Part shown: in pieces, positions 1-62,946 of the stretch
How positions within the stretch are numbered: the first letter of the stretch is position 1
How the letters are laid out: each line of letters opens with the position of its first letter
The notes under the pieces: model-generated
What the model was told of the DNA's origin: nothing
The model's database searches: none
Seen by the model: the letters and a program-made list of their open reading frames with translations, nothing else
From: Candidatus Woesearchaeota archaeon
Lineage (GTDB): Archaea; Nanobdellota; Nanobdellia; Woesearchaeales; UBA9989
NCBI GenBank assembly: GCA_013329045.1
Contig: DUKZ01000034.1
Location: forward strand, 1-62,946
Length of the DNA stretch: 62,946 nucleotides
Direction: 5' to 3'
Position numbers and translations under genes: made by a program

Positions 1-23
1 TATGACGATTAGTTAACAATGTC

Positions 24-1112
24 TCATTTAGGGGGTATGAGGGATGAACTGCGGAGTATCCTGACAATGCCCTTGTTGGCATCCACTTCAATTTCTTCTC
101 CTTCCCTGATAACTTTTGTCGCTTTTTCAGTTGCAAGGATGCAGGGCTTCTTTAGCTCTCGCGCAACAATAGCAGCATGGGAGAGCATGCCGCCAGCATC
201 TGTCACGAATGCCGCAGCTTTTTGCATTAATGGTAAGAATTCTGGCCTGGTCATCCCGGTAACGAGTATGTCCCCTTCATTGAATTCGTTTGCCGTTGAA
301 GGATCAAAGACAATCCTGGCTGTTCCACGGGCAAGGCCCTTGTATGCAATAGTGCCTGTGAGGTGTGTTTTATTTTCGCCAATCAACACCTTCTGTATAT
401 GGGTAAATGCGGCCCCAGAAAAGAATAAAACATCGCTTCCCTTGCAAAAGATCGCAAACCCTTTAGATCGTTGTGTTAGCTCATCTTTGCTTGGCAGTGG
501 TAAAGCACTCAAATACCCCGCCATCTCATCGATAGTGAGAAAATCAGCAAGATGTTCCTGAAGACCGGATTTTTTTGCTATCATGCTGGCAGCATTTTTC
601 AATGTTTCATCGACATTGTTAAAGAGATGCTCTGTTTTGATACGGGCTTCAATGAGCAGGGGAGAGAATTTTTTCCGGAGGGAGGCTGGCAGGTAATCAA
701 TGACTTTCTTCATTGAGAAGTGTGGAGGGATATGTTCATAAAATCTCTTTTTCAGCTCAAGAATGCTGGTGGAGGTGAGTTCTGGGGCATCATGCATTGT
801 TTCTAGTAATTCAACTATCTTATGGGCACTGGCAATCGTGTCACCCGCCATTTTTTCTGCAAATGAATGATCTTTCATGACCAGTTCAGCAACATATGTT
901 CCGTAACTGTCAATATCTTGTTGTGCGAGGTAATTCGAGCTTGATTCTGGGTCACAAACCAGAAGGGTGAATGCCAAATTCCTGCCGGTGTAGGGCTTCA
1001 AGCTGGTTGTGTACAAGCAGTATAAAGAAGCGAACGCTGCGCACCAATGGGCAGACCAGTTTTTCGTCCAAACATGGGAGGTGATCTCTTGGGGGATCAT
1101 CATGCCATTCAC
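24..1112 (-). CDS. PEP-utilising enzyme mobile-domain protein
   Basis: This 362-residue protein ends in the phosphohistidine (mobile) domain of PEP synthase and pyruvate phosphate dikinase, roughly residues 230-350. The key segment is TDAGGMLSHAAIVAREL, which carries the His that accepts phosphate in that family. No ATP-grasp nucleotide-binding domain and no PEP-binding barrel are present, so it cannot be a full PEP synthase. Residues 1-220 are helical and I do not recognise them. Such stand-alone mobile domains may act as phospho-relays, but the substrate is unknown. The start is GTG, and it overlaps the stop of the upstream cis-prenyltransferase-like gene (GTGA), so the two are probably translationally coupled. 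The domain call is firm; the function is open. Confidence 0.75.
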   Translation of the reverse strand: MNGMMIPQEITSHVWTKNWSAHWCAAFASLYCLYTTSLKPYTGRNLAFTLLVCDPESSSNYLAQQDIDSYGTYVAELVMKDHSFAEKMAGDTIASAHKIVELLETMHDAPELTSTSILELKKRFYEHIPPHFSMKKVIDYLPASLRKKFSPLLIEARIKTEHLFNNVDETLKNAASMIAKKSGLQEHLADFLTIDEMAGYLSALPLPSKDELTQRSKGFAIFCKGSDVLFFSGAAFTHIQKVLIGENKTHLTGTIAYKGLARGTARIVFDPSTANEFNEGDILVTGMTRPEFLPLMQKAAAFVTDAGGMLSHAAIVARELKKPCILATEKATKVIREGEEIEVDANKGIVRILRSSSLIPPK

Positions 1113-1840
1113 ACTTTCCCCTCTTTATGAAAGAAATCAATTGCTCTGTCGAATTCAGAAGTTGAAAAGTCCATCCATGCCTTATCGGTAAAGTATACAA
1201 GTGCCCCTGGAGTGTCCCACAGAAGAAGCGAAGTAAACCTTTTTTCTCCTGTCTTGATGACGAGTTCTGGGGGCAATAATGCCGAGCTATAGAGGCTGTC
1301 CTTGATGAGCTCTTCAGTTACATTATCAGCGGTGAGCTTTTTTGCTTCTGCCTGTTTGACGAGCAGTTTTACCGCATTCGTCAGTTCTGATCGCCCATTA
1401 TAATTGATGCAGAAGTTGACGAAGAATTTGTCATATTCAGTGGTGGCATTGAGCAGTGACTTGATGCCTTCGATCACCTCTGGCTCTAAGTCATACCACC
1501 TGCCAAGGAATGACACTCTCACCTGGTTGTCATGGAGGATGGAAGAGGCAAGCAGCTGCTGAAAATACAATGAGAGGGCTGGCTGGTACCCTGGTATGGC
1601 TTCCTGGCGAAATTCTGCTGCTGGGAGCAAAAAGAATGTCATGACAGGGATGTTTTGCTTGAGGCCATAAATCATGATCTCATCGACCTTTTGCAGTCGA
1701 AGCTTCGCCACGTCCTTCCCGGGATTTTTGTCCATCCATTTCTTTGTCCCTTGCATGGTGAGGGCTATATGGAGCGGATTTCGGTTTTTTACCGGGCCGG
1801 AGTTCTTCTTGATGTTCAGTAAGCGGTCAAAAATGGCCAT
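1109..1840 (-). CDS. Cis-prenyltransferase (UppS) family protein, degenerate active site
   Basis: The protein has 243 residues, normal for undecaprenyl or polyprenyl diphosphate synthases, which extend farnesyl or geranylgeranyl diphosphate to the lipid carrier for glycosylation. Family landmarks are HIALTMQGTKKW (residues 24-35, compare HVAIIMDGNGRW), NYNGRSEL (147-154), and TGEKRFTSLLLW followed by VYFTDKAWMDF (198-225). The metal-binding Asp of the first motif is Gln30, and the Glu that normally sits in the YAE motif is Leu214. Both are important for Mg-diphosphate binding in characterised enzymes, so activity is doubtful. It may be a non-catalytic partner subunit. A TATA-like box 21-30 nt upstream suggests a leaderless transcript, and the start codon lies inside a 14-bp palindrome at 1830-1843. 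Confidence 0.72.
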   Translation of the reverse strand: MAIFDRLLNIKKNSGPVKNRNPLHIALTMQGTKKWMDKNPGKDVAKLRLQKVDEIMIYGLKQNIPVMTFFLLPAAEFRQEAIPGYQPALSLYFQQLLASSILHDNQVRVSFLGRWYDLEPEVIEGIKSLLNATTEYDKFFVNFCINYNGRSELTNAVKLLVKQAEAKKLTADNVTEELIKDSLYSSALLPPELVIKTGEKRFTSLLLWDTPGALVYFTDKAWMDFSTSEFDRAIDFFHKEGKV

Positions 1841-1860
1841 TTTCGACGAAAAGACATAAA

Positions 1861-1872
1861 AATATATAAAGA
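1861..1872. promoter_or_regulatory. Shared bidirectional TATA element
   Basis: An AT-rich TATATAAA element lies 23-30 nt before the prepilin peptidase start (1893, plus) and, read on the other strand, 21-30 nt before the cis-prenyltransferase start (1840, minus). One short element can therefore serve two divergent, probably leaderless transcripts. Confidence 0.6.
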
Positions 1873-1892
1873 TTTACCTGAATTGTAGGGAT

Positions 1893-2789
1893 ATGATAGA
1901 GCAGCTCTTGGTAATTCTTGGCCTGGCAGGTGTCCTGATTGGCTCGTATATTGACCTAAAAACGAGGGAAGTGCCGGATATGCTCAATTTTTTTCTGGTG
2001 AGCGCTGCCATTGGTCTTCGCCTCATCTATGCCATGATCTATAACCAATGGACATACCTGCTCTATGGTATCTATGGCCTTGGTGCTGCAATCCTTCTTG
2101 GATATTTCATGTATTATACTGGCCAGTGGGGTGGTGGTGACTCAAAGATGGTCTTTGCCCTGGGAGCCTTGTTTGCGACCTACCCGGATTTTCTTCTTTC
2201 CTGGTTTTCTCCAATCCTGAATATTCCTTTCCTCATCATTTTTTTGCTCAATGTCATGGTTGCAGGGGCAGCATACGGCCTGATGTTTAGTGCATATCTT
2301 GCATGGAAGAACAAGAAGGAGTTTGGGAAGGCGTTTCGCAGGCAGTTAGAGCATTTTTATATTATGAGGATTAGCCTGTTCATCATCGCAGTAATCGCGA
2401 TCATCGCTTTTTTTGCCTTAGGGGATCCCATGGGAAAAGCGCTCACTGCCGGCATGCTGGTGAGCATTGTTATCTTGTCTTACATTCTTTTTTTCCTCAA
2501 GGCCGTCGAGCAGTCGTGTATGTATAAGAACATTCCTCCAGAACACTTGACGCTTGGCGACTGGATTGCTGAAGAGGTATATGATAAGAAAAAATATGTT
2601 ACCGGCCCAAAGGATTTGGGGGTAGAGCAGCACCAGATCGACCACCTCATCAGGATGAAAAAGGCCAATCAATTAGAAACGGTAAGGATCAAGGAGGGCA
2701 TCCCTTTTGTGCCAAGTTTCCTTCTCGGCTTGATCATCTCGCTGGTGTGGGGCAATTGGCTCTTTCCCTTGATCATGGTCGCCGCATGA
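1893..2789 (+). CDS. Type IV prepilin/prearchaellin peptidase (A24 family)
   Basis: A 298-residue polytopic membrane aspartic protease that cleaves class III signal peptides of archaellins and pilins at the cytoplasmic face. The first catalytic Asp lies in YIDLKTREVPD (about residues 18-29). The second is in the family GxGD motif, here GGGDSK at about residue 82. About six hydrophobic segments follow, with an 80-residue soluble stretch (about 205-275) before the last helix, as in archaeal PibD/EppA-type enzymes. No pilin gene is adjacent. The 3' end overlaps the convergent HIT-like gene by 17 nt. Confidence 0.85.
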   Translation: MIEQLLVILGLAGVLIGSYIDLKTREVPDMLNFFLVSAAIGLRLIYAMIYNQWTYLLYGIYGLGAAILLGYFMYYTGQWGGGDSKMVFALGALFATYPDFLLSWFSPILNIPFLIIFLLNVMVAGAAYGLMFSAYLAWKNKKEFGKAFRRQLEHFYIMRISLFIIAVIAIIAFFALGDPMGKALTAGMLVSIVILSYILFFLKAVEQSCMYKNIPPEHLTLGDWIAEEVYDKKKYVTGPKDLGVEQHQIDHLIRMKKANQLETVRIKEGIPFVPSFLLGLIISLVWGNWLFPLIMVAA

Positions 2790-3237
2790 GCTGGTCAACC
2801 ATATAATTCCGGTCTTCTGGAGAACGCCGCATTTTATCAGGCTGCTTTTTTTCTTTCTCCTCTTCTTCCATGGTCATTGCCTGTTCAAGGAGTGCAAGGG
2901 ATTGCTTGAATTCTTCCTCTGTCTGCTTGAGTGGGGTCCAGAGAAAGTTGATCTTGTCCTCTGTTGTTCTGGGTATGACATCAAGGATGATTTGGGTGTA
3001 TTCTTGTTCTACCCCATCCTTGAGGAGCAGGTTTGTCCCGCCGATGTCAAATGACTCAAAGAGCACCCATGAGAGTTTTGTTGCAAGGCTGAATAACCGG
3101 GCGAGTGTTCCTTCGGGGATGCTGCTGAGGGAATTATATGTTCTCTTGGAGGAGATCTGCAGATGGCCAATGGAGATAGGATGTGGCGCTAGGCCCGCCA
3201 TGAATTCCTCATCCTCATAAACAATAAAGCTGTTCAT
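2773..3237 (-). CDS. HIT-fold protein without catalytic histidines
   Basis: A 154-residue paralogue of the gene immediately upstream. The strand-turn segment PISIGHLQISSKRTYNSLSSIP (about residues 19-40) aligns with the upstream HIT protein. The region that should carry the HxHxH triad reads YTQIILDVIPR, so all three histidines are replaced (Gln, Ile, Asp). Nucleotide hydrolase or transferase activity is therefore unlikely. The C-terminal 50 residues are charged and Glu/Lys-rich. The start overlaps the upstream stop by 4 nt, so the two are probably co-translated and may form a complex. The fold assignment rests mainly on similarity to its neighbour. Confidence 0.6.
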   Translation of the reverse strand: MNSFIVYEDEEFMAGLAPHPISIGHLQISSKRTYNSLSSIPEGTLARLFSLATKLSWVLFESFDIGGTNLLLKDGVEQEYTQIILDVIPRTTEDKINFLWTPLKQTEEEFKQSLALLEQAMTMEEEEKEKKQPDKMRRSPEDRNYMVDQLMRRP

Positions 3238-4217
3238 TCTCCAAGGAGCAGTTTGGTGATGTCATCAAGGGTGCTCTTGCCTTTTTTTTCTGTAGTATGC
3301 TCTGTAGTATGGATAGTATCTTCTTCATTGTTCTCATCATCTTCATCGGTCTCTGCACCGTCATCATCATCGTCATCATCTGATTCTGAGATTCCATTTT
3401 TATCATCATCTTCTTGAGAATCATCTTTTCCATGATCATCTTTTCCAGAATCATCTTCAGTTTCCCCCTCATCAGATTCATCCATGTCTTCAAGGTCGTC
3501 GAGGGTGAATTTTTTCTTTTTTGGCAGAGGTTTTTTGGAAGGTTCTTCATCCTCGCTCATAGCAGCATCTTCATCAGCATGATCATATGATTCATCATCC
3601 TCATCAGCAGCATCTTCCATCCTCTCACCAGATTCCTCTTCGCGGGGACGGTAAGAATCTTCATCCTCTGTGATCTCTTCAGCATCTTCAGAGAGTGAAT
3701 CACTATCAGCCGGCCTTGTGTATCCTTCCTCTTCTTCTGATTCGTCTTTTTTTGGGCGGTTGTCTGCCTTGCCAAGCATGAGGGCATCAATTTGGCCTTT
3801 TAGTTCAATTTGGAGCTTTTCATACTGTGCTGGGTCTATTGCGTGCCTTTCTGGGGAGAATGGCAGGGAATCATTTTTCTTTCGGGGGATGATATGAAGG
3901 ACTACATGCTGCACGCGCTGGCCGGCAGCTGCCCCATTTGCCACAAAAAGGGTTGTCCCATCACAGGAGAAGGCATCTTTTTGCGCCTGGGAGAGCACTT
4001 TTACTGTCTGCATCATCCTTCGGATAATGTCATCTGGCACTTGCTGGAGGATTGCGTATTCCTTTTTGGGAAAGAGAAGGATATGCCCCATATTTGCAGG
4101 ATTGATGTCAAGGATCGCCATGATCTTGTCATCCTCAAAGACACGGTAAGAGGGTATCTCGCTAGCAGCGATCCGGGAGAATATGCTTGGCTCCGGTCCG
4201 CCTTCTTCATTAGCCAT
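3234..4217 (-). CDS. HIT-family protein with long acidic tail
   Basis: Residues 10-125 form a HIT domain (nucleotide-binding fold of Hint/Fhit): IFSRIAASEIPSYRVFEDD, NMGHILLFPKKEY, and QHVVLHIIPRKK at about 106-117. The triad is H-V-V-L-H, so the outer histidines remain but the central nucleophilic His is Val. Residues about 155-315 are an extreme Asp/Glu-rich, low-complexity, surely disordered tail, followed by a short helical end (TLDDITKLLLG). Similar acidic tails occur on nucleic-acid-mimicking or chaperone-like proteins, but no function can be assigned. A TATA box 21-29 nt upstream (within 4238-4257) indicates a leaderless transcript. Confidence 0.75.
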   Translation of the reverse strand: MANEEGGPEPSIFSRIAASEIPSYRVFEDDKIMAILDINPANMGHILLFPKKEYAILQQVPDDIIRRMMQTVKVLSQAQKDAFSCDGTTLFVANGAAAGQRVQHVVLHIIPRKKNDSLPFSPERHAIDPAQYEKLQIELKGQIDALMLGKADNRPKKDESEEEEGYTRPADSDSLSEDAEEITEDEDSYRPREEESGERMEDAADEDDESYDHADEDAAMSEDEEPSKKPLPKKKKFTLDDLEDMDESDEGETEDDSGKDDHGKDDSQEDDDKNGISESDDDDDDDGAETDEDDENNEEDTIHTTEHTTEKKGKSTLDDITKLLLGE

Positions 4218-4237
4218 AGAGTCACGGGAGAAGGGGT

Positions 4238-4257
4238 GTATAAAAACCTTTTTATAC
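4238..4257. promoter_or_regulatory. Palindromic bidirectional promoter
   Basis: GTATAAAAA and TTTTTATAC form an almost perfect palindrome with a 2-nt centre. The right half lies 22-29 nt before the NFACT-R start at 4278, and the left half 21-29 nt before the HIT gene start at 4217. Both genes therefore appear to use leaderless transcripts from back-to-back TATA boxes. Confidence 0.65.
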
Positions 4258-4277
4258 GTCGATACAACTGTTGTTGT

Positions 4278-5057
4278 ATGGACGTGCTCATTGACACAAA
4301 GAAGACCTTAGACCAGAATGCTTCTGCTTATTTTGAGTCCGCAAAGAAAGCCAGGAGCAAGGCAGCAAAGGCAAAAGAAGCGCTGGAAAAGACGCGAAAG
4401 GAGCTCGAACACGTGCAGAAGAACAAGGGCCGGCATCTTGATGAGATTGCAGCGATCAAGAAGGTCAAGAAGAGGAAGTGGTATGAAAAATTCCGCTGGT
4501 TCTTCACCTCGGATAATCGCCTCGTCATTGGCGGCCGTGACGCGACAACAAACGAGATCATGATAAAGAAGCACACCGATCCAGGAGACCTTGTGTTTCA
4601 TACAGACATGGCAGGCTCTCCTTTTTTTGTCCTCAAGACAGACAATATGCCTGTCACAGAAAATATTCTAGAAGAGATTGCTGATGCGACGTGCTCTTTT
4701 TCGAAGGCGTTCCAGCTGGGCTTGAAGACCCAGAGCGTTTTTTATGTCCTCCCAGAGCAGGTCACAAAGGAAGCAAAAGCAGGGGAATACTTAACAAAAG
4801 GTGCATTCATGATCAAGGGAAAGACCCAGTACACTAAGAATAAGATTAATGTGGCAATTGGCCTGACAGAAGAAAAGGAACTCATGTGCGGCCCCATTGA
4901 AGCGATAAGGGTTCATTGCAAAGAGGTTCTCATCATCGAGCAGGGCCCAGATAAGCCAAGTGACGCTGCAAAGAAGATCAGGAAAAAGATTCCAGCAGAC
5001 CTCGATGATATTATCCGCGCTCTTCCGACGGGGACAATGAAGGTTCTAGCCTCATGA
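4278..5057 (+). CDS. Stand-alone NFACT-R (DUF814) domain protein
   Basis: A 259-residue protein consisting of a basic coiled coil (about 1-72) and an NFACT-R domain (about 75-185: FRWFFTSDNRLVIGGRDATTNE, then GDLVFHTDMAGSPF). In RqcH/Rqc2/NEMF this domain follows an N-terminal NFACT-N domain and helix-hairpin-helix region, and the whole protein senses peptidyl-tRNA on obstructed large ribosomal subunits. Here the N-terminal half is missing. The frame stays open to 3810, but that upstream part is antisense to the HIT gene. The start at 4278 is fixed by the TATA spacing and by conservation starting there. It overlaps the convergent gene by 47 nt. Confidence 0.8.
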   Translation: MDVLIDTKKTLDQNASAYFESAKKARSKAAKAKEALEKTRKELEHVQKNKGRHLDEIAAIKKVKKRKWYEKFRWFFTSDNRLVIGGRDATTNEIMIKKHTDPGDLVFHTDMAGSPFFVLKTDNMPVTENILEEIADATCSFSKAFQLGLKTQSVFYVLPEQVTKEAKAGEYLTKGAFMIKGKTQYTKNKINVAIGLTEEKELMCGPIEAIRVHCKEVLIIEQGPDKPSDAAKKIRKKIPADLDDIIRALPTGTMKVLAS

Positions 5058-6165
5058 ACCGCCTAAATGAGCCATTGCCCATGAATGGTTCTCCAGGTTC
5101 GAGTGATGAGATATATTTCCAGAGGAGTGTTTCCATCATCGGCTGGGAGAGCTGCCTGATATTCCCATTCTTCTGGTAGAACACATCGTGCAGGAGATGA
5201 TGATAATAGGTATACAATCCTTCTGTTGGAATGACTAAGGGCAGATGTGTTGTTCTTCGATCCATCCCATAGGTAAATTGTTTTAAGTCGAGCGCTGCCC
5301 ACCAGTCATGGAAATCAAACACCATCTCATCGCCTGTCCTTTTGTGAGATCTTCGCTCTGAGGACAATTCGCCGAGCATTCGGTATTGTGACACTTCTGC
5401 CCATTCCTTCTTTGGTGACCTGTTTGTCGTTTCATAATCAAACCACACCGCATGATGGTTTTTTGCAGAATCTTGCGCTGGAACAGTCATGTCAAGGAGA
5501 GGGATATGACGGTGCTGGAATTGATGATGTTCTCCCTCAACAGAAAGTGATGGCACGATAAAACTAGCAGTTCCACCTTTGAGAAGTGCGCCTTCTCCTC
5601 CTAAATAGATGCGATGAACAACACTTCGCTCGTTATTTGCAAAGCATAATGATCCCATGAGGCAGTCTACGAGTGTCGTGACCCGGTAGCCGCCGCTCGT
5701 GCTCGAAAGCCCTTTCCAATCATACCCCATGTAACAGTGTTCTATGGGTAAACCTCGAAATCGCGCTTCCATGAGCATCTGTGGTGTCATCCCCTCGTCA
5801 ATTGCCCGCTCGATTGTGATTGGTTGTTTCTGATAGGACCGGGGAAGCGGGATAACTTGCACTTTTTTCCGTGCCCGTTGTTCTGGCATTTCCCATGGGA
5901 ATAAGTCAAGGCTTTCATCGAGGACAATGATGCCACCGAGCCCTTTTATCCGCTCAACAACATATCTATGTTGGATATCAGGAGGGTGATCCGGATCCGC
6001 AAGGACTGTTTCCCACGCTCCAGCATTTTCTAATTCAGTCCTCACCGGCTGGTCCTCCCGATAGCCACTTCGTCGATAGCAAATCCCCTGTTCTTCTGCA
6101 ACTCGCCGCGTAGCAGCAGCTATTGTTGAGCCTGCAAGTTCTGTTCGGACAAGGTCTAACCCCAT
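5011..6165 (-). CDS. Uncharacterised 384-residue protein
   Basis: The coding potential is good, but I recognise no family. It is soluble, with no signal peptide or membrane helix. It is rich in His, Tyr and Trp in the second half (HHQFQHRHIP, DFHDWWAALD, YTYYHHLLHDVFY). The C-terminal tail overlaps the convergent NFACT-R gene by 47 nt. The start at 6165 faces the divergent epimerase gene. An AT-rich stretch (6192-6204) could hold its TATA box. It could be a nucleic-acid or carbohydrate enzyme, but nothing visible decides this. Confidence 0.6.
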   Translation of the reverse strand: MGLDLVRTELAGSTIAAATRRVAEEQGICYRRSGYREDQPVRTELENAGAWETVLADPDHPPDIQHRYVVERIKGLGGIIVLDESLDLFPWEMPEQRARKKVQVIPLPRSYQKQPITIERAIDEGMTPQMLMEARFRGLPIEHCYMGYDWKGLSSTSGGYRVTTLVDCLMGSLCFANNERSVVHRIYLGGEGALLKGGTASFIVPSLSVEGEHHQFQHRHIPLLDMTVPAQDSAKNHHAVWFDYETTNRSPKKEWAEVSQYRMLGELSSERRSHKRTGDEMVFDFHDWWAALDLKQFTYGMDRRTTHLPLVIPTEGLYTYYHHLLHDVFYQKNGNIRQLSQPMMETLLWKYISSLEPGEPFMGNGSFRRFMRLEPSLSPSEERG

Positions 6166-6253
6166 GATACCCCTAGAGAGTGAGAATGCACTTAAAAGAT
6201 TTTCCTCTATTTAACCGTAAACATTTTAAGCAGTGGATACAATGGAAAGACCC

Positions 6254-6904
6254 ATGTTGACTGTAAAAGAGGTGGCCCAGTTAGAGGACTTGTGTGAAAA
6301 GCATCATATCTCCAGGCTCCAGCTCATGGAGACAGCTGGCTTTGAAATTGCAAAGGAATTGACCCTGACATACAAGAACCCCCATTATTTCTTCCTCTGC
6401 GGCCAGGGCAGCAATGGCGGTGATGGATTCTGTGCTGCCCGCCTCTTAAAGCACCATCCAACGCTTGTTGCATTCATTGGAAAAGAGCAAAAGCTCCCGG
6501 TGGAGGCAGCCATTCAGTTCCAAAAAGCAAGGGTCAGCAAGATACCGATGCTAACAACCAGGGAAGAGATCATCAATGCCTTGAAGAAAACGAAGGATTC
6601 TACCATCATCGTCGATGCTGTTGTAGGTACAGGCCTCAAAGGGATGCCAAGGCCCCTGTTTGCAGAGATAATCACTGCTGCAAACAAGGCAAAAGGCCAT
6701 AAGGTATCGATTGATGTTCCCTCTGGAATCGATCCTGACACCGGAAAAGATCAGGGTATTTATTTCAAGCCGGAAAAGATTATCACTTTGCATGATATGA
6801 AGCCAGGATTGCAAAGATTCAGGGCAATGACCACGATCAGGCCGATTGGTATCCCGCCAGCAGCGATTCAGGAATTTAAGATGAGGAAAGCCCGCACAGC
6901 ATGA
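6254..6904 (+). CDS. nnrE: NAD(P)H-hydrate epimerase
   Basis: The YjeF N-terminal domain enzyme interconverts R- and S-NAD(P)HX, the damaged hydrated cofactors, so the dehydratase next door can repair them. Visible motifs are the family glycine-rich segment GQGSNGGDGFCAARLL (about residues 52-67), DAVVGTGLKG (about 122-131) and DVPSGIDPDTG (about 155-165). The frame opens at a GTG (6233) and an ATG (6242). The ATG at 6254 fits the usual N-terminus (MLTVKEV) and the TATA-like AACATTTTAAGC at 6219-6230. The downstream dehydratase begins inside its last codons, so the often-fused Nnr pair is split here. Confidence 0.88.
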   Translation: MLTVKEVAQLEDLCEKHHISRLQLMETAGFEIAKELTLTYKNPHYFFLCGQGSNGGDGFCAARLLKHHPTLVAFIGKEQKLPVEAAIQFQKARVSKIPMLTTREEIINALKKTKDSTIIVDAVVGTGLKGMPRPLFAEIITAANKAKGHKVSIDVPSGIDPDTGKDQGIYFKPEKIITLHDMKPGLQRFRAMTTIRPIGIPPAAIQEFKMRKARTA

Positions 6905-7677
6905 GAATCAAAAAGAGGGATCCAAAGAGCCATAAGGGGCAAAATGGAGTAATCACAGCAATTGTTGGTTCTGAATTGTACCCCGGGGCTGCGTTTTTAT
7001 CCTGCACAGCAGCGCTCAGGTCTGGCTGCGACCTGGTGTATGTCCTCACGCCTGCGCCTTGTGCTGGCATCCTCCAGCATCTCTGTCCAGAGCTCATTGT
7101 CATAAAGCTTCCAGGCGCTCATTTCATGCCTTCACACAAGAAAGCTATGGAAAAATGGATTGCCAAGGCAGATGTCCTCCTTATCGGTCCAGGGACAGGA
7201 AAAGAAGGTTCAACGAAGCAGCTGATAAAAAGCATTGTTCTTTTGGCGAAACCAAAAGTCATCGATGCTGATCCTTTGAGATATATTAATCCATCCAGGA
7301 TGCATGACGCGGTCTTGACTCCTCATCAGGATGAGGCACTATCACTCCAAAATACTGCGCGGTGTTCACTCATGCAGCTGGCAAAAAAAGGCAAGAATAT
7401 AGTAATCCTTGAAAAGGGGCGTATTGATAGGATCCACACAAAAACGGCAACCTTCCAAAACAGGGCAGGGTCTGCCGCGATGACAAAGGGCGGCACAGGG
7501 GATATTCTTGCCGGGCTTGTTGCAGGATTCATCGCTCAGGGAAATGAATTGGCAGTTTCGGCAAGGGCGGCAGCATGGTATAATGGAAAAGCTGGAGAGC
7601 TGCTCACAAAAAGGAGAGGGAATGCCTTTCTGACAAGAGAAATCCTAGACATCCTGCCGGAGGTAATGCTCCAATGA
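6901..7677 (+). CDS. nnrD: ADP-dependent NAD(P)H-hydrate dehydratase
   Basis: A 258-residue ribokinase-like enzyme (YjeF C-terminal domain, CARKD family) that dehydrates S-NAD(P)HX using ADP. Motifs include GPGTGKEGS (about residues 98-106), the N-terminal KSHKGQNG segment, and the anion-hole/catalytic segment GGTGDILAGLVAGFIAQG (about 198-215) with its base Asp. The ATG overlaps the epimerase stop (ATGA), so the pair is translationally coupled. The stop overlaps the next gene, a CPA2 antiporter, so four genes (nnrE, nnrD, antiporter, CRM protein) form one operon. Confidence 0.88.
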   Translation: MRIKKRDPKSHKGQNGVITAIVGSELYPGAAFLSCTAALRSGCDLVYVLTPAPCAGILQHLCPELIVIKLPGAHFMPSHKKAMEKWIAKADVLLIGPGTGKEGSTKQLIKSIVLLAKPKVIDADPLRYINPSRMHDAVLTPHQDEALSLQNTARCSLMQLAKKGKNIVILEKGRIDRIHTKTATFQNRAGSAAMTKGGTGDILAGLVAGFIAQGNELAVSARAAAWYNGKAGELLTKRRGNAFLTREILDILPEVMLQ

Positions 7678-9389
7678 TTCAGAGCACGTTCATTTTTGAT
7701 TTGGGCCTCGTCATCATCATAGCCACCAGCATGGGTATACTCGCAAGATTGCTCAAGCAGCCGCTCATCCCAGCGTATATCCTGGCAGGCCTGCTGATTG
7801 GACCGGGTCTTGGGATCATAAAGGACCCTGATGCTATCTTGATGATCTCAGAGATCGGTGTTGCGTTCCTCTTATTCATGGTGGGAATGGAGCTGCACAT
7901 TGACAGGCTCAAGAGCGTCATCCATATCTCTGTCTATGGAAGCCTTCTCCAGATGATCATCCTTTTTCTCGTTGGCGCGTTCCTCACGTTGCTCTTTCCC
8001 GTCTTCTCCACGATGGATATCATCTATATTGGTGTTATTGTCACCTTCTCATCGACAATGGTCGTGGTGAAGCACTTATCCGATAAGAAAGAGATTGAGA
8101 CATTGCATAGCAGGATCATCATCGGGTTTTTATTGATGGAAGACCTCGTCGCCATACTCATCCTTTCCACATTTGCATCCCTTGGAAATCTCACCAGCTC
8201 ATTCCTGTTCATCGCGCTTCTCAAGGGAATCGCTCTCGTCGCATTGGCGTTGGCAGCAGGCAAGTACCTTCTTCCTGAGCTCTTCAAGTTTGTCGCAAAG
8301 TCTGTAGAGCTCCTTTTTCTCACCGCGATCATGGTGTGCTTCTTTTTTTCCATGCTCGCCCAGCATTTCGGGTTTTCTATCAGCATTGGCAGTTTTCTGG
8401 CAGGCATATCCCTTGCGCATCTTCCGTATACAACGGAGATTCTGGGGCGCGTGAGGCCCTTGAGGGACTTTTTTGCCACCATCTTTTTTGCTTCCCTCGG
8501 CCTGAGCGTCACATTCTCAAACTTCTCTTCGTTCATCTGGCCGATCTTTTTCCTAATCATCTTGATAACAATACTAAAACCACTGCTTGGTATGGTCACC
8601 TGCTCATTATTTGGGTATCGTGCCCGCCCTGCGTTCCTTGTCGGTATCACAAGGACCCAGATCAGCGAGTTTGGCTTGATCATTGCAGCCCAGGGCATAC
8701 TTCTTGGCCACATCTCTAAGAATTTGTTCAGCATCACCGTCATCCTTGCCATAATCACAATCACTGTCTCATCGTATCTTATCGACTTCAAAGAGGAGCT
8801 CTATCAGAAGAATCGTCCTCATTTCCAATGGTTGAATCGGTTGAACAAGGCAAAAGAGCTGGAATATTTACCGAAGCGAAAGAACCACTACACAGTCTTG
8901 GTAGGATATGACCGTGTTGGGTTCTCCATTCTAAAGAAGCTTCGTTCCCTGAAAAAGCATGTCCTCATCGTCGATTATAACCCTGAGGTGATCAAAGAAC
9001 TCATACGAAAGAGGATCCCTTGCTTATATGGAGATGCAGCAGACCATGAGGTGCAAGAGAAGCTTGAGTTTTCGTCCGTAGAGATGCTCATCTCCACTCA
9101 GCCTGATATCAAGACAAATCTTCATTTGGTGATAAAGATGAGAGAAGAAAACCCAAAGGGGGTCATTCTGGTTGTGGCTGATAAGATCAATAATGCGTTG
9201 ATGCTCTATGAGAAGGGTGTTGATTATGTCATCCTCCCCCATTTCATCGGTGGGGATCATGCATCGCTCCTCATCGAGCAGTTTCATATCGATGCGAGCC
9301 ACCTGGCAAACACGAGGAAGGCGCACATCAAAGAGCTTAAAAATAGGAGTGAGCTTGGCCATGAGCACCCAACGAAGATGGGGCATTGA
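7674..9389 (+). CDS. CPA2 family cation:proton antiporter with RCK N domain
   Basis: A 571-residue KefB/KefC-like protein. Residues about 1-385 form around 12 membrane helices (family signatures PLIPAYILAGLLIGPG, EIGVAFLLFMVGMEL, FSSTMVVVKHL). Residues about 400-540 are a cytosolic TrkA-N (RCK) domain beginning YTVLVGYDRVGFSIL, which binds NAD(H) or nucleotide and gates transport of K+ or Na+ against protons. It overlaps the dehydratase by 4 nt. The pairing with NAD(P)HX repair is suggestive because RCK domains sense NADH, but a functional link is inference. Confidence 0.85.
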   Translation: MIQSTFIFDLGLVIIIATSMGILARLLKQPLIPAYILAGLLIGPGLGIIKDPDAILMISEIGVAFLLFMVGMELHIDRLKSVIHISVYGSLLQMIILFLVGAFLTLLFPVFSTMDIIYIGVIVTFSSTMVVVKHLSDKKEIETLHSRIIIGFLLMEDLVAILILSTFASLGNLTSSFLFIALLKGIALVALALAAGKYLLPELFKFVAKSVELLFLTAIMVCFFFSMLAQHFGFSISIGSFLAGISLAHLPYTTEILGRVRPLRDFFATIFFASLGLSVTFSNFSSFIWPIFFLIILITILKPLLGMVTCSLFGYRARPAFLVGITRTQISEFGLIIAAQGILLGHISKNLFSITVILAIITITVSSYLIDFKEELYQKNRPHFQWLNRLNKAKELEYLPKRKNHYTVLVGYDRVGFSILKKLRSLKKHVLIVDYNPEVIKELIRKRIPCLYGDAADHEVQEKLEFSSVEMLISTQPDIKTNLHLVIKMREENPKGVILVVADKINNALMLYEKGVDYVILPHFIGGDHASLLIEQFHIDASHLANTRKAHIKELKNRSELGHEHPTKMGH

Positions 9390-9652
9390 TGATGGATAAG
9401 GTAGTGCTTGGAAGATTAGCCTTGGACATTCCAGTCTCTGTCCAGGTGGGAAAGAACGGGATCTCAGATGCTCTTCTCAAAGAGTTGGGCATCCTTCTGA
9501 AAAAAAGGAAGCTCATTAAGGTAAGGCTTCTTCGTTCCTTTCTTGGGACAAGTGAGAAAAAGGAGACAATCGAGCATCTTGCCACAGTAACTCAGTCGCA
9601 GGTGGTCTTTGCGCGGGGAAATACCTTTGCTCTTTATCGGGAGAAGCTGTAG
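9389..9652 (+). CDS. CRM-domain RNA-binding protein (YhbY-like)
   Basis: An 87-residue single CRS1/YhbY (CRM) domain. The motif VQVGKNGISDALLKELGILL is followed by LIKVRLLRS and a C-terminal GNTFALYR strand, all typical of the fold. Bacterial YhbY associates with pre-50S ribosomes, and archaeal homologues are single-domain and probably act in rRNA handling. In-frame TTG (9386) and ATG (9389, 9392) codons are available. ATG 9389 shares its A with the stop of the antiporter gene (TGATG), suggesting reinitiation. It is the last gene of the operon. Confidence 0.85.
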   Translation: MMDKVVLGRLALDIPVSVQVGKNGISDALLKELGILLKKRKLIKVRLLRSFLGTSEKKETIEHLATVTQSQVVFARGNTFALYREKL

Positions 9653-9724
9653 GTGATGAAGGATTGGGTTCTGGTAAAGGATATCTCTGAAATATCCCTG
9701 AAGTAAATAGCCAATAAGGAGATT

Positions 9725-9860
9725 GAGTCAACGTAAGTGTGAACGTCAAGCCCTACTTCGCCTCGCTTTGCTCGGCTTCGTCTGGCCAGCCACTATTTAC
9801 CTATGGTAATGATGGCAATGACGGCTCAGACGGTCTTGACTTTTCCACCCTTCTTGACTC
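9725..9860. repeat. Long branched inverted repeat IR1
   Basis: The outer arms pair GAGTCAA (9725-9731) with TTGACTC (9854-9860), and GTCAAG (9745-9750) with CTTGAC (9835-9840). The intervening arm segments are partly complementary. Inside, GTCTG (9780-9784) pairs with CAGAC (9827-9831), capped by TTACC/GGTAA with a 3-nt loop (9797-9809). It sits between the CRM gene and the promoter of the next operon. It could be a terminator, a structured RNA or a DNA cruciform. Confidence 0.55.
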
Positions 9861-9908
9861 AGCCCAATAAGGATAAAGCATTTAAAGCTGGAATGCCAAT
9901 GGAGCCTC

Positions 9909-11348
9909 ATGATTGACTGGGAATCGATTAAAGTTGAGAATAAGAGCTCGCCTGGAGACAAGGCAGCATTTAAGACTGAAAAACTCGAACTCTTCAGGCT
10001 GCAAGAAGAGATTCCAACAGGATATCCAGAACCAGTCCATCGCTACCGTCTTGTCTATGAAATATTAAACCAGTCCATTGAGAATAATTATTTCTGGATA
10101 TACAATTATATGCTGTATGACCAGGATTATATCATCGAAAAGATCTATGATATTTTCACCGCATCCGAGCAGAGCAGTTTTTTTGGTGCGGCCCAGGCAA
10201 GGCTCTCCATCCAGCAGGATAGGATATCCAACTTCCTTGCCACGGTAGGAAAGATGGTCAAGGAGCTCTTTCAGCTTGTGAGGGAATTGAGAATTATCGA
10301 TGAAAGGCTCAGCTATTATTATGACAGTTATGACACAAGTTCTAAAAGCCGTGAAAGTGCAGAGATTACGCTGAAGGGCATTTTTGTCGACATGGTGGAA
10401 GGCGGCGCAAAATCAACTTCCTCTGTCTATGGTATGGCAAGAGAGATCCAGTTCGCAATACTCCCAGACTTGTTTTTCAAGATGCACCCCCATAGCTCAA
10501 AAGATGTAGACCAGGTGATTGATGAGCTCAAGTTCAACCGGAAAGTCAGGGAAGTGCTCAAGAGAAAATTACGTAGCTTCCTTGCATGGAAGGAGCATAC
10601 CTTCAAGGAATTGCAGACGAAGAGAATATTTACGCTCAAGTTCCTCCGCCAGCACTTCGACATCATCAAGATGTACATGGCATGGGTAAGACCGTATTTG
10701 AGGAATGTCCAGCGATTACAGATGGCAGATAAGACATCTTCCCCCGAGCTCATCAATGCATTCGAAGGCGCTCTGATTGAGATAGAGATATTATGTAGAA
10801 AAAAGTTCAAGGAGCAAAAGTATGATAGGAACGGCGTTGTCATCTTGAATTTTAGTTATCGTGCATCTCCCCAGATGGATTTCCATCAGGAAGGCTTCCA
10901 GCACAAAGGTCCAGTGTATCATGGGAAGACCGAGATTAATTTTCTCGGGTATATTTGGACAACAGAAGAGATTGAGGCGTATAAGAAGGCAAGGACGATG
11001 GAGGACTTAGAGCTGCTCGCAATTATTGATAATTCTCTGGCAGAGGCAATGAGTGGCCTTGGCGAAGAGCTGGATAAATACCTGGAGGAAGCTGGTGAAA
11101 AACTCAAAAAGCGGCCTGAATTAGAGCAGGAAAAGTTAAAGCCTCATTCTTCCGGTCCAATGGCAGGATTGATCGAGACGTTTTGGAAGACGCCCCCTAA
11201 AAAGAAGATTCCAAAGAAACCAGCGCCCGAAAAGCCAAACCCTATCATGCTAGAGCGAGAAGTTAAAAAGCTCACGATTGATATCAAGCAATCGATGTAT
11301 AACACCTATAAGAATTTTAAGCGGGCCCATAAGATGCTCACATGGTGA
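9909..11348 (+). CDS. Uncharacterised 479-residue helical protein
   Basis: The protein is almost entirely helical and charged, with no signal peptide, no membrane segment and no motif I recognise. Residues about 60-200 are rich in aromatic residues (NNYFWIYNYMLYDQDY). Residues 210-300 look like coiled helices, and a Pro/Lys-rich linker (PKKKIPKKPAPEKP, about 436-449) precedes a final basic helix. A TATA-like CATTTAAAG at 9880-9888, 21-29 nt before the ATG, suggests a leaderless transcript. The stop overlaps the start of the next gene by 7 nt, and all three genes to 13838 look like one operon, possibly a DPANN-specific complex (inference). Confidence 0.65.
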   Translation: MIDWESIKVENKSSPGDKAAFKTEKLELFRLQEEIPTGYPEPVHRYRLVYEILNQSIENNYFWIYNYMLYDQDYIIEKIYDIFTASEQSSFFGAAQARLSIQQDRISNFLATVGKMVKELFQLVRELRIIDERLSYYYDSYDTSSKSRESAEITLKGIFVDMVEGGAKSTSSVYGMAREIQFAILPDLFFKMHPHSSKDVDQVIDELKFNRKVREVLKRKLRSFLAWKEHTFKELQTKRIFTLKFLRQHFDIIKMYMAWVRPYLRNVQRLQMADKTSSPELINAFEGALIEIEILCRKKFKEQKYDRNGVVILNFSYRASPQMDFHQEGFQHKGPVYHGKTEINFLGYIWTTEEIEAYKKARTMEDLELLAIIDNSLAEAMSGLGEELDKYLEEAGEKLKKRPELEQEKLKPHSSGPMAGLIETFWKTPPKKKIPKKPAPEKPNPIMLEREVKKLTIDIKQSMYNTYKNFKRAHKMLTW

Positions 11349-11845
11349 TCAACCCGGAAGAATTAAAAAGGCTGGATCCAAGGGAAAGGATTACCCGGCT
11401 GAGGGCATTAAAGGAGAAGAATGCCCAGGAAGTCCAGGAAGCAGAGAAGCTCATTGACGAGTCAGAAGCACAGATCAAGGATGCAGAAAAGCAGATCCTG
11501 GAGCAGTTAGAGCAAGAGCAGCAGCGCCAGCGTCACCGGGAGCATCTCCCTTCGCTCGATGCACTGTTTGAGGAGGAGATCCCAAAACGAAAGGTTATTC
11601 CGGAGTCAGATGATGAAGGGTCATATGAGCCCCAAAAAATGAGAGGCCACGTCGCTGAGCAGGAAGAGGCGATGTATAGGGCATCTGGCGCGAGCGAACG
11701 CGGATCCCATGATGACCGCCCGACAACTGATCAGTTGTATGAAAAAAAAAGGGACCACTACGAATCTAATGTCGGCGAGGCCAGAGCCTCTGTCACTTCA
11801 TTGGAAGTGATGGACAAGATACAAAAAAAATACAAAGGAAGATGA
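11342..11845 (+). CDS. Small charged coiled-coil protein
   Basis: A 167-residue protein. Residues about 1-65 predict a continuous charged coiled coil (repeated Glu, Gln, Lys and Ala heptads up to EQLEQEQQRQRHR). The rest is disordered and acidic/basic mixed. It overlaps the upstream gene by 7 nt and is one base from the TIM-barrel gene, so it is probably a structural partner of these two. No family is recognised. Confidence 0.6.
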   Translation: MVINPEELKRLDPRERITRLRALKEKNAQEVQEAEKLIDESEAQIKDAEKQILEQLEQEQQRQRHREHLPSLDALFEEEIPKRKVIPESDDEGSYEPQKMRGHVAEQEEAMYRASGASERGSHDDRPTTDQLYEKKRDHYESNVGEARASVTSLEVMDKIQKKYKGR

Positions 11846-11846
11846 G

Positions 11847-13838
11847 ATGATATTTGCAAAAGACTACTTCAACCCGTTGGATCGCCCGGATCCCCCGCCA
11901 ATCGGGGGGACTAGCGTGCATGATATTGGCATGTCTGTGGTGGCAGGGATATCTGGCTCTGGAACTGAGCTAATAGGTGCGGCAATCAGGCAGGGCGTGG
12001 GGCAGATCCACATAGAGATGTCTGGCGTGGGAAAGGGGAGTGCGCAGGCCCAGACACCAGGCATGTATGGAAGGGAACTCAGGCAGGCAATGAAAGACTT
12101 AGCGGAAGTAAATGAGGTCACGCTGACACACCATGCCCCATTCAACATCATGGGCTATTCAGGGCAGGATCAGCAGGGGAATTTTTCTGATGAGCAAAGG
12201 AAATTCTTTGTTGATGAACTCAAAAGAAATATTGATTTCTCAGCAGATCTGGGCTCAGATGCTGTAACTCTTCACACAGGAGAATTTAAGCGCCCAATTT
12301 CAGAGCAGCCTTGGGCAAAAAAAGACAATAAGCCAGGCCATTATTTTCGCCAGTTTGAAGAAGAGCCGCAAAAGGCTCATTTTGTCGTCGTTGATGACAG
12401 ATCGGGAAGAGCGGTTAGGGTTGTTGAGAAATCAGAGGAAGTGGCAAGGCCAAAATGGAAACAGTCAGACCATGGTTATACATATGTCGCAGATAAACTC
12501 GATGAAATAAGAAAGGTTGCAAAAGCAGGGGAAGTCGTGAGAGTAAACCCAAATGATTACATTGATTATGAAGGGAAGAGACTTCGTATTCAAGACCGCG
12601 TTCCCCTCATCAATCCAAACACGGGGAGATTTGACGTCGAGATAAAAAAATGGAACCAGTTTGAGGATGAAGCAAAAGAATACAACAAGCATCGTGAAAT
12701 GGACCTTGGCAGACCTCTTCGGCCCGAAGAACGATTCACACCAGAAGAAGCATTCATGCGTGCAACGATGGAAATTCAGGAGGGCCATTCAAAAGGTTGG
12801 GCGCTCCAATACGCCCAGGATTTCTCAAAGAATGTCGATAGGTTGGCAAAACTCAAGAAGGCAAAAGAGACCTACCAGCAGTTGGAAAAGACAATTCCAG
12901 AGACTGAAAAGTGGCGATTGCTGAGAAATGACCCGGAGTTTGGTCCATATATCGCAGAGTTTATACCTCCAGATAAGAAATACCCTTCAGAGATCCTTGA
13001 CGAACAGATAACGAACATGAGGAGACAAGTGGAGTTCGCTTCGCAGGCATCAACATCCCAGCAGCAGCAGGCGATTGAGACATATAATACAATGCAGCAC
13101 TTGAAAAGCGCGTCAAAATACGCTCTTGAAAAATCCGCCCTGAGTTATGCTGAGGCGGGCATCCATGCAATGAAGCAGAGCAAGGAAAAGCCAGTTTATA
13201 TTGCGCTTGAACACATTTTCCCGGAAAGCTACGGTGGCCATCCCCAGGAACTAAAGCATCTTGTTCTCGCAAGCAGGAAGAAAATGTCACAGGTTCTCCA
13301 AGAGCAGGGATATTCAAAGCCTGAGGCAGAAAAGGCAGCAGAGAACCATATCAAGGCCACATTCGATACCGGCCACCTCAACTTGTGGAGACGGTTTTGG
13401 CGGGGCAGCGATGAGGACTTCAAGAAATGGATGATGAAAGAGACCGAGGAGATCGCAAAATCCGGCATTGTCGGCCAGCTCCATCTAGCAGATAATTTTG
13501 GGTATCATGATGACCACCTCACCCCAGGACAGGGTACAACTCCTGTAAAAGAGATGGTTGAAATGTTCAAGAAGTATGGGTATGACAAATATATTACGGT
13601 GGAGCCGGGTGCTGATGCAACCGTAGATGTTGGCGCCTGGAGGGGGATGACGAGGACCTGGAGCATGTTCGATTCTCCCATCTATGGAGCACAAGGTGCT
13701 CAGTCATTCACACGATCCCTTGGTTGGACTGATGTGCAAAGCTCGTATTTTGGCCAGACATATGCGCCACGCTTCATCTTTGGCCAGTATTCTCCGAGCA
13801 ACGACTGGACATTGTGGACACAGGTGCCATTGGAATAG
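11847..13838 (+). CDS. Xylose-isomerase-like TIM-barrel protein with large insertion
   Basis: The N-terminal (about 25-150) and C-terminal (about 445-620) parts together look like an AP endonuclease family 2/sugar phosphate isomerase barrel. Candidate metal ligands are in VTLTHHAPFN, DAVTLHTGEF, YIALEHIFPE, ATFDTGHLN, GQLHLADNFG with HDDH, and KYITVEPG. Usual members have about 280 residues, while this one has 663, because roughly residues 155-440 (charged, helical, with a Gln-rich stretch) are inserted mid-barrel. Endonuclease IV, hydroxypyruvate isomerase and sugar epimerase activities are all possible, and the substrate cannot be told. It is the last gene of a three-gene operon. Confidence 0.72.
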   Translation: MIFAKDYFNPLDRPDPPPIGGTSVHDIGMSVVAGISGSGTELIGAAIRQGVGQIHIEMSGVGKGSAQAQTPGMYGRELRQAMKDLAEVNEVTLTHHAPFNIMGYSGQDQQGNFSDEQRKFFVDELKRNIDFSADLGSDAVTLHTGEFKRPISEQPWAKKDNKPGHYFRQFEEEPQKAHFVVVDDRSGRAVRVVEKSEEVARPKWKQSDHGYTYVADKLDEIRKVAKAGEVVRVNPNDYIDYEGKRLRIQDRVPLINPNTGRFDVEIKKWNQFEDEAKEYNKHREMDLGRPLRPEERFTPEEAFMRATMEIQEGHSKGWALQYAQDFSKNVDRLAKLKKAKETYQQLEKTIPETEKWRLLRNDPEFGPYIAEFIPPDKKYPSEILDEQITNMRRQVEFASQASTSQQQQAIETYNTMQHLKSASKYALEKSALSYAEAGIHAMKQSKEKPVYIALEHIFPESYGGHPQELKHLVLASRKKMSQVLQEQGYSKPEAEKAAENHIKATFDTGHLNLWRRFWRGSDEDFKKWMMKETEEIAKSGIVGQLHLADNFGYHDDHLTPGQGTTPVKEMVEMFKKYGYDKYITVEPGADATVDVGAWRGMTRTWSMFDSPIYGAQGAQSFTRSLGWTDVQSSYFGQTYAPRFIFGQYSPSNDWTLWTQVPLE

Positions 13839-13859
13839 GAAAATCAGAAGAAAAAGTGT

Positions 13860-14699
13860 TTACCACCCGTTCGGGCATTCTGTCCCGACAAAGATGCTTC
13901 CTGCATCCCCGCATTTTTCCCAGCCATAATTTTTGATGGTCATCTCCCTGTTCGGATCAACGATAAACTTTAATCTCTTGTGGTGTTCTGGAGGGGACAA
14001 TACATGCGGACGCTCACAATATTCTGCCAAGTGCTCTCTGTCCCGTTCCCTCTGATAAGCACCTATATCACCGGACTCATATGTATCAGGAGAACATTCG
14101 CTCAATTTATTCAATAATCCTTGGTATCCATCAATAGGCACGCCAAGCTCATCAGCTAAATCCCTTGCCCCATACAGGAATGCCCGTGCCCCTTCAGGAT
14201 TGTCTGCCGTGATCTGTGATTTTGCTTTGGTTACAAGGAGATTTAATAATCCTTCCAGCTTGCTGTTGTAAAGATTATTTGTATCCTCACTGCGTTCTGC
14301 GAACGTGAGCGCTTTCCTGAATGCGTGCAAGTACCCGCCAACCTCTTCTTGCCCATCGATTGCCTTGAGGTATTTTTGTGCGATTGCAGAGGCAGCCGTG
14401 GAGATAACATTCTGCATCCTGCTTTTATAACCAGCTTTTTCTCCAGAGGTGACATAGCCAAGATGTTCAGTGACATACGTGAGATGATGATAGATCTCTC
14501 CTTCATCCCCGCCAGATGCAGCTTCCTCTGCTGCGGCCATGTGGGCTTCCACGTCAGCTGCAATGCCTTTCTTCGCAGCTTTCCTGCCCTTGCCATCATT
14601 GCCAGTGCTTTTACTTTCTGACATTCCTCCCCGGCCTTCTTCATGGCTCTCCTGGCCTTCCTCCTGGCTTTCTCCATCCGAGCTTGATTCTTCACTCAT
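13860..14699 (-). CDS. Uncharacterised protein with acidic N-terminus
   Basis: Residues 1-45 are Ser/Glu/Gly-rich and disordered. Residues about 50-200 predict helical repeats, possibly TPR-like (AHMAAAEEAASGGDEGEIYHH, then GYLHAFRKALTFAE and ARAFLYGARDLADEL). The C-terminus has Cys and Trp residues. No family is recognised. Its ATG overlaps the stop of the small ribbon-helix-helix gene upstream (ATGA), so the two are co-translated. It may be the regulated product or partner of that DNA-binding protein. Confidence 0.6.
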   Translation of the reverse strand: MSEESSSDGESQEEGQESHEEGRGGMSESKSTGNDGKGRKAAKKGIAADVEAHMAAAEEAASGGDEGEIYHHLTYVTEHLGYVTSGEKAGYKSRMQNVISTAASAIAQKYLKAIDGQEEVGGYLHAFRKALTFAERSEDTNNLYNSKLEGLLNLLVTKAKSQITADNPEGARAFLYGARDLADELGVPIDGYQGLLNKLSECSPDTYESGDIGAYQRERDREHLAEYCERPHVLSPPEHHKRLKFIVDPNREMTIKNYGWEKCGDAGSIFVGTECPNGW

Positions 14700-14833
14700 T
14701 GTTCTTCCTCAAGGAATGATTGGACTGCATATTCTACAAGGTGGCTTCTGTTGCGAAAGCTCTTTCCTCTCATGGCTTCCTGCATGCGAGAGATTGTTCT
14801 TTCATCCACTGTGATAGTGATGCGGTGCTTCAT
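14696..14833 (-). CDS. Small ribbon-helix-helix (CopG/Arc-like) protein
   Basis: A 45-residue frame beginning MKHRITITVDERTISRMQEA, with the second helix SHLVEYAVQSFLEE. This is the classic RHH pattern: a beta strand of alternating Arg, Thr and Thr residues, then two helices. RHH proteins bind DNA as dimers through the strand. The gene starts 25-33 nt after a TATA box and overlaps the following gene by 4 nt. A 12-bp palindrome at 14884-14895, just upstream of the TATA box, is a plausible operator for autoregulation. Confidence 0.75.
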   Translation of the reverse strand: MKHRITITVDERTISRMQEAMRGKSFRNRSHLVEYAVQSFLEEEQ

Positions 14834-14857
14834 ATTCTATATGAGGAAGTATTACAA

Positions 14858-14895
14858 CTATATAAATCTTTCTATATTTTAACTACTTATAAGTA
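14858..14895 (-). promoter_or_regulatory. Promoter and palindrome upstream of RHH gene
   Basis: On the minus strand a TTTATATAG box at 14858-14866 lies 25-33 nt upstream of the ATG at 14833. The perfect palindrome TACTTATAAGTA (14884-14895) lies 18 nt further upstream and could be bound by an RHH dimer pair. Confidence 0.5.
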
Positions 14896-14920
14896 ACAAT
14901 AATCTTTTTCTAAGAGGTTA

Positions 14921-15928
14921 TCATCTTTTCAGGTGATAATGATTCCTGTAGATTGCCTTGATATTCACCGGTATCCTGCAGAGGGCAAGAAGCGTTCCAA
15001 TACCAGGAAAGAGGTTGCCTGTGAGGATTGCAAGGAAGGTATAGGGAAATTCGAGGACCTTGTTTGAGTACTTGATTGACTCAATCAGGATCAGGAGGAG
15101 GTAGAGCATGACAATAGCTATCCAGAAGAGGGAGAGTGTTGGGATGAGAAGGGCGGCAAAGGGGAAAAAGAGAAGGAAAAGAAGGAAGAGGAAGGGGAAG
15201 AGCAAGAAGAGGTTGCTGATTGATAAATGCTCCCGGAGCACCTTAAAGACAGACAGCCCATACGTGATTCGCTGCTGAAAATACGGCTTGAACAACGTCC
15301 TATTATGATGATAGACAATGACCCCTGAAGAATAAAATATGTTGCCGTTATGCTTGATGATGCGATTGCACAGTTCGATATCCTCACCAGTAATGAGCTT
15401 CTCATTAAAGCCGGTGAGCTTGTCCATCGCATCTTTCTTCACAATCAGGTTGCAGGAAGGAAGGTCTAGGACAAATCTGCTGCGGGCAATCTTTTTGCGG
15501 TAGCTTCGAAACCCTGCAACAAGATATGACTGGGACGCGTTGCCAACACAACGCTGCAAGATGCCTTCTTTTGGAGGGGTGATGTTTGGACCTCCAACCA
15601 CCCAGAGGTTTTCTGGATGAGAAGAGAATTCCCGGAGTGCATGGGAGAGCCAGTTGGGATCAGGATATGCATCAGAATCAATGAATGCAAAATATTTTCC
15701 TTTTCCCTGAACGATGCCAATATTCCTTTTTTTGGCGATAGTCACATCCCCGGTGGGAATGATGCGAATGAAATTCTTATGCAACGGAGCAGGAAGGGTT
15801 ACAGGGTTATCCGGCAAGAGGATAAGCTCAAAGTGATGATATAAAAGGCCGCTGATTCCTTCTATAGTCTCCAGAACATAGTCATTGAGTGCCACAAACG
15901 GGACGATGATAGTGACTATTTCTTCCAT
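14921..15928 (-). CDS. Membrane-anchored family 2 glycosyltransferase
   Basis: A 335-residue inverting GT-A glycosyltransferase. The N-terminus (EEIVTIIVPFVALNDYVLETIEGI) is the Rossmann-like nucleotide-sugar fold, the DxD metal motif is FIDSDAYPD (about residues 82-90), and the acceptor-side GEDIELCNRI holds the usual ED. Two to three hydrophobic helices follow about residue 235, anchoring it in the membrane. The donor and acceptor are unknown. The start overlaps the radical SAM gene by 13 nt, so both are probably one operon for a modified glycan, lipid or peptide. Confidence 0.85.
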   Translation of the reverse strand: MEEIVTIIVPFVALNDYVLETIEGISGLLYHHFELILLPDNPVTLPAPLHKNFIRIIPTGDVTIAKKRNIGIVQGKGKYFAFIDSDAYPDPNWLSHALREFSSHPENLWVVGGPNITPPKEGILQRCVGNASQSYLVAGFRSYRKKIARSRFVLDLPSCNLIVKKDAMDKLTGFNEKLITGEDIELCNRIIKHNGNIFYSSGVIVYHHNRTLFKPYFQQRITYGLSVFKVLREHLSISNLFLLFPFLFLLFLLFFPFAALLIPTLSLFWIAIVMLYLLLILIESIKYSNKVLEFPYTFLAILTGNLFPGIGTLLALCRIPVNIKAIYRNHYHLKR

Positions 15929-17013
15929 TGGACGCCAAGCGTTTTGATCGCCAGTTCAGGGAAGAATTGTGCATTGGAGATAATATTGATCGACCAGGCG
16001 CACTCAAAGGTGCACGTGCATTTGGTGTCGTGGATAAATGACCTGCATTCTTTGACAGGCTTCGAGTTCCACAAGTCCATGAAGTTCATGTCAAAGTCCC
16101 GTAGATTTCCAAGTTTCTTATCATTCAGAATCTCGCAAGGATACACATCACCATTTGCATAGATAACACCAAAGAGCGCTCCTGAGTGGCATGGTGCAAC
16201 ATAGGTATTATTGATATAGATATCAGGGATGATCCGGTTCATGATCATGTTCTTTGCTTCCATGACAGATCCTTGCAGTGTGCCTCCCCAGCAGTTCACA
16301 GTTCCCTTTTTTTGGTCCTGATGGATAGCATTTGAGAGTGCAACATACGAATCAAGCAGCTTTTTCTTCATCTCAGGATCGATCGTTTTGACAACCCCTT
16401 CTTCGCGCATGAGCGTTGCAGCAAAAGACCTCACCCCTTCCTTTTTCAGGTGTTCATAGACCTGGAGGGCCTTATCATAATTATGGTGGGTGACGGTGAT
16501 GCCGATATTGGCGACGATATTTGGATCATTGAAGTCCATGATGGCATGATAAGAATCCAGCGCCCGCTTGTAGAGACCTTTGAGTTTCCTGTTTTCATCA
16601 TGGGCCTCCTGAAAGTTATCGATAGAGATGGAGAAGAGCAGTTTCTTTCCAGTCTTCAATTCCTGGAATTTTTTAATAAAATCCTGGGTAAATTCTGTAA
16701 AAAATCCGTTCGTGCTGATGAAGAGAGACTCGATCGTGGTATTCGTCAGATATAGTTTTGCGATCTCAAAAATATCTTTTCTAAGGAATGGCTCACCACC
16801 CGTCAGGTTGACATTAAAGAGGCTCTTTCCCAGCGATTTTGTGAGCTTCTCGATCTCTTCAAGACTGAGGAATCCCCGAAATGTTTCAGGATTCGCAAAA
16901 TCGATGAAGCAATGCTTGCACCGTGCATTGCAATGGTTTGTCACGAAGTGGATGAGCTGGACAGGTTCCTTCCTTGCGATGTAGCAATTATGCGCAAGCT
17001 TGAGCTTATTCAT
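15916..17013 (-). CDS. Radical SAM protein with SPASM-like Cys-rich C-terminus
   Basis: A 365-residue enzyme. The CNARCKHC motif (about residues 28-35) binds the 4Fe-4S cluster that cleaves S-adenosylmethionine, and NLTGGEPFLRKD (about 69-80) is the SAM-contacting GGEP segment. The C-terminus has many cysteines (CHSGALF, YPCEIL, CRSF, CTCTFEC), typical of SPASM/Twitch auxiliary clusters in peptide- or carbohydrate-modifying enzymes. The adjacent glycosyltransferase suggests a cell-surface or lipid-sugar substrate, but this is inference. Confidence 0.85.
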   Translation of the reverse strand: MNKLKLAHNCYIARKEPVQLIHFVTNHCNARCKHCFIDFANPETFRGFLSLEEIEKLTKSLGKSLFNVNLTGGEPFLRKDIFEIAKLYLTNTTIESLFISTNGFFTEFTQDFIKKFQELKTGKKLLFSISIDNFQEAHDENRKLKGLYKRALDSYHAIMDFNDPNIVANIGITVTHHNYDKALQVYEHLKKEGVRSFAATLMREEGVVKTIDPEMKKKLLDSYVALSNAIHQDQKKGTVNCWGGTLQGSVMEAKNMIMNRIIPDIYINNTYVAPCHSGALFGVIYANGDVYPCEILNDKKLGNLRDFDMNFMDLWNSKPVKECRSFIHDTKCTCTFECAWSINIISNAQFFPELAIKTLGVQWKK

Positions 17014-17098
17014 CCTCTAAGAAAGACCTTGTTCATTTAAAATACTTGTTATTAATCACTTGAACAAATCTTGAATGGGAAAGAAAGGGTTGAGAGGA

Positions 17099-17929
17099 TC
17101 AGGTGAAAGTGATGAGGGATTCTAACTGTCGTTTTTTTGAGAGGGAAAACTCTCCGGAAATCAGCCCTTTGAACACAGCAAGCGCATCTTTCCCTGCTTC
17201 GACAAGAGAAACAACAAACTTCAGCGCAGCATTGTGTAGTCCATTTTCCGCTGGAGCTCCAAGCCGTATCGATCGCCCAAGCCCGCCAATATCCCTTTTC
17301 TTGATCTGTTCCATCCAGGCAACAGAAAATGCAAATGCCTTTGCTTCCTCGTCGTGCAGCTGTAAGGGAAAGCTCAGTGCATGGCCAATCTCGTGGCCAA
17401 TAGTCAATAACACTTCAGCCTTGTCTCCCCGCCGAATAAAGATGTGGCTCTTCCCAAATCCCCGATTATTCATGCAAAATCCTCTGATAGCATCAGAGCA
17501 GCGTTCTGGCTCGGGAAATGCCTGCTGGAACTCTTCAGGGTCGCATATTCTGATAACAATATCTTCAGGCATGCTCATTCCTGTCGTTGCAAACATTGCC
17601 TCTTCAACCAACGGTTCAATCTCATCAAGGTTTGAGACTAAAGGAAGCAATTCCCTTCTTGGATCAAGGAACTGTCCCGGATTAAAGATGATATGCCCTG
17701 AGGGAAGGTATGAAGCAGATGCATAAGCATGATAAGAAGAAGATGAGGGTTTTTCATCGAGTATTTCAGAAAGATATACCTGGCTAGGGCTGGAAAACGA
17801 GGAAGAGGGCATGTACTCGAGTTGTGAGCTCATGCGGCTCATGCTCATATACACCCCTCCCATTCTGCTCTCTAGAGAGGAATAAGAACCCCTGCAGCCT
17901 CCTGAATAGCACTGTCCCAAATAGCTCAT
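17099..17929 (-). CDS. Zincin-like protein with HEIGHALSF motif
   Basis: A 276-residue protein. The first 80 residues are Ser/Tyr/Met-rich and probably disordered. The catalytic-looking motif GHEIGHALSFP lies at about residue 185, matching the HExxH zinc signature of metallopeptidases, followed by an acidic HDEEAKAFAFSVAW helix that could give the third ligand. No signal peptide is visible, so it may be cytosolic. The ATG at 17929 is preferred over the upstream TTG because a TTTAAAAAG box lies about 25 nt upstream. Its substrate is unknown. Confidence 0.68.
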   Translation of the reverse strand: MSYLGQCYSGGCRGSYSSLESRMGGVYMSMSRMSSQLEYMPSSSFSSPSQVYLSEILDEKPSSSSYHAYASASYLPSGHIIFNPGQFLDPRRELLPLVSNLDEIEPLVEEAMFATTGMSMPEDIVIRICDPEEFQQAFPEPERCSDAIRGFCMNNRGFGKSHIFIRRGDKAEVLLTIGHEIGHALSFPLQLHDEEAKAFAFSVAWMEQIKKRDIGGLGRSIRLGAPAENGLHNAALKFVVSLVEAGKDALAVFKGLISGEFSLSKKRQLESLITFT

Positions 17930-17995
17930 AGTATTGATAATGAGCAATGAAGCTTTTTAAAGAAAGTGGAAGAGAAAAAGAAGAATGTGAGACAA

Positions 17996-18061
17996 TTTCA
18001 TTCAAAATGTCCGACCCCTAGCATTAACCTCTGATGAGGACATTTTGAATTACGAATGAAA
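17996..18061. repeat. Inverted repeat IR2
   Basis: TTCAAAATGTCC (18001-18012) pairs perfectly with GGACATTTTGAA (18038-18049). The stem is extended by TTTCATTC (17996-18003) against GAATGAAA (18054-18061), and the loop is about 25 nt. It lies between the end of rps10 and the promoter of the zincin-like gene, so it may act as a terminator or a boundary element. Confidence 0.6.
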
Positions 18062-18109
18062 CTGGTGTTGAAATACTAATAATATTTGAAATACTAATAA
18101 TATACCAGT
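18061..18109. repeat. 18-bp tandem duplication flanked by inverted hexamers
   Basis: The unit TTGAAATACTAATAATAT occurs twice in tandem (18068-18085 and 18086-18103). The pair is bracketed by ACTGGT (18061-18066) and ACCAGT (18104-18109), which can pair. It lies about 10 nt beyond the rps10 stop codon. Its role is unknown. Confidence 0.6.
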
Positions 18110-18118
18110 GGAATGAGT

Positions 18119-18427
18119 TTATTCAATCATCTCAATCTCAATATTGACCCCTTCAGGGATAGAAACCCTCATGACCAGCCGAAGAGCCCGCTCATCAATC
18201 CCAAGATCGATAACTCGCTTATGGACCCGCATCTCGTAGCGCTCCCAGGTGGCAGTCCCGCCCCCATCAGGTCCTTTTCTTGTGGTCACTTTGAGCCGTT
18301 TTGTTGGTAGCGGGATTGGACCCCTCATTTCTACCCCGGTCTTGTCGACGATGTCTTTGATGCTCTGACAGATCTCATTCAACTTGCTGATATCTGTCGA
18401 TGCGAGTTTTATTCTTGCTTTCTGCAT
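18119..18427 (-). CDS. rps10: 30S ribosomal protein S10
   Basis: A 102-residue protein of the 30S head. It matches archaeal S10 ([20 protein letters not shown] at the N-terminus, then [20 protein letters not shown] and [14 protein letters not shown]). The ATG at 18427 is chosen because TAGGAG lies 4-9 nt before it, and the family starts there. It follows the EF-1alpha gene with a 65-nt spacer, a conserved archaeal pairing. The spacer holds a 19-nt palindrome that could regulate it. Confidence 0.95.
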
Positions 18428-18441
18428 GGTTCTCCTATCGC

Positions 18442-18460
18442 ACAATAACCAGGTTATTGT
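18442..18460. promoter_or_regulatory. 19-nt palindrome in the tuf-rps10 spacer
   Basis: ACAATAACC and GGTTATTGT are exact inverted arms around a single central base, 15 nt upstream of the S10 start codon. As RNA it would form a short hairpin next to the Shine-Dalgarno sequence; as DNA it could be an operator. Confidence 0.45.
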
Positions 18461-18492
18461 ACGCTCCGGGTAAGAGGTTTTTCATTGGGTGT

Positions 18493-19779
18493 TTACTTTT
18501 TCACAAGATCGATACACATGCCAGCTGCGACGGTAGCGCCAGAATCCCTGATGGCAAATCGTGACATCTGTGGGATTTCCTTTTGCCTTTCGATGACCAT
18601 TGGCTGGATGGGTTTGATCTTGACAATTGCTGCATCACCATTCTTGATGAAGTCCGGATTTTCCTGGAGGACTTCGCCAGTTGCGGGATTGAGTTTTTTC
18701 TCAATTGCCAGGATTTGGCAGGCAACTTGTGCGGTGTGGCAGTGGAATACGGGTGTGTAGCCGACAGTCACGACTGTTGGATGGTTGAGGACAACCAGTT
18801 GTGCAGTGAATTCTGTTGCAACTGATGGTGGATTGTCAGCATGGCCAAGCACATCGCCCCTGGCAATATCCTTTTTGCCAATGCCTCTGACAGAAAATCC
18901 GATGTTGTCTCCTGGCTCTGCTTTTTGCATCATTTCGTGGTGCATCTCGATGCTTTTGACTTCGCCATTGACTCCCTTGCCTTCTCTTCCGGGAACGACA
19001 ATGACTTTATCACCAACCTTCATGACCCCAGTCTCGACTCGGCCAACGGGCACAACCCCAATGCCGGTGATGTTATAGACATCCTGGATTGGCAATCTCA
19101 GTGGTAGCCCGGTTGGTTTTTCTGGCGCCTTGAGGCCATTGATGGCTTCGAGGAGTGTTGGTCCTTTGTACCACGCCATCTTATCTGACTTCTTTGTGAC
19201 ATTTTCGCCAAGAAGCGATGCGACGGGAACGAATGGAATCTCATCTGGCTTGTAGCCGACAGTCTTGAGCAGGTCGCCGACCTGTTTCTTGACTTCTCCA
19301 TACCTTTTCTCATCAAACTTAGCCATATCCATCTTGTTGACGGCAATAATGATCTGTCCAACACCAAGGGTTCTGGATAAGAACACATGCTCTTTTGTTT
19401 GTGCCTGGACGCCGTCTGATGGGTTTGCAGAGACAACAAGGACAGCTGCATCAGCTTGTGATGCGCCAGTGATCATGTTTTTGATGAAATCCTTGTGCCC
19501 TGGGGCATCAATGATGGTAAAATAGAAATTTTCGCTCTCAAATTTCTTGTGGGCAAGGTCAATAGTCACTCCTCGCTCTCTTTCTTCTTTGAGATTGTCC
19601 ATGATGAAAGCAAACTCGAAGCCTCCTTTGCCAAGCTCTTCTGCTTTCTCCTTGAGTTTCCTCATTTCCTGCTCAGGGATATTTCCTGAGTCATACAACA
19701 ATCGCCCGACGGTGGTTGATTTGCCGTGGTCAACGTGTCCTACAAAGACAAGGTTGAGATGGATTTTTTCTTTTGCCAT
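18493..19779 (-). CDS. tuf: Translation elongation factor 1-alpha (EF-Tu homologue)
   Basis: A 428-residue GTPase that delivers aminoacyl-tRNA to the ribosomal A site. G motifs are GHVDHGKST (14-22), DAPGH (about 91-95) and NKMD (about 146-149), followed by two beta-barrel domains. The length is normal for archaea. The start is supported by GGAGGG at 19786-19791, 7-12 nt upstream, and a CTTTTAAATAACC box at 19823-19835. It appears to head a tuf-rps10 unit. Confidence 0.97.
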
Positions 19780-19785
19780 TATGAA

Positions 19786-19835
19786 CCCTCCTGGTTGATT
19801 ATGATGCTTAAAGGGATTTAAGGGTTATTTAAAAG
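19786..19835 (-). promoter_or_regulatory. tuf promoter and Shine-Dalgarno
   Basis: A TATA-like box (CTTTTAAATAACC, minus strand, 19823-19835) predicts a start near 19803, giving a leader of about 25 nt that carries the strong ribosome binding site GGAGGG (19786-19791). Unlike most promoters in this window, this one makes a leadered transcript. Confidence 0.6.
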
Positions 19836-19926
19836 CTTTGCGGAAAACTCGTCGGTAAGGGAAAAGCATTAAAAAAATGTTATTTATAAAGAAATCAAAA
19901 AAATGAAAAGAAATCAAAAAAATGGC

Positions 19927-22110
19927 TTATTTTGCCATTCCTGTTTCTGGATCGATCGTAAGACCTTTCCTTTGCATGATGCCTGAGCGAACTTTCTGTT
20001 GCAGTTCATCTGGAAGTCTCTCAAAGAGCTGGTCGATAAGGAAGCTATGCCCCCTCCCGCCAGTAGCTGATCGAAGGTCATTGGAGAGGCCCATGAGTTC
20101 TGCTACCGGCATCTTCGCCTTTGCAACTGCCATCCCTTTTTCCTGGGAAAGGTCAAGCAATTGCCCTCGTTTGTTTGCAATGAGCTTTGTGAGGTCGCCC
20201 ATGAACTCTTCTGGTGCCTCAAATTGGAGTATTTGCACTGGTTCAAAGAGTACTGGCCGGGCAGTCATCATTGTTCCCCGAATACCGTCCCTGACGGCAG
20301 GGTAGACCTGTGCTGGCCCTCGGTGGATCGCATCTTCGTGCAGTTTCAGGTCATTTATGGTCACTTTTACCCCAAAGCAAGGCTCCTTGCCAAGTGGACC
20401 ATGATTCATGACATCCTCAAACATATCCATGACAAGCTCGATGACCTCTCCGATGTGGACAATGCCTCGTGTGCCGTCAAGGAGCATGTTTCCCTTATGG
20501 AATGCTTTGACTTTAAGTGCGTCCTTGTTGTCCATACCGCATTCGACGAGGATGTCTCTGAGTGCCATGTCTTTTTTCTTGATTCTACCTTCTGATATTT
20601 CGCCTTCTTTGATCTTGTGCCTGATACGCTCATCTAATGGTTCGACGACAAAGTAGAACTTGTTGTGCTTGTTTGGTGATTTTCCCTCAAACTCTTGTCC
20701 TTTGCCAAGAATAGACTCGCGATACACGACAATAGGCGGTGAGGTGGTGATCTGCACTCCTTTTTCTGTCCGAATCCTGTTCGTGATCACTTCCAGGTGG
20801 AGTTCTCCCATCCCATGCATCAGGTGTTCTCCTGATTCTTCATTAATCTCAATGATGATAGAAGGGTCCTCCTTGTTGACCTGCTTTAAGACATCGATGA
20901 GTTTTGGGAGGTCTGCAGGGTTATTTGCTTTGACAGCAAGGGTGACTACTGGTTCGAAGAGGTGTGTTAATGCCTCGAATGGTTCCATTTCGATGGATGC
21001 GACCGTCTCTCCGGCAAAGCTGTTCTTCACGCCGACAACCCCGATGATGTTGCCAGCTGGTGCAGAATCGACCGTCTCACGTTTTGGGCCATTATAGATG
21101 GAGATTTGCTGCAGGCGAACTCTGCCTTTAGAGCTGATCGTGTAGACCTCTTGTCCTTGTTTGATTGTCCCGGAAAACAGCCTTCCGGCGCTAATCTCTC
21201 CAGCATGGGGATCAACAACGACTTTTGTTACCACAAAGACAACAGGGCCATTCGGGTCTGCTGTAAGGAGGCTTTTTCCCACTTCGGAGTCAAAGTCGCC
21301 ATGCCATATCTTTGGTATTCGGTATTTTTGGGCTTCGAGGGGGTTTGGATGGTGTTTGACGACCATGTCGAGAATGACTGCATGGAGCGGAGCTTTTTTT
21401 GCAAGCGATTTTGAATCGTCTTTTTCATATGCTTCGATGATATCCTTGAATGAGAGCTTGTTTCTTTGCATATAAGGGAATGATAATGCCCAGTTGTGAA
21501 AGGCAGAGCCAAACGCAACTGACCCGGCCTGTACATCGACAGTCCATTTCCCCTTGAATTCATCCGGGCAGATCTGCTGGACAAATTTGTTGACAGCGGA
21601 GATGACATTCAAGAGCCGTTCTTGCATCTGCTGCGGTGTCAGCTTGAGTTCCTTGATCAATCGGTCGCACTTGTTGATGAACAGGACTGGCTTGACCCGC
21701 TCTTTGAGGGCTTGCCGAAGTACTGTTTCTGTTTGCGGCATGACTCCTTCAACTGCGTCGACAAGGACGATGGCGCCATCTACCGCCCTCATTGCCCTTG
21801 TCACATCCCCGCCAAAATCGATGTGGCCGGGAGTATCAATCATGTTGATGAGGAATTCTTTTCCATCATAGGTATGGACCATTGACACGTTTGCTGCATC
21901 AATGGTAATGCCCCTTGCCTGCTCGTCTGCGTGGAAATCAAGGACGAGTTGTTTGCCGGCTTTTTCTTCGCTCATCATGCCAGCGCCTGCCAGCAGGTTA
22001 TCTGAGAATGTGGTTTTTCCGTGGTCAATATGCGCACAGACACCAATATTCCTGATGAATTGTGGTTGTTTCATGATCCGCTGGACGCGGTCGACCATTT
22101 TTTCTGCCAT
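19927..22110 (-). CDS. fusA: Translation elongation factor 2
   Basis: A 727-residue translocase GTPase with G1 AHIDHGKTT (about residues 26-34), DTPGH (about 91-95) and NKCD. The C-terminal domain IV contains LHEDAIHRGPAQ (about 594-605), whose second His is the residue converted to diphthamide in archaea and eukaryotes. The length is standard. GGAGGT at 22119-22124 is an evident ribosome binding site. It lies 22 nt downstream of ndk, so cotranscription with the ndk-rpl24e-rps28e-rpl7ae cluster is likely. Confidence 0.97.
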   Translation of the reverse strand: MAEKMVDRVQRIMKQPQFIRNIGVCAHIDHGKTTFSDNLLAGAGMMSEEKAGKQLVLDFHADEQARGITIDAANVSMVHTYDGKEFLINMIDTPGHIDFGGDVTRAMRAVDGAIVLVDAVEGVMPQTETVLRQALKERVKPVLFINKCDRLIKELKLTPQQMQERLLNVISAVNKFVQQICPDEFKGKWTVDVQAGSVAFGSAFHNWALSFPYMQRNKLSFKDIIEAYEKDDSKSLAKKAPLHAVILDMVVKHHPNPLEAQKYRIPKIWHGDFDSEVGKSLLTADPNGPVVFVVTKVVVDPHAGEISAGRLFSGTIKQGQEVYTISSKGRVRLQQISIYNGPKRETVDSAPAGNIIGVVGVKNSFAGETVASIEMEPFEALTHLFEPVVTLAVKANNPADLPKLIDVLKQVNKEDPSIIIEINEESGEHLMHGMGELHLEVITNRIRTEKGVQITTSPPIVVYRESILGKGQEFEGKSPNKHNKFYFVVEPLDERIRHKIKEGEISEGRIKKKDMALRDILVECGMDNKDALKVKAFHKGNMLLDGTRGIVHIGEVIELVMDMFEDVMNHGPLGKEPCFGVKVTINDLKLHEDAIHRGPAQVYPAVRDGIRGTMMTARPVLFEPVQILQFEAPEEFMGDLTKLIANKRGQLLDLSQEKGMAVAKAKMPVAELMGLSNDLRSATGGRGHSFLIDQLFERLPDELQQKVRSGIMQRKGLTIDPETGMAK

Positions 22111-22132
22111 TATAAGATACCTCCAAAGTCAG

Positions 22133-22612
22133 TTAGAAAACATGTTTCTCATGCACCGTCGTGTAGTCATGCAATTCTTCTTTTGTGAACCAAAGGGCAA
22201 CTTCCGTCTTTGCTTCTTCAGATGTTCCTGATGCATGAATTAGGTTTTTGATCGCAATGCCATGGGCATCTGTGTATGCATAACTGTGATGTGAGTAGTC
22301 TCCTCTGATGGTTCCGGGAGCTGCTGATTTTGGCTCTGTTGAACCCACAATCTTCCGGACAGTTTCTACAGCATGCAGCCCTTCGAGCACCATCGCGATG
22401 ATCGGCCCTTCAGTGATGAATTTCTCCAGTCCTGTGTAGAACGGCTTGTTCACATGTGTTGCATAATGCTTTTTTGAGAATTCAGGTGTGACCCGAACCA
22501 TCTTCAAGCCAACAATCTTCATGCCGGTATGCTCAAAGCGGGAAACAATGTCTCCGACAATGCCTCGTTGCACTGCATCCGGCTTGAGCAAGACGAGTGT
22601 TTTCTCTTTCAT
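22133..22612 (-). CDS. ndk: Nucleoside diphosphate kinase
   Basis: A 159-residue enzyme that equilibrates NTPs through a phosphohistidine. The N-terminus MKEKTLVLLKPDAVQRGIVG and the active-site segment KNLIHASGTSEEAKTEVALWF (His at about residue 130) are clear. ATG 22612 is chosen over upstream codons because conservation begins there. It overlaps the L24e stop by 4 nt, matching the common archaeal order rpl7ae-rps28e-rpl24e-ndk. Confidence 0.95.
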   Translation of the reverse strand: MKEKTLVLLKPDAVQRGIVGDIVSRFEHTGMKIVGLKMVRVTPEFSKKHYATHVNKPFYTGLEKFITEGPIIAMVLEGLHAVETVRKIVGSTEPKSAAPGTIRGDYSHHSYAYTDAHGIAIKNLIHASGTSEEAKTEVALWFTKEELHDYTTVHEKHVF

Positions 22613-22797
22613 TGTGCAGGCTTCCTCGCTGCCCGTGACCGGGCTGTCCACTTGGTGTGAAGCGGATTTCTTTTGAGCTCAAGGAGGTTTTTCCGGCACT
22701 TTGATGAGCAAAAATCAAGGATTTTGCCGTCATTCTTCACATGCATTCGTCCAGTCCCTCGTGGAATAGACTCTCCGCAAAAGTCGCATCGTGCCAT
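22609..22797 (-). CDS. rpl24e: 50S ribosomal protein L24e
   Basis: A 62-residue zinc-ribbon ribosomal protein. CDFCGE (4-9) and FCSSKCRK supply the four cysteines of the L24e zinc site, which is intact here, unlike two RNA polymerase zinc sites in this window. Its start shares one base with the S28e stop (TAATG) and its stop overlaps the ndk ATG. Confidence 0.95.
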   Translation of the reverse strand: MARCDFCGESIPRGTGRMHVKNDGKILDFCSSKCRKNLLELKRNPLHTKWTARSRAARKPAQ

Positions 22798-23096
22798 TAT
22801 TTCCTACCCTGGTTGAGTTTTTGAGCTTCAATCTCGACTTCTCTGAGCATCAGGATGTCACCGAGCCTCACTGGTCCCTTGACATTTCGCCTGAGCACCT
22901 TGTTTTTGTCCCTGCCATCAAGGATCTTGCAGCGAACCTGGATTGCATCTCCTCTGGTGCCAGTCCTCCCGATAATCTCCTCGACAGCTGCAGGCGTGGC
23001 TTCAGTGAATGATACCTGCTTTACTCCTTCTGGCGTTGATTCCTGGCCGCCTCTGGCCGTTGGCCTTTTTTGCTTATCAGGCATTTTTTCAGGCAT
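22797..23096 (-). CDS. rps28e: 30S ribosomal protein S28e
   Basis: A 99-residue protein with the OB-fold S28e core ([20 protein letters not shown], then [16 protein letters not shown]). An N-terminal extension of about 30 residues is lysine- and proline-containing and unusually long, since S28e is usually about 70 residues. A second start at codon 5 is possible. It lies 2 nt after L7Ae. Confidence 0.95.
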
Positions 23097-23098
23097 TT

Positions 23099-23422
23099 TT
23101 ATGCTCCAAGCTCTTTGATGATGTCTTTTGCCTCGCCTTCTTCAACGATCGCAACTGCGCTTGTGCCAACCTGCAGCCCAGCAGCAGCGCCGAGCTCTTC
23201 TTTGCTTGGCACTTCAATGCAAAGGACATGTTTTTCCTTGCAGATAAGCGGCAGGTGCATCACCACTTCTGGGGGAGAGACATCTTTTGCGACGACAACG
23301 AGTTTTGCAGTTCCTTTTTCGACTGCTTTTGTCGCTTCATTTGTTCCTTTTCGGATCTTGCCTGTAGCTTTTGCAAGCTCAACTGCTTCATATGCTTTTT
23401 CTTGACCTTCTTTTGCCATCAT
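23099..23422 (-). CDS. rpl7ae: 50S ribosomal protein L7Ae
   Basis: A kink-turn RNA-binding protein shared by the large ribosomal subunit, C/D and H/ACA guide RNPs and RNase P. The K-turn recognition loop [12 protein letters not shown] (about residues 25-37) and [22 protein letters not shown] are characteristic. Two adjacent ATG codons (23422, 23419) are possible, both preceded by GAGGTG. The leader carries a hairpin immediately upstream, which may allow autoregulation. Confidence 0.95.
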
Positions 23423-23433
23423 AAACACCTCAG

Positions 23434-23459
23434 AGCGTGAGAATTGCTAACCTCACGCT
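23434..23459 (-). promoter_or_regulatory. Leader hairpin upstream of rpl7ae
   Basis: AGCGTGAG (23434-23441) and CTCACGCT (23452-23459) form a perfect 8-bp stem with a 10-nt loop, ending only a few nt before the ribosome binding site of rpl7ae. CTGA and ATGATG follow on the minus strand, elements reminiscent of box D and box C halves of a kink-turn. A TATA-like CCTTTAAAAAG at 23500-23510 would place this hairpin in the leader. Confidence 0.5.
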
Positions 23460-23568
23460 GTGGAGCTTCATCGGTTATAGAAAAAGTGAATTCGAGGGTC
23501 TTTTTAAAGGTATTGGTTTGGTGTCAAAAATGTGTTAGTGCAGTAAAAATCAAACAATTCGGTAATCA

Positions 23569-23703
23569 GGGCAACAATACTGCCGGCGGCAAACCGTTTT
23601 GCTGCGCAAAACTCACCTCAGAGACTCAACAAAACCTTTGGTTTTATGAGCAGAAAATGCTTAGCATTTTCTTGCTTCGGTGTTTGCACCAGTATTGTTG
23701 CCC
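23569..23703. repeat. Cloverleaf-like inverted repeat IR3
   Basis: GGGCAACAATACTG (23569-23582) pairs perfectly with CAGTATTGTTGCCC (23690-23703). The outer stem encloses three hairpins: GTTTTGC/GCAAAAC (23596-23612), AAAACC/GGTTTT (23631-23645) and AGAAAATGC/GCATTTTCT (23652-23672). The remaining sequence between 23429 and 23820 holds only the rpl7ae promoter and leader, and no gene that I can see. Confidence 0.7.
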
Positions 23704-23820
23704 ATAACTCAGCAACACCATTGGCACAAAACCATCAATTAAAGCATCTTCTCCTTACATCAAAGTATCTCCAATGCATATCCCTATTCAATGTGTATCA
23801 ATCATGATTCCTGTTCTATC

Positions 23821-24192
23821 CTAGAAAAAATCCAGAGTAGTCTCGCCAAGAGCAGCATTCCTCTCAACCACTACAAGACGCACTCCTTCATCAGGGTGAT
23901 AGGCAGCCTTAATGTACTCCGGAAGTGCAAGCAGCCTTGGGAAGTAGAGGTCGACGATCTTTCCATCTACTTCGACAACCTCGTGCCGATATTGTCGGGG
24001 ATAACGCAGATGCCCAAGATCTTTATCACTTGGAACAGGGAGAATTGCAAGCCGCCGTACTGGCAAATCTTGACCAGCAGCAATCTCTGCCACTTTTTCA
24101 GCAAGAAAATCACAATCATGTAACCAGGGGCTTTCCTCAAGGAGTAAGTTAAGCTGGAGAAGAAATTTTCTATGCCGAAAGTACCTTATCAA
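23821..24192 (-). CDS. Uncharacterised 123-residue protein
   Basis: The frame starts 2 nt after the S7 stop and has amino-acid composition like its neighbours, so it is probably real and translated with rps7. It is rich in Leu, Arg and Pro, with a compact beta-like middle (VVEVDGKIVDLYFPRLLALPEYIKAAYHP). No motif, signal peptide or membrane segment is recognised. A short frame on the other strand is less convincing. Confidence 0.55.
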   Translation of the reverse strand: MIRYFRHRKFLLQLNLLLEESPWLHDCDFLAEKVAEIAAGQDLPVRRLAILPVPSDKDLGHLRYPRQYRHEVVEVDGKIVDLYFPRLLALPEYIKAAYHPDEGVRLVVVERNAALGETTLDFF

Positions 24193-24194
24193 TT

Positions 24195-24794
24195 TTACCT
24201 GCTTGCATCCGACTGTCTTTCCAACTCAAGTTTCTTAGAAATTGCCTGGCTCTTGGAAGAGAGTGAATATGCAGCCATGATCTCGTCAGATAATGCCTGT
24301 ACCATGCTGATCTTGGAGTTGAAGCATCGATGGTATGCCCCTTGCGTCATTTGCCTGAGTGCTACATCAACGCGTCTTTGTGGTGCGCATTCAACGGCTC
24401 GGGGATACCGAGCTCCGCCGTATTCAATCGTGATGATTTCCTCGCGGGGGGCAGCATTCTCGACCGCACGGACAAGGACCTCGATAGGATTCTTTTTCAG
24501 TTTTTTCTCGATGACTTCAAATGCATCCTTGAGCAGCATTGCTGCCTGGTTTGCTTTTCCAGTCATATGAAAGGAAGTTTTGAAATGTTTTTTTCCTTTG
24601 TGGCCAGGGACCATCAGTTTGTTGATGAGTCTCTCAACAATGAAGACCTTTGATTTATGGAACCTGTTGCCGGCATACCGGGCCCCTGTCTTGGGGACGA
24701 TCGTGGGCTCAACAGTGACATAGCGTTGGAGGCCCATGTCAGTCACAACAATGCCATCTGCGCTCCACTTCCCAAAAACGAGTATGTCGCTCAT
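24195..24794 (-). CDS. rps7: 30S ribosomal protein S7
   Basis: A 199-residue 30S head assembly protein. The motif [26 protein letters not shown] and the helix [27 protein letters not shown] match archaeal S7. It overlaps S12 by 4 nt, the universal rps12-rps7 order. Confidence 0.95.
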
Positions 24795-25228
24795 CGTCTT
24801 GCTTTCTCCACTTTGCCGCCAAGGAGTGCCTTGAGGCTTTGATCATTGACTTTGATGACTTGCCATCGAACGCCGGGGATGTCTCCTTTGGACCTTCCCT
24901 TGTTTCCGCCGATGCATTCGATCACGACTTCATCGTGCTCATCGATGAGCTTCGTTGCTCCATCGCCAGGGCAAAAAGCAGTCACCTGCTTGCCATTTTT
25001 TGTCAGCTGGACGCGGACACACTTTCTCATCGCTGAATTTGGTTGCTTTGCTTCCAATTGCACTTTTTCCAGGACCATCCCTTTTGCTTGGGATGCTCCT
25101 CCCAGTGGATCGGATTTTCTTTTGAGATCAAGAGTCTTTCGAGCATAATAAGGATCTTTCCATCGAGCTTTCGCTCGTCGCTTGAGCAGCTTGTTTCCCG
25201 CATTTGCTCCCCGTGGTTTTTTTCCCAT
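24791..25228 (-). CDS. rps12: 30S ribosomal protein S12
   Basis: A 145-residue decoding-centre protein with [20 protein letters not shown] and [23 protein letters not shown]. The ATG at 25228 (MGKKPRG) is chosen because the in-frame upstream ATG (25276) would put the promoter inside the gene, and a CCTTTAAAAACC box at 25253-25264 predicts a leaderless start at 25228. Confidence 0.95.
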
Positions 25229-25310
25229 GTTCGTTATCGGTGAATTATAGGTGGTTTTTAAAGGTTGCTGTTTCACATGACGTGACCTTGCACTGTTTCA
25301 CATGACATAG

Positions 25311-25730
25311 TTATACAACTTTCATTTCAGTAATGTCCTTGAAGTATCGCTTGACGATGCTTTCATTGAAGCGAAGGATTGATGCATTCTTTCCGATGAG
25401 CATTCCTCTCGATTTATGGTCGTCAGGAATGATCGTGATGATCCCTTCCTCGACAATGACTGATTTTGCCTGGTATGGCATGATAAGGTTTCTGACAAAC
25501 CGGGAAACATCAGGGTTGAATTCAACGACCCTGATCCTTTTTCTCAGCCGATCTTCAAGGCGCCGCACATTGACCCCTTTTTTGCCAACAGCTTTTCCAA
25601 TCTCATTCTCATTGACAATGAACAGCAAGGATTCCTCTCTCATGACACAATCTTTTACCTGTGCTTGTGTGAGGGTCTCAAAGAGGGAAATGAGGCCAAT
25701 TATATCTGCATTAAAGGTTATCTTGCCCAT
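25311..25730 (-). CDS. nusA: NusA-like KH-domain transcription factor
   Basis: A 139-residue archaeal NusA-like protein with two KH domains and no S1 domain. Landmarks are VNENEIGKAVGKKGVNVRRLEDRLRKRI (first KH GxxG is GKKG) and IPDDHKSRGMLIGKNASILRFNESIVKR (second KH). It sits after rpl30e in the classic archaeal order rpoA''-rpl30e-nusA-rps12-rps7. It begins 1 nt after the L30e stop. Confidence 0.92.
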   Translation of the reverse strand: MGKITFNADIIGLISLFETLTQAQVKDCVMREESLLFIVNENEIGKAVGKKGVNVRRLEDRLRKRIRVVEFNPDVSRFVRNLIMPYQAKSVIVEEGIITIIPDDHKSRGMLIGKNASILRFNESIVKRYFKDITEMKVV

Positions 25731-25731
25731 T

Positions 25732-26010
25732 TCACTTGAGAACGCCAAGCAGAGAAACAGTAAAGGATTTCTTGCACACAACACCTAGTTCTTCGCTGTT
25801 CAGGTGCGTTTGGACAACCTCAACACTGCTTCCAGTAGTATAATGGCGAAGGTCTTCCTTTGTTGCCTCAGAGCAATTAATGGCGAGAAATGCTTTAGCA
25901 AGTTTTCCTGCCCGCAGCGCTTTTAGAGTTGTCTTTGTACCGATAAGGATCTTTTTCTTCTCAAGCAGAGCTTTGATGTCTTTTACTGTTTTGTCTTGTG
26001 CTTTTGCCAT
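25732..26010 (-). CDS. rpl30e: 50S ribosomal protein L30e
   Basis: A 92-residue L7Ae/L30e-fold RNA-binding protein. ALLEKKKILIGTKTTLKALRAGKLAKAFLAINC is the family N-terminal half. It lies 1 nt after rpoA'' as in most archaea. It is slightly shorter than the usual 95-105 residues. Confidence 0.93.
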   Translation of the reverse strand: MAKAQDKTVKDIKALLEKKKILIGTKTTLKALRAGKLAKAFLAINCSEATKEDLRHYTTGSSVEVVQTHLNSEELGVVCKKSFTVSLLGVLK

Positions 26011-26011
26011 G

Positions 26012-27124
26012 TTACTTCTTTATTTTTGTGATTAATCCTGGCAGCCCAGTCCCAATAGGAACAGGCTGGTTGATCATGACATTTTCAACAACGGAGCTGA
26101 GATGATCCATTTCTCCATGGAGCGTTGCATTGGTGATATGGCGAATTGGTGTCTCGAATGATGCTCGGGCAAGCACGCTTGCTTTCTCACCCACCACCCC
26201 ATACCTGGTGCAGCCCTTGATAACCCCGGTATTCGTCATGATGTCAGCGACGAGCATGATATGCCTCATGTCAACATTCAATCCCTGGCTGTCGATGACC
26301 TTTCGCAGCTCGATGATAATAGTTTGACGGGCAGCTTCAATGCCAAGCACATCATGAATCTCAAAGATATCGTTTGTGGTAGTCTTTGTGGTATCGATGA
26401 GAGTGCCCATCTTGAGGATGTCTTTGAGGTTTGTCCCTGAGGTGACGATGATGAATTCATCCCCTTTCTTCACAGGGAGCACTTGCTTGATCCCTTTTAC
26501 CCCCTTGATAAAGACTTTTTTGAGTTTTTCTTTTGCTTTATAGAGCTGGTTGAGGTGGACGTCCTTTCCTTTTAGGTTAAGGATGATCAAATCGTCCTTT
26601 ATCTTCATATTGAGTTCCTTGACGCCGGCTTTAATCAGTTTTTGGACGGTAACTGGCATCATGGAGATATCCTTGAGCTTTTCCTTGTCAAGGGTCAGTT
26701 CAATCGTAAGGTCTGCTATGCTGATGGAAAGATCTTTAATGACTTCTTCAAGAGCTGTCTCCTTGAGGGAGAGAGCGACTTTCTTGATATCCTTGCCTTT
26801 GTTGTATGGGCTTTTGAGATAGATCTCCATCATTGGCGTGCTGATGGTCTTTCGTGCATCGAGAACCTCGATGATCCTTGGAAGACCGACGGTAACATTC
26901 ATCTCAGCTACTCCCGCGAAGTGGAATGTGTTGAGCGTCATTTGTGTGCCAGGCTCCCCGATGGACTCGGCAGCGACAAGGCCGACGCATTCACCGGGCT
27001 CTACTTGTGCAGAGAGGTATTCTTCTGTTGCGCTGGCAAGCAGCTTCTTTTTGTCAACTTTCATTTTTGATGCTGTCTCATCAATCTTGGTTTTCAGGTA
27101 GCTTGGGAGTTCTGGTCGTTCCAT
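26012..27124 (-). CDS. rpoA2: DNA-directed RNA polymerase subunit A''
   Basis: A 370-residue C-terminal fragment of the largest subunit. [23 protein letters not shown] (about residues 55-77) is the universally conserved trigger-loop region, and the clamp/jaw segments follow ([24 protein letters not shown], then [16 protein letters not shown]). The ATG at 27124 ([10 protein letters not shown]) leaves a 1-nt gap to rpoA'. No intein is present. Confidence 0.96.
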
Positions 27125-27125
27125 T

Positions 27126-29702
27126 TTATTTTTTGAGCGCTTCGGCAAGCCGCTCCACATTGATAATGCCATTTTCGGATTTTGAGACATCGACAGCGTC
27201 CTCACCATACGTGAACTGGACGATTTTATTGTTCGTGTCTCTCACCGTGTAATCATATTCAACCTTAAGGTCCTGGAGCGCATTCGCAAGCCTTCTGTAT
27301 AAATATCCTGATTTTGGTGTTCGAAGGGCAGTATCCATGAGGGAGTCTCGTCCAGTCATCGCCCCAAAGAAGAATTCGGACGGTGTCAGGCCTGATTTGA
27401 AGCTGCCGCGGATAAATCCCCTCGCAGCTGGCTTGAGGTCTCCTTTCCTAAAGCAGGACATGGTCCTTGTTGTATAGCCTTTTTCTATCCTCTTGCCTCT
27501 CATCGCTTGCTGGCCAACGCACGCTGCCATCTGGGCCATGTTGATGATGTTTCCTCTCGCGCCAGAGTCAGCCATGATCTTTGTATGGGAGTCTGGCCGT
27601 GTATGGAGGGCGACAAGTTTGCCTGTCTCATTTCTTGCTTTATTGAGCACTTCAAGGATTTTGAGCTCGAGTGTTTCTTCGAGGGTTCTTCCAGGGAAGA
27701 TCTCCAGCTGGTTATTTTTGTATTGGTCAATGAGCTCATCGACCCTTGTATAGGCTTCTTCCAGGACAGAATGCACTTTTTGTGTCCCTTCATCTGTAAG
27801 GTCAGTGTCTGCAAGGGCTGCGGTAAATCCTCTTTTGAATAATACTTCGATGCCAAGCTTGCAGAACTTTTCGATGATATCAACAGTGGCTTCCTCTCCA
27901 TACTTTTTGTGGAGAGTGCGAAGAAGCAGCCCCGCAGCCTCTCCGCCAAGATTGTTTGAATCTGCAACGCCTTCAATGAGCCTTCCGTCGGCGATGATAA
28001 CCTCATCTCCTTTCTTTGATTTCCCTTTGAAATTAAAGTCATCCGGAAGCAGGCAGGAAAACACATCTTTGCCAGTCACTTTTTCTTTTCTTCCAAGCTT
28101 TGAGAAATTCCGAACACCAATCTGGTAGAGCATGTCGATGGCTTCTTGCCGGGAGAGTATCATTTCCTTTGTGAGGAGGTAATTGCCTGAGATGGAATCC
28201 TGGATTGCGCCGATGACGGATAATCCGTGGCGAGGAGAGATGATCTGTGTTTGCACCTGCATGAGTATCTCAGCTTCTGCCCGTGCTTCTTCATCTTGTG
28301 GGATGTGCAGGTTCATCTCATCCCCGTCAAAGTCCGCATTGTAAGGATAGCAGACAGCGGGATTGAGTCTGAGTGTCCTTCCGGGCAGTACCCGAACCCG
28401 GTGGCACATCATAGACATCCTGTGGAGTGATGGTTGCCTGTTGAAGATCGCAATATCCCCATCCATGAGGTGGCGTTCAACGACATAGCCCGGCTGGATC
28501 TCCTCGAGCAATTGCTCCTGTGTTTCATCAGTGATCTTCTTTTTCTTCCCATCAGGTCTGGCAACATAGTTTGCTCCAGGATATTTCTTTGGCCCTTTCT
28601 CGACAAATTTTTTGAGGTAGGCAATGTTCCATTCCGTGACTCTTTCTGGGACAGTGAGTTTTGTTGCAATGACAAAAGGCACACCCACTTCATTGAGGCC
28701 AAGCATGGGATCAGGGCTAATGACTGTTCGCGCGGAGAAGTTTGTTCTCTTGCCGGCAAGATTATGCCTGATTCTTCCTTCCTTTGACTCAATCCTTTCA
28801 GTTATTGTTTTGAGCGGTTGGCCGGAGCGATGCCTGGCTGGGGGAAGTTGTGGAATGTCATTATCAAAGAAAGTGGTGATGTGGTACTGGAGCAGGTCCC
28901 AGAGGTCTTCAATGATGATTTCTGGTGCCCCCGCATTGATGTTTTCAAACAATCGTTGGTTGATCCTGACGATGTCTCCAAGCTTATGGGTGAGGTCATC
29001 TTCTGATCGTTCCCCTGATTCCAGTGTGATAGATGGCCTGATAGTCACGGGCGGGATTGGCATGATAGTGAGGACTGCCCATTCTGGCCGGATAAATTCT
29101 GGGTTGATGCCAAAGACCCGAAGGTCATCATCAGTGATCTTTTCCAGCCTGGTCCTGATTTCGATTGGACTGATTCGTTTTTCATTCTCCAGGAATGTTG
29201 ATGGTTTTTCGAGGTTGACTGTCATCTGCTTCTTGTTGCAGTGAGGGCATTTGTTGACCGTCTTGATGGAGGTGATGACATCTTTTACTTTTGAGCGTCT
29301 CATCTCCACTCCTGATTCTTCTTCTACCTTGTTTAGAAAATCGGTAAATTTTCCGATCTTGTTTTGCGGGATGAGGACTCGTCCACATTCTCTGCAGGTG
29401 CAGCGAAGGAGGATGAGGAGGAGGGGGACATAGAGGACGTGAATGACTGGCCGCGCGAGTTCAATATATCCAAAATATCCAAGACAGTCCCTAAAGTTCG
29501 CTCCGCTAGTCCTGCACTTGAGTCCTGGGTCAATGACTCCCATGCGAGTGTCCATCAGGCCGCCATCGACAGGGTAGCCTTCCCGGTCATAGAGCTCGGG
29601 GGTGACTATTTTTACTGTTGCCATCTTCTTGATGTCCTTTGGAGAAAAGAACGAGAACTGGATGGACTCTACTTTTTTATGGACGGTTGGTTCGTTTTCC
29701 AT
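27126..29702 (-). CDS. rpoA1: DNA-directed RNA polymerase subunit A'
   Basis: An 858-residue largest-subunit N-terminal part. [10 protein letters not shown] is the catalytic Mg-binding loop (three Asp). The second zinc site (CRECG and CPHCN) is intact. The first zinc site, normally C-x2-C-x6-C-x2-H, reads C63-R-T-S66...C73-L-G-Y76, so two of four ligands are lost. The start at 29702 (MENEPTV) fits the family and follows RpoB' by 2 nt. Confidence 0.97.
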
Positions 29703-29704
29703 GT

Positions 29705-31507
29705 TCAAAATTTGTTCTTCAACAAGAGCCGGGGATAGATGCACATGCTTTTGAGCTCGTCAAGGAAGAGCTTGAATGCATAGCTGATCTCTATGTAAGA
29801 GATGTTCTCCGTCGACCCTGTGAGAGGGCAATAACATTTCTTCTGGTACTTATCTTCTACAGCGATGAGCCCAGACTCCTCTGCTACAGGCACGATGACC
29901 TTGTCAGAGCTGAATCGTTCTTTGAGGAGCAATGACGCTCCATGTGCGATGAAGGTATCTTTTTCCATCTCTCCGAGGCGAAGGCCTCCTTCTTTTGCCC
30001 TGCCTTCTGTTGGCTGCCTGGTCAAGAGCTGGATTGGGCCTCTTGCTCGTGAGTGCAGTTTGTTTGCGACCATGTGCTTGAGCTTCATATAATACATATT
30101 GCCAATGTAGATCTGCGCTTGGTACTGCTCTCCTGTCACGCCGTTATAGAGGGTTTCTTCCCCGTTCTCCTTGAAGCCAAGGTTGAGGAGTTCTTTTCGA
30201 AGATCCATTTCAGCTTCTGCGTCAAATGCAGTGCCGTCGACAAACCGCCCGTTGAGCGCGCCTGTCTTGCCGCCGACGAGTTCGATGAGATGGGAGATGG
30301 TCATTCGTGAGGGAATACCATAAGGTGAAAAGATAAGGTCTGGCTGGATGCCTGATGAGGAAAAAGGCATATCTGACTGTGGCACGATCAGGCCAACGAC
30401 GCCTTTTTGCCCATGCCGTGAGGTGAATTTATCCCCGATCTCAGGGATTCTCTCATCGCGAAGGCGGACTTGTACCAGTTTGTTTCCTTCCCCATTTTCT
30501 GTGATGAGGACAAAATCGACTACTCCCCCCTCGCCGTGCCTGGCAGAGACGCTTGATTCTCTTCTGGTAGAGGAAGCAAGGCTGTATTCATCCATTCCTG
30601 AGAGGAACCGTGGGGGTGATGTCTTTCCGATGACAACGTCTCCTTCATTGACAGCAGCCTCCGGGAAGATGATCCCATCTTCTTCCAATAATCGGTAATC
30701 CCGCTCTGATTTGTACCCTTTGACATCCTTATCCGGGACGGTGATATCATCGATGAGCCCGCCAGAATATCGAAGCTCTTCTGCAATTGCCGGCCGGTAA
30801 TAAGTGGACCTGCCAAGCCCTCGATCAATAGAACCCCGGTTGAGGATAATTGCATCCTCCATATTATATCCTTTATAGCTCATGATGGCAACAATGATAT
30901 TTTGCCCTGATGCATGCTTTGCATAGTTGGATACATCATGCATGATAGTATTCACGATAGGCATTTGTGGATGGTGCAGGATATTTGTGTCCATGTCAAT
31001 CCTGACAGAGAAATTAGAGCAGTAGAACCCGAGCGCTTGTTTTTGGTTTTTTGATCCGGCATTGAGTCGTGCTGATTGGTTGAAGTTCGCATAGGGCACA
31101 AGTGAAGTGCACAGGCCAAGCATGGTCACTGGTGCAATTTCAAGATGTGTGTGTTCTGGGGTGAGTTCAGTTGGGGAAAAAGCAATAAGCGCTCCTTCTT
31201 CTTCTAATGCATCAAGGACTTCGATGATGCCTTGTGAGACAAGGTCTTTCCATGAGAGCTCGTTTTTCTGCAATGATCGCACATGCGCATCAGTGAGGAG
31301 GGATGCTCCCCCTTTGACAACGATAAGAGGCCTTCTTGCCCTGCCTTTGGAGCTCTCAATAGTAACTTCATCGGTGATCCCATCATAGAACACATTAAGG
31401 AGATCAGACATTGTTCCTTTGCGTCTTTCCTGGATGAGTTGCTGGGTGAAAGCTTGCCCATTATCCACATCGCCTACAAATTTTCCGTTCAGGTATACTT
31501 CGCTCAT
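29705..31507 (-). CDS. rpoB1: DNA-directed RNA polymerase subunit B'
   Basis: A 600-residue C-terminal half of the second largest subunit, with the conserved SYKGYNMEDAIILNRGSIDRG, DKFTSRHGQKGVVG and EISYAFKLFLDELKSM segments. The C-terminal zinc ribbon, normally with two CxxC pairs, reads AEESGLI and CPLT, so at most one family ligand remains. It overlaps RpoB'' by 4 nt. The B split is an archaeal feature found in several lineages. Confidence 0.97.
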   Translation of the reverse strand: MSEVYLNGKFVGDVDNGQAFTQQLIQERRKGTMSDLLNVFYDGITDEVTIESSKGRARRPLIVVKGGASLLTDAHVRSLQKNELSWKDLVSQGIIEVLDALEEEGALIAFSPTELTPEHTHLEIAPVTMLGLCTSLVPYANFNQSARLNAGSKNQKQALGFYCSNFSVRIDMDTNILHHPQMPIVNTIMHDVSNYAKHASGQNIIVAIMSYKGYNMEDAIILNRGSIDRGLGRSTYYRPAIAEELRYSGGLIDDITVPDKDVKGYKSERDYRLLEEDGIIFPEAAVNEGDVVIGKTSPPRFLSGMDEYSLASSTRRESSVSARHGEGGVVDFVLITENGEGNKLVQVRLRDERIPEIGDKFTSRHGQKGVVGLIVPQSDMPFSSSGIQPDLIFSPYGIPSRMTISHLIELVGGKTGALNGRFVDGTAFDAEAEMDLRKELLNLGFKENGEETLYNGVTGEQYQAQIYIGNMYYMKLKHMVANKLHSRARGPIQLLTRQPTEGRAKEGGLRLGEMEKDTFIAHGASLLLKERFSSDKVIVPVAEESGLIAVEDKYQKKCYCPLTGSTENISYIEISYAFKLFLDELKSMCIYPRLLLKNKF

Positions 31508-32994
31508 GGGAGTGTCTTTAGCCCAAAATTTCGAAGGCTTTTGATGATGTCCTCATCTGGTGTTTCTTGTGAGATGGTGCAGAGCAATGCAAGGTTTTTT
31601 CGAAGGCCAATGTTCGTTCCTTCTGGTGTTTCGATGGGGCAGAGCCTTCCAAGGTGCGTTGGGTGGAGTTCTCTTGCCTCAAAATTTTCCTGTGAAGAGG
31701 ATAATGGTGAGACGACGCGCTGCAGGTGGCTGAGGAAATCAAGGTAATTGAGCCGCTGGATCCTTTGGGAGATTCCTTTCCTGCCGCCAACCCAAGACCC
31801 TGTGGCCATCGCTGAATAGATTCGGGAGGTGAGCAGTTTGTCGCGGATGATGACCTTGATGGAAGGAAATTTCCCTCTTTTAACGATGCGCTGGAAGTTA
31901 TAGAGCATGTCGCTGATGAGCACTTTAAAGTTGACACGAACAAGGCTTGCGAGAAGGTCGCCAGACATCTTCAGCCGTTTATTCATGTAATGGTCCCGGT
32001 CATCAATAGGGAGCCTTCCGGATTCGACGAGAAGGAACTTTTTCATGTGTTTGCAGAGGTTGTATGCTTTAGCGAGCCGGTCCTCAGGGTTGATCCCGAT
32101 ATGAGGAAGGAGGTATTTGTCGAGCAATTCTCTTGTTCGCTCAACCCGTATCTCTTTTGATTGGGTAATGCCGATTTTTTTTGCGATGTAATCTACGGCA
32201 TCATCCTCATTCTTAATTTCCACAAATTCGTAGAGGTTGATGAGGACTTCATTGAATGGTTCTTTCTTTGACACAACCTTCATGATCTCTTCATCCTTGA
32301 CCATGCCAAGGGCCTTGATGATGACAACAAGAGGCACCCGCTTGATCCGTGTCAGGGTAAGGTAGAAGATGCCATCCTTCATGCGCTCGAGGGTGTGGGG
32401 TATCTTGAATGAGCCTTTCTCTGAGAAGAGTGTTCCGGAAAATGCTGATGGTCCCGTTGATGTTTTGGTGATGAGCATCTTATTTGGGACAAGGTCTTCC
32501 ATGGTGATGAGAACTTTTTCGCTGCCGTTGATGATGAAATATCCCCCAGGGTCCGTTGGGTCTTCTCCCTTCGCGATTAATTCTTCATTTGAGAGCGAAT
32601 GGAGATGGCAGTATTTGCTTTTGAGCATGATAGGCAGGTTGCCGATTTGTGTAGTGAATGACTCTCGCTGCACCCCATTGATATGCGCAGACACTTCGAT
32701 GAAGATGGGAGCAGAATACGTGATTTTTCGAAGGCGCGCTTCAGCTGGAAAGATAGGCCTCTTGCTGCCGTCTGCCTCGATGATCTCTGGCTTTGTGACC
32801 CAGATCTTGTCCATCCGGATCTTGAATTCATCAACATTCTGAGGGATGATAGTCGGCTCTATTTCTTTGTTCTCTTCGATGATATCGTTGAGATCCACTT
32901 CGATGAATGTGTTGAAAGAATCTATGTCCGAAGAAACAAAATTACTTTTTTGGAAGTACTTCTGTATGAGGACTTTATGGGCGATGTTACTCAT
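31504..32994 (-). CDS. rpoB2: DNA-directed RNA polymerase subunit B''
   Basis: A 496-residue N-terminal half of RpoB. Protrusion and lobe segments include GGYFIINGSEKVLITMEDLVPNK and the fork segment RRVVSP-like LQRVVSPLSSSQENFEARELHPTHLGRLCPIETPEGTNIGL at the C-terminus. It overlaps the RpoH stop by 8 nt and RpoB' by 4 nt, so the five RNA polymerase genes are one operon. Confidence 0.97.
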   Translation of the reverse strand: MSNIAHKVLIQKYFQKSNFVSSDIDSFNTFIEVDLNDIIEENKEIEPTIIPQNVDEFKIRMDKIWVTKPEIIEADGSKRPIFPAEARLRKITYSAPIFIEVSAHINGVQRESFTTQIGNLPIMLKSKYCHLHSLSNEELIAKGEDPTDPGGYFIINGSEKVLITMEDLVPNKMLITKTSTGPSAFSGTLFSEKGSFKIPHTLERMKDGIFYLTLTRIKRVPLVVIIKALGMVKDEEIMKVVSKKEPFNEVLINLYEFVEIKNEDDAVDYIAKKIGITQSKEIRVERTRELLDKYLLPHIGINPEDRLAKAYNLCKHMKKFLLVESGRLPIDDRDHYMNKRLKMSGDLLASLVRVNFKVLISDMLYNFQRIVKRGKFPSIKVIIRDKLLTSRIYSAMATGSWVGGRKGISQRIQRLNYLDFLSHLQRVVSPLSSSQENFEARELHPTHLGRLCPIETPEGTNIGLRKNLALLCTISQETPDEDIIKSLRNFGLKTLP

Positions 32995-33235
32995 CTGCTA
33001 CAGCTCGATAAAATATTGTTTCCCCGGCCGTTGGGCTTTTTCTGGTGATCTTAATGACATCATTGACCTGGGCACCTAGTTTTTGCACCATGGTGTCAGA
33101 GATCATGATTTTTGGAAGTTCATGGCTGGTGACTTGATAATGGTCAAATAATTCCTGCTTATCCTTCTGGGATAACTTAGAATGCTGAGGGATCAGGTCA
33201 TGCTTACTGACGATGATTTTTTTTGTCTTCGCCAT
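32987..33235 (-). CDS. rpoH: DNA-directed RNA polymerase subunit H
   Basis: An 82-residue Rpb5 C-terminal homologue. VSKHDLIPQHSKLSQKDKQELFDHY and ELPKIMISDTMVQKLGAQVNDVIKI are characteristic. The ATG at 33235 (MAKTKK) is chosen because an upstream in-frame start at 33277 would overlap the tRNA-Lys gene ending at 33255. It leads the polymerase operon and may be cotranscribed with the tRNAs 20 nt upstream. Confidence 0.95.
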   Translation of the reverse strand: MAKTKKIIVSKHDLIPQHSKLSQKDKQELFDHYQVTSHELPKIMISDTMVQKLGAQVNDVIKITRKSPTAGETIFYRAVADE

Positions 33236-33268
33236 TTTTTTCTTTTGAGTGTGATGGGCCGGACGAGA

Positions 33269-33283
33269 TTTTCTCACTCGTGT
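33269..33283 (-). other. T-loop intron of tRNA-Lys (15 nt)
   Basis: The insertion interrupts the T-loop between TTCGAA and the last T before the T-stem 3' strand CTCGT. Without it, the loop is a standard seven nucleotides. Confidence 0.75.
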
Positions 33284-33324
33284 TTCGAACTCGCGACCAT
33301 CCGGTTAAAAGCCGGATGCTCTAC

Positions 33325-33343
33325 TGCCCAAGCCGAGCGCTTT
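33325..33343 (-). other. D-loop intron of tRNA-Lys (16-20 nt)
   Basis: The D-loop between stems GCTC and GAGC is 29 nt long instead of about 9. The insertion follows AGCCTGG and contains AAGC and GCTT, which can pair. The boundaries are uncertain by about 4 nt because of a repeated TGG. Confidence 0.65.
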
Positions 33344-33392
33344 CCAGGCTGAGCTACCGGCCCATGAGTGTAAAGGGACGCCCTGGCCGGGA

Positions 33393-33466
33393 CTTTCACT
33401 CCGTACAGGCCCCCAGCATCCCGGCACACGAACCGGTATGCCGTATCCAACAACCTGTGACCGGTT
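33393..33466 (-). other. T-loop intron of tRNA-Asp (about 74 nt)
   Basis: This long insertion lies inside the T-loop, between TTCAAA and the T before CCCGG. It contains its own pairing (AACCGGT with ACCGGTT) and may fold independently. The ends are accurate to within a few bases. Confidence 0.75.
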
Positions 33467-33487
33467 TTTGAACCCGGGTCGAAGCCT

Positions 33488-33521
33488 TTTTGCGGTGCGA
33501 AAACGATTGTTTTCGACGCCA
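33488..33521 (-). other. Canonical 37/38 intron of tRNA-Asp (34 nt)
   Basis: The insertion starts after G37 and ends before A38. It contains a perfect 7-bp stem CGAAAAC/GTTTTCG with a short loop, as expected for the internal helix of a bulge-helix-bulge intron. Confidence 0.82.
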
Positions 33522-33541
33522 CGACAGGGCTTCATGATAGG

Positions 33542-33576
33542 TACCGCAGGAAACAAGCAAGGCTAGTTTACCCGAG
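33542..33576 (-). other. D-loop intron of tRNA-Asp (35 nt)
   Basis: The insertion lies between AGTCCGG and CCTATCAT. Joining these restores the standard tRNA-Asp D-arm, very similar to other archaeal tRNA-Asp sequences. Confidence 0.78.
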
Positions 33577-33596
33577 CCGGACTACACCACCAGGGC

Positions 33597-33720
33597 ATTC
33601 CCCTGATCTGACATCAATGCATCCTTCATCGTTCGAAAAAAGAGTGAAAAAAGCTTCTTTCAACGGGAGAAGAACGCATAGGTCATAACGGGGGGATAAT
33701 GAGGTCATTTATAAATATAT
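33597..33720 (-). promoter_or_regulatory. Promoter and leader of the tRNA-Asp/tRNA-Lys unit
   Basis: A strong TATA-like ATATATTTATAAATG lies at 33706-33720 on the minus strand and predicts a start near 33680, giving a leader of about 85 nt before tRNA-Asp. The tRNA pair and probably the RNA polymerase operon follow. The rest of 33597-33859 holds no gene that I can see. Confidence 0.55.
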
Positions 33721-33859
33721 CGGTTAGGACACAAATTAAACTCAGAAAATCTCTAAAATTACTCAGTTTTTGTTAATTCCATCTGATACAATATCATATC
33801 TTTTAGTTCAAAACTATTTAAAGATTTCGGCAAAGGAGTACCACATTCCAGGAACAACG

Positions 33860-36800
33860 TCAGCAGCGTTCCATCCAGATAGTGAAAGATTTCTCTTTTA
33901 TGGTTTCTTTTGTGGTGAATGGATAGGGGGATAATGGCTCTTCTGCTCCGAGGATGAATCCATGAGCGCCAACTTTCTCGCTGATGGCAGCCCATGTGTC
34001 CTCAAAAAGGCCGATATCTTTTTCATTGAGTTGTATGAGGATATTAACCTTGTCCTTTTTCTCCAGCCCAATCTTCTTTCGCAGGTCCTGGAGTCTTCTT
34101 GTGAGCTCACGGGCATATCCTTCTTTCTCCAATTCTTCTGTGAGGATAGTGCGAAGGAAGACTTTTCCACTCTTGAGGGGGGCAAGAAGGTATCCTTCTT
34201 CGGCAGATTCTGTTATCACAAAGTGCTCTTTTGCATAGGAATATCCTTCTATAGTGAATTCCTCTTTCTCTTTGAGTTGAGCGATGATTTGCTTGGGATG
34301 CTCTTTGATGAAGGTGAGGGCATCTGCTGTCTTCTCGCCAAATGTTTCTCCGATCTTTTTGTAGTCTGGCTTGATCGATAGTTCAACTGGTAATGATCCA
34401 AGCAAAAGATGTTTTGCATTTACTTGCGCCCTAATCAAGTCGCCAAGCTCATCGATGATCCTTGGCGCCATTTTTTCTGTTGTGTCAATGACGATCTCTT
34501 CAACTGGCCACCTGTTGGATATCCCTGCTTTATTTCTGGCAGCAAGGCCAGCGCCGATGATATCGAATGCAAACGCAAACTGTTCTTCAAGATCAGGCTG
34601 TCTCTCCCCAGCTTCAGGAAACCGCTCCAGGTGGACTGATTGGGGGAGGTTGGGTGTAATTTTCTTAAAGTTCTGGTAAATCTTTTCAACCATGAATGGA
34701 GAGATGCTTGCAAGTGCCTTGATCACTTCCAAGATGCATTTGTGTATGATGAGGAGGGGAACAGTATCTTGCCCCATGCGCTCCCGGACCATTTGCACAT
34801 AGCTTCTAGATAGGTCATTGACGACAAATTCATAGAGCGCCCGGCCAGCATCATGGATCTCAAAGCTTTTAATTCCTTCATCAGTTGCTTTAATCACGCC
34901 GGCAAGCCGCGACAAGATCCAGTAGTCTTCTGGTGAGACAGGAGTGAAGTCTTCAGCCTTTTCGAGGTCATTGATAACTAAGGTGTGTAAGTTCCAAAGG
35001 ATCGTGAAAAACTTATGGACGTCTTTCTTTATGGTGTCGACATTGAATTTTTGCAGGGTATAAGGGGCAATGTCCCAGCAGTAATAGAACCGCACCATGT
35101 CAGCGCCGAATTCTTCAAGGGCATCTTTTGCAAAGACGACATTGCCAAGGGATTTGCTCATCTTTTCCCCTTTGGCATCAACCACCCATCCAGGCATGGA
35201 AACCGTTTGATAGGGCGCCTTGCCAAATGCAGCACATGAGCAGAACATGAGAGAATAAAACCACCCTCTTATCTGGTCTTGGCTTTCATTGATTCTGGAG
35301 ACTGGAAAGTGCGCATCGAAGAGCTCTTTGTTTTTCGAGGGGTATCCAAGTGATGCAAATGGAGCAACGCCAGAGTCGAACCACACATCAAAGATGTCAT
35401 GGACCCGTTCGAGCCTCTCGCCCTCTTTATTTGTGAGTTCAAGGTCGCTGATAGTGTGCAGGTCGAGTGTATCATCAATCTTTTTCTTTGCATGAGCACT
35501 GATCTCTTCTCTTGTCGTGAGGACATATGGTTTTCCGGAGGGTGATTTCCAGATGGGGATGGGAATGCCCCAGTATCGTTGCCTGGAAAAGTTCCAGTCT
35601 TCTGCTGCGGCAACCCAGTTTTGGAATCGCTCTTTTGCAAAGTCTGGCTGCCAGGAGACCTTTTCATTCTCTTTGAGCATCAGGGCTTTTATTGGCTCGA
35701 TGTCGATAAACCATTGGTTGTTGAGTCTGAAGATGAGCGGTGACTTGCATCGCCAGCAGAGAGGATAGCTATGGACAATTTTTTCAAAGTAGAGCAGTTT
35801 TCCAGCTTTGTCCAGGTCATCCATGATCGCATGGTCTGCATCTTTAACAAATGTTCCTGCGTATTTTCCGGCATCTTCTGTGAACGTGCAATCATCAGTA
35901 AGGGGGCTGGGAGCAGGCATTTCAAACTTGTTTCCCATTTCATTGTCTGTCTTCCCATGTCCAGGAGCGCAGTGCACAAGGCCAGTTCCTTCAGTAATGG
36001 TCACAAAATCCTCAAAGAGGTCTTCTGTTTGCAGCCCTTTCTTTGCTGACACTTTTGAGGCAACCCGTGTTTTTAGGATCGGCTGGGATAAGTATACCCT
36101 GAGTGCATGTTTATGGGTCAGGAGAACTTGTTGGACCGGAACATCAAGGAGCGGTTCATAGCTGATTCCTCCCAGTTCTTTTCCAGGAAATTCTGCTATC
36201 ACTTCATAAGACAGTTTTATCCTGTCAAGAAGGTTTAAACGTTCCTTTGCAAGGATGAGAATTCCTTTTTCAGTCTTGACCTTTGCATAGATATGTTCCG
36301 GATGGATAAAGATTGCAACATTTGAGGGAAGTGTCCAGGGTGTTGTGGTAAACACGAGCAGGTATTCATCCTTGTCCTTAATTTTAAATTTCACGTACAC
36401 TGCTGGATCTGAAACATCTTTGTAGGAATCAGTGACTTCATACCCTGCAAGCGATGTTTGGCAGTGCGGGCACCAGTGCACCGGTTTTTTCCCTTCATAG
36501 ACCATCCCTTTATCCCACATCTGGCGAAAGCACCACCAGGCAGAGAGCAGGTAATCATTATCATACGTCAGGTATGGTTTTTTCCACGCATACCATGACC
36601 CAAGGTTCTCATAGACAGAGAGCCATAAGTCCTTGTTGAGCATTGCAGAGTCGCGGCATTTCTTGACAAAAGCAGAAATGCCAATTTTTTCGATGTCCTT
36701 TTTAGATGTCAGCTCGAGCTCTTTTTCGATCATGTTCTCAATTGGCAGTCCATGCGTATCAAACCCTGGCTGAAACAACACCTGGTGGCCTTTCATGAAG

Positions 36801-36997
36801 GCAAGTCGGATGTAGAGATCTTTGAAGACAGTGTTGCGTATATGCCCGACATGAGGGACATAGTTTGCATACGGCGGCCCATCAAGAAGGAAATAGGGGG
36901 GACCCTTCGCGTTCTTCTCCTGCAAGAGCTTCAGAAGATCGATTTTTTTCCAGTATGCCCGGATCTCATGTTCTATTGCAGCATGGTCAAGACTCAT
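33860..36997 (-). CDS. ileS: Isoleucyl-tRNA synthetase
   Basis: A 1045-residue class I synthetase. The HIGH-type motif is PHVGHIRN (about residues 50-57), the CP1 editing domain has TTPWTLPSNVAIFIHPE, the catalytic core continues with FDVWFDSGVAPF, and the KMSKS loop is EKMSKSLGNV (about 595-604). A tRNA anticodon-binding domain and the C-terminal extension follow. ATG 36997 is chosen over TTG 37009: a TTTTTATAA box at 37019-37027, 22-30 nt upstream, indicates a leaderless transcript. Confidence 0.96.
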   Translation of the reverse strand: MSLDHAAIEHEIRAYWKKIDLLKLLQEKNAKGPPYFLLDGPPYANYVPHVGHIRNTVFKDLYIRLAFMKGHQVLFQPGFDTHGLPIENMIEKELELTSKKDIEKIGISAFVKKCRDSAMLNKDLWLSVYENLGSWYAWKKPYLTYDNDYLLSAWWCFRQMWDKGMVYEGKKPVHWCPHCQTSLAGYEVTDSYKDVSDPAVYVKFKIKDKDEYLLVFTTTPWTLPSNVAIFIHPEHIYAKVKTEKGILILAKERLNLLDRIKLSYEVIAEFPGKELGGISYEPLLDVPVQQVLLTHKHALRVYLSQPILKTRVASKVSAKKGLQTEDLFEDFVTITEGTGLVHCAPGHGKTDNEMGNKFEMPAPSPLTDDCTFTEDAGKYAGTFVKDADHAIMDDLDKAGKLLYFEKIVHSYPLCWRCKSPLIFRLNNQWFIDIEPIKALMLKENEKVSWQPDFAKERFQNWVAAAEDWNFSRQRYWGIPIPIWKSPSGKPYVLTTREEISAHAKKKIDDTLDLHTISDLELTNKEGERLERVHDIFDVWFDSGVAPFASLGYPSKNKELFDAHFPVSRINESQDQIRGWFYSLMFCSCAAFGKAPYQTVSMPGWVVDAKGEKMSKSLGNVVFAKDALEEFGADMVRFYYCWDIAPYTLQKFNVDTIKKDVHKFFTILWNLHTLVINDLEKAEDFTPVSPEDYWILSRLAGVIKATDEGIKSFEIHDAGRALYEFVVNDLSRSYVQMVRERMGQDTVPLLIIHKCILEVIKALASISPFMVEKIYQNFKKITPNLPQSVHLERFPEAGERQPDLEEQFAFAFDIIGAGLAARNKAGISNRWPVEEIVIDTTEKMAPRIIDELGDLIRAQVNAKHLLLGSLPVELSIKPDYKKIGETFGEKTADALTFIKEHPKQIIAQLKEKEEFTIEGYSYAKEHFVITESAEEGYLLAPLKSGKVFLRTILTEELEKEGYARELTRRLQDLRKKIGLEKKDKVNILIQLNEKDIGLFEDTWAAISEKVGAHGFILGAEEPLSPYPFTTKETIKEKSFTIWMERC

Positions 36998-37110
36998 GCA
37001 TCTGGGCAAAAGGGGGGATTATAAAAATGTTTGCGAGATCGATGAGGTGATAATTCATGATGATCATTCATTTTTCCGTGTATTCTTTTGTGTATACTGC
37101 CAGAGAAAAT

Positions 37111-37119
37111 TATTTAAAG
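37111..37119 (+). promoter_or_regulatory. TATA box of the riboflavin operon
   Basis: TATTTAAAG lies 24-32 nt before the ribK ATG at 37143, giving a leaderless transcript. No riboswitch-like leader can therefore be present upstream of ribK. Confidence 0.6.
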
Positions 37120-37142
37120 CATTGGTAGTTAGACAGCACCAT

Positions 37143-38370
<1,228 letters not shown>

Positions 38371-39282
38371 AGAGATTGATAAGCTTTGGAGTATCCCTTC
38401 TTTTTTTGGTGCAAACGCTTTCTCCGAGGGTTACAGTATCGATCGGTTGTTGAGATAAACCGTTCAGGTATCCAGCAAAGCGAAATCCTGAGATTCTGTT
38501 TTTGGTCAATGAAAAAAGGTTTGCTCCATCAGAATACCGAACAGAAACCAGGTCATTTCCCCGGGCATGGTCTTCAGCATGATCCAGTGATACAAATGAG
38601 TAAGTGTTTCCTGAGAGGCAGAGCCGATAATGGAAGACGATCTGGATATTATTTGTTAGTGCATCAAAATAGAATTGTGCATGCGCTGGCAATAGGACTC
38701 CTTGATAGTGCCCTCTGAGGAGTCCGAGCCCTTGCAATGGTTTTGCTGGAATGATCCGAAGTGAGCCAACAAGAGGGATTCCATAAGGATTTCCAAAATA
38801 GTTTTCCTCCCGCTGATATCCGAGTGTTCCATCCCATGTTTCAAGGAGGAGTTCTTCTGCCAGTTCCCGATCAAGCGCATTTTCAAGGCCGCCTAATTCA
38901 TGCGATTCAACATACCCTTTTATTGGGGTGAAATGGGAATCGAGCTGATGGACGAGAAGGAGATGATCTTTTCCATCAACATGCAGCCGGTAGAGTCCAG
39001 CAACGGAAGAGTGAGCAAAAGTATGGCCATCTCCCTGGAGCTCGCCCAGCAGTTCTTCTGGATCAATGGGTATGCGCAGTGCCTGCATTTTGGCATACGT
39101 AATCTCTTCTCCAACAGGAGAGATATGATAGCCTGTTGTAGGATCAAGCCTGCAGTGAATCTGCCTTGTTGTAAAGTGTGGCAGAGGCATTCTTCGAAGT
39201 TCTTCCATGAGAAAAGGAACCAATGCCCATTTATGAATGTTGGCCATTCCTCAGAGATGGACTGAGATATATTATTGTGATT

Positions 39283-39316
39283 AATACTAGTATTTTCGTA
39301 ATATTTATATATTTAA
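39283..39316. promoter_or_regulatory. Divergent promoter region with palindrome
   Basis: A perfect 12-bp palindrome AATACTAGTATT (39283-39294) lies between the Nudix-like gene (start 39247) and the AbrB/PhoU gene (start 39334). A TTTATATATTTAAG box (39303-39316) serves the latter, probably leaderless. The palindrome could be an autoregulatory AbrB-type operator. Confidence 0.5.
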
Positions 39317-39333
39317 GATAATTTTAATAGTAT

Positions 39334-40263
39334 ATGAAGCGTAAAGTCATCAGGCAAGGCAACAACACACTGACGATAACATTGCCAAGGGAATGGACAA
39401 CAAAGCACAGCATTGCCGCAGGGGGCGAGATAGAGATGACCATGGCAGAGAAGAGTTTAATCCTGGATCCACCCTCACAGGAGGGCCATCGATCTATCTC
39501 TCTCAATGTTGATACTCTTGGAAGACTCTGCATCGCAAAGCTCCTCATCGCGTGCTATGAGCAAGGGTATGACACAATTACCCTAACGTTTAGGCCAGGG
39601 ACGATCTCCTCCTGGAGTCATGGTGATGAGTCCATCACGGATGTCATCAATTTTTTCACCGCCCGGCTGATAGGTTTTGAGGTGCTCTCCCAGTCAGAAC
39701 GAAGCTTGAGCATCACAAACATATCCGAACAATTCTCCCACGCAGACCAGGTTATCTATCGGATCTTTTTTCTTTTGAAGGAATATGTTGAACAAGGAAC
39801 GCATGCCCTCTCAGATGCCAAGTCAGATCTGGAGATGGGCGAGTCCCGTCATGATGCGATCACAAAGTTTGTTGCATTAGCATCAAGGATCATTCTCAAT
39901 GACGGGGCAAGGCCAAAAAACGACGCAATGCATCTTTTTGTTATCTTCCAGGGGCTCGATAAAGCAGCTGATTTTATCAGGTATGTGTATCGAAATGCAA
40001 AAGACCAGAAGATTGCGCCGGGAGTGCCAAAAGTGATGAGGATGGCAGCAGGATATCTTGAATTGTATCATCAGTTTTATTACAAGTTTTCCCTTGCCAA
40101 GATCAATGAGTTGGATAGGATGAGAGGAGAAATGAAGGATCAATGCAGGATGCTTGCCAGGAAAGGCCAAAACCCTGAGATCGTGATGAGTATTGACGCA
40201 TTTGTTGAGACTATCCATGGCATCATCAAGCCAAAGATTGCGATGGAGACAAAAACGTTTTAA
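39334..40263 (+). CDS. AbrB-PhoU domain phosphate uptake regulator
   Basis: A 309-residue protein starting with a SpoVT/AbrB DNA-binding domain (MKRKVIRQGNNTLTITLPREW, about residues 1-45), followed by a PhoU-like helical bundle (about 110-300, with segments such as DAITKFVALASRIILND and KAADFIRYVYRN). This architecture is widespread in archaea and is thought to regulate phosphate transport, but no pst genes are in the window. The last 4 nt overlap the convergent APH-like gene. Confidence 0.82.
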   Translation: MKRKVIRQGNNTLTITLPREWTTKHSIAAGGEIEMTMAEKSLILDPPSQEGHRSISLNVDTLGRLCIAKLLIACYEQGYDTITLTFRPGTISSWSHGDESITDVINFFTARLIGFEVLSQSERSLSITNISEQFSHADQVIYRIFFLLKEYVEQGTHALSDAKSDLEMGESRHDAITKFVALASRIILNDGARPKNDAMHLFVIFQGLDKAADFIRYVYRNAKDQKIAPGVPKVMRMAAGYLELYHQFYYKFSLAKINELDRMRGEMKDQCRMLARKGQNPEIVMSIDAFVETIHGIIKPKIAMETKTF

Positions 40264-41711
40264 CGAAAGGTTCCCCCACGAAGAACAGCTTCTGCTTTGC
40301 GCTGATAATATTGCCGCTGAGCATATTTTTCCGGATCCATCATATCCCGCTTGTTCATGACAGAATGGCGAAGGACAAGCTGTGAGAGGAATGCTGGTGC
40401 AGCAAGATCATGCATAGTTTTCCTGTACCCGGCTGAGGCATGTTCTTTGAATCCTTCATCATGGGTTGAACGAAGAGTGATATAACGGTCTATCACTCGA
40501 TGAAAGCCATCGAGATCCATGCCAAACCGCATATCTGAGCAAAAATAAGCCAGTTCGTCTACTTCAAGGCCAAGTCCAACCATCGCGAAGTCTACCATGT
40601 ACCCATTGACCATATTCTCAGGTTTCCAGTCCCCTAAGATAACAGTAGGGTGAAAACCCTTATGAGCTTCAAGGTAATCAGCAATGATGCTCTTTTGGGA
40701 AGGCTCCTCAATTTTTGAATCTTTAAATCGGGAATATCCCTCACTGGATACATTAATATGGGGCAGAAAACCCTCATAAAAATGAGGCGCGCCATGAAAA
40801 CCGGTATAAGGAAGATGTTCAAAAAGACCTGTAAAATAAGCCATCTCTTTATGGAAGATACCCATTAACCAGAGGTTATAATCATTATAATCCCCCATGA
40901 AGTTAAATCGTTGAAATGCAAGAGCTGAGCCAGGTTTCAGCCCATTGGTGTTACCAAGATGAAGTATCGCCGGGTCTCTTGGATCTACCATATAAAGGGC
41001 ATGGAAGGGAGGTCTAAAAAGATCAAATTCGGGCAATCTGATGGAATAGACAAGTTGTTCCCGAAGAAGCCTGCTCCCCTGATCAATTTTTAGGAAATCT
41101 GATCCAAATGACAATCCCGCCATTGATGTAAATCCATTAGGGCAGGAGGTTATTCCTTCATCAAGCATATCTCGAAGGTTAAAACATCGGGCCAGAGTTG
41201 CTATGAGAAGTTCTTGGTCCTGGGGCCTGATGTGAGGGAGCGCAGCAAGTATTTCATCAATCGGTGAGTCTGTTTGGCGTGGAAGATCCAGTGAAATATC
41301 CCTGAGAAAAGAGTCAATCCTGTGGACGACACGGGTGTGATGCTCACCAAGGGAAAAGTCGCTCGAATCATCACTATAGGTATCCCATGCTTCTTGTTCA
41401 GAATAGGAAACAATAGGTTCGTCAGAGGTAATTACATGCACATCATGAATCCTATTACCGCCAATACCATAGATATGATAAGCTCGTTCAGAATGAGTGA
41501 TGAGATACTCAAACCCTCTTAATGATTTAATCATCACATTCTTTCTCCAAAAATTCTCCTTCCGTTCCTTATATGCATCTGCTCTCCCTCTCTCTTCAGA
41601 ATGATATTGTGTATCCAGAACAGTGTAATGATGTTGAGAAACAAGACGATGCACCATTTTATCTAATGAAAAATATTCAGATTCCGGAATAACCTCAACC
41701 TCGGATCGCAT
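40260..41711 (-). CDS. APH/choline-kinase-like phosphotransferase
   Basis: A 483-residue protein with a C-terminal kinase-like core. VILGDWKPENMV (about residues 355-366) matches the catalytic loop HGDxxxxN, and GYMVDFAMVGLGLEVDELAYF matches the DFG-like metal-binding Asp with following helix. The N-terminal 150 residues include a probable adenine-binding lobe. Members phosphorylate small alcohols such as aminoglycosides, choline or fructosamine, and here the substrate is unknown. It lies just outside the tRNA-Tyr duplication bracket. Confidence 0.68.
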   Translation of the reverse strand: MRSEVEVIPESEYFSLDKMVHRLVSQHHYTVLDTQYHSEERGRADAYKERKENFWRKNVMIKSLRGFEYLITHSERAYHIYGIGGNRIHDVHVITSDEPIVSYSEQEAWDTYSDDSSDFSLGEHHTRVVHRIDSFLRDISLDLPRQTDSPIDEILAALPHIRPQDQELLIATLARCFNLRDMLDEGITSCPNGFTSMAGLSFGSDFLKIDQGSRLLREQLVYSIRLPEFDLFRPPFHALYMVDPRDPAILHLGNTNGLKPGSALAFQRFNFMGDYNDYNLWLMGIFHKEMAYFTGLFEHLPYTGFHGAPHFYEGFLPHINVSSEGYSRFKDSKIEEPSQKSIIADYLEAHKGFHPTVILGDWKPENMVNGYMVDFAMVGLGLEVDELAYFCSDMRFGMDLDGFHRVIDRYITLRSTHDEGFKEHASAGYRKTMHDLAAPAFLSQLVLRHSVMNKRDMMDPEKYAQRQYYQRKAEAVLRGGTFR

Positions 41712-41772
41712 GATAGAGCAAGAGGTTGACTTAAGATTATTAAACTTTTGTCCCTAAACAATAAAAACAGCA

Positions 41773-41791
41773 AGTCCCCGCGGCCGTATTT
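41773..41791. repeat. Duplicated tRNA-Tyr 3' end (distal copy)
   Basis: AGTCCCCGCGGCCG followed by one mismatch and ATTT repeats the 3' terminus of tRNA-Tyr and 2 flanking bases (42552-42570) in direct orientation, 779 bp away (18 of 19 positions). It resembles an attachment-site duplication bracketing the LAGLIDADG gene. Confidence 0.75.
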
Positions 41792-41829
41792 ATAGAGCAC
41801 TATGAGAACAATGAACCTTATATGACTAT

Positions 41830-42534
41830 TCATTGAATTGTTGTTGGAGTATCTCCAAACGGCGTTCTTATGAAAGCATCAAGTTTCTCTCTCTTCCTTG
41901 GAAGGCCGAAACCAATCTTGCTCCTGAAGCAGTGTTTATCTTTGATTATGAGGCCAAAAACGTTCCTTCGGCTACCAAAGCCAGATCGAATCTTGCAGAT
42001 AATTCCAAATTCATTAAGTAAGATCATGATTTGCTCAAGCCCTCCTTTATTAATGGAATAAAGGGTAACTCCCTCTCCCCGGACGCTTCCCTCATCATCA
42101 AAGAGAGCTTGAAGAAAGGCTTTTTTCACAGCAAGGGGAGCTTGGAAGAGAGGTGATTCAATTGTCCAATCGGATGAAAAAAAGGAAGCATATCTTAGGA
42201 GATCCTCATACGCAATCTTCGAGCGAAGGCGCACAAAAGTAATCGGTTTTCCTGTGATACCGGATGTATTCTGCTCATAAGAGGGAACCAAACCGTAAAC
42301 AGAGATTATATCTTTTGCAAACTGATCAAGAGAATCCTGATCCTTAACCTCATATTTGAGAACATAATCATGTTTTGTTTGATAGTGGGCACCATCTCCA
42401 ATGAGATGGGCAATAATTCTAGCCTTCTCTTTAGTAAGGTTCTCAAATCCATCCTTTGGCTTTTTTATTCTCATAATTTCCAGATAATCTAGGAGAATAA
42501 AAGATATATGCTTGAGAAGAAAATGAGGGGTCAT
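41830..42534 (-). CDS. LAGLIDADG homing endonuclease-like protein
   Basis: A 234-residue protein with two LAGLIDADG helices: ARIIAHLIGDGAHY (about residues 38-51) and KAFLQALFDDEGSVR (about 137-151). Each carries the acidic metal ligand at its end, so it is a single-chain two-motif enzyme of the DNA endonuclease/maturase type. It is free-standing, not inside an intron, begins 20 nt downstream of the tRNA-Tyr 3' end, and is enclosed by a duplication of that tRNA end. An internal ATG at 42474 (MRIKKPKD) is an alternative start. It could cut DNA at the tRNA gene, or assist splicing. Confidence 0.85.
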   Translation of the reverse strand: MTPHFLLKHISFILLDYLEIMRIKKPKDGFENLTKEKARIIAHLIGDGAHYQTKHDYVLKYEVKDQDSLDQFAKDIISVYGLVPSYEQNTSGITGKPITFVRLRSKIAYEDLLRYASFFSSDWTIESPLFQAPLAVKKAFLQALFDDEGSVRGEGVTLYSINKGGLEQIMILLNEFGIICKIRSGFGSRRNVFGLIIKDKHCFRSKIGFGLPRKREKLDAFIRTPFGDTPTTIQ

Positions 42535-42551
42535 GAGCGCTAGACCCCTCT

Positions 42552-42570
42552 AGTCCCCGCGGCCGGATTT
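42552..42570. repeat. tRNA-Tyr 3' end, proximal copy of the duplication
   Basis: The last 17 nt of tRNA-Tyr plus two flanking bases match the copy at 41773-41791. This is the usual layout for integration into a tRNA 3' end. Confidence 0.75.
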
Positions 42571-42678
42571 GAACCAGCAACCTCATGGTATCAACAGCTG
42601 ATCATGTTTCATCCAAGCATCCGTGCACGATCCACATGACTTCTACAGCCATGCGCTCTACCGTTGAGCTACGCGGGG
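42554..42678 (-). tRNA. trnY: tRNA-Tyr (GUA) with one intron
   Basis: The acceptor stem is CCCCGCG/CGCGGGG with C1-G72, the identity pair of archaeal tRNA-Tyr, and discriminator A. The D-arm is GCTC-AACGGTA-GAGC. The anticodon arm is CATGG-CTGTAG...A-CCATG, so the anticodon is GTA. The T-arm is GCTGG-TTCAAAT-CCGGC. A 53-nt intron sits at the canonical 37/38 position. Mature length is 72 nt. No CCA is encoded. Confidence 0.92.
42590..42642 (-). other. Canonical 37/38 intron of tRNA-Tyr (53 nt)
   Basis: The intron lies between G37 and A38 and contains an internal stem TCATGT/ACATGA, consistent with a bulge-helix-bulge substrate. It holds no open reading frame. Confidence 0.82.
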
Positions 42679-42703
42679 GCTAAACCTCGAGGCATGAAGC
42701 GAT

Positions 42704-44155
42704 TTATAAAGGTTTTGGCGCTTCTTCTTTTGGAGCCTGTACATTCACTTCAGGAGAATACGTTGCCCGTTTCCATGTCCCTTGAGAAAATTTCACAATT
42801 GTCGGAGGCAATTTGAAGCTGCCCAGGATCGTTAGTTTTGATCGTATGGTGTACGTGATCACCCGCTCCTCATATCCTTCGAGCTCTGGTAGTACCCAGC
42901 TAACAATTGTCCCTTTTGTCTCATGCCGGAGCACTTTTTCTGGCTTGAGTGTTCCGATCTTGAACACATTGACAAGCTCTGCAATGTTTGGGACATGCTC
43001 AATGACATGCACATTAGTGATGGTCTGGGGGGTCCTGTTCTTGGCGACAACTACCAATTTTATCTCTGAGATGCCCCCCTCCCGAAGCTGGATGTCAACT
43101 GGCCCCTTTGTGGCAATGATCGGTGAGCGGAGGAGATAATACGCAAGGGCGATCACGATGATGATGATAAGCAGCAAGAGCAAGGGAACATATGTTGTAG
43201 TGATCGTCAGCACCTCTTCTTGTTGTGGATCAAGGGAAAGCTTCCAGGAAAAGTATGCCATTCCATCTTCCCTGACCTTTTCTGAGGGGGGAAGGGTGCT
43301 GGTAAGCAGCCATGACATCATGCTGGTTGGCACCTTGACGATGCCCTCATTGTGGATATTCCCCTCATTTTTTATGGAGAATGTTTTTTTCTTTGAGAGG
43401 AATCCTCGTTGTTCAGTGCCAGGTTTTTCGACGAATGTTGAGTAGCTGGCAATAGTGAATTGTCGCTCGATCTCCTTGAACGTTTGGCCTTCTGAGATGA
43501 AACTGATGAGGAGGTCACCTGTTATGGGGGGGGTTGTTTTGTCAAGATTGATATTGAATGTGACGACGCGTGTCTCTAATGGTCCAAGGGAAAGTTTTTG
43601 CTGGTCCTTGAAGTTGCTGCTGTCAAGAGTGATGAGGAGGTCGGTGATGTTCACAGGGTATCTGTTTCTGATCTCGAGGCTGATCTGATTCGTTTTTCTG
43701 GAATCAAGGGTCTTTGGCATATCAAGGATGGTCTTGACTGCGACGGGCTGGCCTGGTTCCCAGTCTCCATAAGCTTGGAAGTTTACAGAAATTTGGGGTG
43801 TTTTGAGTTCTCCTGTCTTTTCTGACCGGATGTTTATTGGGATCATATAGGTGCCTGGCCGCACATAGAGGGGTGAGACTTTCAGGGTAGTTGATTTGAC
43901 AGTGTCAGCGGGGATCCTCAGGGTGCTCTCAGAGAGGGGGTCTGTTGAGATGTCCCATTCAACGTCGGTATAATATATCCGAAAGCTGTCATCAAAATCC
44001 TGCGCGTTTGTGATGCTGACCTTGAAAAGCGCTTCTTCATCAAGGCTGATCTGGTTCTTTAATGGCTCTATATAGACAGCAAAGGAGGATGCTCCAAAGA
44101 CTGCAGGAAGAAGTAGTAAGAGGAATACGGTTCCAAGGAAGAGCCGCCGCGCCAT
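42704..44155 (-). CDS. Membrane-anchored extracellular protein with CARDB-like domains
   Basis: A 483-residue protein with an N-terminal signal peptide (MARRLFLGTVFLLLLLPAVFGAS). The extracellular part has beta-sandwich repeats about 90 residues long (e.g. NQISLEIRNRYPVNITDLLITLDSS), and a membrane helix rich in Ile/Leu lies at about residues 323-345. Residues 350-480 after the helix form another domain with a conserved-repeat (DUF11-like) look (NRTPQTITNVHVIEHVP). It resembles other archaeal surface proteins, function unknown. The gene's 3' end lies about 25 bp from the tRNA-Tyr 5' end. Confidence 0.7.
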   Translation of the reverse strand: MARRLFLGTVFLLLLLPAVFGASSFAVYIEPLKNQISLDEEALFKVSITNAQDFDDSFRIYYTDVEWDISTDPLSESTLRIPADTVKSTTLKVSPLYVRPGTYMIPINIRSEKTGELKTPQISVNFQAYGDWEPGQPVAVKTILDMPKTLDSRKTNQISLEIRNRYPVNITDLLITLDSSNFKDQQKLSLGPLETRVVTFNINLDKTTPPITGDLLISFISEGQTFKEIERQFTIASYSTFVEKPGTEQRGFLSKKKTFSIKNEGNIHNEGIVKVPTSMMSWLLTSTLPPSEKVREDGMAYFSWKLSLDPQQEEVLTITTTYVPLLLLLIIIIVIALAYYLLRSPIIATKGPVDIQLREGGISEIKLVVVAKNRTPQTITNVHVIEHVPNIAELVNVFKIGTLKPEKVLRHETKGTIVSWVLPELEGYEERVITYTIRSKLTILGSFKLPPTIVKFSQGTWKRATYSPEVNVQAPKEEAPKPL

Positions 44156-44263
44156 ACCCGCTTTTCCCCAATCCTCCTATTTAAACTTTATGTGTATGGA
44201 ATGGCTGTGTTCACTTGGGTTAAATAAACGGGCCCTCGGAGATTTGAACTCCGGTTACCAGCT

Positions 44264-44307
44264 GTCCGTCTCATCCTCAGGGCTAAAGGAAGTCCTGCGT
44301 TGACGAA
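44264..44307 (-). other. Anticodon-loop intron of the probable tRNA-Pro (44 nt)
   Basis: The insertion begins after the G run of the anticodon loop. Its ends CGTC and GACG can pair, as expected of an intron helix. Confidence 0.65.
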
Positions 44308-44325
44308 CCCCGAGCTGATGTGATA

Positions 44326-44346
44326 GTTGCTCCAGCGTTAGACTGC
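44326..44346 (-). other. D-loop intron of the probable tRNA-Pro (about 21 nt)
   Basis: The stretch between AGCTTGG and TATCAC is about 21 nt longer than a D-loop allows. It contains CAG/CTG pairing. The boundaries are uncertain. Confidence 0.5.
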
Positions 44347-44451
44347 CCAAGCTACACTAAGGGCCCTTTCCAGGTGAGGACAAACCATCATTTATAAAGA
44401 TTGTTTTTCAGCTCAGAAAAGATTATATAGAAGGGATTTAAATGAGGGTAT

Positions 44452-46926
44452 ATGGTGGGGAGATGGTGGGTAGTTCTTGTCTTGGGTATCATCCCTATTA
44501 GCTTCGCATTTTCTCCATTACAAACAGAGTTTAAGGTGAACACGCTCGCTGAAGGCAACCAGTCTCAACCGATGGTCCAGGTCCTATCCGATAGGTTTAT
44601 CGTTGTATGGAACAGGAATGGTACGAATGATGGAATTTTTGCTCAACAGTTTGATATGAACGGGGAAAAGATTGGTGGAGAGATCAGGCTGGATGATGAG
44701 CAGGGCATCCCAAGTTTCCCGTTTATCGCTCCATTACCTGAGGGATTTGTTGTCGCTTGGCAGGAAAAAATAAATGATACCCTCTTTGCCAGAGTTAAAT
44801 CATTTGATGGGCAAGGTAGCAGCATCAATGCTGCTCTCCTGCAAGGATTCTCCACCAATCAGTATATAATAAAGCCAACGGTAGTCATCTTGCCCAGCAA
44901 TATTGTTGTTGGATGGAATGAGGCAGGCAATTCTACTGTGTATGTTCTCAATGGGGATCTGAGTGTGGCAACCTCCTTGCAGCCGATTAAGAGCTCGAGA
45001 AGTGTTCCTGCAGTCTCCTATGAGTCTGAGGTATCTTTTCTGAGGCTATGGAAAAATTATTCAACGCCAAATGATCTCATTGCTCAGCATTTTTCTCCTG
45101 AAGGAATAGCCCTGGATGATCCCTTTGTTATTTTCCAGGACATGCCGGGTGTTGAGTTTGATGTGGTGCGGGTCTTTGATGATCATTTTTTTGCGCTCAG
45201 TGACTCTGCAGGTTCATATCGATTGATAGTCGTGCAGCTTCCAAATGGCACTCTAGTGGAAGTTGGCCAGGCAACTGTTGACGAGTCGCCATTTCCCCAT
45301 ATTGCAGCTAAAAACGGTCGGCTCTTTGTCGTCTGGCATGGGTATGATCAGGTATATGGCCAGGTGTTTGATGAATCAGGAAAAAATGTGACAGATGTCT
45401 TCATGATTGCCCAGCCTTCTTTGAGTTGGGGCAGGTTTCCTTCTGCAGCATTCCTGCCAGATGGCCGCGCAATTGTTGCATGGCAGCGGGATGATGAGAT
45501 ATTCGCCCGGTTTGTTGGCGATGATGATGATGAGGATGGCATTTTCAATGGGATGGATGGATGCCCAGGGGTGCCTGGAAATTTCTGCAATGGTTGTCCA
45601 GACCCGGAGTGCGGGGTATGTGCACAAACCTTTTGTGAGGCGAATGCAAGTCCTCGTTGCTCTTATTACAACACATCGATGCTAATTGAAGATGCACCTC
45701 TCTGTTCCGCTGGAATGGGCGACAATAATTATGGTACGGGCGGGGAATACTTGTGCAGGGGATATTGTGATGGTGCAGGCACCCCAGATTATGCTGATGC
45801 ATGTATCTATGATCCATTCTGTGACTCAGATGATGATAATGACGGCGATCCTGACGTAACTGACTGCGCCCCGAGCGACCCCTCAAGGTTTCATGGCGCC
45901 AAAGAGCTGTGTAACGGCATTGATGAGAACTGTAATGATATCTATGATGGGGAAGAAAACCTTACCATGGCATGCGGTGTTTCAGATGTTGGCCTGTGCA
46001 CTTTTGGCACTGAATCCTGCTCGAATTCCGGTGAGTGGAATGAGTGTTCTGCCGTTTTCCCGGCTGATGAGATCTTTGATAATGGGCTCGATGAGGATTG
46101 TGATGGGACAGATACCCCAGCGCCGTGCAGGATCATCTCACCAATTGGAGATTTTTTCACGAAGAGGAGCCTGCAGATATTTTTCATGTGTAACCAGACG
46201 TATGATAAGATAGAGTATACGATGGATGGGCGTTATCTGAGAACGCTATGTAAAAATTGTTATTTTTATAAGGGTCTAAAGTCTTTTCGCGACAATGAGA
46301 ACAATCTTGTCATAACGACAAGAAAAGGGCAGGAGGTAAGTGAATACTACTCTAATTTTACTGTTGATGTCAGGCCGCCCAAGCTGCAGCGTATTGAGCC
46401 ATCAAGGGGATTCGCAATTGATAAGTTCACCGTGAAATACACCGAAGAGAATTGCATGTCCCTCTCGCTGAAGATCCAGGGCCAATTTGACAGTGTTAAT
46501 CAGACAAGAGCCTGCCAGTCTGGAAAGAATATTGAGCAGGAGTTCGTGTTCAACCTCTCCCATTTTGAAGGCAGGATCGTCGATGCAATCGCATCGGTCA
46601 CTGATATCAATGGGGGCTCTGACACAAAAGTTGCAAAGCATTTGGCAGTAGACACCTTGCCACCCCATATCTTGTCAGTGAATACGACTCAGCAGGGCAG
46701 GTATACCTATTGGAAGATCCAACTGGATGATAAGGCAAAATACTTGTGGTATGTCAATCTGGATACGGGGAAGAAAAAGATTCTTTGTTCTTGGTGTAAT
46801 GATTATGGTATATCCAGCCAAAGGAAGGAATATATCAAGCCTGGCACGTATCATTATTCCTTTACTGCAGAGGATAGTGCAGGAAACCAGGACACATTCT
46901 CCCCTCTGGCTCTCAGTGTGGTATAA
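44452..46926 (+). CDS. Secreted protein with beta-propeller and MopE-like Asp-rich repeats
   Basis: An 824-residue protein with a signal peptide (about residues 1-20). Residues 25-360 have propeller-like repeats (VVWNRNGTNDGIFAQQFD, later VVWHGYDQVYGQVFDESG). Residues about 360-565 contain thrombospondin type 3/MopE-like Ca-binding and Cys-rich segments (DDDDEDGIFNGMDGCPG, then ELCNGIDENCND and NGLDEDCDGTD). Ig-like C-terminal domains follow. No C-terminal anchor is obvious. A GATTATATAG box (44421-44430) implies a nearly leaderless start. It is probably cell-surface or adhesive. Confidence 0.75.
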   Translation: MVGRWWVVLVLGIIPISFAFSPLQTEFKVNTLAEGNQSQPMVQVLSDRFIVVWNRNGTNDGIFAQQFDMNGEKIGGEIRLDDEQGIPSFPFIAPLPEGFVVAWQEKINDTLFARVKSFDGQGSSINAALLQGFSTNQYIIKPTVVILPSNIVVGWNEAGNSTVYVLNGDLSVATSLQPIKSSRSVPAVSYESEVSFLRLWKNYSTPNDLIAQHFSPEGIALDDPFVIFQDMPGVEFDVVRVFDDHFFALSDSAGSYRLIVVQLPNGTLVEVGQATVDESPFPHIAAKNGRLFVVWHGYDQVYGQVFDESGKNVTDVFMIAQPSLSWGRFPSAAFLPDGRAIVAWQRDDEIFARFVGDDDDEDGIFNGMDGCPGVPGNFCNGCPDPECGVCAQTFCEANASPRCSYYNTSMLIEDAPLCSAGMGDNNYGTGGEYLCRGYCDGAGTPDYADACIYDPFCDSDDDNDGDPDVTDCAPSDPSRFHGAKELCNGIDENCNDIYDGEENLTMACGVSDVGLCTFGTESCSNSGEWNECSAVFPADEIFDNGLDEDCDGTDTPAPCRIISPIGDFFTKRSLQIFFMCNQTYDKIEYTMDGRYLRTLCKNCYFYKGLKSFRDNENNLVITTRKGQEVSEYYSNFTVDVRPPKLQRIEPSRGFAIDKFTVKYTEENCMSLSLKIQGQFDSVNQTRACQSGKNIEQEFVFNLSHFEGRIVDAIASVTDINGGSDTKVAKHLAVDTLPPHILSVNTTQQGRYTYWKIQLDDKAKYLWYVNLDTGKKKILCSWCNDYGISSQRKEYIKPGTYHYSFTAEDSAGNQDTFSPLALSVV

Positions 46927-46955
46927 ATTTTTATAATCAGCAGCGAAACCTTTTC

Positions 46956-47996
46956 ATGATGATAGTCTATTCCGGAAAGGCAAAGATTGGTGAGAAAATG
47001 ATTCCCTGGCAGACCACGTTCTCTACCGATGTGAGGTTTGCCTGCCAGAGCATCGGCTATTGCTGCACATCATCAAATGTCCGCCTTAATTTTGATGACA
47101 TTGAACGGATAAGTAAGGAGAAAAGGGATTTCATCGAATTCGACACAAAGGGGCCTTTGCTGAAGGGAACAACAGAGGGCAGATGCCCGTTCCTTTCAAA
47201 TGCGAACAGGTGCCGAATCTACAAAGACCGGCCCTTTGTCTGCAAGAGCTATCCCTTCTACCTTTCATATGTCGAAGGCATTGTCTATATTGATGTGTTG
47301 CAGACCTGCTGTGCTATCTATACTAATAACAAGAAAAATGATATTGATTTTGGCCAGCTCGTATGCGAGTACTTTCGTGCGTTCAACAATGCCATCCCAT
47401 CAGAAGATGATATCAGAGTTGATCATAAGCGCTGGGATGCCCTGATCGATAGAGTAGATATGCACCAGTCATTGCTTGGTATGTATGAGGAGTTTAATCC
47501 GGGGGATAAACCATCATTTCCCTTGTTTGTCACAAAGTTCTTCTCTTATTTTCGTGAATTCATCAATGCCGAAAAGGAGTATATTGCAATCGAATTGCCG
47601 ACAAGGAGGTTATACCCGATTTTTGCAACAAAAGATGCGGTGGTGGTGGATAATAAGGTGGTGGCGATTGCGTCCCTTCGGGAGATTGATTTGAGCAGAG
47701 AAGCAAAAGAGGAGCTAAAGCGCTATTTGAAGACTATCTGGAGAAGGGTTGGAACACGCCTGGATCTCAAGCAGGTTCCAAGAGGCTCTGACGTATTTGC
47801 GATACAAGTCGATGCAGGAAAACGTTTTGTTCTGCTCATCCAGTTCCTGGCATTGGTCATTGCCACCAAAAAGCAGGAAAAAGAGATATCCTATAGCACC
47901 ATAAGAGAAACAATATTCACCCTTGACGCATCTCTCTTCACCCCGCTTGACGAAATTGCCCAAAGCAGGAAAAAGAATTTCTTCAGAGAAGGGTAG
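46956..47996 (+). CDS. YkgJ family metal-cluster protein
   Basis: A 346-residue protein. Residues about 25-120 form the YkgJ (UPF0153) zinc/iron-chelating domain: FACQSIGYCCTSS, GRCPFLSNANRCRIYKDRPFVCKSYPF and LQTCC, about nine cysteines in the family spacing. The C-terminal 220 residues are unfamiliar. The cysteines probably bind Fe-S or zinc. A TATA-like TTTTTATAATC box just upstream suggests a leaderless transcript. Confidence 0.8.
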   Translation: MMIVYSGKAKIGEKMIPWQTTFSTDVRFACQSIGYCCTSSNVRLNFDDIERISKEKRDFIEFDTKGPLLKGTTEGRCPFLSNANRCRIYKDRPFVCKSYPFYLSYVEGIVYIDVLQTCCAIYTNNKKNDIDFGQLVCEYFRAFNNAIPSEDDIRVDHKRWDALIDRVDMHQSLLGMYEEFNPGDKPSFPLFVTKFFSYFREFINAEKEYIAIELPTRRLYPIFATKDAVVVDNKVVAIASLREIDLSREAKEELKRYLKTIWRRVGTRLDLKQVPRGSDVFAIQVDAGKRFVLLIQFLALVIATKKQEKEISYSTIRETIFTLDASLFTPLDEIAQSRKKNFFREG

Positions 47997-48021
47997 TGCT
48001 TGATAGGAGAGGGTTTGATGG

Positions 48022-48666
48022 TTAGTGCTTGATGTTATAGAGTTTCATCTTGCGAAGCAGCGTTTCATATCGAAGGCCAATTGTCCGTGCTGTGGCTTTC
48101 ACATCAAAATTATGCTCTTCTAATGCATGGGCAAGGTATGCTGCTTCAAATCTATCCTCAGCATCCTGCAGGCTGAGGGGCTCTTCTGGAAGATGGTCTA
48201 CAATGAGCTTTGAGAGGCTTCCAACATTTGCATATGCAGCTTCGAGCTTGCCAGGATGGATGATTTGTTTGTAGCTCTCGAGCACCTCTCCGATGATGGT
48301 TCCAACTGCTTGGACCTTTATTTGATAGGGCAAGGGTAATTCCTGCCGAATCTTTCCAAGATCCTTGTTCGAGACGAGGCGATGGATCGATCTCCTGTCA
48401 AGCTGGGCGATCTTTGCGGTCATTGAGACATTGCCATGGTGCGTCTCCAGGAGCTTTTTGAGGTAGAGCCGCTTGAATAATTTTTTTGCTTTTTTGAAGG
48501 AGAGATGTGTTGGCAGGGGAAAATCCCAGAGAGGATTTCTCTCCAGCCTTTCAGTGATGTCATCGTTCAATTCCCGGATGGTCACTCCAAGCTGCTGGTG
48601 GAATGCTTGCTCGACGATGGGTTTTACCTTCTTCTTGAGCACGTCTTCAAGGTCTGATTCTGGCAT
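48022..48666 (-). CDS. Protein with two Fis-type helix-turn-helix motifs
   Basis: A 214-residue protein. LKKLLETHHGNVSMTAKIAQLDRRSIHRLV (about residues 70-100) and LAHALEEHNFDVKATARTIGLRYETLLRKM (about 177-206) both look like the Fis/NtrC C-terminal HTH (L..AL....N...AA...G+....L..+), best known from bacterial enhancer-binding proteins. There is no AAA+ domain. It may be an archaeal regulator of bacterial origin. It is divergent from the NHL-repeat gene. Confidence 0.65.
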   Translation of the reverse strand: MPESDLEDVLKKKVKPIVEQAFHQQLGVTIRELNDDITERLERNPLWDFPLPTHLSFKKAKKLFKRLYLKKLLETHHGNVSMTAKIAQLDRRSIHRLVSNKDLGKIRQELPLPYQIKVQAVGTIIGEVLESYKQIIHPGKLEAAYANVGSLSKLIVDHLPEEPLSLQDAEDRFEAAYLAHALEEHNFDVKATARTIGLRYETLLRKMKLYNIKH

Positions 48667-48714
48667 GCCTTCTCAGTAACGCTTCAGTTATAAATTGCTT
48701 TCGGAAGAAAAGCG

Positions 48715-48864
48715 CTGTAGAAAATAAGTGCCTTTCTGCCGAGCTCACTCGAGAATGAAGCGAGTGTGTCGCGAGGGGTAGCTCCATACGGGAACGCAGC
48801 ACCTTTCCGTAAATGGTCGAGAGTTGAGCCGGCACCTGTCGAACGAAGTGAGACTTGTCTACAG
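48715..48864. repeat. Branched inverted repeat IR4
   Basis: CTGTAGA (48715-48721) pairs with TCTACAG (48858-48864), and GTGCC (48728-48732) with GGCAC (48831-48835). The inside contains the hairpin CACTCG/CGAGTG (48746-48766) and the stem CCATACGG/CCGTAAATGG. It lies in the divergent region between the Fis-type gene and the NHL gene. Confidence 0.55.
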
Positions 48865-48947
48865 AGCCCGAAAGAAAAGAAGGTTTTTATAATAGTAAAG
48901 CTGGTATAGAGCAGATATAATGAAATAATGAAAAAATGGTGATCACA

Positions 48948-50135
48948 ATGAGAATAGTTCTGGCATGTATGATGCTCATCTTCGCAGCATCTGTTGTTTC
49001 TGCAGATATTTGGGTGGCGGGAGAAGGTGCTTCCCGGCTATTGAAGATGAGTGATGAGGGGAATATCCTTGCAGCATCAAGCGACCTGAGGACTCCTGTT
49101 GATTTGGACTTTGATCCAGGGGATGAGAGCATCTGGGTCGTTGATGAGATGAGCAACCTTGTCGTAAAGCTCGACAAGGAGGGCAACACCTTGTTTAAGA
49201 TTGGATATAGGACTTTTATTGATACAAGGGATATTCGTTATCAGCCAGCAAATTCCTGGTATGGAGCGGTGAGGGAGAGGATCCCCAAAACAAGCGAGAT
49301 TAACATGCCAAAGGCTCTAGCCGTGGATCCTGAAGACTCATCTGTGTGGATTGCAAATGCTGGCTTGAACACAGTCATGCATGTGGATAAGGAGGGCAAT
49401 GAGCTTGGCTCTTATGCTGGATTTAGGAATCCTCAGGACGTGACGGTCAATAAGAGGACTGGCGAAGTATGGATTGCTAATACCGATGATGATACGGTCA
49501 TAAAGATGTCCAAGGACGGCAGGAGGATGTTTGCAAAGCCAGGCTTCTATCACCCGGTGATGATAGAGCTTGAAGCGGATGGCACTGCATGGGTTGTTGA
49601 TTCTGATCACGATGAGATTGTCAAGGTCAATCAGCAGGGAAATATCCTTTTGAGGACAAAAGGGTTGGATGAGGCTCTCCCGGCAAGGGCAAGAAAGCGC
49701 GCTCGAGGGTACAAAACGTTCAGCAATCCTATGGCGATTGGCATCGATGATAAGCATAAGACCGTCTGGGTGGCTGATACTGAGAATTACCGCCTCGTTC
49801 GCCTCGGGATGGACGGGATCACAAAGTCGGTGGTCAATAACCTTCCAGGTAAGCCGATGACTGTCAAGGTTGACTCTGAGGGGAATGTTTATGTGACAAT
49901 GGAAAGATCATCGCATGTCCTGAAAGTCTCACCTTCTGGAAGGATTATAGGGAGGATAGATGAGTTCACAAGGCCATGGACCGTCCTTGTTGTCCCAAGC
50001 AAGGATAAAAGCAATCTTCTTACAGGAAACGTTGTTTCCTCTTCTTCTATTCAACCGTCAGATGCCCTCCAGCTGATTGCATTGTTCTCACTTCTGGGTG
50101 TTTTGATCGCAACTGTCCAGAAGATTAGCAATTAG
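48948..50135 (+). CDS. NHL-repeat beta-propeller surface protein
   Basis: A 395-residue protein with a signal peptide (MRIVLACMMLIFAASVVSA), at least six NHL/propeller repeats with the core SVWIANAGLNTVMHVDKEGN, and a C-terminal hydrophobic helix (about 365-390) after LLTGNVVSSS. It probably sits on the outside of the cell, anchored by that helix, and binds proteins or glycans. The ATG at 48948 is chosen because of the signal peptide and the GGTGATC Shine-Dalgarno just before it. Confidence 0.75.
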   Translation: MRIVLACMMLIFAASVVSADIWVAGEGASRLLKMSDEGNILAASSDLRTPVDLDFDPGDESIWVVDEMSNLVVKLDKEGNTLFKIGYRTFIDTRDIRYQPANSWYGAVRERIPKTSEINMPKALAVDPEDSSVWIANAGLNTVMHVDKEGNELGSYAGFRNPQDVTVNKRTGEVWIANTDDDTVIKMSKDGRRMFAKPGFYHPVMIELEADGTAWVVDSDHDEIVKVNQQGNILLRTKGLDEALPARARKRARGYKTFSNPMAIGIDDKHKTVWVADTENYRLVRLGMDGITKSVVNNLPGKPMTVKVDSEGNVYVTMERSSHVLKVSPSGRIIGRIDEFTRPWTVLVVPSKDKSNLLTGNVVSSSSIQPSDALQLIALFSLLGVLIATVQKISN

Positions 50136-50891
50136 ATTCTCTTAATCTCCCCTGTATTCACTGTCTCCCTTGTATACCCCTAATATCCCTATGGCAGCAC
50201 CTTGCCACATAGCTCACCTTTATTTCATCCCTCCACCTTTATTTCATCCCTCCACCTTTATTTCATTCCTTTTGGTTTGCCTTAAGCTCATTTTCTTATT
50301 CAGCTTTAAGTTTAGGCACTAGATTCCCTTGCTTATTAGATGACCTCTCAAACAAGCAGGATCAGGACAAGACATGAGGAGGGGTATGATACATCCCTCA
50401 TATACCTCTCTGTTTAGCGACGCTAGAGCCGCTGATGTTTTTTATCCGTTCTTGAAAATCGCAGCAAACCCATTGCCAAAAAACCAGCTGAATCTTGGAT
50501 CTCCTTTGTCAACTCTCACTTTATAGCCAAAATGGACAGTTTTCCATGATCAATTCATAAGAAAGAGCTTTTGGACAGGTTATAATTGACATTTTATAAT
50601 AATTATTAAAAAGGATATACAGAAAAATACATTATAGTTAATAGTAGTTTATTCAATTATTTTATAGTTTATATGTCTATAGTGTATATATCAGATTATA
50701 ATGTTTTTATTTTAACCATTCAAGAACAATATTTTAAAAATCTTTTTATTCTATCATTGCTAAATTATTTTAGCTTTTTTATTTATTTTTTATGATATTA
50801 ATATTTTAGTTTAGATCAAATTATTTTATCAGTTTATTAGATATTAAATGTTTTATTTAATTATTAAGTTTTTATAAGATATAATAGTATA
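50136..50891. other. Gene-free AT-rich region left of xerA
   Basis: No convincing gene is present. 50215-50271 has a 19-bp tandem repeat, and 50372-50410 has an imperfect hairpin (GAGGGGTAT against ATACCTCTC). From about 50580 to 50890 the sequence is extremely AT-rich, unlike the rest of the window. Candidates are a replication origin or terminus, a recombination zone or a decayed island. Confidence 0.5.
50215..50271. repeat. Three-copy 19-bp tandem repeat
   Basis: CACCTTTATTTCATCCCTC occurs at 50215-50233 and 50234-50252, and a slightly diverged third copy follows at 50253-50271. Confidence 0.85.
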
Positions 50892-51146
50892 ATGGTAAAC
50901 ATAGAATCCCGCAGAAGATGTCAGATTGGGGATTACACCCAGGATCACACTCAGAAAAAGAGGGGGAGGCAAGAAGAACAAGGAAAATTGATCCAGAATC
51001 ACAACATTTATATAAAAGTACGTATAATATCTCTTATACGCACTATTTTACCTTGTTTTGTCGTCGATAAAGGAAAAAAGAGGCATTTTTTTGCCATATT
51101 CTGGTATCTGAGGCTAGGAGGAAAAAAGAGGAGAATAGAAGAATAA
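50892..51146 (+). CDS. Doubtful 84-residue frame before xerA
   Basis: The frame is open, is preceded by TTATAAGATATAATAG and overlaps the xerA start (TAATG). It is very basic, matches no family and spans a likely xerA promoter (TTTATATAAAAG, 51006-51017). It may be a chance frame, or a small upstream partner. Confidence 0.25.
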   Translation: MVNIESRRRCQIGDYTQDHTQKKRGRQEEQGKLIQNHNIYIKVRIISLIRTILPCFVVDKGKKRHFFAIFWYLRLGGKKRRIEE

Positions 51147-51979
51147 TGGTAATCAACAACCCTTATTTTAAGGAACTTGAAACAGAGCTCAAGATCAGGG
51201 GATATTCTCCAAAAACAATTAAAGCATATATTGATTGTAATAGTAAACTATTAATTTATTCAAATAAAGAATCAACGGATATCACCTCATCTGATGTGAA
51301 AGCATTCCTAGCTCACCTTATTTCCGATAAAAAACTAAAGCCGAGATCTGTCAGTTTATTTCTATCATCAATCAAATATTTTTATCAAGAGATTATGCAC
51401 AGGGATGTTTGCAGAGGGATAAAACCGCCAAAATTAGATAAGAAACTGCCTACAGTCTTGACAAAAGAGGAAGTTAAATCGTTATTTTCTGTGATAAAGA
51501 ACAAAAAACACCGTATTTTGGCAAGATTGCTCTATTCTTCCGGGCTTAGGGTATCAGAAGCAGTATCATTACGTATAAATGATATGGATCTCCAGGAGAA
51601 CACCGGCATTGTCAAAAGCGGTAAAGGAGGCAAAGATAGGAATTTTATCCTTTCCCTGACCCTCAACTTTGAGATCCAGGCGTATTCATCCTCGAGAAAG
51701 GAGCATTCAGAATACCTTTTTCCAGCAGCCAAGGGCCATATCTCCGAGAGGCAGGCTCAGAAGGTCATCTCGACGGCAGCAAGGCTCGCAGGCATTAAAA
51801 AACGGGTGCACTGCCATGTTTTGCGTTCAACCTTCGCAACCCATCTCTTAGATGCTGGAACCGATATAAGGGTCATCCAGGAATTGCTCGGTCATGCTAA
51901 TTTATCGACGACAGAAAGGTACACGAAGGTGTCTACCGAGCTCATAAAGAAAGTGAGGAGCCCACTGGATAGGTTATAA
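51146..51979 (+). CDS. xerA: Tyrosine recombinase XerA-like
   Basis: A 277-residue recombinase. Residues about 5-85 form the SAM-like core-binding domain (ELKIRGYSPKTIKAYIDC). The catalytic domain has Arg in LLYSSGLRVSEAVSL, Lys in KSGKGGKDR, HVLRSTFATHLL, the HxxR/His pair, GHANLSTTERYTKV and the Tyr nucleophile. It is similar in length to archaeal XerA, which resolves chromosome dimers at dif. It could also be a remnant element integrase. The flanking AT-rich DNA and a dif-like palindrome favour XerA. Confidence 0.88.
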   Translation: MVINNPYFKELETELKIRGYSPKTIKAYIDCNSKLLIYSNKESTDITSSDVKAFLAHLISDKKLKPRSVSLFLSSIKYFYQEIMHRDVCRGIKPPKLDKKLPTVLTKEEVKSLFSVIKNKKHRILARLLYSSGLRVSEAVSLRINDMDLQENTGIVKSGKGGKDRNFILSLTLNFEIQAYSSSRKEHSEYLFPAAKGHISERQAQKVISTAARLAGIKKRVHCHVLRSTFATHLLDAGTDIRVIQELLGHANLSTTERYTKVSTELIKKVRSPLDRL

Positions 51980-52372
51980 GATGATATAAAATTATTGGCA
52001 TAGATCAATAATAATTATCACATTTTCACACAGTAAAAAATAAAGATTGGTGATTATAAGCATAAATTAATTATTATTATCATAAAAGACAATAGCTCAA
52101 TCTAATATATCTTATCTTTGATAAAATTATTTAAGCTATTAATAGGTATAGTGATATAGATATCTCAACACATAAGATTCAAATACATAAGATAAAATAA
52201 GTACTATATAATAGATTGTTTTAATAATAATTGTAAAAACATATCTATTATAGTATATAGAAATGAAAAAACGCAAACCAAAGCTAACACTATTAATTAC
52301 TATATTGTAAAAAAATAAAAAGTGAGAGTTCAGGCAAAAGGTTATTAAATTCCAATAGTAAAGAAGGTGGAT
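51980..52372. other. AT-rich region right of xerA with dif-like inverted repeat
   Basis: No gene is evident. AATTATTG (51990-51997) and CAATAATAATT (52006-52016) flank an 8-nt centre, 10-37 nt after the xerA stop, resembling a Xer recombination site. A frame on the minus strand (52139-52537) overlaps the promoter of the next gene and is probably spurious. Confidence 0.45.
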
Positions 52373-52894
52373 ATGGGCAGGTTGCCAAACAGGTATTTCA
52401 CCAGGACACCGCTTTATCGGCAGATTTCTCAGAGAAATGAAGGCCGGGGATTTGGAGATCCCTTGGGGAGTTGTGTTGTCGGGGCAATCTATTTTTCTAG
52501 ACAGGCTCCAAGGACGCCTCTGAGCCCCGAAGAACAAGGGGAGATCTATGATAAGGGAATGAAATTCATCGAGGAGAATGCCTCATCGCGCCCTGTTTTG
52601 GGAGGGGTGTATCAGGGCCTGCTCTCCAGCCGCACTTTTCTCTCATGGAGTGGCATGCAGCTGTGGGATTATGACTGGAGGATTCCTCCTCAGAGAAAAA
52701 TGCCAGATTATGTTCATTATCAGGCTCTTCGCCTCGGATATGAATCAATTGATCGGCTGCTCGAAAGGTTCTCTTTGGAGTTATTGCAAAAAGTGAGTCT
52801 TCCACATCATCCCCAGAGTAGTGTCCGTGATATAAACTGGTTCTTAAAAAATCATCCCCCAAGGGTACTGGCATTGCACCTTTATTGCATCTGA
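52373..52894 (+). CDS. Uncharacterised 173-residue protein
   Basis: The frame starts with ATG 52373, 26 nt after a TATA-like box (GGTTATTAAATTCC at 52341-52354), supporting a leaderless transcript. The protein is soluble and has many Arg/Pro/Trp residues (FLSWSGMQLWDYDWRIPPQRK), and no known motif. It borders the xerA island. Confidence 0.5.
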   Translation: MGRLPNRYFTRTPLYRQISQRNEGRGFGDPLGSCVVGAIYFSRQAPRTPLSPEEQGEIYDKGMKFIEENASSRPVLGGVYQGLLSSRTFLSWSGMQLWDYDWRIPPQRKMPDYVHYQALRLGYESIDRLLERFSLELLQKVSLPHHPQSSVRDINWFLKNHPPRVLALHLYCI

Positions 52895-52963
52895 TTTTTA
52901 GGCACCAGAAAAAGTGATCGTTTCTTTAGCAAGATATAAATAAAAGTGAAGGAGTGATTGGTT

Positions 52964-53455
52964 ATGCTCATCGAGGTGATTAAATCAGCGGTGTCTTTTG
53001 GTTTTTATGATATCCTGCTGCCATTCCTCCTCTATTTCATATTGATTTTTGCCCTGCTGCAGAAAGTGAGAGTATTTGGTGAAGAAAAGAAGAATCTCAA
53101 TATTGGATTTGCCGTTTCTGCTGCCTTGCTTGTTGTCATGCCTCACGCAATTGGAGCATACCAGCGTTTTGACCCGGTGACATTCATCCTAAAAGGCATA
53201 CCCTACTTTATTCTCTTATTGGTCGCACTTGTTCTCTGGAAGATGATCTGTCAGATATTCGAGATAGAGGCAGATTGGAAGATGCTTCTTAGCATCATCA
53301 TTATTATAGATCTTATCTTGCCGGAATCTTTGCTCATCCCCCTTCTTTTTCCAAGCGTGAGACTCTCATTTTTCTCTTCATATCTCCCAGTGATAATCAC
53401 CATAGGCGTATTTATCGGTGCATTATACTTCATTTCAGCATCAGAAGACGATTAG
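52964..53455 (+). CDS. Small polytopic membrane protein
   Basis: A 163-residue protein with four to five hydrophobic helices (e.g. FYDILLPFLLYFILIFALLQ, then YFILLLVALVLWKMICQIF). No transport family is recognised. The start at ATG 52964 is preferred over an in-frame TTG at 52958 because GGAGTG precedes it. The last 4 nt overlap the convergent wHTH gene. Confidence 0.7.
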   Translation: MLIEVIKSAVSFGFYDILLPFLLYFILIFALLQKVRVFGEEKKNLNIGFAVSAALLVVMPHAIGAYQRFDPVTFILKGIPYFILLLVALVLWKMICQIFEIEADWKMLLSIIIIIDLILPESLLIPLLFPSVRLSFFSSYLPVIITIGVFIGALYFISASEDD

Positions 53456-53946
53456 TTGATTTCTCTGGAGATATCTTCGTTCACCTGCAGGATATTTTCC
53501 GTTGCCTGGAGGCGCTTGAAGTCAGGGTCCAATGAGAGGTACACTTCTGACCCTGCATATTTTTTGATGATGGGCACACCCTTGGTGATGAGCGTTGTCA
53601 GGTATGTCCGAATGAGATGTTCTGAGAGCTTGAGTTTTGCTGCAAGAAGCTTGTAGGTGCAAGGTTTTGTCGAGGCATACAGCAGCAATACGATTTTTTT
53701 TTCCTGATCAGTGAGTGGGTCGAGGTTGTAATCAAGCAGAGGCCGGGAGGAAGAGAGAAGGATGTGGATCTCTTCCATGCGTTCAGCGAGCTTGTCTATC
53801 TTTTCATCGAGCCTGCAGATGAACTCGTAATTGCTTTGGATCTCATTCGTATTCGCATTGATAGAATCCAGGTGTTCTGTGAGTTCCTCTTTGATTTTGT
53901 CGAAAGCCTCTTTTACCTGCTCATCCCTGCTCTTTTTTCTGAACAT
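53452..53946 (-). CDS. Coiled-coil winged-helix regulator
   Basis: A 164-residue protein. An N-terminal coiled coil (about residues 1-65) is followed by a winged HTH (about 78-145: LTDQEKKIVLLLYASTKPCTYKLLAAKLKLSEHLIRTYLTTLITKGVPIIKK). It is probably a transcription regulator, perhaps of the neighbouring membrane protein. An ACTATAAATAC box about 27 nt upstream indicates a leaderless transcript. Confidence 0.72.
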   Translation of the reverse strand: MFRKKSRDEQVKEAFDKIKEELTEHLDSINANTNEIQSNYEFICRLDEKIDKLAERMEEIHILLSSSRPLLDYNLDPLTDQEKKIVLLLYASTKPCTYKLLAAKLKLSEHLIRTYLTTLITKGVPIIKKYAGSEVYLSLDPDFKRLQATENILQVNEDISREIN

Positions 53947-54052
53947 ACAGTAAAGTGGCTCTTTGCTTTGTATTTATAGTTTTCGCTGCTATGATAGTGC
54001 AGATCGGATCAAAAGGGACAATATTAATATACTCTAACACTATCGATGAAGT

Positions 54053-54565
54053 ATGGAATCATGGAAAAAAGTGATGGGGGGGCTGGCTGCAGTGATAATG
54101 ATTCTTTTAGTGGCAATCATTGCCAGTATGCTTCGGCCTCAAATGCAAAGCAGGATCATAGATGAACAAATAATAGCGAATCAGCCGGTGATTGCAGAAG
54201 AAAGAATCCCTCAGAGGATCATTGAGGATAATGCAACAAATTTATTCCCAGTTGAAGTGTCAAACGTTTCCTCAAATAAATCACTTTTCGTCACAGAAAA
54301 AGAGATCATCATCGATATCTACAGGACCCGGCTCAGCCAGCCAAACATCACCTTATCTGAAGGCACCCGTGTTGTCTGGATTAACCAGGATGACCGTGTC
54401 CACGAGATAAGTGGCAGGGGTGAAGATATCTTCAGGAATGGGTCGATGAGAGTCGTCAAGCGGCTTCTTCCAGGGCAGAATTTTACCTGGACATTCGAGC
54501 AGCCAGGAGAATACCCATACATTGATGGGGTCTATGGTATGCACGGCACCATTTACATCAAATAA
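54053..54565 (+). CDS. Membrane-anchored cupredoxin-like protein with altered copper site
   Basis: A 170-residue protein with an N-terminal signal anchor (about residues 7-26) and a plastocyanin-type domain (about 85-170: SEGTRVVWINQDDRVHEISG, LLPGQNFTWTFEQPGEYPYID). Family members have Y.Y.C..H..M; here it is YPYIDGVYGMH. The Cys is replaced by Asp and the second His by Tyr, though the first His (VHEI) remains. A blue copper site is unlikely. Confidence 0.72.
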   Translation: MESWKKVMGGLAAVIMILLVAIIASMLRPQMQSRIIDEQIIANQPVIAEERIPQRIIEDNATNLFPVEVSNVSSNKSLFVTEKEIIIDIYRTRLSQPNITLSEGTRVVWINQDDRVHEISGRGEDIFRNGSMRVVKRLLPGQNFTWTFEQPGEYPYIDGVYGMHGTIYIK

Positions 54566-55487
54566 GCTGTCCCTGTTTCTCTTTGAGATGATGATAGAAG
54601 TTTGATAGAGTAACTGTTCTTCCTCCTGTTGATAACGGTGTTTGCCATTGTCCATTGAGCTCCCTTCCTTGGACTAAGAGAAGATATGTTTCAAGGGGGC
54701 ATGTTCCATGATGGCATTCGAGCAGCTTTCTGAGTGATGATTGGGGAAAGAGATGTGATGACGCGCCAAACATGCTGGATAATTGAAGTGCGCGAAGGAT
54801 CATCTCATCTGAGGGGAGGATCTCCGGTGGCATTTGCTTCTCCAGGGAGTGTCTCAATATCTCCCCTCTGCTGCAGGGAGGGATAGTTTCGGTGGCTTTA
54901 TTCCACGTGTCATAGGCATCAGCGAGCACTGCCCCGACAAATCCCGCAAGCCCATATTCCAGGCCCATATAAAGAGAAAAGGCATCATCACTAATTCCCA
55001 CCCCCTCTGTCTCTTCCACAAAGCCAAGCGCATATCCTTGATTCCATGGAACTGTATAATCAACAATGATTCCTTTATCATAGAGCATGTCCAAAGAGAA
55101 TGATGATGTTGATAGGTGTTTTAGGTCTTGTAACGTGAGTCCATTGGTCTTAAGCGCCTCCATGTTGACAGGGACAAGATGGCCGGAAGAGAGCTCCTGG
55201 CCTCGCGCTTCTCTGTAAGCAATGCGGTAGTATGGAGAATCAACACAAAGGCCAAGATAGAAGGAAACAAGTGCTTTTATTGGATTGCCAAGAGTGACAT
55301 CTGCAAATGCATCTATCCTCCCAAGAGGAACACCTTTTTTGTTATGAGGCCGAATTACCCTTCGGGATAATTTTCCAGGAATCTTTTTTCCTGCATGGGC
55401 TAATCGTGCGTACTCAGCCACTTTTTCTGTCCACCGCTCAAACCTCCTGGAGGATGTGCTCTCTTTGGTCATGCTCTTCTTCAACAT
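54558..55487 (-). CDS. Uncharacterised 309-residue protein
   Basis: The coding frame is sound, but no family is recognised. It is soluble, alpha/beta, with segments such as PIKALVSFYLGLCVDSPYYRIAYREARG and FVGAVLADAYDTWNKATETIPP. It overlaps the convergent cupredoxin gene by 8 nt and the upstream small gene by about 50 nt (35 nt if translation begins at the Met 6 codon, 55472). Confidence 0.55.
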   Translation of the reverse strand: MLKKSMTKESTSSRRFERWTEKVAEYARLAHAGKKIPGKLSRRVIRPHNKKGVPLGRIDAFADVTLGNPIKALVSFYLGLCVDSPYYRIAYREARGQELSSGHLVPVNMEALKTNGLTLQDLKHLSTSSFSLDMLYDKGIIVDYTVPWNQGYALGFVEETEGVGISDDAFSLYMGLEYGLAGFVGAVLADAYDTWNKATETIPPCSRGEILRHSLEKQMPPEILPSDEMILRALQLSSMFGASSHLFPQSSLRKLLECHHGTCPLETYLLLVQGRELNGQWQTPLSTGGRTVTLSNFYHHLKEKQGQLI

Positions 55488-55719
55488 CCCTCCCGAGCGC
55501 TTCCATGACTTGTTCTATCGTTGTATTCGGGTACTGATGGGCCAAATTCCGGCGGTCTGTAAAACCGGCAGCCACCCGCCCATAGACTGATTGCGGGAGA
55601 AGGAGTGGTGCAGCGCTGCTTGCAATGGGGGCTCTGTCAAACCGTGAGGATGCTCTTCTCACAGCACAAGAAAAGAAATGGTCTGGCTCCGGATGGATGC
55701 GTATTTCTGGAACCTCCAT
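55438..55719 (-). CDS. Small uncharacterised protein
   Basis: A 93-residue frame preceded by an ACTATATAAATG box 22-33 nt upstream, consistent with a leaderless transcript. It overlaps the following gene by up to 50 nt in another frame, suggesting an operon. No motif is recognised. Confidence 0.45.
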   Translation of the reverse strand: MEVPEIRIHPEPDHFFSCAVRRASSRFDRAPIASSAAPLLLPQSVYGRVAAGFTDRRNLAHQYPNTTIEQVMEALGRDVEEEHDQREHILQEV

Positions 55720-55798
55720 GCTAGGAGTAATAGAAGATTCATTTATATAGTCTTTTACCCGTGAGAATCTCTATTCGAATAGTGATGTTAGAAGAAAC

Positions 55799-56824
55799 CT
55801 ATGCAGGAGGCTGTTCTTTGTCCATATCCTGTTCTGCTTGTCTTACCATAGTAATCCATCGCCGATATCCTTCATCGAACTCTCGGGAGGCAGCGACGAT
55901 GATTTGTTGGGCATATAGTGCATCATCATACGCTTTTTTGAGCTGTTCTGGGGAAGGTGGAGAGCCAAGCATGCTCATGATTGAGGATATAAAGCTGTTC
56001 ACTGTTGCTTGCGATTGATTCAGGACATTTTTTGCCTGCGTGACTTGACTTTCAAAGAGTGCCCGAAGCTCTTCGAGGGACTCTAGCGCCCCAGGGTCTG
56101 GAAAGCCCGCATTGCCAACTGCCTGTTCTGCCTCGCCGATCAGGTTTTCTCTTGACCTTTCTACAGAGGTGATAATGCTTTTTGTCTGGTTGATCCGGGT
56201 ATCGATCGCGCCCTGCAGCTTTTTCAGAAGTGTCTTGTCCGGCCGTTCCTTGTCAAACAGTTCTATTGCGTCAAGGGGCCATTCCTGCCTGAGGAATGCA
56301 TGCATCTTCTGGCATACTTCATCTTCTTCCCGAATATCTATTCTTGTTTCCTTTGCGAGGGAAACTTCCGCATCAAGCAGTTTCATATCAGCAATCGCCC
56401 TATCCGTCTTGCCAAAAATCATACGAAAGAGAGTTACTGTCGGAAAGAGATTGAAGAACATCCCAACAGGTGCTGCAATGAGTGACCCGGCAGGGATCAT
56501 CTCCAATAAGGGTTCTATGCCAAAGGAGAGTGCTTCTGCCGCGGCAATAAAGGCGATCATTGTTCCTGTGATATGCTTTTCTTTCCTATAGATCAAGAAG
56601 GCTGCCAGCAGGTCCCCAATCTCCCAGGGGATGGGTGAGCCAACAACAGTAATGTCCATGAGCGGATCGATCCATTCATCAGCCAGAGAAAAAGCGCCAT
56701 CAATGACATAGTCATAAAGGAGTGCTGTCCAGTATTTTCTGAATGCGATGAGCAGGACAACCCCAATGAATAGTATCCCTTTAAGCCCAAATGTTTGCCA
56801 GAACCAGGATAATGCTTCGGCCAT
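55799..56824 (-). CDS. Membrane protein with long coiled cytosolic tail
   Basis: A 341-residue protein. Four or five hydrophobic helices (GILFIGVVLLIAFRKYW, WEIGDLLAAFLIY, TGTMIAFIAAAEALSF, AAPVGMFFNLFPTVTLF) are followed by about 180 residues of charged helix that may form a coiled coil. No family is recognised. It is the last gene of a three-gene envelope operon (58850 to 55799), 1 nt overlap with the previous gene. Confidence 0.65.
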   Translation of the reverse strand: MAEALSWFWQTFGLKGILFIGVVLLIAFRKYWTALLYDYVIDGAFSLADEWIDPLMDITVVGSPIPWEIGDLLAAFLIYRKEKHITGTMIAFIAAAEALSFGIEPLLEMIPAGSLIAAPVGMFFNLFPTVTLFRMIFGKTDRAIADMKLLDAEVSLAKETRIDIREEDEVCQKMHAFLRQEWPLDAIELFDKERPDKTLLKKLQGAIDTRINQTKSIITSVERSRENLIGEAEQAVGNAGFPDPGALESLEELRALFESQVTQAKNVLNQSQATVNSFISSIMSMLGSPPSPEQLKKAYDDALYAQQIIVAASREFDEGYRRWITMVRQAEQDMDKEQPPA

Positions 56825-57393
56825 CAGCTTTTGCAGCGGGAGAGTGTTTTATCATATGCGGTGATTGCATTATTAAGGTGGGTTGTTGCTTCTTCTAGTT
56901 GGCCTTCTCGAAGTTCAAAGACATCAATGCAGCCTGCCACTTCAAGGTAGAGCTTGTCAAAGACTGATTTTGTGTCAGCCACTTCGCTTTGTGCATCCTT
57001 GATGGATATCTTACAACTAGAGGAATACGCATACGTTGTGTCTTCATAGGGGTCATAGAGCAAGATGCTTTGTATCTTATCATCATCAATAGACGGCTTG
57101 GTTGGAGTATCCATTTGGGCTTGGCACGCAGGGCATTGTGTTTCTTGAGGGGCTGGGCATTCTTGCACTGGGGTCTCACAAGTTTCCTTCTTGTCAGTAA
57201 AAGAACCATCAAAGCATTGAAACGTAGTTTTTTCCTGGATTCGCACACCAGGCTGCTTTATTCCTTTCGGCCAGAGAACAACAAGGAAGAGAATAATGAT
57301 GAGGATTGTTTTTTGGTTTTCTCTTTTTTTGAGGAATGAAACCGTGCTTTTCAGCGCGTGTTCATACCATGAAGGTCCAATGCGTAGCTTCAT
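56824..57393 (-). CDS. Single-pass Cys-rich protein
   Basis: A 189-residue protein with one N-terminal helix (TILIIILFLVVLW, about residues 29-41). The outer part has a Cys-rich region (TFQCFDGSFTDKKETCETPVQECPAPQETQCPACQ, seven Cys in about 40 residues), then a helical region with further cysteines. These could form disulfides or a metal site. It overlaps its neighbours by 1 and 4 nt. Confidence 0.65.
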   Translation of the reverse strand: MKLRIGPSWYEHALKSTVSFLKKRENQKTILIIILFLVVLWPKGIKQPGVRIQEKTTFQCFDGSFTDKKETCETPVQECPAPQETQCPACQAQMDTPTKPSIDDDKIQSILLYDPYEDTTYAYSSSCKISIKDAQSEVADTKSVFDKLYLEVAGCIDVFELREGQLEEATTHLNNAITAYDKTLSRCKS

Positions 57394-58850
57394 CTTTTCT
57401 TTACAATGGCAAGGCCGATGATGACGACAATGAGCAGGAGGATGACGATGATGAATTGGTAGACTATCCTTTTTGGCACATAGTCTTGCTTGATCCTCTC
57501 ATCGATGATTCCCTTAAGTTCCTCTGGGCTGATCCCGGGAACTTCTGGGAGCGGTGTTTCTTCTGGTGGCTGGTTTGTTTGGGGCGGCTCTGGCAGAGTT
57601 ATTGTTATTGCAGTTCTTTCTTTTGCTATCACATCATTGTCCCGGAGGAGCTCGATAGTAAAAAGGAAGCTCTCTTCAACATCAGGAATGAGGGAGAATG
57701 TGACGATCTGTTCTTCACCAGGGTCAAGCTGGACGATCTGCTCTTGTTGGTCGATAAAGACATTGTCCGGCAGGCCGGTGATGCGAACGCGCATTGTTTG
57801 GGCCAGGTCGCCTGGATTATTAAGGCCGATGTGCACCTTGAACTGCTGGCTTTTTTGCACCTGTTCTGGGATGTCCACAGCAGTGATTTCAGGGAGGCTA
57901 TTTTCTTTAACGACAAAAGTGTAATTCTCCCAGTCAAGGAGTGTGTCATTATAATAGAGCCTTGCCTGGAATGATAGGTTGCCTGCCCTGGTTGGTGTGA
58001 GGGTGATTTGCCGGTCTGTCCAGGCAGTTGGCGGAAGTGAGACATAAAGAGGGTTTGTCTCAAAGACAAAATCATCTCCTCGAAGGTCTAGTGTGAATTC
58101 TGATTCGTTGGTAAGATCGCTGGCAAGGCTGATGGTCACAAGGGCTGGCTCGTTTGCCCGAAGGGTAGTTGGTGCCTTGATGTTCTTGATAGAGCCGGAA
58201 AAATTGCCGGAAACTTCATATCCAGAATAGGTATGGGTGTCAACAAGGCTGTTTTCATAATACACATTAACGGTGAATTGTCCCCGGCCTTCGATCTTTT
58301 TTGCCTCAAGGTCATACGTGGCATCAACAGCGTCCCCTTTGTCGACACGAACAACTCTCGATGGTTTTTTTACGGTCACAAAACCGCTTGAGGGGATAAG
58401 GTCTACCTTGAAGAGCGCATTTGCAGCGCCGTCATTGTGTATTTGCGCGGTGATGGTGTATTCCCCATCAAGCTGCATATTTTGTTCTCCTTCAAGGTCG
58501 ATGATTTCAGCGCTGTAATCTTCATAGACAACAATTTGGACCGTGTATACTCCTCCGGCATTATCAACGTTGAGGACTACAATCTTGAAATCGCTTGCCT
58601 CAAACTCCTCGCCTTCTGAGATAGTCTTCTCAAATTTGGAATCTTTATCTGAAAAATAAATTTTCAGGTCAGTCTCATTTTTTACCGTGTCAATCTCCAT
58701 GGCCTTGATGCGGTAATGGTACAAGTTGAGGGTATCGCCAAGCTCGATTGTCTTCACGCCGGAGATGTCCACCCAAAGGGCGCTCACACTGCTTGAAAGC
58801 AAGAGGATTCCTAAGACGAAGATAATGTACCAGCCCCTTTTCATCTTCAT
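57390..58850 (-). CDS. Large surface protein with Ig-like repeats and C-terminal anchor
   Basis: A 486-residue protein (signal peptide about 1-23: GWYIIFVLGILLLSSSVSA). Three or four beta-sandwich domains, CARDB/Ig-like (about 100-390), a Pro-rich linker (PEPPQTNQPPEETPLPEVPG) and a final membrane helix (about 460-482) follow. The ATG at 58850 (MKMKRGW) is chosen because of the signal peptide and a TTTTTATATCCC box 18-29 nt upstream. It is the first gene of the three-gene operon and overlaps the Cys-rich gene by 4 nt. Confidence 0.75.
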   Translation of the reverse strand: MKMKRGWYIIFVLGILLLSSSVSALWVDISGVKTIELGDTLNLYHYRIKAMEIDTVKNETDLKIYFSDKDSKFEKTISEGEEFEASDFKIVVLNVDNAGGVYTVQIVVYEDYSAEIIDLEGEQNMQLDGEYTITAQIHNDGAANALFKVDLIPSSGFVTVKKPSRVVRVDKGDAVDATYDLEAKKIEGRGQFTVNVYYENSLVDTHTYSGYEVSGNFSGSIKNIKAPTTLRANEPALVTISLASDLTNESEFTLDLRGDDFVFETNPLYVSLPPTAWTDRQITLTPTRAGNLSFQARLYYNDTLLDWENYTFVVKENSLPEITAVDIPEQVQKSQQFKVHIGLNNPGDLAQTMRVRITGLPDNVFIDQQEQIVQLDPGEEQIVTFSLIPDVEESFLFTIELLRDNDVIAKERTAITITLPEPPQTNQPPEETPLPEVPGISPEELKGIIDERIKQDYVPKRIVYQFIIVILLLIVVIIGLAIVKKR

Positions 58851-58960
58851 TCTTAGGGGTAAGGGATATAAAAATGTTTCTGTCGGGAAGGCGCTGTCTG
58901 TTATCCCGAAACTGCTAGACATCTCGAAACTGCTGAACATAAGGAGGGATCAGGTGATGA

Positions 58961-59062
58961 GAAAACAACAATGACGCAGGCCGTGACGAGGGTTGGCTCC
59001 TTCGGAGTGTCGCGGAGACTAAAGCATGGCTTTAGCCGTCTGCTGTCATTATTGTTGTTTTC
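58961..59062. repeat. Branched inverted repeat IR5
   Basis: GAAAACAACAATGAC (58961-58975) pairs with GTCATT-GTTGTTTTC (59045-59062, 3-nt bulge). The inside holds CTCC/GGAG (58997-59007) and CTAAAGC/GCTTTAG (59019-59035). It lies in the divergent region between two promoters. The rest of 58941-59351 holds TATA boxes and no gene. Confidence 0.65.
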
Positions 59063-59280
59063 GAATACTATTCAATAAACATAGGTCTAGTAAGAACGTA
59101 ATAGTACAGTCGGAAAGGCGCTGAAAATGATAGCATTGCCAGGCAAAATCTAGGGAAGAATTGGCAAAGATCGCCTTCAAACGATAGATTGTTAAAGGTT
59201 TTGGAGGGTATTTTCCTTATAAACCTTTCTTTTTAAAGAAATCAAAAGTTAGCGACGACAAATTACCAGAAAATGAAAAG

Positions 59281-59345
59281 TTTTATATAGTAGGACATGA
59301 CCACTTCAAAATACACTTTTCAGGAAATACCGGGTTGATGGGGGA
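59281..59345 (+). promoter_or_regulatory. Promoter and leader of the small wHTH gene
   Basis: TTTTATATAG at 59281-59290 predicts a start near 59308, leaving a leader of about 44 nt that ends with a GGGGGA ribosome binding site (59340-59345). A leadered transcript is unusual for this genome. Confidence 0.55.
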
Positions 59346-59351
59346 TACCAC

Positions 59352-59621
59352 ATGAAGAACAAGGAAATTTTCAACGTTTTTTTCCGTGAAAAACCAGCAA
59401 TGATGTTGGTCAACCTCAAGAACGCAAAAGGGGAGATTTATGCGTCATCTCTGGCAAAACATATCGACTGCACATACTCGCATGTCGTAAAGATTCTCCA
59501 ACAGATGGAATCTGCCGGGCTGATAAATTTTGATAAGCAGGGAAGGTTAAAGCTGCTCACACTCACCAAGAAGGGTGCAGAAGTAGCAGAGAACATCGAC
59601 AACATTAGGACGATGTTGTAA
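59352..59621 (+). CDS. Small winged-helix regulator
   Basis: An 89-residue protein. YASSLAKHIDCTYSHVVKILQQMESAGLINFDKQGRLKLLTLTKKGAEVAE is a MarR/ArsR-type winged helix without extra domains. It has a strong promoter and a leader with Shine-Dalgarno. The target is unknown. Confidence 0.8.
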   Translation: MKNKEIFNVFFREKPAMMLVNLKNAKGEIYASSLAKHIDCTYSHVVKILQQMESAGLINFDKQGRLKLLTLTKKGAEVAENIDNIRTML

Positions 59622-59695
59622 ATCTATTTTTCTTAAAGAAAAAGGGTGATCTGTTGTTTTTTTCTTGATGTTTTAGTTGTCCAGATAGAGCTTTG

Positions 59696-59749
59696 ACAGA
59701 TATAGAAGATACAGATATAGAAGATATATGCCCGGTATTCTCAGAATAC
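59696..59749. repeat. 15-bp tandem duplication and palindrome between convergent genes
   Basis: ACAGATATAGAAGAT occurs twice (59696-59710, 59711-59725), followed by GTATTCT-C-AGAATAC (about 59735-59749), a palindrome. They lie between the convergent wHTH and rps15 genes and may belong to a bidirectional terminator. Confidence 0.5.
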
Positions 59750-59792
59750 AGGAGAATGATTAAAATGATAAAAAGATAAAAAATGGGAGCTT

Positions 59793-60248
59793 TTAGCTCA
59801 CATAAATGGATGCTTTCTTTGGATCATATTTCCATGATTCCTGAATCTTGCCAGTCCTCTTGTAGTATTTCATCAATCGTCGGATCTTGGATTCAGTCAA
59901 TTGGAGTCCCCTCTTGCCGGACATGTCCTTGTGGTTCTCTTCCATATGCTTCCTGAGCGTAACAGCCCGCCTGATCAGGGAGTGAATGTCCTCTGGGAGC
60001 TCGCCTGCCTGGCCCTTGTCCTTGAGGAACTGTGTGATAGTCTTGCCAAGGATTGCCTTGACATTGGGGATACCATAATTATCCCTTAAGATGATGCCGA
60101 TGACTGATGGCATGTGGCCTTCCTTGATGAGCTTGCTGATGATCATCTCGACCTCTTTTGGCTTATACTGCGTCCATGTGGGCGCATCCTTATTGAGCGG
60201 CTTGCTCGAGCCAGATGTTCCTCTCTTTCTTGAGTGCATTCGTGCCAT
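59793..60248 (-). CDS. rps15: 30S ribosomal protein S15
   Basis: A 151-residue archaeal/eukaryotic-type S15 with the N-terminal extension MARMHSRKRGTSGSSKP and the S15 core (IHSLIRRAVTLRKHMEENHKD, then SKIRRLMKYYKRTG). GAGGT at 60258-60262 is the ribosome binding site. Its TATA box at 60350-60361 predicts a leader of about 80 nt, long for this genome, with a 14-codon frame inside. Confidence 0.95.
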   Translation of the reverse strand: MARMHSRKRGTSGSSKPLNKDAPTWTQYKPKEVEMIISKLIKEGHMPSVIGIILRDNYGIPNVKAILGKTITQFLKDKGQAGELPEDIHSLIRRAVTLRKHMEENHKDMSGKRGLQLTESKIRRLMKYYKRTGKIQESWKYDPKKASIYVS

Positions 60249-60275
60249 AGTTTTTCTACCTCGTGTGAGAAACGA

Positions 60276-60320
60276 TCAGAACGTCGCATCTCCAGTATAC
60301 GCCAGCCGGAACCAGCGCAT
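60276..60320 (-). CDS. Possible leader micro-frame before rps15
   Basis: ATG at 60320 opens a 14-codon frame ending TGA at 60276, entirely inside the predicted rps15 leader. No clear ribosome binding site precedes it. It may be chance or may couple translation to rps15. Confidence 0.2.
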   Translation of the reverse strand: MRWFRLAYTGDATF

Positions 60321-60349
60321 CCCTTGATAATAAAGGGAGGATAGTGGAT

Positions 60350-60361
60350 GGTTTTTAAAGG
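60350..60361 (-). promoter_or_regulatory. rps15 TATA box
   Basis: CCTTTAAAAACC on the minus strand predicts a transcription start near 60330, about 80 nt before the rps15 ATG. The same box sequence occurs before rps12. Confidence 0.55.
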
Positions 60362-60375
60362 TTTCGATGACCAAA

Positions 60376-60540
60376 AGGCTCTGTCCTAAATCTCGCTAAC
60401 GCGGGTGAGCATCAGCTTCGGTTCTCTGTCAATACACTTAGAATGTGGGTCCCTCCCGAAGGGACGACCCTTCCCACAGACCGATGTGTTGTCTATTGAA
60501 CCTCAGGAAAGGATGCTCACCACTATTTAGGACAGAGCCT
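60376..60540. repeat. Long nested inverted repeat IR6
   Basis: A perfect 16-bp outer stem AGGCTCTGTCCTAAAT (60376-60391)/ATTTAGGACAGAGCCT (60525-60540). Inside are GTGAGCATC/GATGCTCAC (60405-60413, 60512-60520), GGTTC/GAACC, GTGGG/CCCAC and GTCCCT/AGGGAC (60449-60465). The right arm runs into the serA stop codon. It lies between serA and the rps15 promoter. Confidence 0.75.
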
Positions 60541-62164
60541 ATGACAAATCAGCATACTTCACCCACTGTATTCCATCAAGTGCTGCAACTTGTCCAATTA
60601 CTCCTCTTGAAAGAGGAGAATCAAGCGCATAGACTGATAATGCAGTCCCTCCATTAGTTGTTCTTGTTTCCTCTCCCTCATTATGGCATGCTGAAATATT
60701 TATGTCATGAGATGAAAGGACCCCAGTGACTGCATGAATAATTCCCGGCCGGTTATCATTGAGAACAATGAGATATGCTTTTTTACGGATGGGCATTTCA
60801 ATAACCCTCCCATCAATACTTTTAACCTTCATCCTGCCCTCATCATCAATCTTTCCCGTGATTCCAAGTGTTTGTCCTTCTACCTCAACCATGATCTCCA
60901 CAAGATTACGGTATTGTGATCCTTCATCAAAACGATGAGCATACGTAATCCCCCTTCTCTCTACCATCTCAAGGACTGAATCATAAGATGCTTCTTCTAC
61001 CTGGTGCTCAAGAAGACCAACTAACCCTGCCCTGTTGAGGGCTTCCCTGTCAGCAGAATTGATATTCCCATGATAAGTAAATTGGACATTGCTTACTGGC
61101 GAGGTGATAATCTGGCTTGCAATCCTGCCAAGTGAGCGCACCAATCGCACATAAGGAATGCTTTCTTCATGGACTGGATACTTATTAACAGCATTAATAG
61201 CGAGACCCTCACTAAAGTATGCGATAATCTGCCTTGCAAGTGTCTCTGCAGCAAGGCGCTGGGCGTCCCTTGTTGATGCGCCAATATGGGGAGTTGGAAG
61301 AAAAACAACATCGTCTGGCAAGCCCTCCCACCAAACATTTGAGGAGTCTCCTTGTTCGAATCTCTCTTCCTGCTCGAATACATCAAGTGCTGCCCCCCCG
61401 ATTCTTTTTTGGAGCAATGCATCTCTCAGCGCTTCTTCCCGAATTATTCCACCCCTTGAAGTATTAATAAGATATGCCGTCGGCTTCATTAATGAGAATT
61501 GCTCCTCTCCGATAAGGCCCCTTGTTGCTGGCAGCAAAGGAACATGGACAGTGACATAGTCTGCCTCCTGCAAAAGTGATTGAAGTGTTGCCGGAGTATA
61601 CCCAAGCGACCTGATGTTCTCCTCTGGCCTTGATACATCATACGCAATGATATTCATTCCAAATGCCCATGCCCTTCGTGCAACTTCAAGACCAATCCTT
61701 CCAAGGCCAATGACGCCAAGATTCTTTCCTTGAAGTTCTGAACCCTGAAACCGGGACTTTTCCCACTTGCCTTCTCTCGTTGAGTGAATTGCTGGATACA
61801 AGTTCCTTGAGAGTGTAAGCAGGAGCCCCATTGAGAGTTCAGCAACAGCAATAGTATTCGCATCAGGAGTATTTGCAACAATGATGTGCCTTTCAAGACC
61901 ATCACCTGTCGCCGCATTCACATCGATGTTATCAACACCGCTGCCAGCACGGCAGACATATTCCGTTCTTCCTTCCCTTGCCCTTCTGAGCAGTTCAGCT
62001 GTTAGCTGAGTTTTGCTTCTCACACCAACAGCATCAAACTCGCCTATAACTTCCTCCAGCGGCTGACTGATGCTTGTGGCCACTTCATATCCTTGCTCTT
62101 CGAGCAATCCTTTTGCGACCGGATCGATCCTGTCCAACAATAACACCCTGATATCATTTGCCAT
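60539..62164 (-). CDS. serA: D-3-phosphoglycerate dehydrogenase
   Basis: A 541-residue enzyme of serine biosynthesis, in the long form. The substrate domain holds VGVRSKTQLTAELL and CRAGSGVDNIDV, the NAD domain LGVIGLGRIGLEVARR, and catalytic residues lie in NTSRGGIIREEAL (Arg) and PTPHIGASTRDAQ (His). An intervening (ASB-like) domain and a C-terminal ACT domain (VLNDNRPGIIHAVTGVLSSHDINIS) follow. ATG 62164 (MANDIRV) is chosen over a more distant codon because the family starts there. No other serine genes are in the window. Confidence 0.92.
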   Translation of the reverse strand: MANDIRVLLLDRIDPVAKGLLEEQGYEVATSISQPLEEVIGEFDAVGVRSKTQLTAELLRRAREGRTEYVCRAGSGVDNIDVNAATGDGLERHIIVANTPDANTIAVAELSMGLLLTLSRNLYPAIHSTREGKWEKSRFQGSELQGKNLGVIGLGRIGLEVARRAWAFGMNIIAYDVSRPEENIRSLGYTPATLQSLLQEADYVTVHVPLLPATRGLIGEEQFSLMKPTAYLINTSRGGIIREEALRDALLQKRIGGAALDVFEQEERFEQGDSSNVWWEGLPDDVVFLPTPHIGASTRDAQRLAAETLARQIIAYFSEGLAINAVNKYPVHEESIPYVRLVRSLGRIASQIITSPVSNVQFTYHGNINSADREALNRAGLVGLLEHQVEEASYDSVLEMVERRGITYAHRFDEGSQYRNLVEIMVEVEGQTLGITGKIDDEGRMKVKSIDGRVIEMPIRKKAYLIVLNDNRPGIIHAVTGVLSSHDINISACHNEGEETRTTNGGTALSVYALDSPLSRGVIGQVAALDGIQWVKYADLS

Positions 62165-62286
62165 CTCAAACCCTCCGATAATCATAACAATGAACTGCCG
62201 TCTAACAGGAAGTAGAACAAGAACAACTTGTGGAATGTTTGTTCATAAGAGTGGAGAATACGAAGGATTATTTAAGCATTATGGTG

Positions 62287-62637
62287 TTATTTTTCCAGCT
62301 TTTCCATTGGGATATCTTTCAATGGCTGCTTCTTGAAATAATAGATCAGATGCTTTTCCTTGAGAAGAACCCTAAGGCCGGTGAGCAAGTTCTCCGGCTC
62401 GTCTCGAGCTTTCTTTTGAAGCTCGTTTTTTATTGCGGCAGTTGTCTTGACAAATTTCACTCCCACGTCATTACCGATTTCAAAAAAGAGATTGACGGTG
62501 TGGGGCATTGCCTTCTTTTTTGCAAATAATGGCCCGACATAGACATAGAAACCTTTCGGGAGGGTGACTTCCCCTAAAATAGGGAGTTCAATTTCCGTAC
62601 TCTTTTTTAGTTCCACAACGCAGGTGTAGGTTGGCAT
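62287..62637 (-). CDS. DUF123-like (GIY-YIG-related) protein
   Basis: A 116-residue protein. The N-terminus PTYTCVVELKKSTEIELPILGEVTLPKGFYVYVGPL resembles archaeal DUF123 proteins (strand-rich start with YxYVG), which are distant relatives of GIY-YIG nucleases. The later part diverges. Function unknown. Confidence 0.55.
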   Translation of the reverse strand: MPTYTCVVELKKSTEIELPILGEVTLPKGFYVYVGPLFAKKKAMPHTVNLFFEIGNDVGVKFVKTTAAIKNELQKKARDEPENLLTGLRVLLKEKHLIYYFKKQPLKDIPMEKLEK

Positions 62638-62698
62638 CTTTGCACTTTTTGCTTTTTAGTATTTATTTCTTCTGCTTGCAATGGCTCAATAGTGTCTG

Positions 62699-62788
62699 TT
62701 AAGAGACTTGACTTTGTAACGAACGGAGCTTTTCAATTATGTTGTCGATTCTCTCTTTATTCAGCCTGATATAATTCACATTAATCAT
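62699..62788 (-). CDS. Small 29-residue frame after the HEPN-like gene
   Basis: MINVNYIRLNKERIDNIIEK is followed by LRSLQSQVS. The start overlaps the HEPN-like stop codon by 8 nt. Its amphipathic helix could be a mini-protein or an antitoxin fragment. No family is recognised and it may be chance. Confidence 0.3.
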   Translation of the reverse strand: MINVNYIRLNKERIDNIIEKLRSLQSQVS

Positions 62789-62946
62789 TAAACCCCTCAT
62801 AGGCTATCCTATTCCGATATTCCCTCATCTTTTGGATAAACTCTCTTGATGATTCGTCAAAACCTGCCAGTGCATGGTCGATGAGCTCTTTATGGGCGCC
62901 ATCTCCGCTGAATTTTACTCCATGTGAACTACCACGGGTCTCGCTC
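62781..62946 (-). CDS. C-terminal part of a HEPN-like protein (runs off the window)
   Basis: The 54 visible residues end in ESSREFIQKMREYRNRIAYEGF, similar to the C-terminal helix of HEPN-domain proteins (R.x4-6H/RN..Y). The 5' part lies beyond the window. HEPN proteins often act as toxin RNases or as nucleotidyltransferase partners. Confidence 0.45.
   Translation of the reverse strand, partial: SETRGSSHGVKFSGDGAHKELIDHALAGFDESSREFIQKMREYRNRIAYEGFND

Follow-up and report, generated by a model that had tools for sequence, protein, structure and literature searches.

A tRNA-Asp gene with three introns in a woesearchaeal genome and the multiply interrupted tRNA genes of the order Woesearchaeales

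The window analysed here, 62,946 nucleotides of contig DUKZ01000034.1 from a Candidatus Woesearchaeota archaeon, carries a tRNA-Asp(GUC) gene (trnD) that is interrupted by three introns, two of them at non-canonical sites. Across Woesearchaeales loci, 74 of the 84 distinct trnD genes compared (the gene of the window counted) have introns, at the same three sites. Multiply interrupted tRNA genes are common across this order, and the trnD of the window is not solitary. In view of its anatomy, the order-wide recurrence of introns at the same sites, the register of the splicing helices, and the conservation of exons alongside the turnover of introns, we consider it highly probable that this is the working, and apparently the only, tRNA-Asp(GUC) gene of the genome. 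Its bulge-helix-bulge (BHB) introns would be cut out by the splicing endonuclease EndA and its exons joined by the ligase RtcB to yield a 75-nt tRNA.

The gene occupies positions 33379..33596 of the minus strand, exactly where three introns in a tRNA-Asp gene of a DPANN archaeon had been predicted. Read from 33596 to 33379, the 218-nt precursor has the form GCCCTGG-TG-GTGT-AGTCCGGC-[35]-CTA-TCAT-G-AAGCC-CTGTCG-[34]-A-GGCTT-CGAC-CCGGG-TTCAAA-[74]-T-CCCGG-CCAGGGC-G, where the number in brackets is the length of an intron. Exon 1 (33576..33596) contains the 5' strand of the acceptor stem, U8 and the D-arm up to C20; exon 2 (33522..33540) contains the end of the D-arm, the 5' strand of the anticodon stem (AAGCC) and the loop letters CUGUCG with the anticodon GUC. 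Exon 3 (33467..33487) runs from A38 through the 3' strand of the anticodon stem (GGCUU), the variable loop and the 5' strand of the T stem to U54-A59, and exon 4 (33379..33392) comprises U60, the 3' strands of the T and acceptor stems, and the discriminator G73. These exons, all on the minus strand, are separated by intron 1 in the D-loop at 20/20a (33541..33575, 35 nt), intron 2 at the canonical 37/38 site (33488..33521, 34 nt) and intron 3 in the T-loop at 59/60 (33393..33466, 74 nt). The boundaries of introns 2 and 3 are supported by the predicted fold and are fixed by a BHB register common to relatives; that of intron 1, placed by the predicted fold and by helices at the same place in relatives, could shift by about one base.

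Once joined, the exons form a 75-nt tRNA-Asp(GUC) with a cloverleaf. Its pairs are standard throughout the acceptor stem (7/7), the anticodon stem (5/5) and the T stem (5/5), while in the D stem G10.U25, U11-A24 and G12-C23 are joined by a mismatch, U13.U22. ARAGORN recognises this spliced form as tRNA-Asp(gtc) and makes no call in the 218-nt precursor; the three intron lengths are those given by the original prediction. With the search confined to 500 bases and the threshold relaxed to E<=1, the Rfam tRNA model still does not detect the gene. A strict scanner was also applied, which demands full pairing in the acceptor, anticodon and T stems (7/7, 5/5 and 5/5, respectively) together with conserved loop letters, and allows up to three introns, one each in the D-loop, the anticodon loop and the T-loop. 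It returned three matches in the 63-kb window (trnD, trnK and trnY) and none in 30 first-order Markov shuffles.

Of the BHB motif expected at each junction, the central helix is present at all three, and the perfect hBHBh' form at none: introns 1 and 2 have one central-helix mismatch each, and intron 3 has no contiguous inner helix. Of the inner helix that the strict hBHBh' form has besides its pair of 3-nt bulges, the D-loop and anticodon introns show an example, and the T-loop intron no contiguous one. At intron 1, C17, C17a and G18 pair with the intron in a 3-bp central helix, CCG/CGG, accompanied by a 5' bulge GC|T, an inner helix CGGG/CCTG and a U.U mismatch at 16, which together make a relaxed BHB; the trnD genes of relatives have CUG/CAG or UCG/CGA at this place. 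Intron 2 has three of four pairs in its central helix (CUGU/GCAA), bulges CG|U and AA|A, and an inner hairpin CGAAAAC/GUUUUCG. At intron 3 the central helix UUCA/UGAA has all four pairs and is bordered by a 5' bulge AA|A and a 3' bulge AG|U; the motif is again relaxed, no contiguous inner helix following directly past the central one.

The same register is found in the T-loop introns of the whole set, in which U54, U55, C56 and R57 pair with intron bases -6 to -3; two more intron bases then lead to U60. Although pairing of exon with intron is not among the requirements of the scanner, this helix has four of four pairs in 86 of 107 introns and three in the other 21. The mean of 3.80 pairs falls to 0.95-2.5 when the register is slid by 1-3 positions. 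Base 57 and its intron partner are A-U in 57 cases, G-C in 26, G with U in 8 and A with C in 1; the Fisher P value of 8e-15 for this covariation ignores shared ancestry and is inflated by relatedness, and an ancestry-corrected test on the tree retains only one well-supported independent pair. Of 41 anticodon-loop introns in trnD, 31 form all four pairs of their helix. A contiguous inner helix is absent from 67 of the 107 T-loop introns, and the motif is therefore relaxed.

Relatives were fetched with RNA polymerase subunit B'' (rpoB'', 31504..32994, minus strand), which places the genome of the window among the Woesearchaeota; the named relatives are likewise Woesearchaeota, and those compared all lie outside its own family. 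Among the 84 trnD genes, 10 have no intron, 37 have one, 27 two and 10 three. With D, A and T standing for D-loop, anticodon-loop and T-loop introns, the combinations are none 10, A 9, T 25, D 3, AT 21, DT 5, DA 1 and DAT 10. The gene of the window, presented as singular by the original prediction, thus shares its three-intron state with others in the order. Nor is its 74-nt T-loop intron exceptional, as had been supposed: such an intron occurs in 61 of the 84 genes, the T-loop introns of the set have a median length of 31 nt and a range of 13 to 94 nt, and those of seven other trnD genes exceed 74 nt. On an RpoB'' tree of 70 labelled rows, built with FastTree and containing many weak branches, the minimum number of changes is 7 for the T-loop intron, 11 for the D-loop intron and 7 for the three-intron state, which therefore probably arose repeatedly. 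In other orders of the class, 17 parsed trnD genes include no D-loop intron and three T-loop introns. Two further trnD genes (L193 and L203) were not parsed by the scanner, the first seemingly with a long insert at the T stem and the second with a T-loop insert of more than 110 nt. A contig labelled Candidatus Aminicenantes bacterium (JAFCCF010000044.1) carries a woesearchaeal rpoB'' and a three-intron trnD, and is probably misbinned. The draft state of the genome of the window (55 contigs) might raise the suspicion that the inserts arose through faulty assembly or chimeras. Dozens of genomes that were assembled independently have introns at these three sites, however, and such errors are an extremely improbable source.

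Exons and introns of trnD differ in conservation. Exon identity to the gene of the window averages 93% and reaches 100% among 83 relatives. Alignment of the introns to those of the window is close to that of shuffled sequences for the T-loop (0.35 vs 0.33) and anticodon (0.44 vs 0.41) introns, and slightly above it for the D-loop intron (0.49 vs 0.43). To judge from these alignments, the mature tRNA-Asp is held while its introns turn over, coming and going across the order. These observations also bear on the possibility that trnD is a decayed pseudogene with insertions, a working copy lying in the unassembled tenth of the genome. The assembly is indeed only about 90% complete and perfect BHB motifs are absent, but all exon segments are intact and conserved to the extent just given, many relatives have insertions at the same three sites, and trnD keeps a conserved place upstream of trnK and RNA polymerase genes. 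We consider a pseudogene very unlikely and retain the reading of trnD as a working gene with spliced introns.

The introns of the window have no similarity to others in a set of 239 introns, and an origin by transposition was dropped for them. Elsewhere, at one locus (L137, JACPIF010000006.1), the T-loop introns of trnD and trnK are 87% identical over 71 nt, and within this trnD a stretch of 31 nt is shared at 97% between the anticodon intron and the T-loop intron; we regard these similarities as signs of transposition between genes and between sites. T-loop introns of different tRNAs in two genomes, a trnD (L078) and a trnP (L122), are 83% identical over 81 nt.

We found no literature on tRNA introns of Woesearchaeota in open-access papers, which is not proof of absence; only group I introns in their rRNA genes are described (PMC6125680). 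These would provide a precedent for self-splicing (group I or II) introns in trnD, yet inserts of 34-74 nt are far below the size of a catalytic core, no Rfam family except the neighbouring tRNA matches the region at E<=1, and the boundaries obey the BHB register. Self-splicing is accordingly a most improbable explanation of the inserts, which we take to be BHB introns.

On the minus strand, trnD belongs to a row of genes in the order class I tRNA synthetase, trnD, trnK, rpoH, rpoB'', rpoB' and rpoA', and in most relatives trnD and trnK also lie upstream of rpoB''. The tRNA-Lys(UUU) gene (trnK, 33255..33363, minus strand), found by the scanner, starts 15 nt downstream of trnD and was absent from the original prediction. 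It has two introns, one of 20 nt in the D-loop (33343-33324, central helix GCCU/GGGC) and one of 15 nt in the T-loop (33283-33269). The open reading frame of RNA polymerase subunit H (rpoH, 32987..33277, minus strand) has a GTG start that overlaps the end of trnK, and a later ATG is therefore probably the true start.

The third scanner match, tRNA-Tyr(GUA) (trnY, 42554..42678, minus strand), served as comparison gene and has a single 53-nt intron at 37/38. Introns at this site of tRNA-Tyr, compared between the window (42554-42678) and loci L042, L064, L092, L126 and others, measure 50-60 nt in Woesearchaeales and have a conserved core of UGAC, a hairpin and GGAUGA, followed by CAGC. This core resembles a kink-turn, its consensus fold is weak, and the intron could be an intron-encoded guide RNA. 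Neither of the two 483-aa proteins encoded on either side of trnY (40260-41711 and 42704-44155) matches a Pfam family, and the idea that they are paralogues was given up, the two being unrelated. An 824-aa protein (44452-46926) weakly matches the MopE metal-binding motif.

In the draft genome as a whole, tRNAs were counted from Rfam matches and pattern searches. Neither Rfam nor an anticodon-arm pattern found a second trnD in this approximately 90% complete assembly; the other near-matches of the pattern were a tRNA-Glu and two sites at which there is no tRNA. Among 29 parsed Rfam matches, only trnK has introns outside 37/38, and no further tRNA with a T-loop intron was found by a pattern that would miss introns longer than about 40 nt or with divergent ends. 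Gly, Met and Asn tRNAs are absent from the parsed matches, which may reflect missing contigs or further hidden genes. Two genes for tRNA-His(GUG) are present, one intronless (contig C51, 19768-19838) and one with a 40-nt anticodon-loop intron (contig C53, 7178-7289); because the copies differ in sequence, one of them may be of foreign origin.

Published work ties non-canonical tRNA introns to endonucleases of the (alpha beta)2 or epsilon2 type and to special loops (PMC4033280, PMC4090602, PMC12397907). The genome of the window has one RtcB gene and one copy of the EndA gene (G000:C29:130440-131057), which encodes a protein of about 180 aa with a single catalytic domain carrying Y, H and K. With this protein as query, no second copy was found at E<=1 in the approximately 90% complete genome, and hence no match to a separate structural subunit as in (alpha beta)2 enzymes. 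Among 40 genomes, this one included, 37 have one match to PF01974; of the remaining three, one lacks a match, another has two full copies and the last has two partial matches. In an alignment of 28 EndA proteins, the catalytic Tyr, His and Lys are invariant and there is no insertion relative to Methanocaldococcus jannaschii EndA that would correspond to the CSL or ASL loop, which places a lysine close to the active site in particular lineages; a functional equivalent of such a loop may exist. The acidic loop near the C terminus (IVDDEGDVTYY) is kept as in the M. jannaschii enzyme, an alpha4 protein that is also the best structural match (1a79, TM 0.80, 35% identity) of the predicted EndA structure (pLDDT 89) and resembles it in size and catalytic residues. 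The EndA of woesearchaeal genomes appears to be a single M. jannaschii-like subunit that lacks the loop linked to non-canonical introns. Gene number, size, predicted fold and the acidic loop make it look like the single-gene homotetrameric (alpha4) type.

A heteromeric enzyme, whose divergent second subunit escaped the searches, would alter this picture of the endonuclease and leave the gene and its introns as described. Nanoarchaeum equitans has an (alpha beta)2 enzyme, a type linked to non-canonical introns (PMC4033280, PMC4090602), and its catalytic subunit (3iey_A) is the best PDB sequence match of our EndA; moreover, the gene for a second subunit could fall in the missing tenth of the genome. 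Against this, the same query reaches even the structural subunit of N. equitans (7.8e-18) and yields no second copy here, the single PF01974 match in 37 of 40 genomes repeats the pattern, and both the acidic loop and the structural match point to the M. jannaschii type. We therefore consider a heteromer unlikely, and somewhat favour the view that an alpha4-type EndA without a specificity-broadening loop removes the relaxed-motif introns of D- and T-loops throughout the Woesearchaeales. The M. jannaschii enzyme differs in this respect, the alpha4 type having been described for the standard motif, whereas relaxed D- and T-loop motifs would be substrates here.

From sequence and predicted folds, rather than from RNA, we infer transcription, cutting, joining, the order of splicing and the assembly of EndA subunits. 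A 218-nt precursor would be made from the gene, probably in one transcript with the tRNA-Lys 15 nt downstream. Exon and intron 3' end would pair at each boundary into a BHB-type motif, and an alpha4-like EndA, acting also on the relaxed motifs in the D- and T-loops, would cut both strands of each. RtcB would then join the exons into the 75-nt tRNA-Asp, and the introns of 35, 34 and 74 nt would be released, probably as circles. Folding of the full precursor predicts no T stem. For the 144-nt form lacking the T-loop intron, the minimum-energy fold is a cloverleaf that has both the anticodon-loop motif and the D-loop helix, in which the 5' bulge GCU of intron 1 appears exactly. The D-loop motif, like the T stem, is thus predicted to fold only after removal of the T-loop intron, which suggests that this intron might leave first.

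Several known systems resemble this one in part. In Thermoproteales (Crenarchaeota), a tRNA gene can contain as many as three BHB introns, canonically placed or not, and the introns appear to move between tRNAs (PMC4033280, PMC8450103). They belong to a different phylum, and their endonucleases are of the (alpha beta)2 type and carry a Crenarchaea-specific loop, in contrast to the one alpha4-like gene without this loop found here; the introns of the window resemble no others in the set. The original prediction knew of no well-described case in DPANN archaea, but a review of 2014 already listed N. equitans and ARMAN-1/2 (Micrarchaeota) among archaea with multi-intron tRNAs (PMC4033280). These DPANN archaea also have several introns in one tRNA gene; their endonucleases are (alpha beta)2 or epsilon2 with an ARMAN-specific loop, whereas the EndA of Woesearchaeales is a single short protein of neither kind. 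In some Asgard genomes, those of Atabeyarchaeia and Freyarchaeia, 92-95% of tRNA genes have introns, many of them non-canonical, and more than half have several (PMC11291895); this lineage is unrelated, and the comparison covers its tRNA genes. The tRNA-Ile(UAU) of the eukaryote Cyanidioschyzon merolae has introns in the same three arms, and those of the D- and T-arms are thought to leave before the anticodon intron (PMC9602550), but the sites are 12/13 and 53/54 instead of 20/20a and 59/60. Tri-intron tRNAs, and multi-intron tRNAs in two DPANN lineages, are thus known; what stands out here is an order in which they are common, together with what looks like an unexpected type of enzyme.

A related genome assembled as a single 1.3-Mb contig (G010) illustrates how such genes may be overlooked. 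Only 14 of its tRNAs score above the Rfam cut-off, and an intron-aware scan of 30% of the genome (G010:C1, L238-L257) recovered three more that lie below it, at 70367-70589, 227758-227876 and 368947-369079, with T-loop introns of 100, 45 and 31 nt and anticodons CAT, TCG and TAA, respectively. Another scanner match (324473-324651) was rejected as an AT-rich false positive with no motif. Since Rfam misses these tRNAs at its cut-off, and trnD even at E<=1, apparent tRNA losses in such archaea can be artefacts. If an alpha4-type EndA does remove these introns, standard tRNA finders would overlook some of the tRNAs of many DPANN genomes, and the proposed coevolution of non-canonical tRNA introns with (alpha beta)2 or epsilon2 enzymes would no longer hold as a rule. 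A DPANN order that combines dense D- and T-loop introns with what seems to be the simplest enzyme would offer a direct test of the link between introns and endonuclease.
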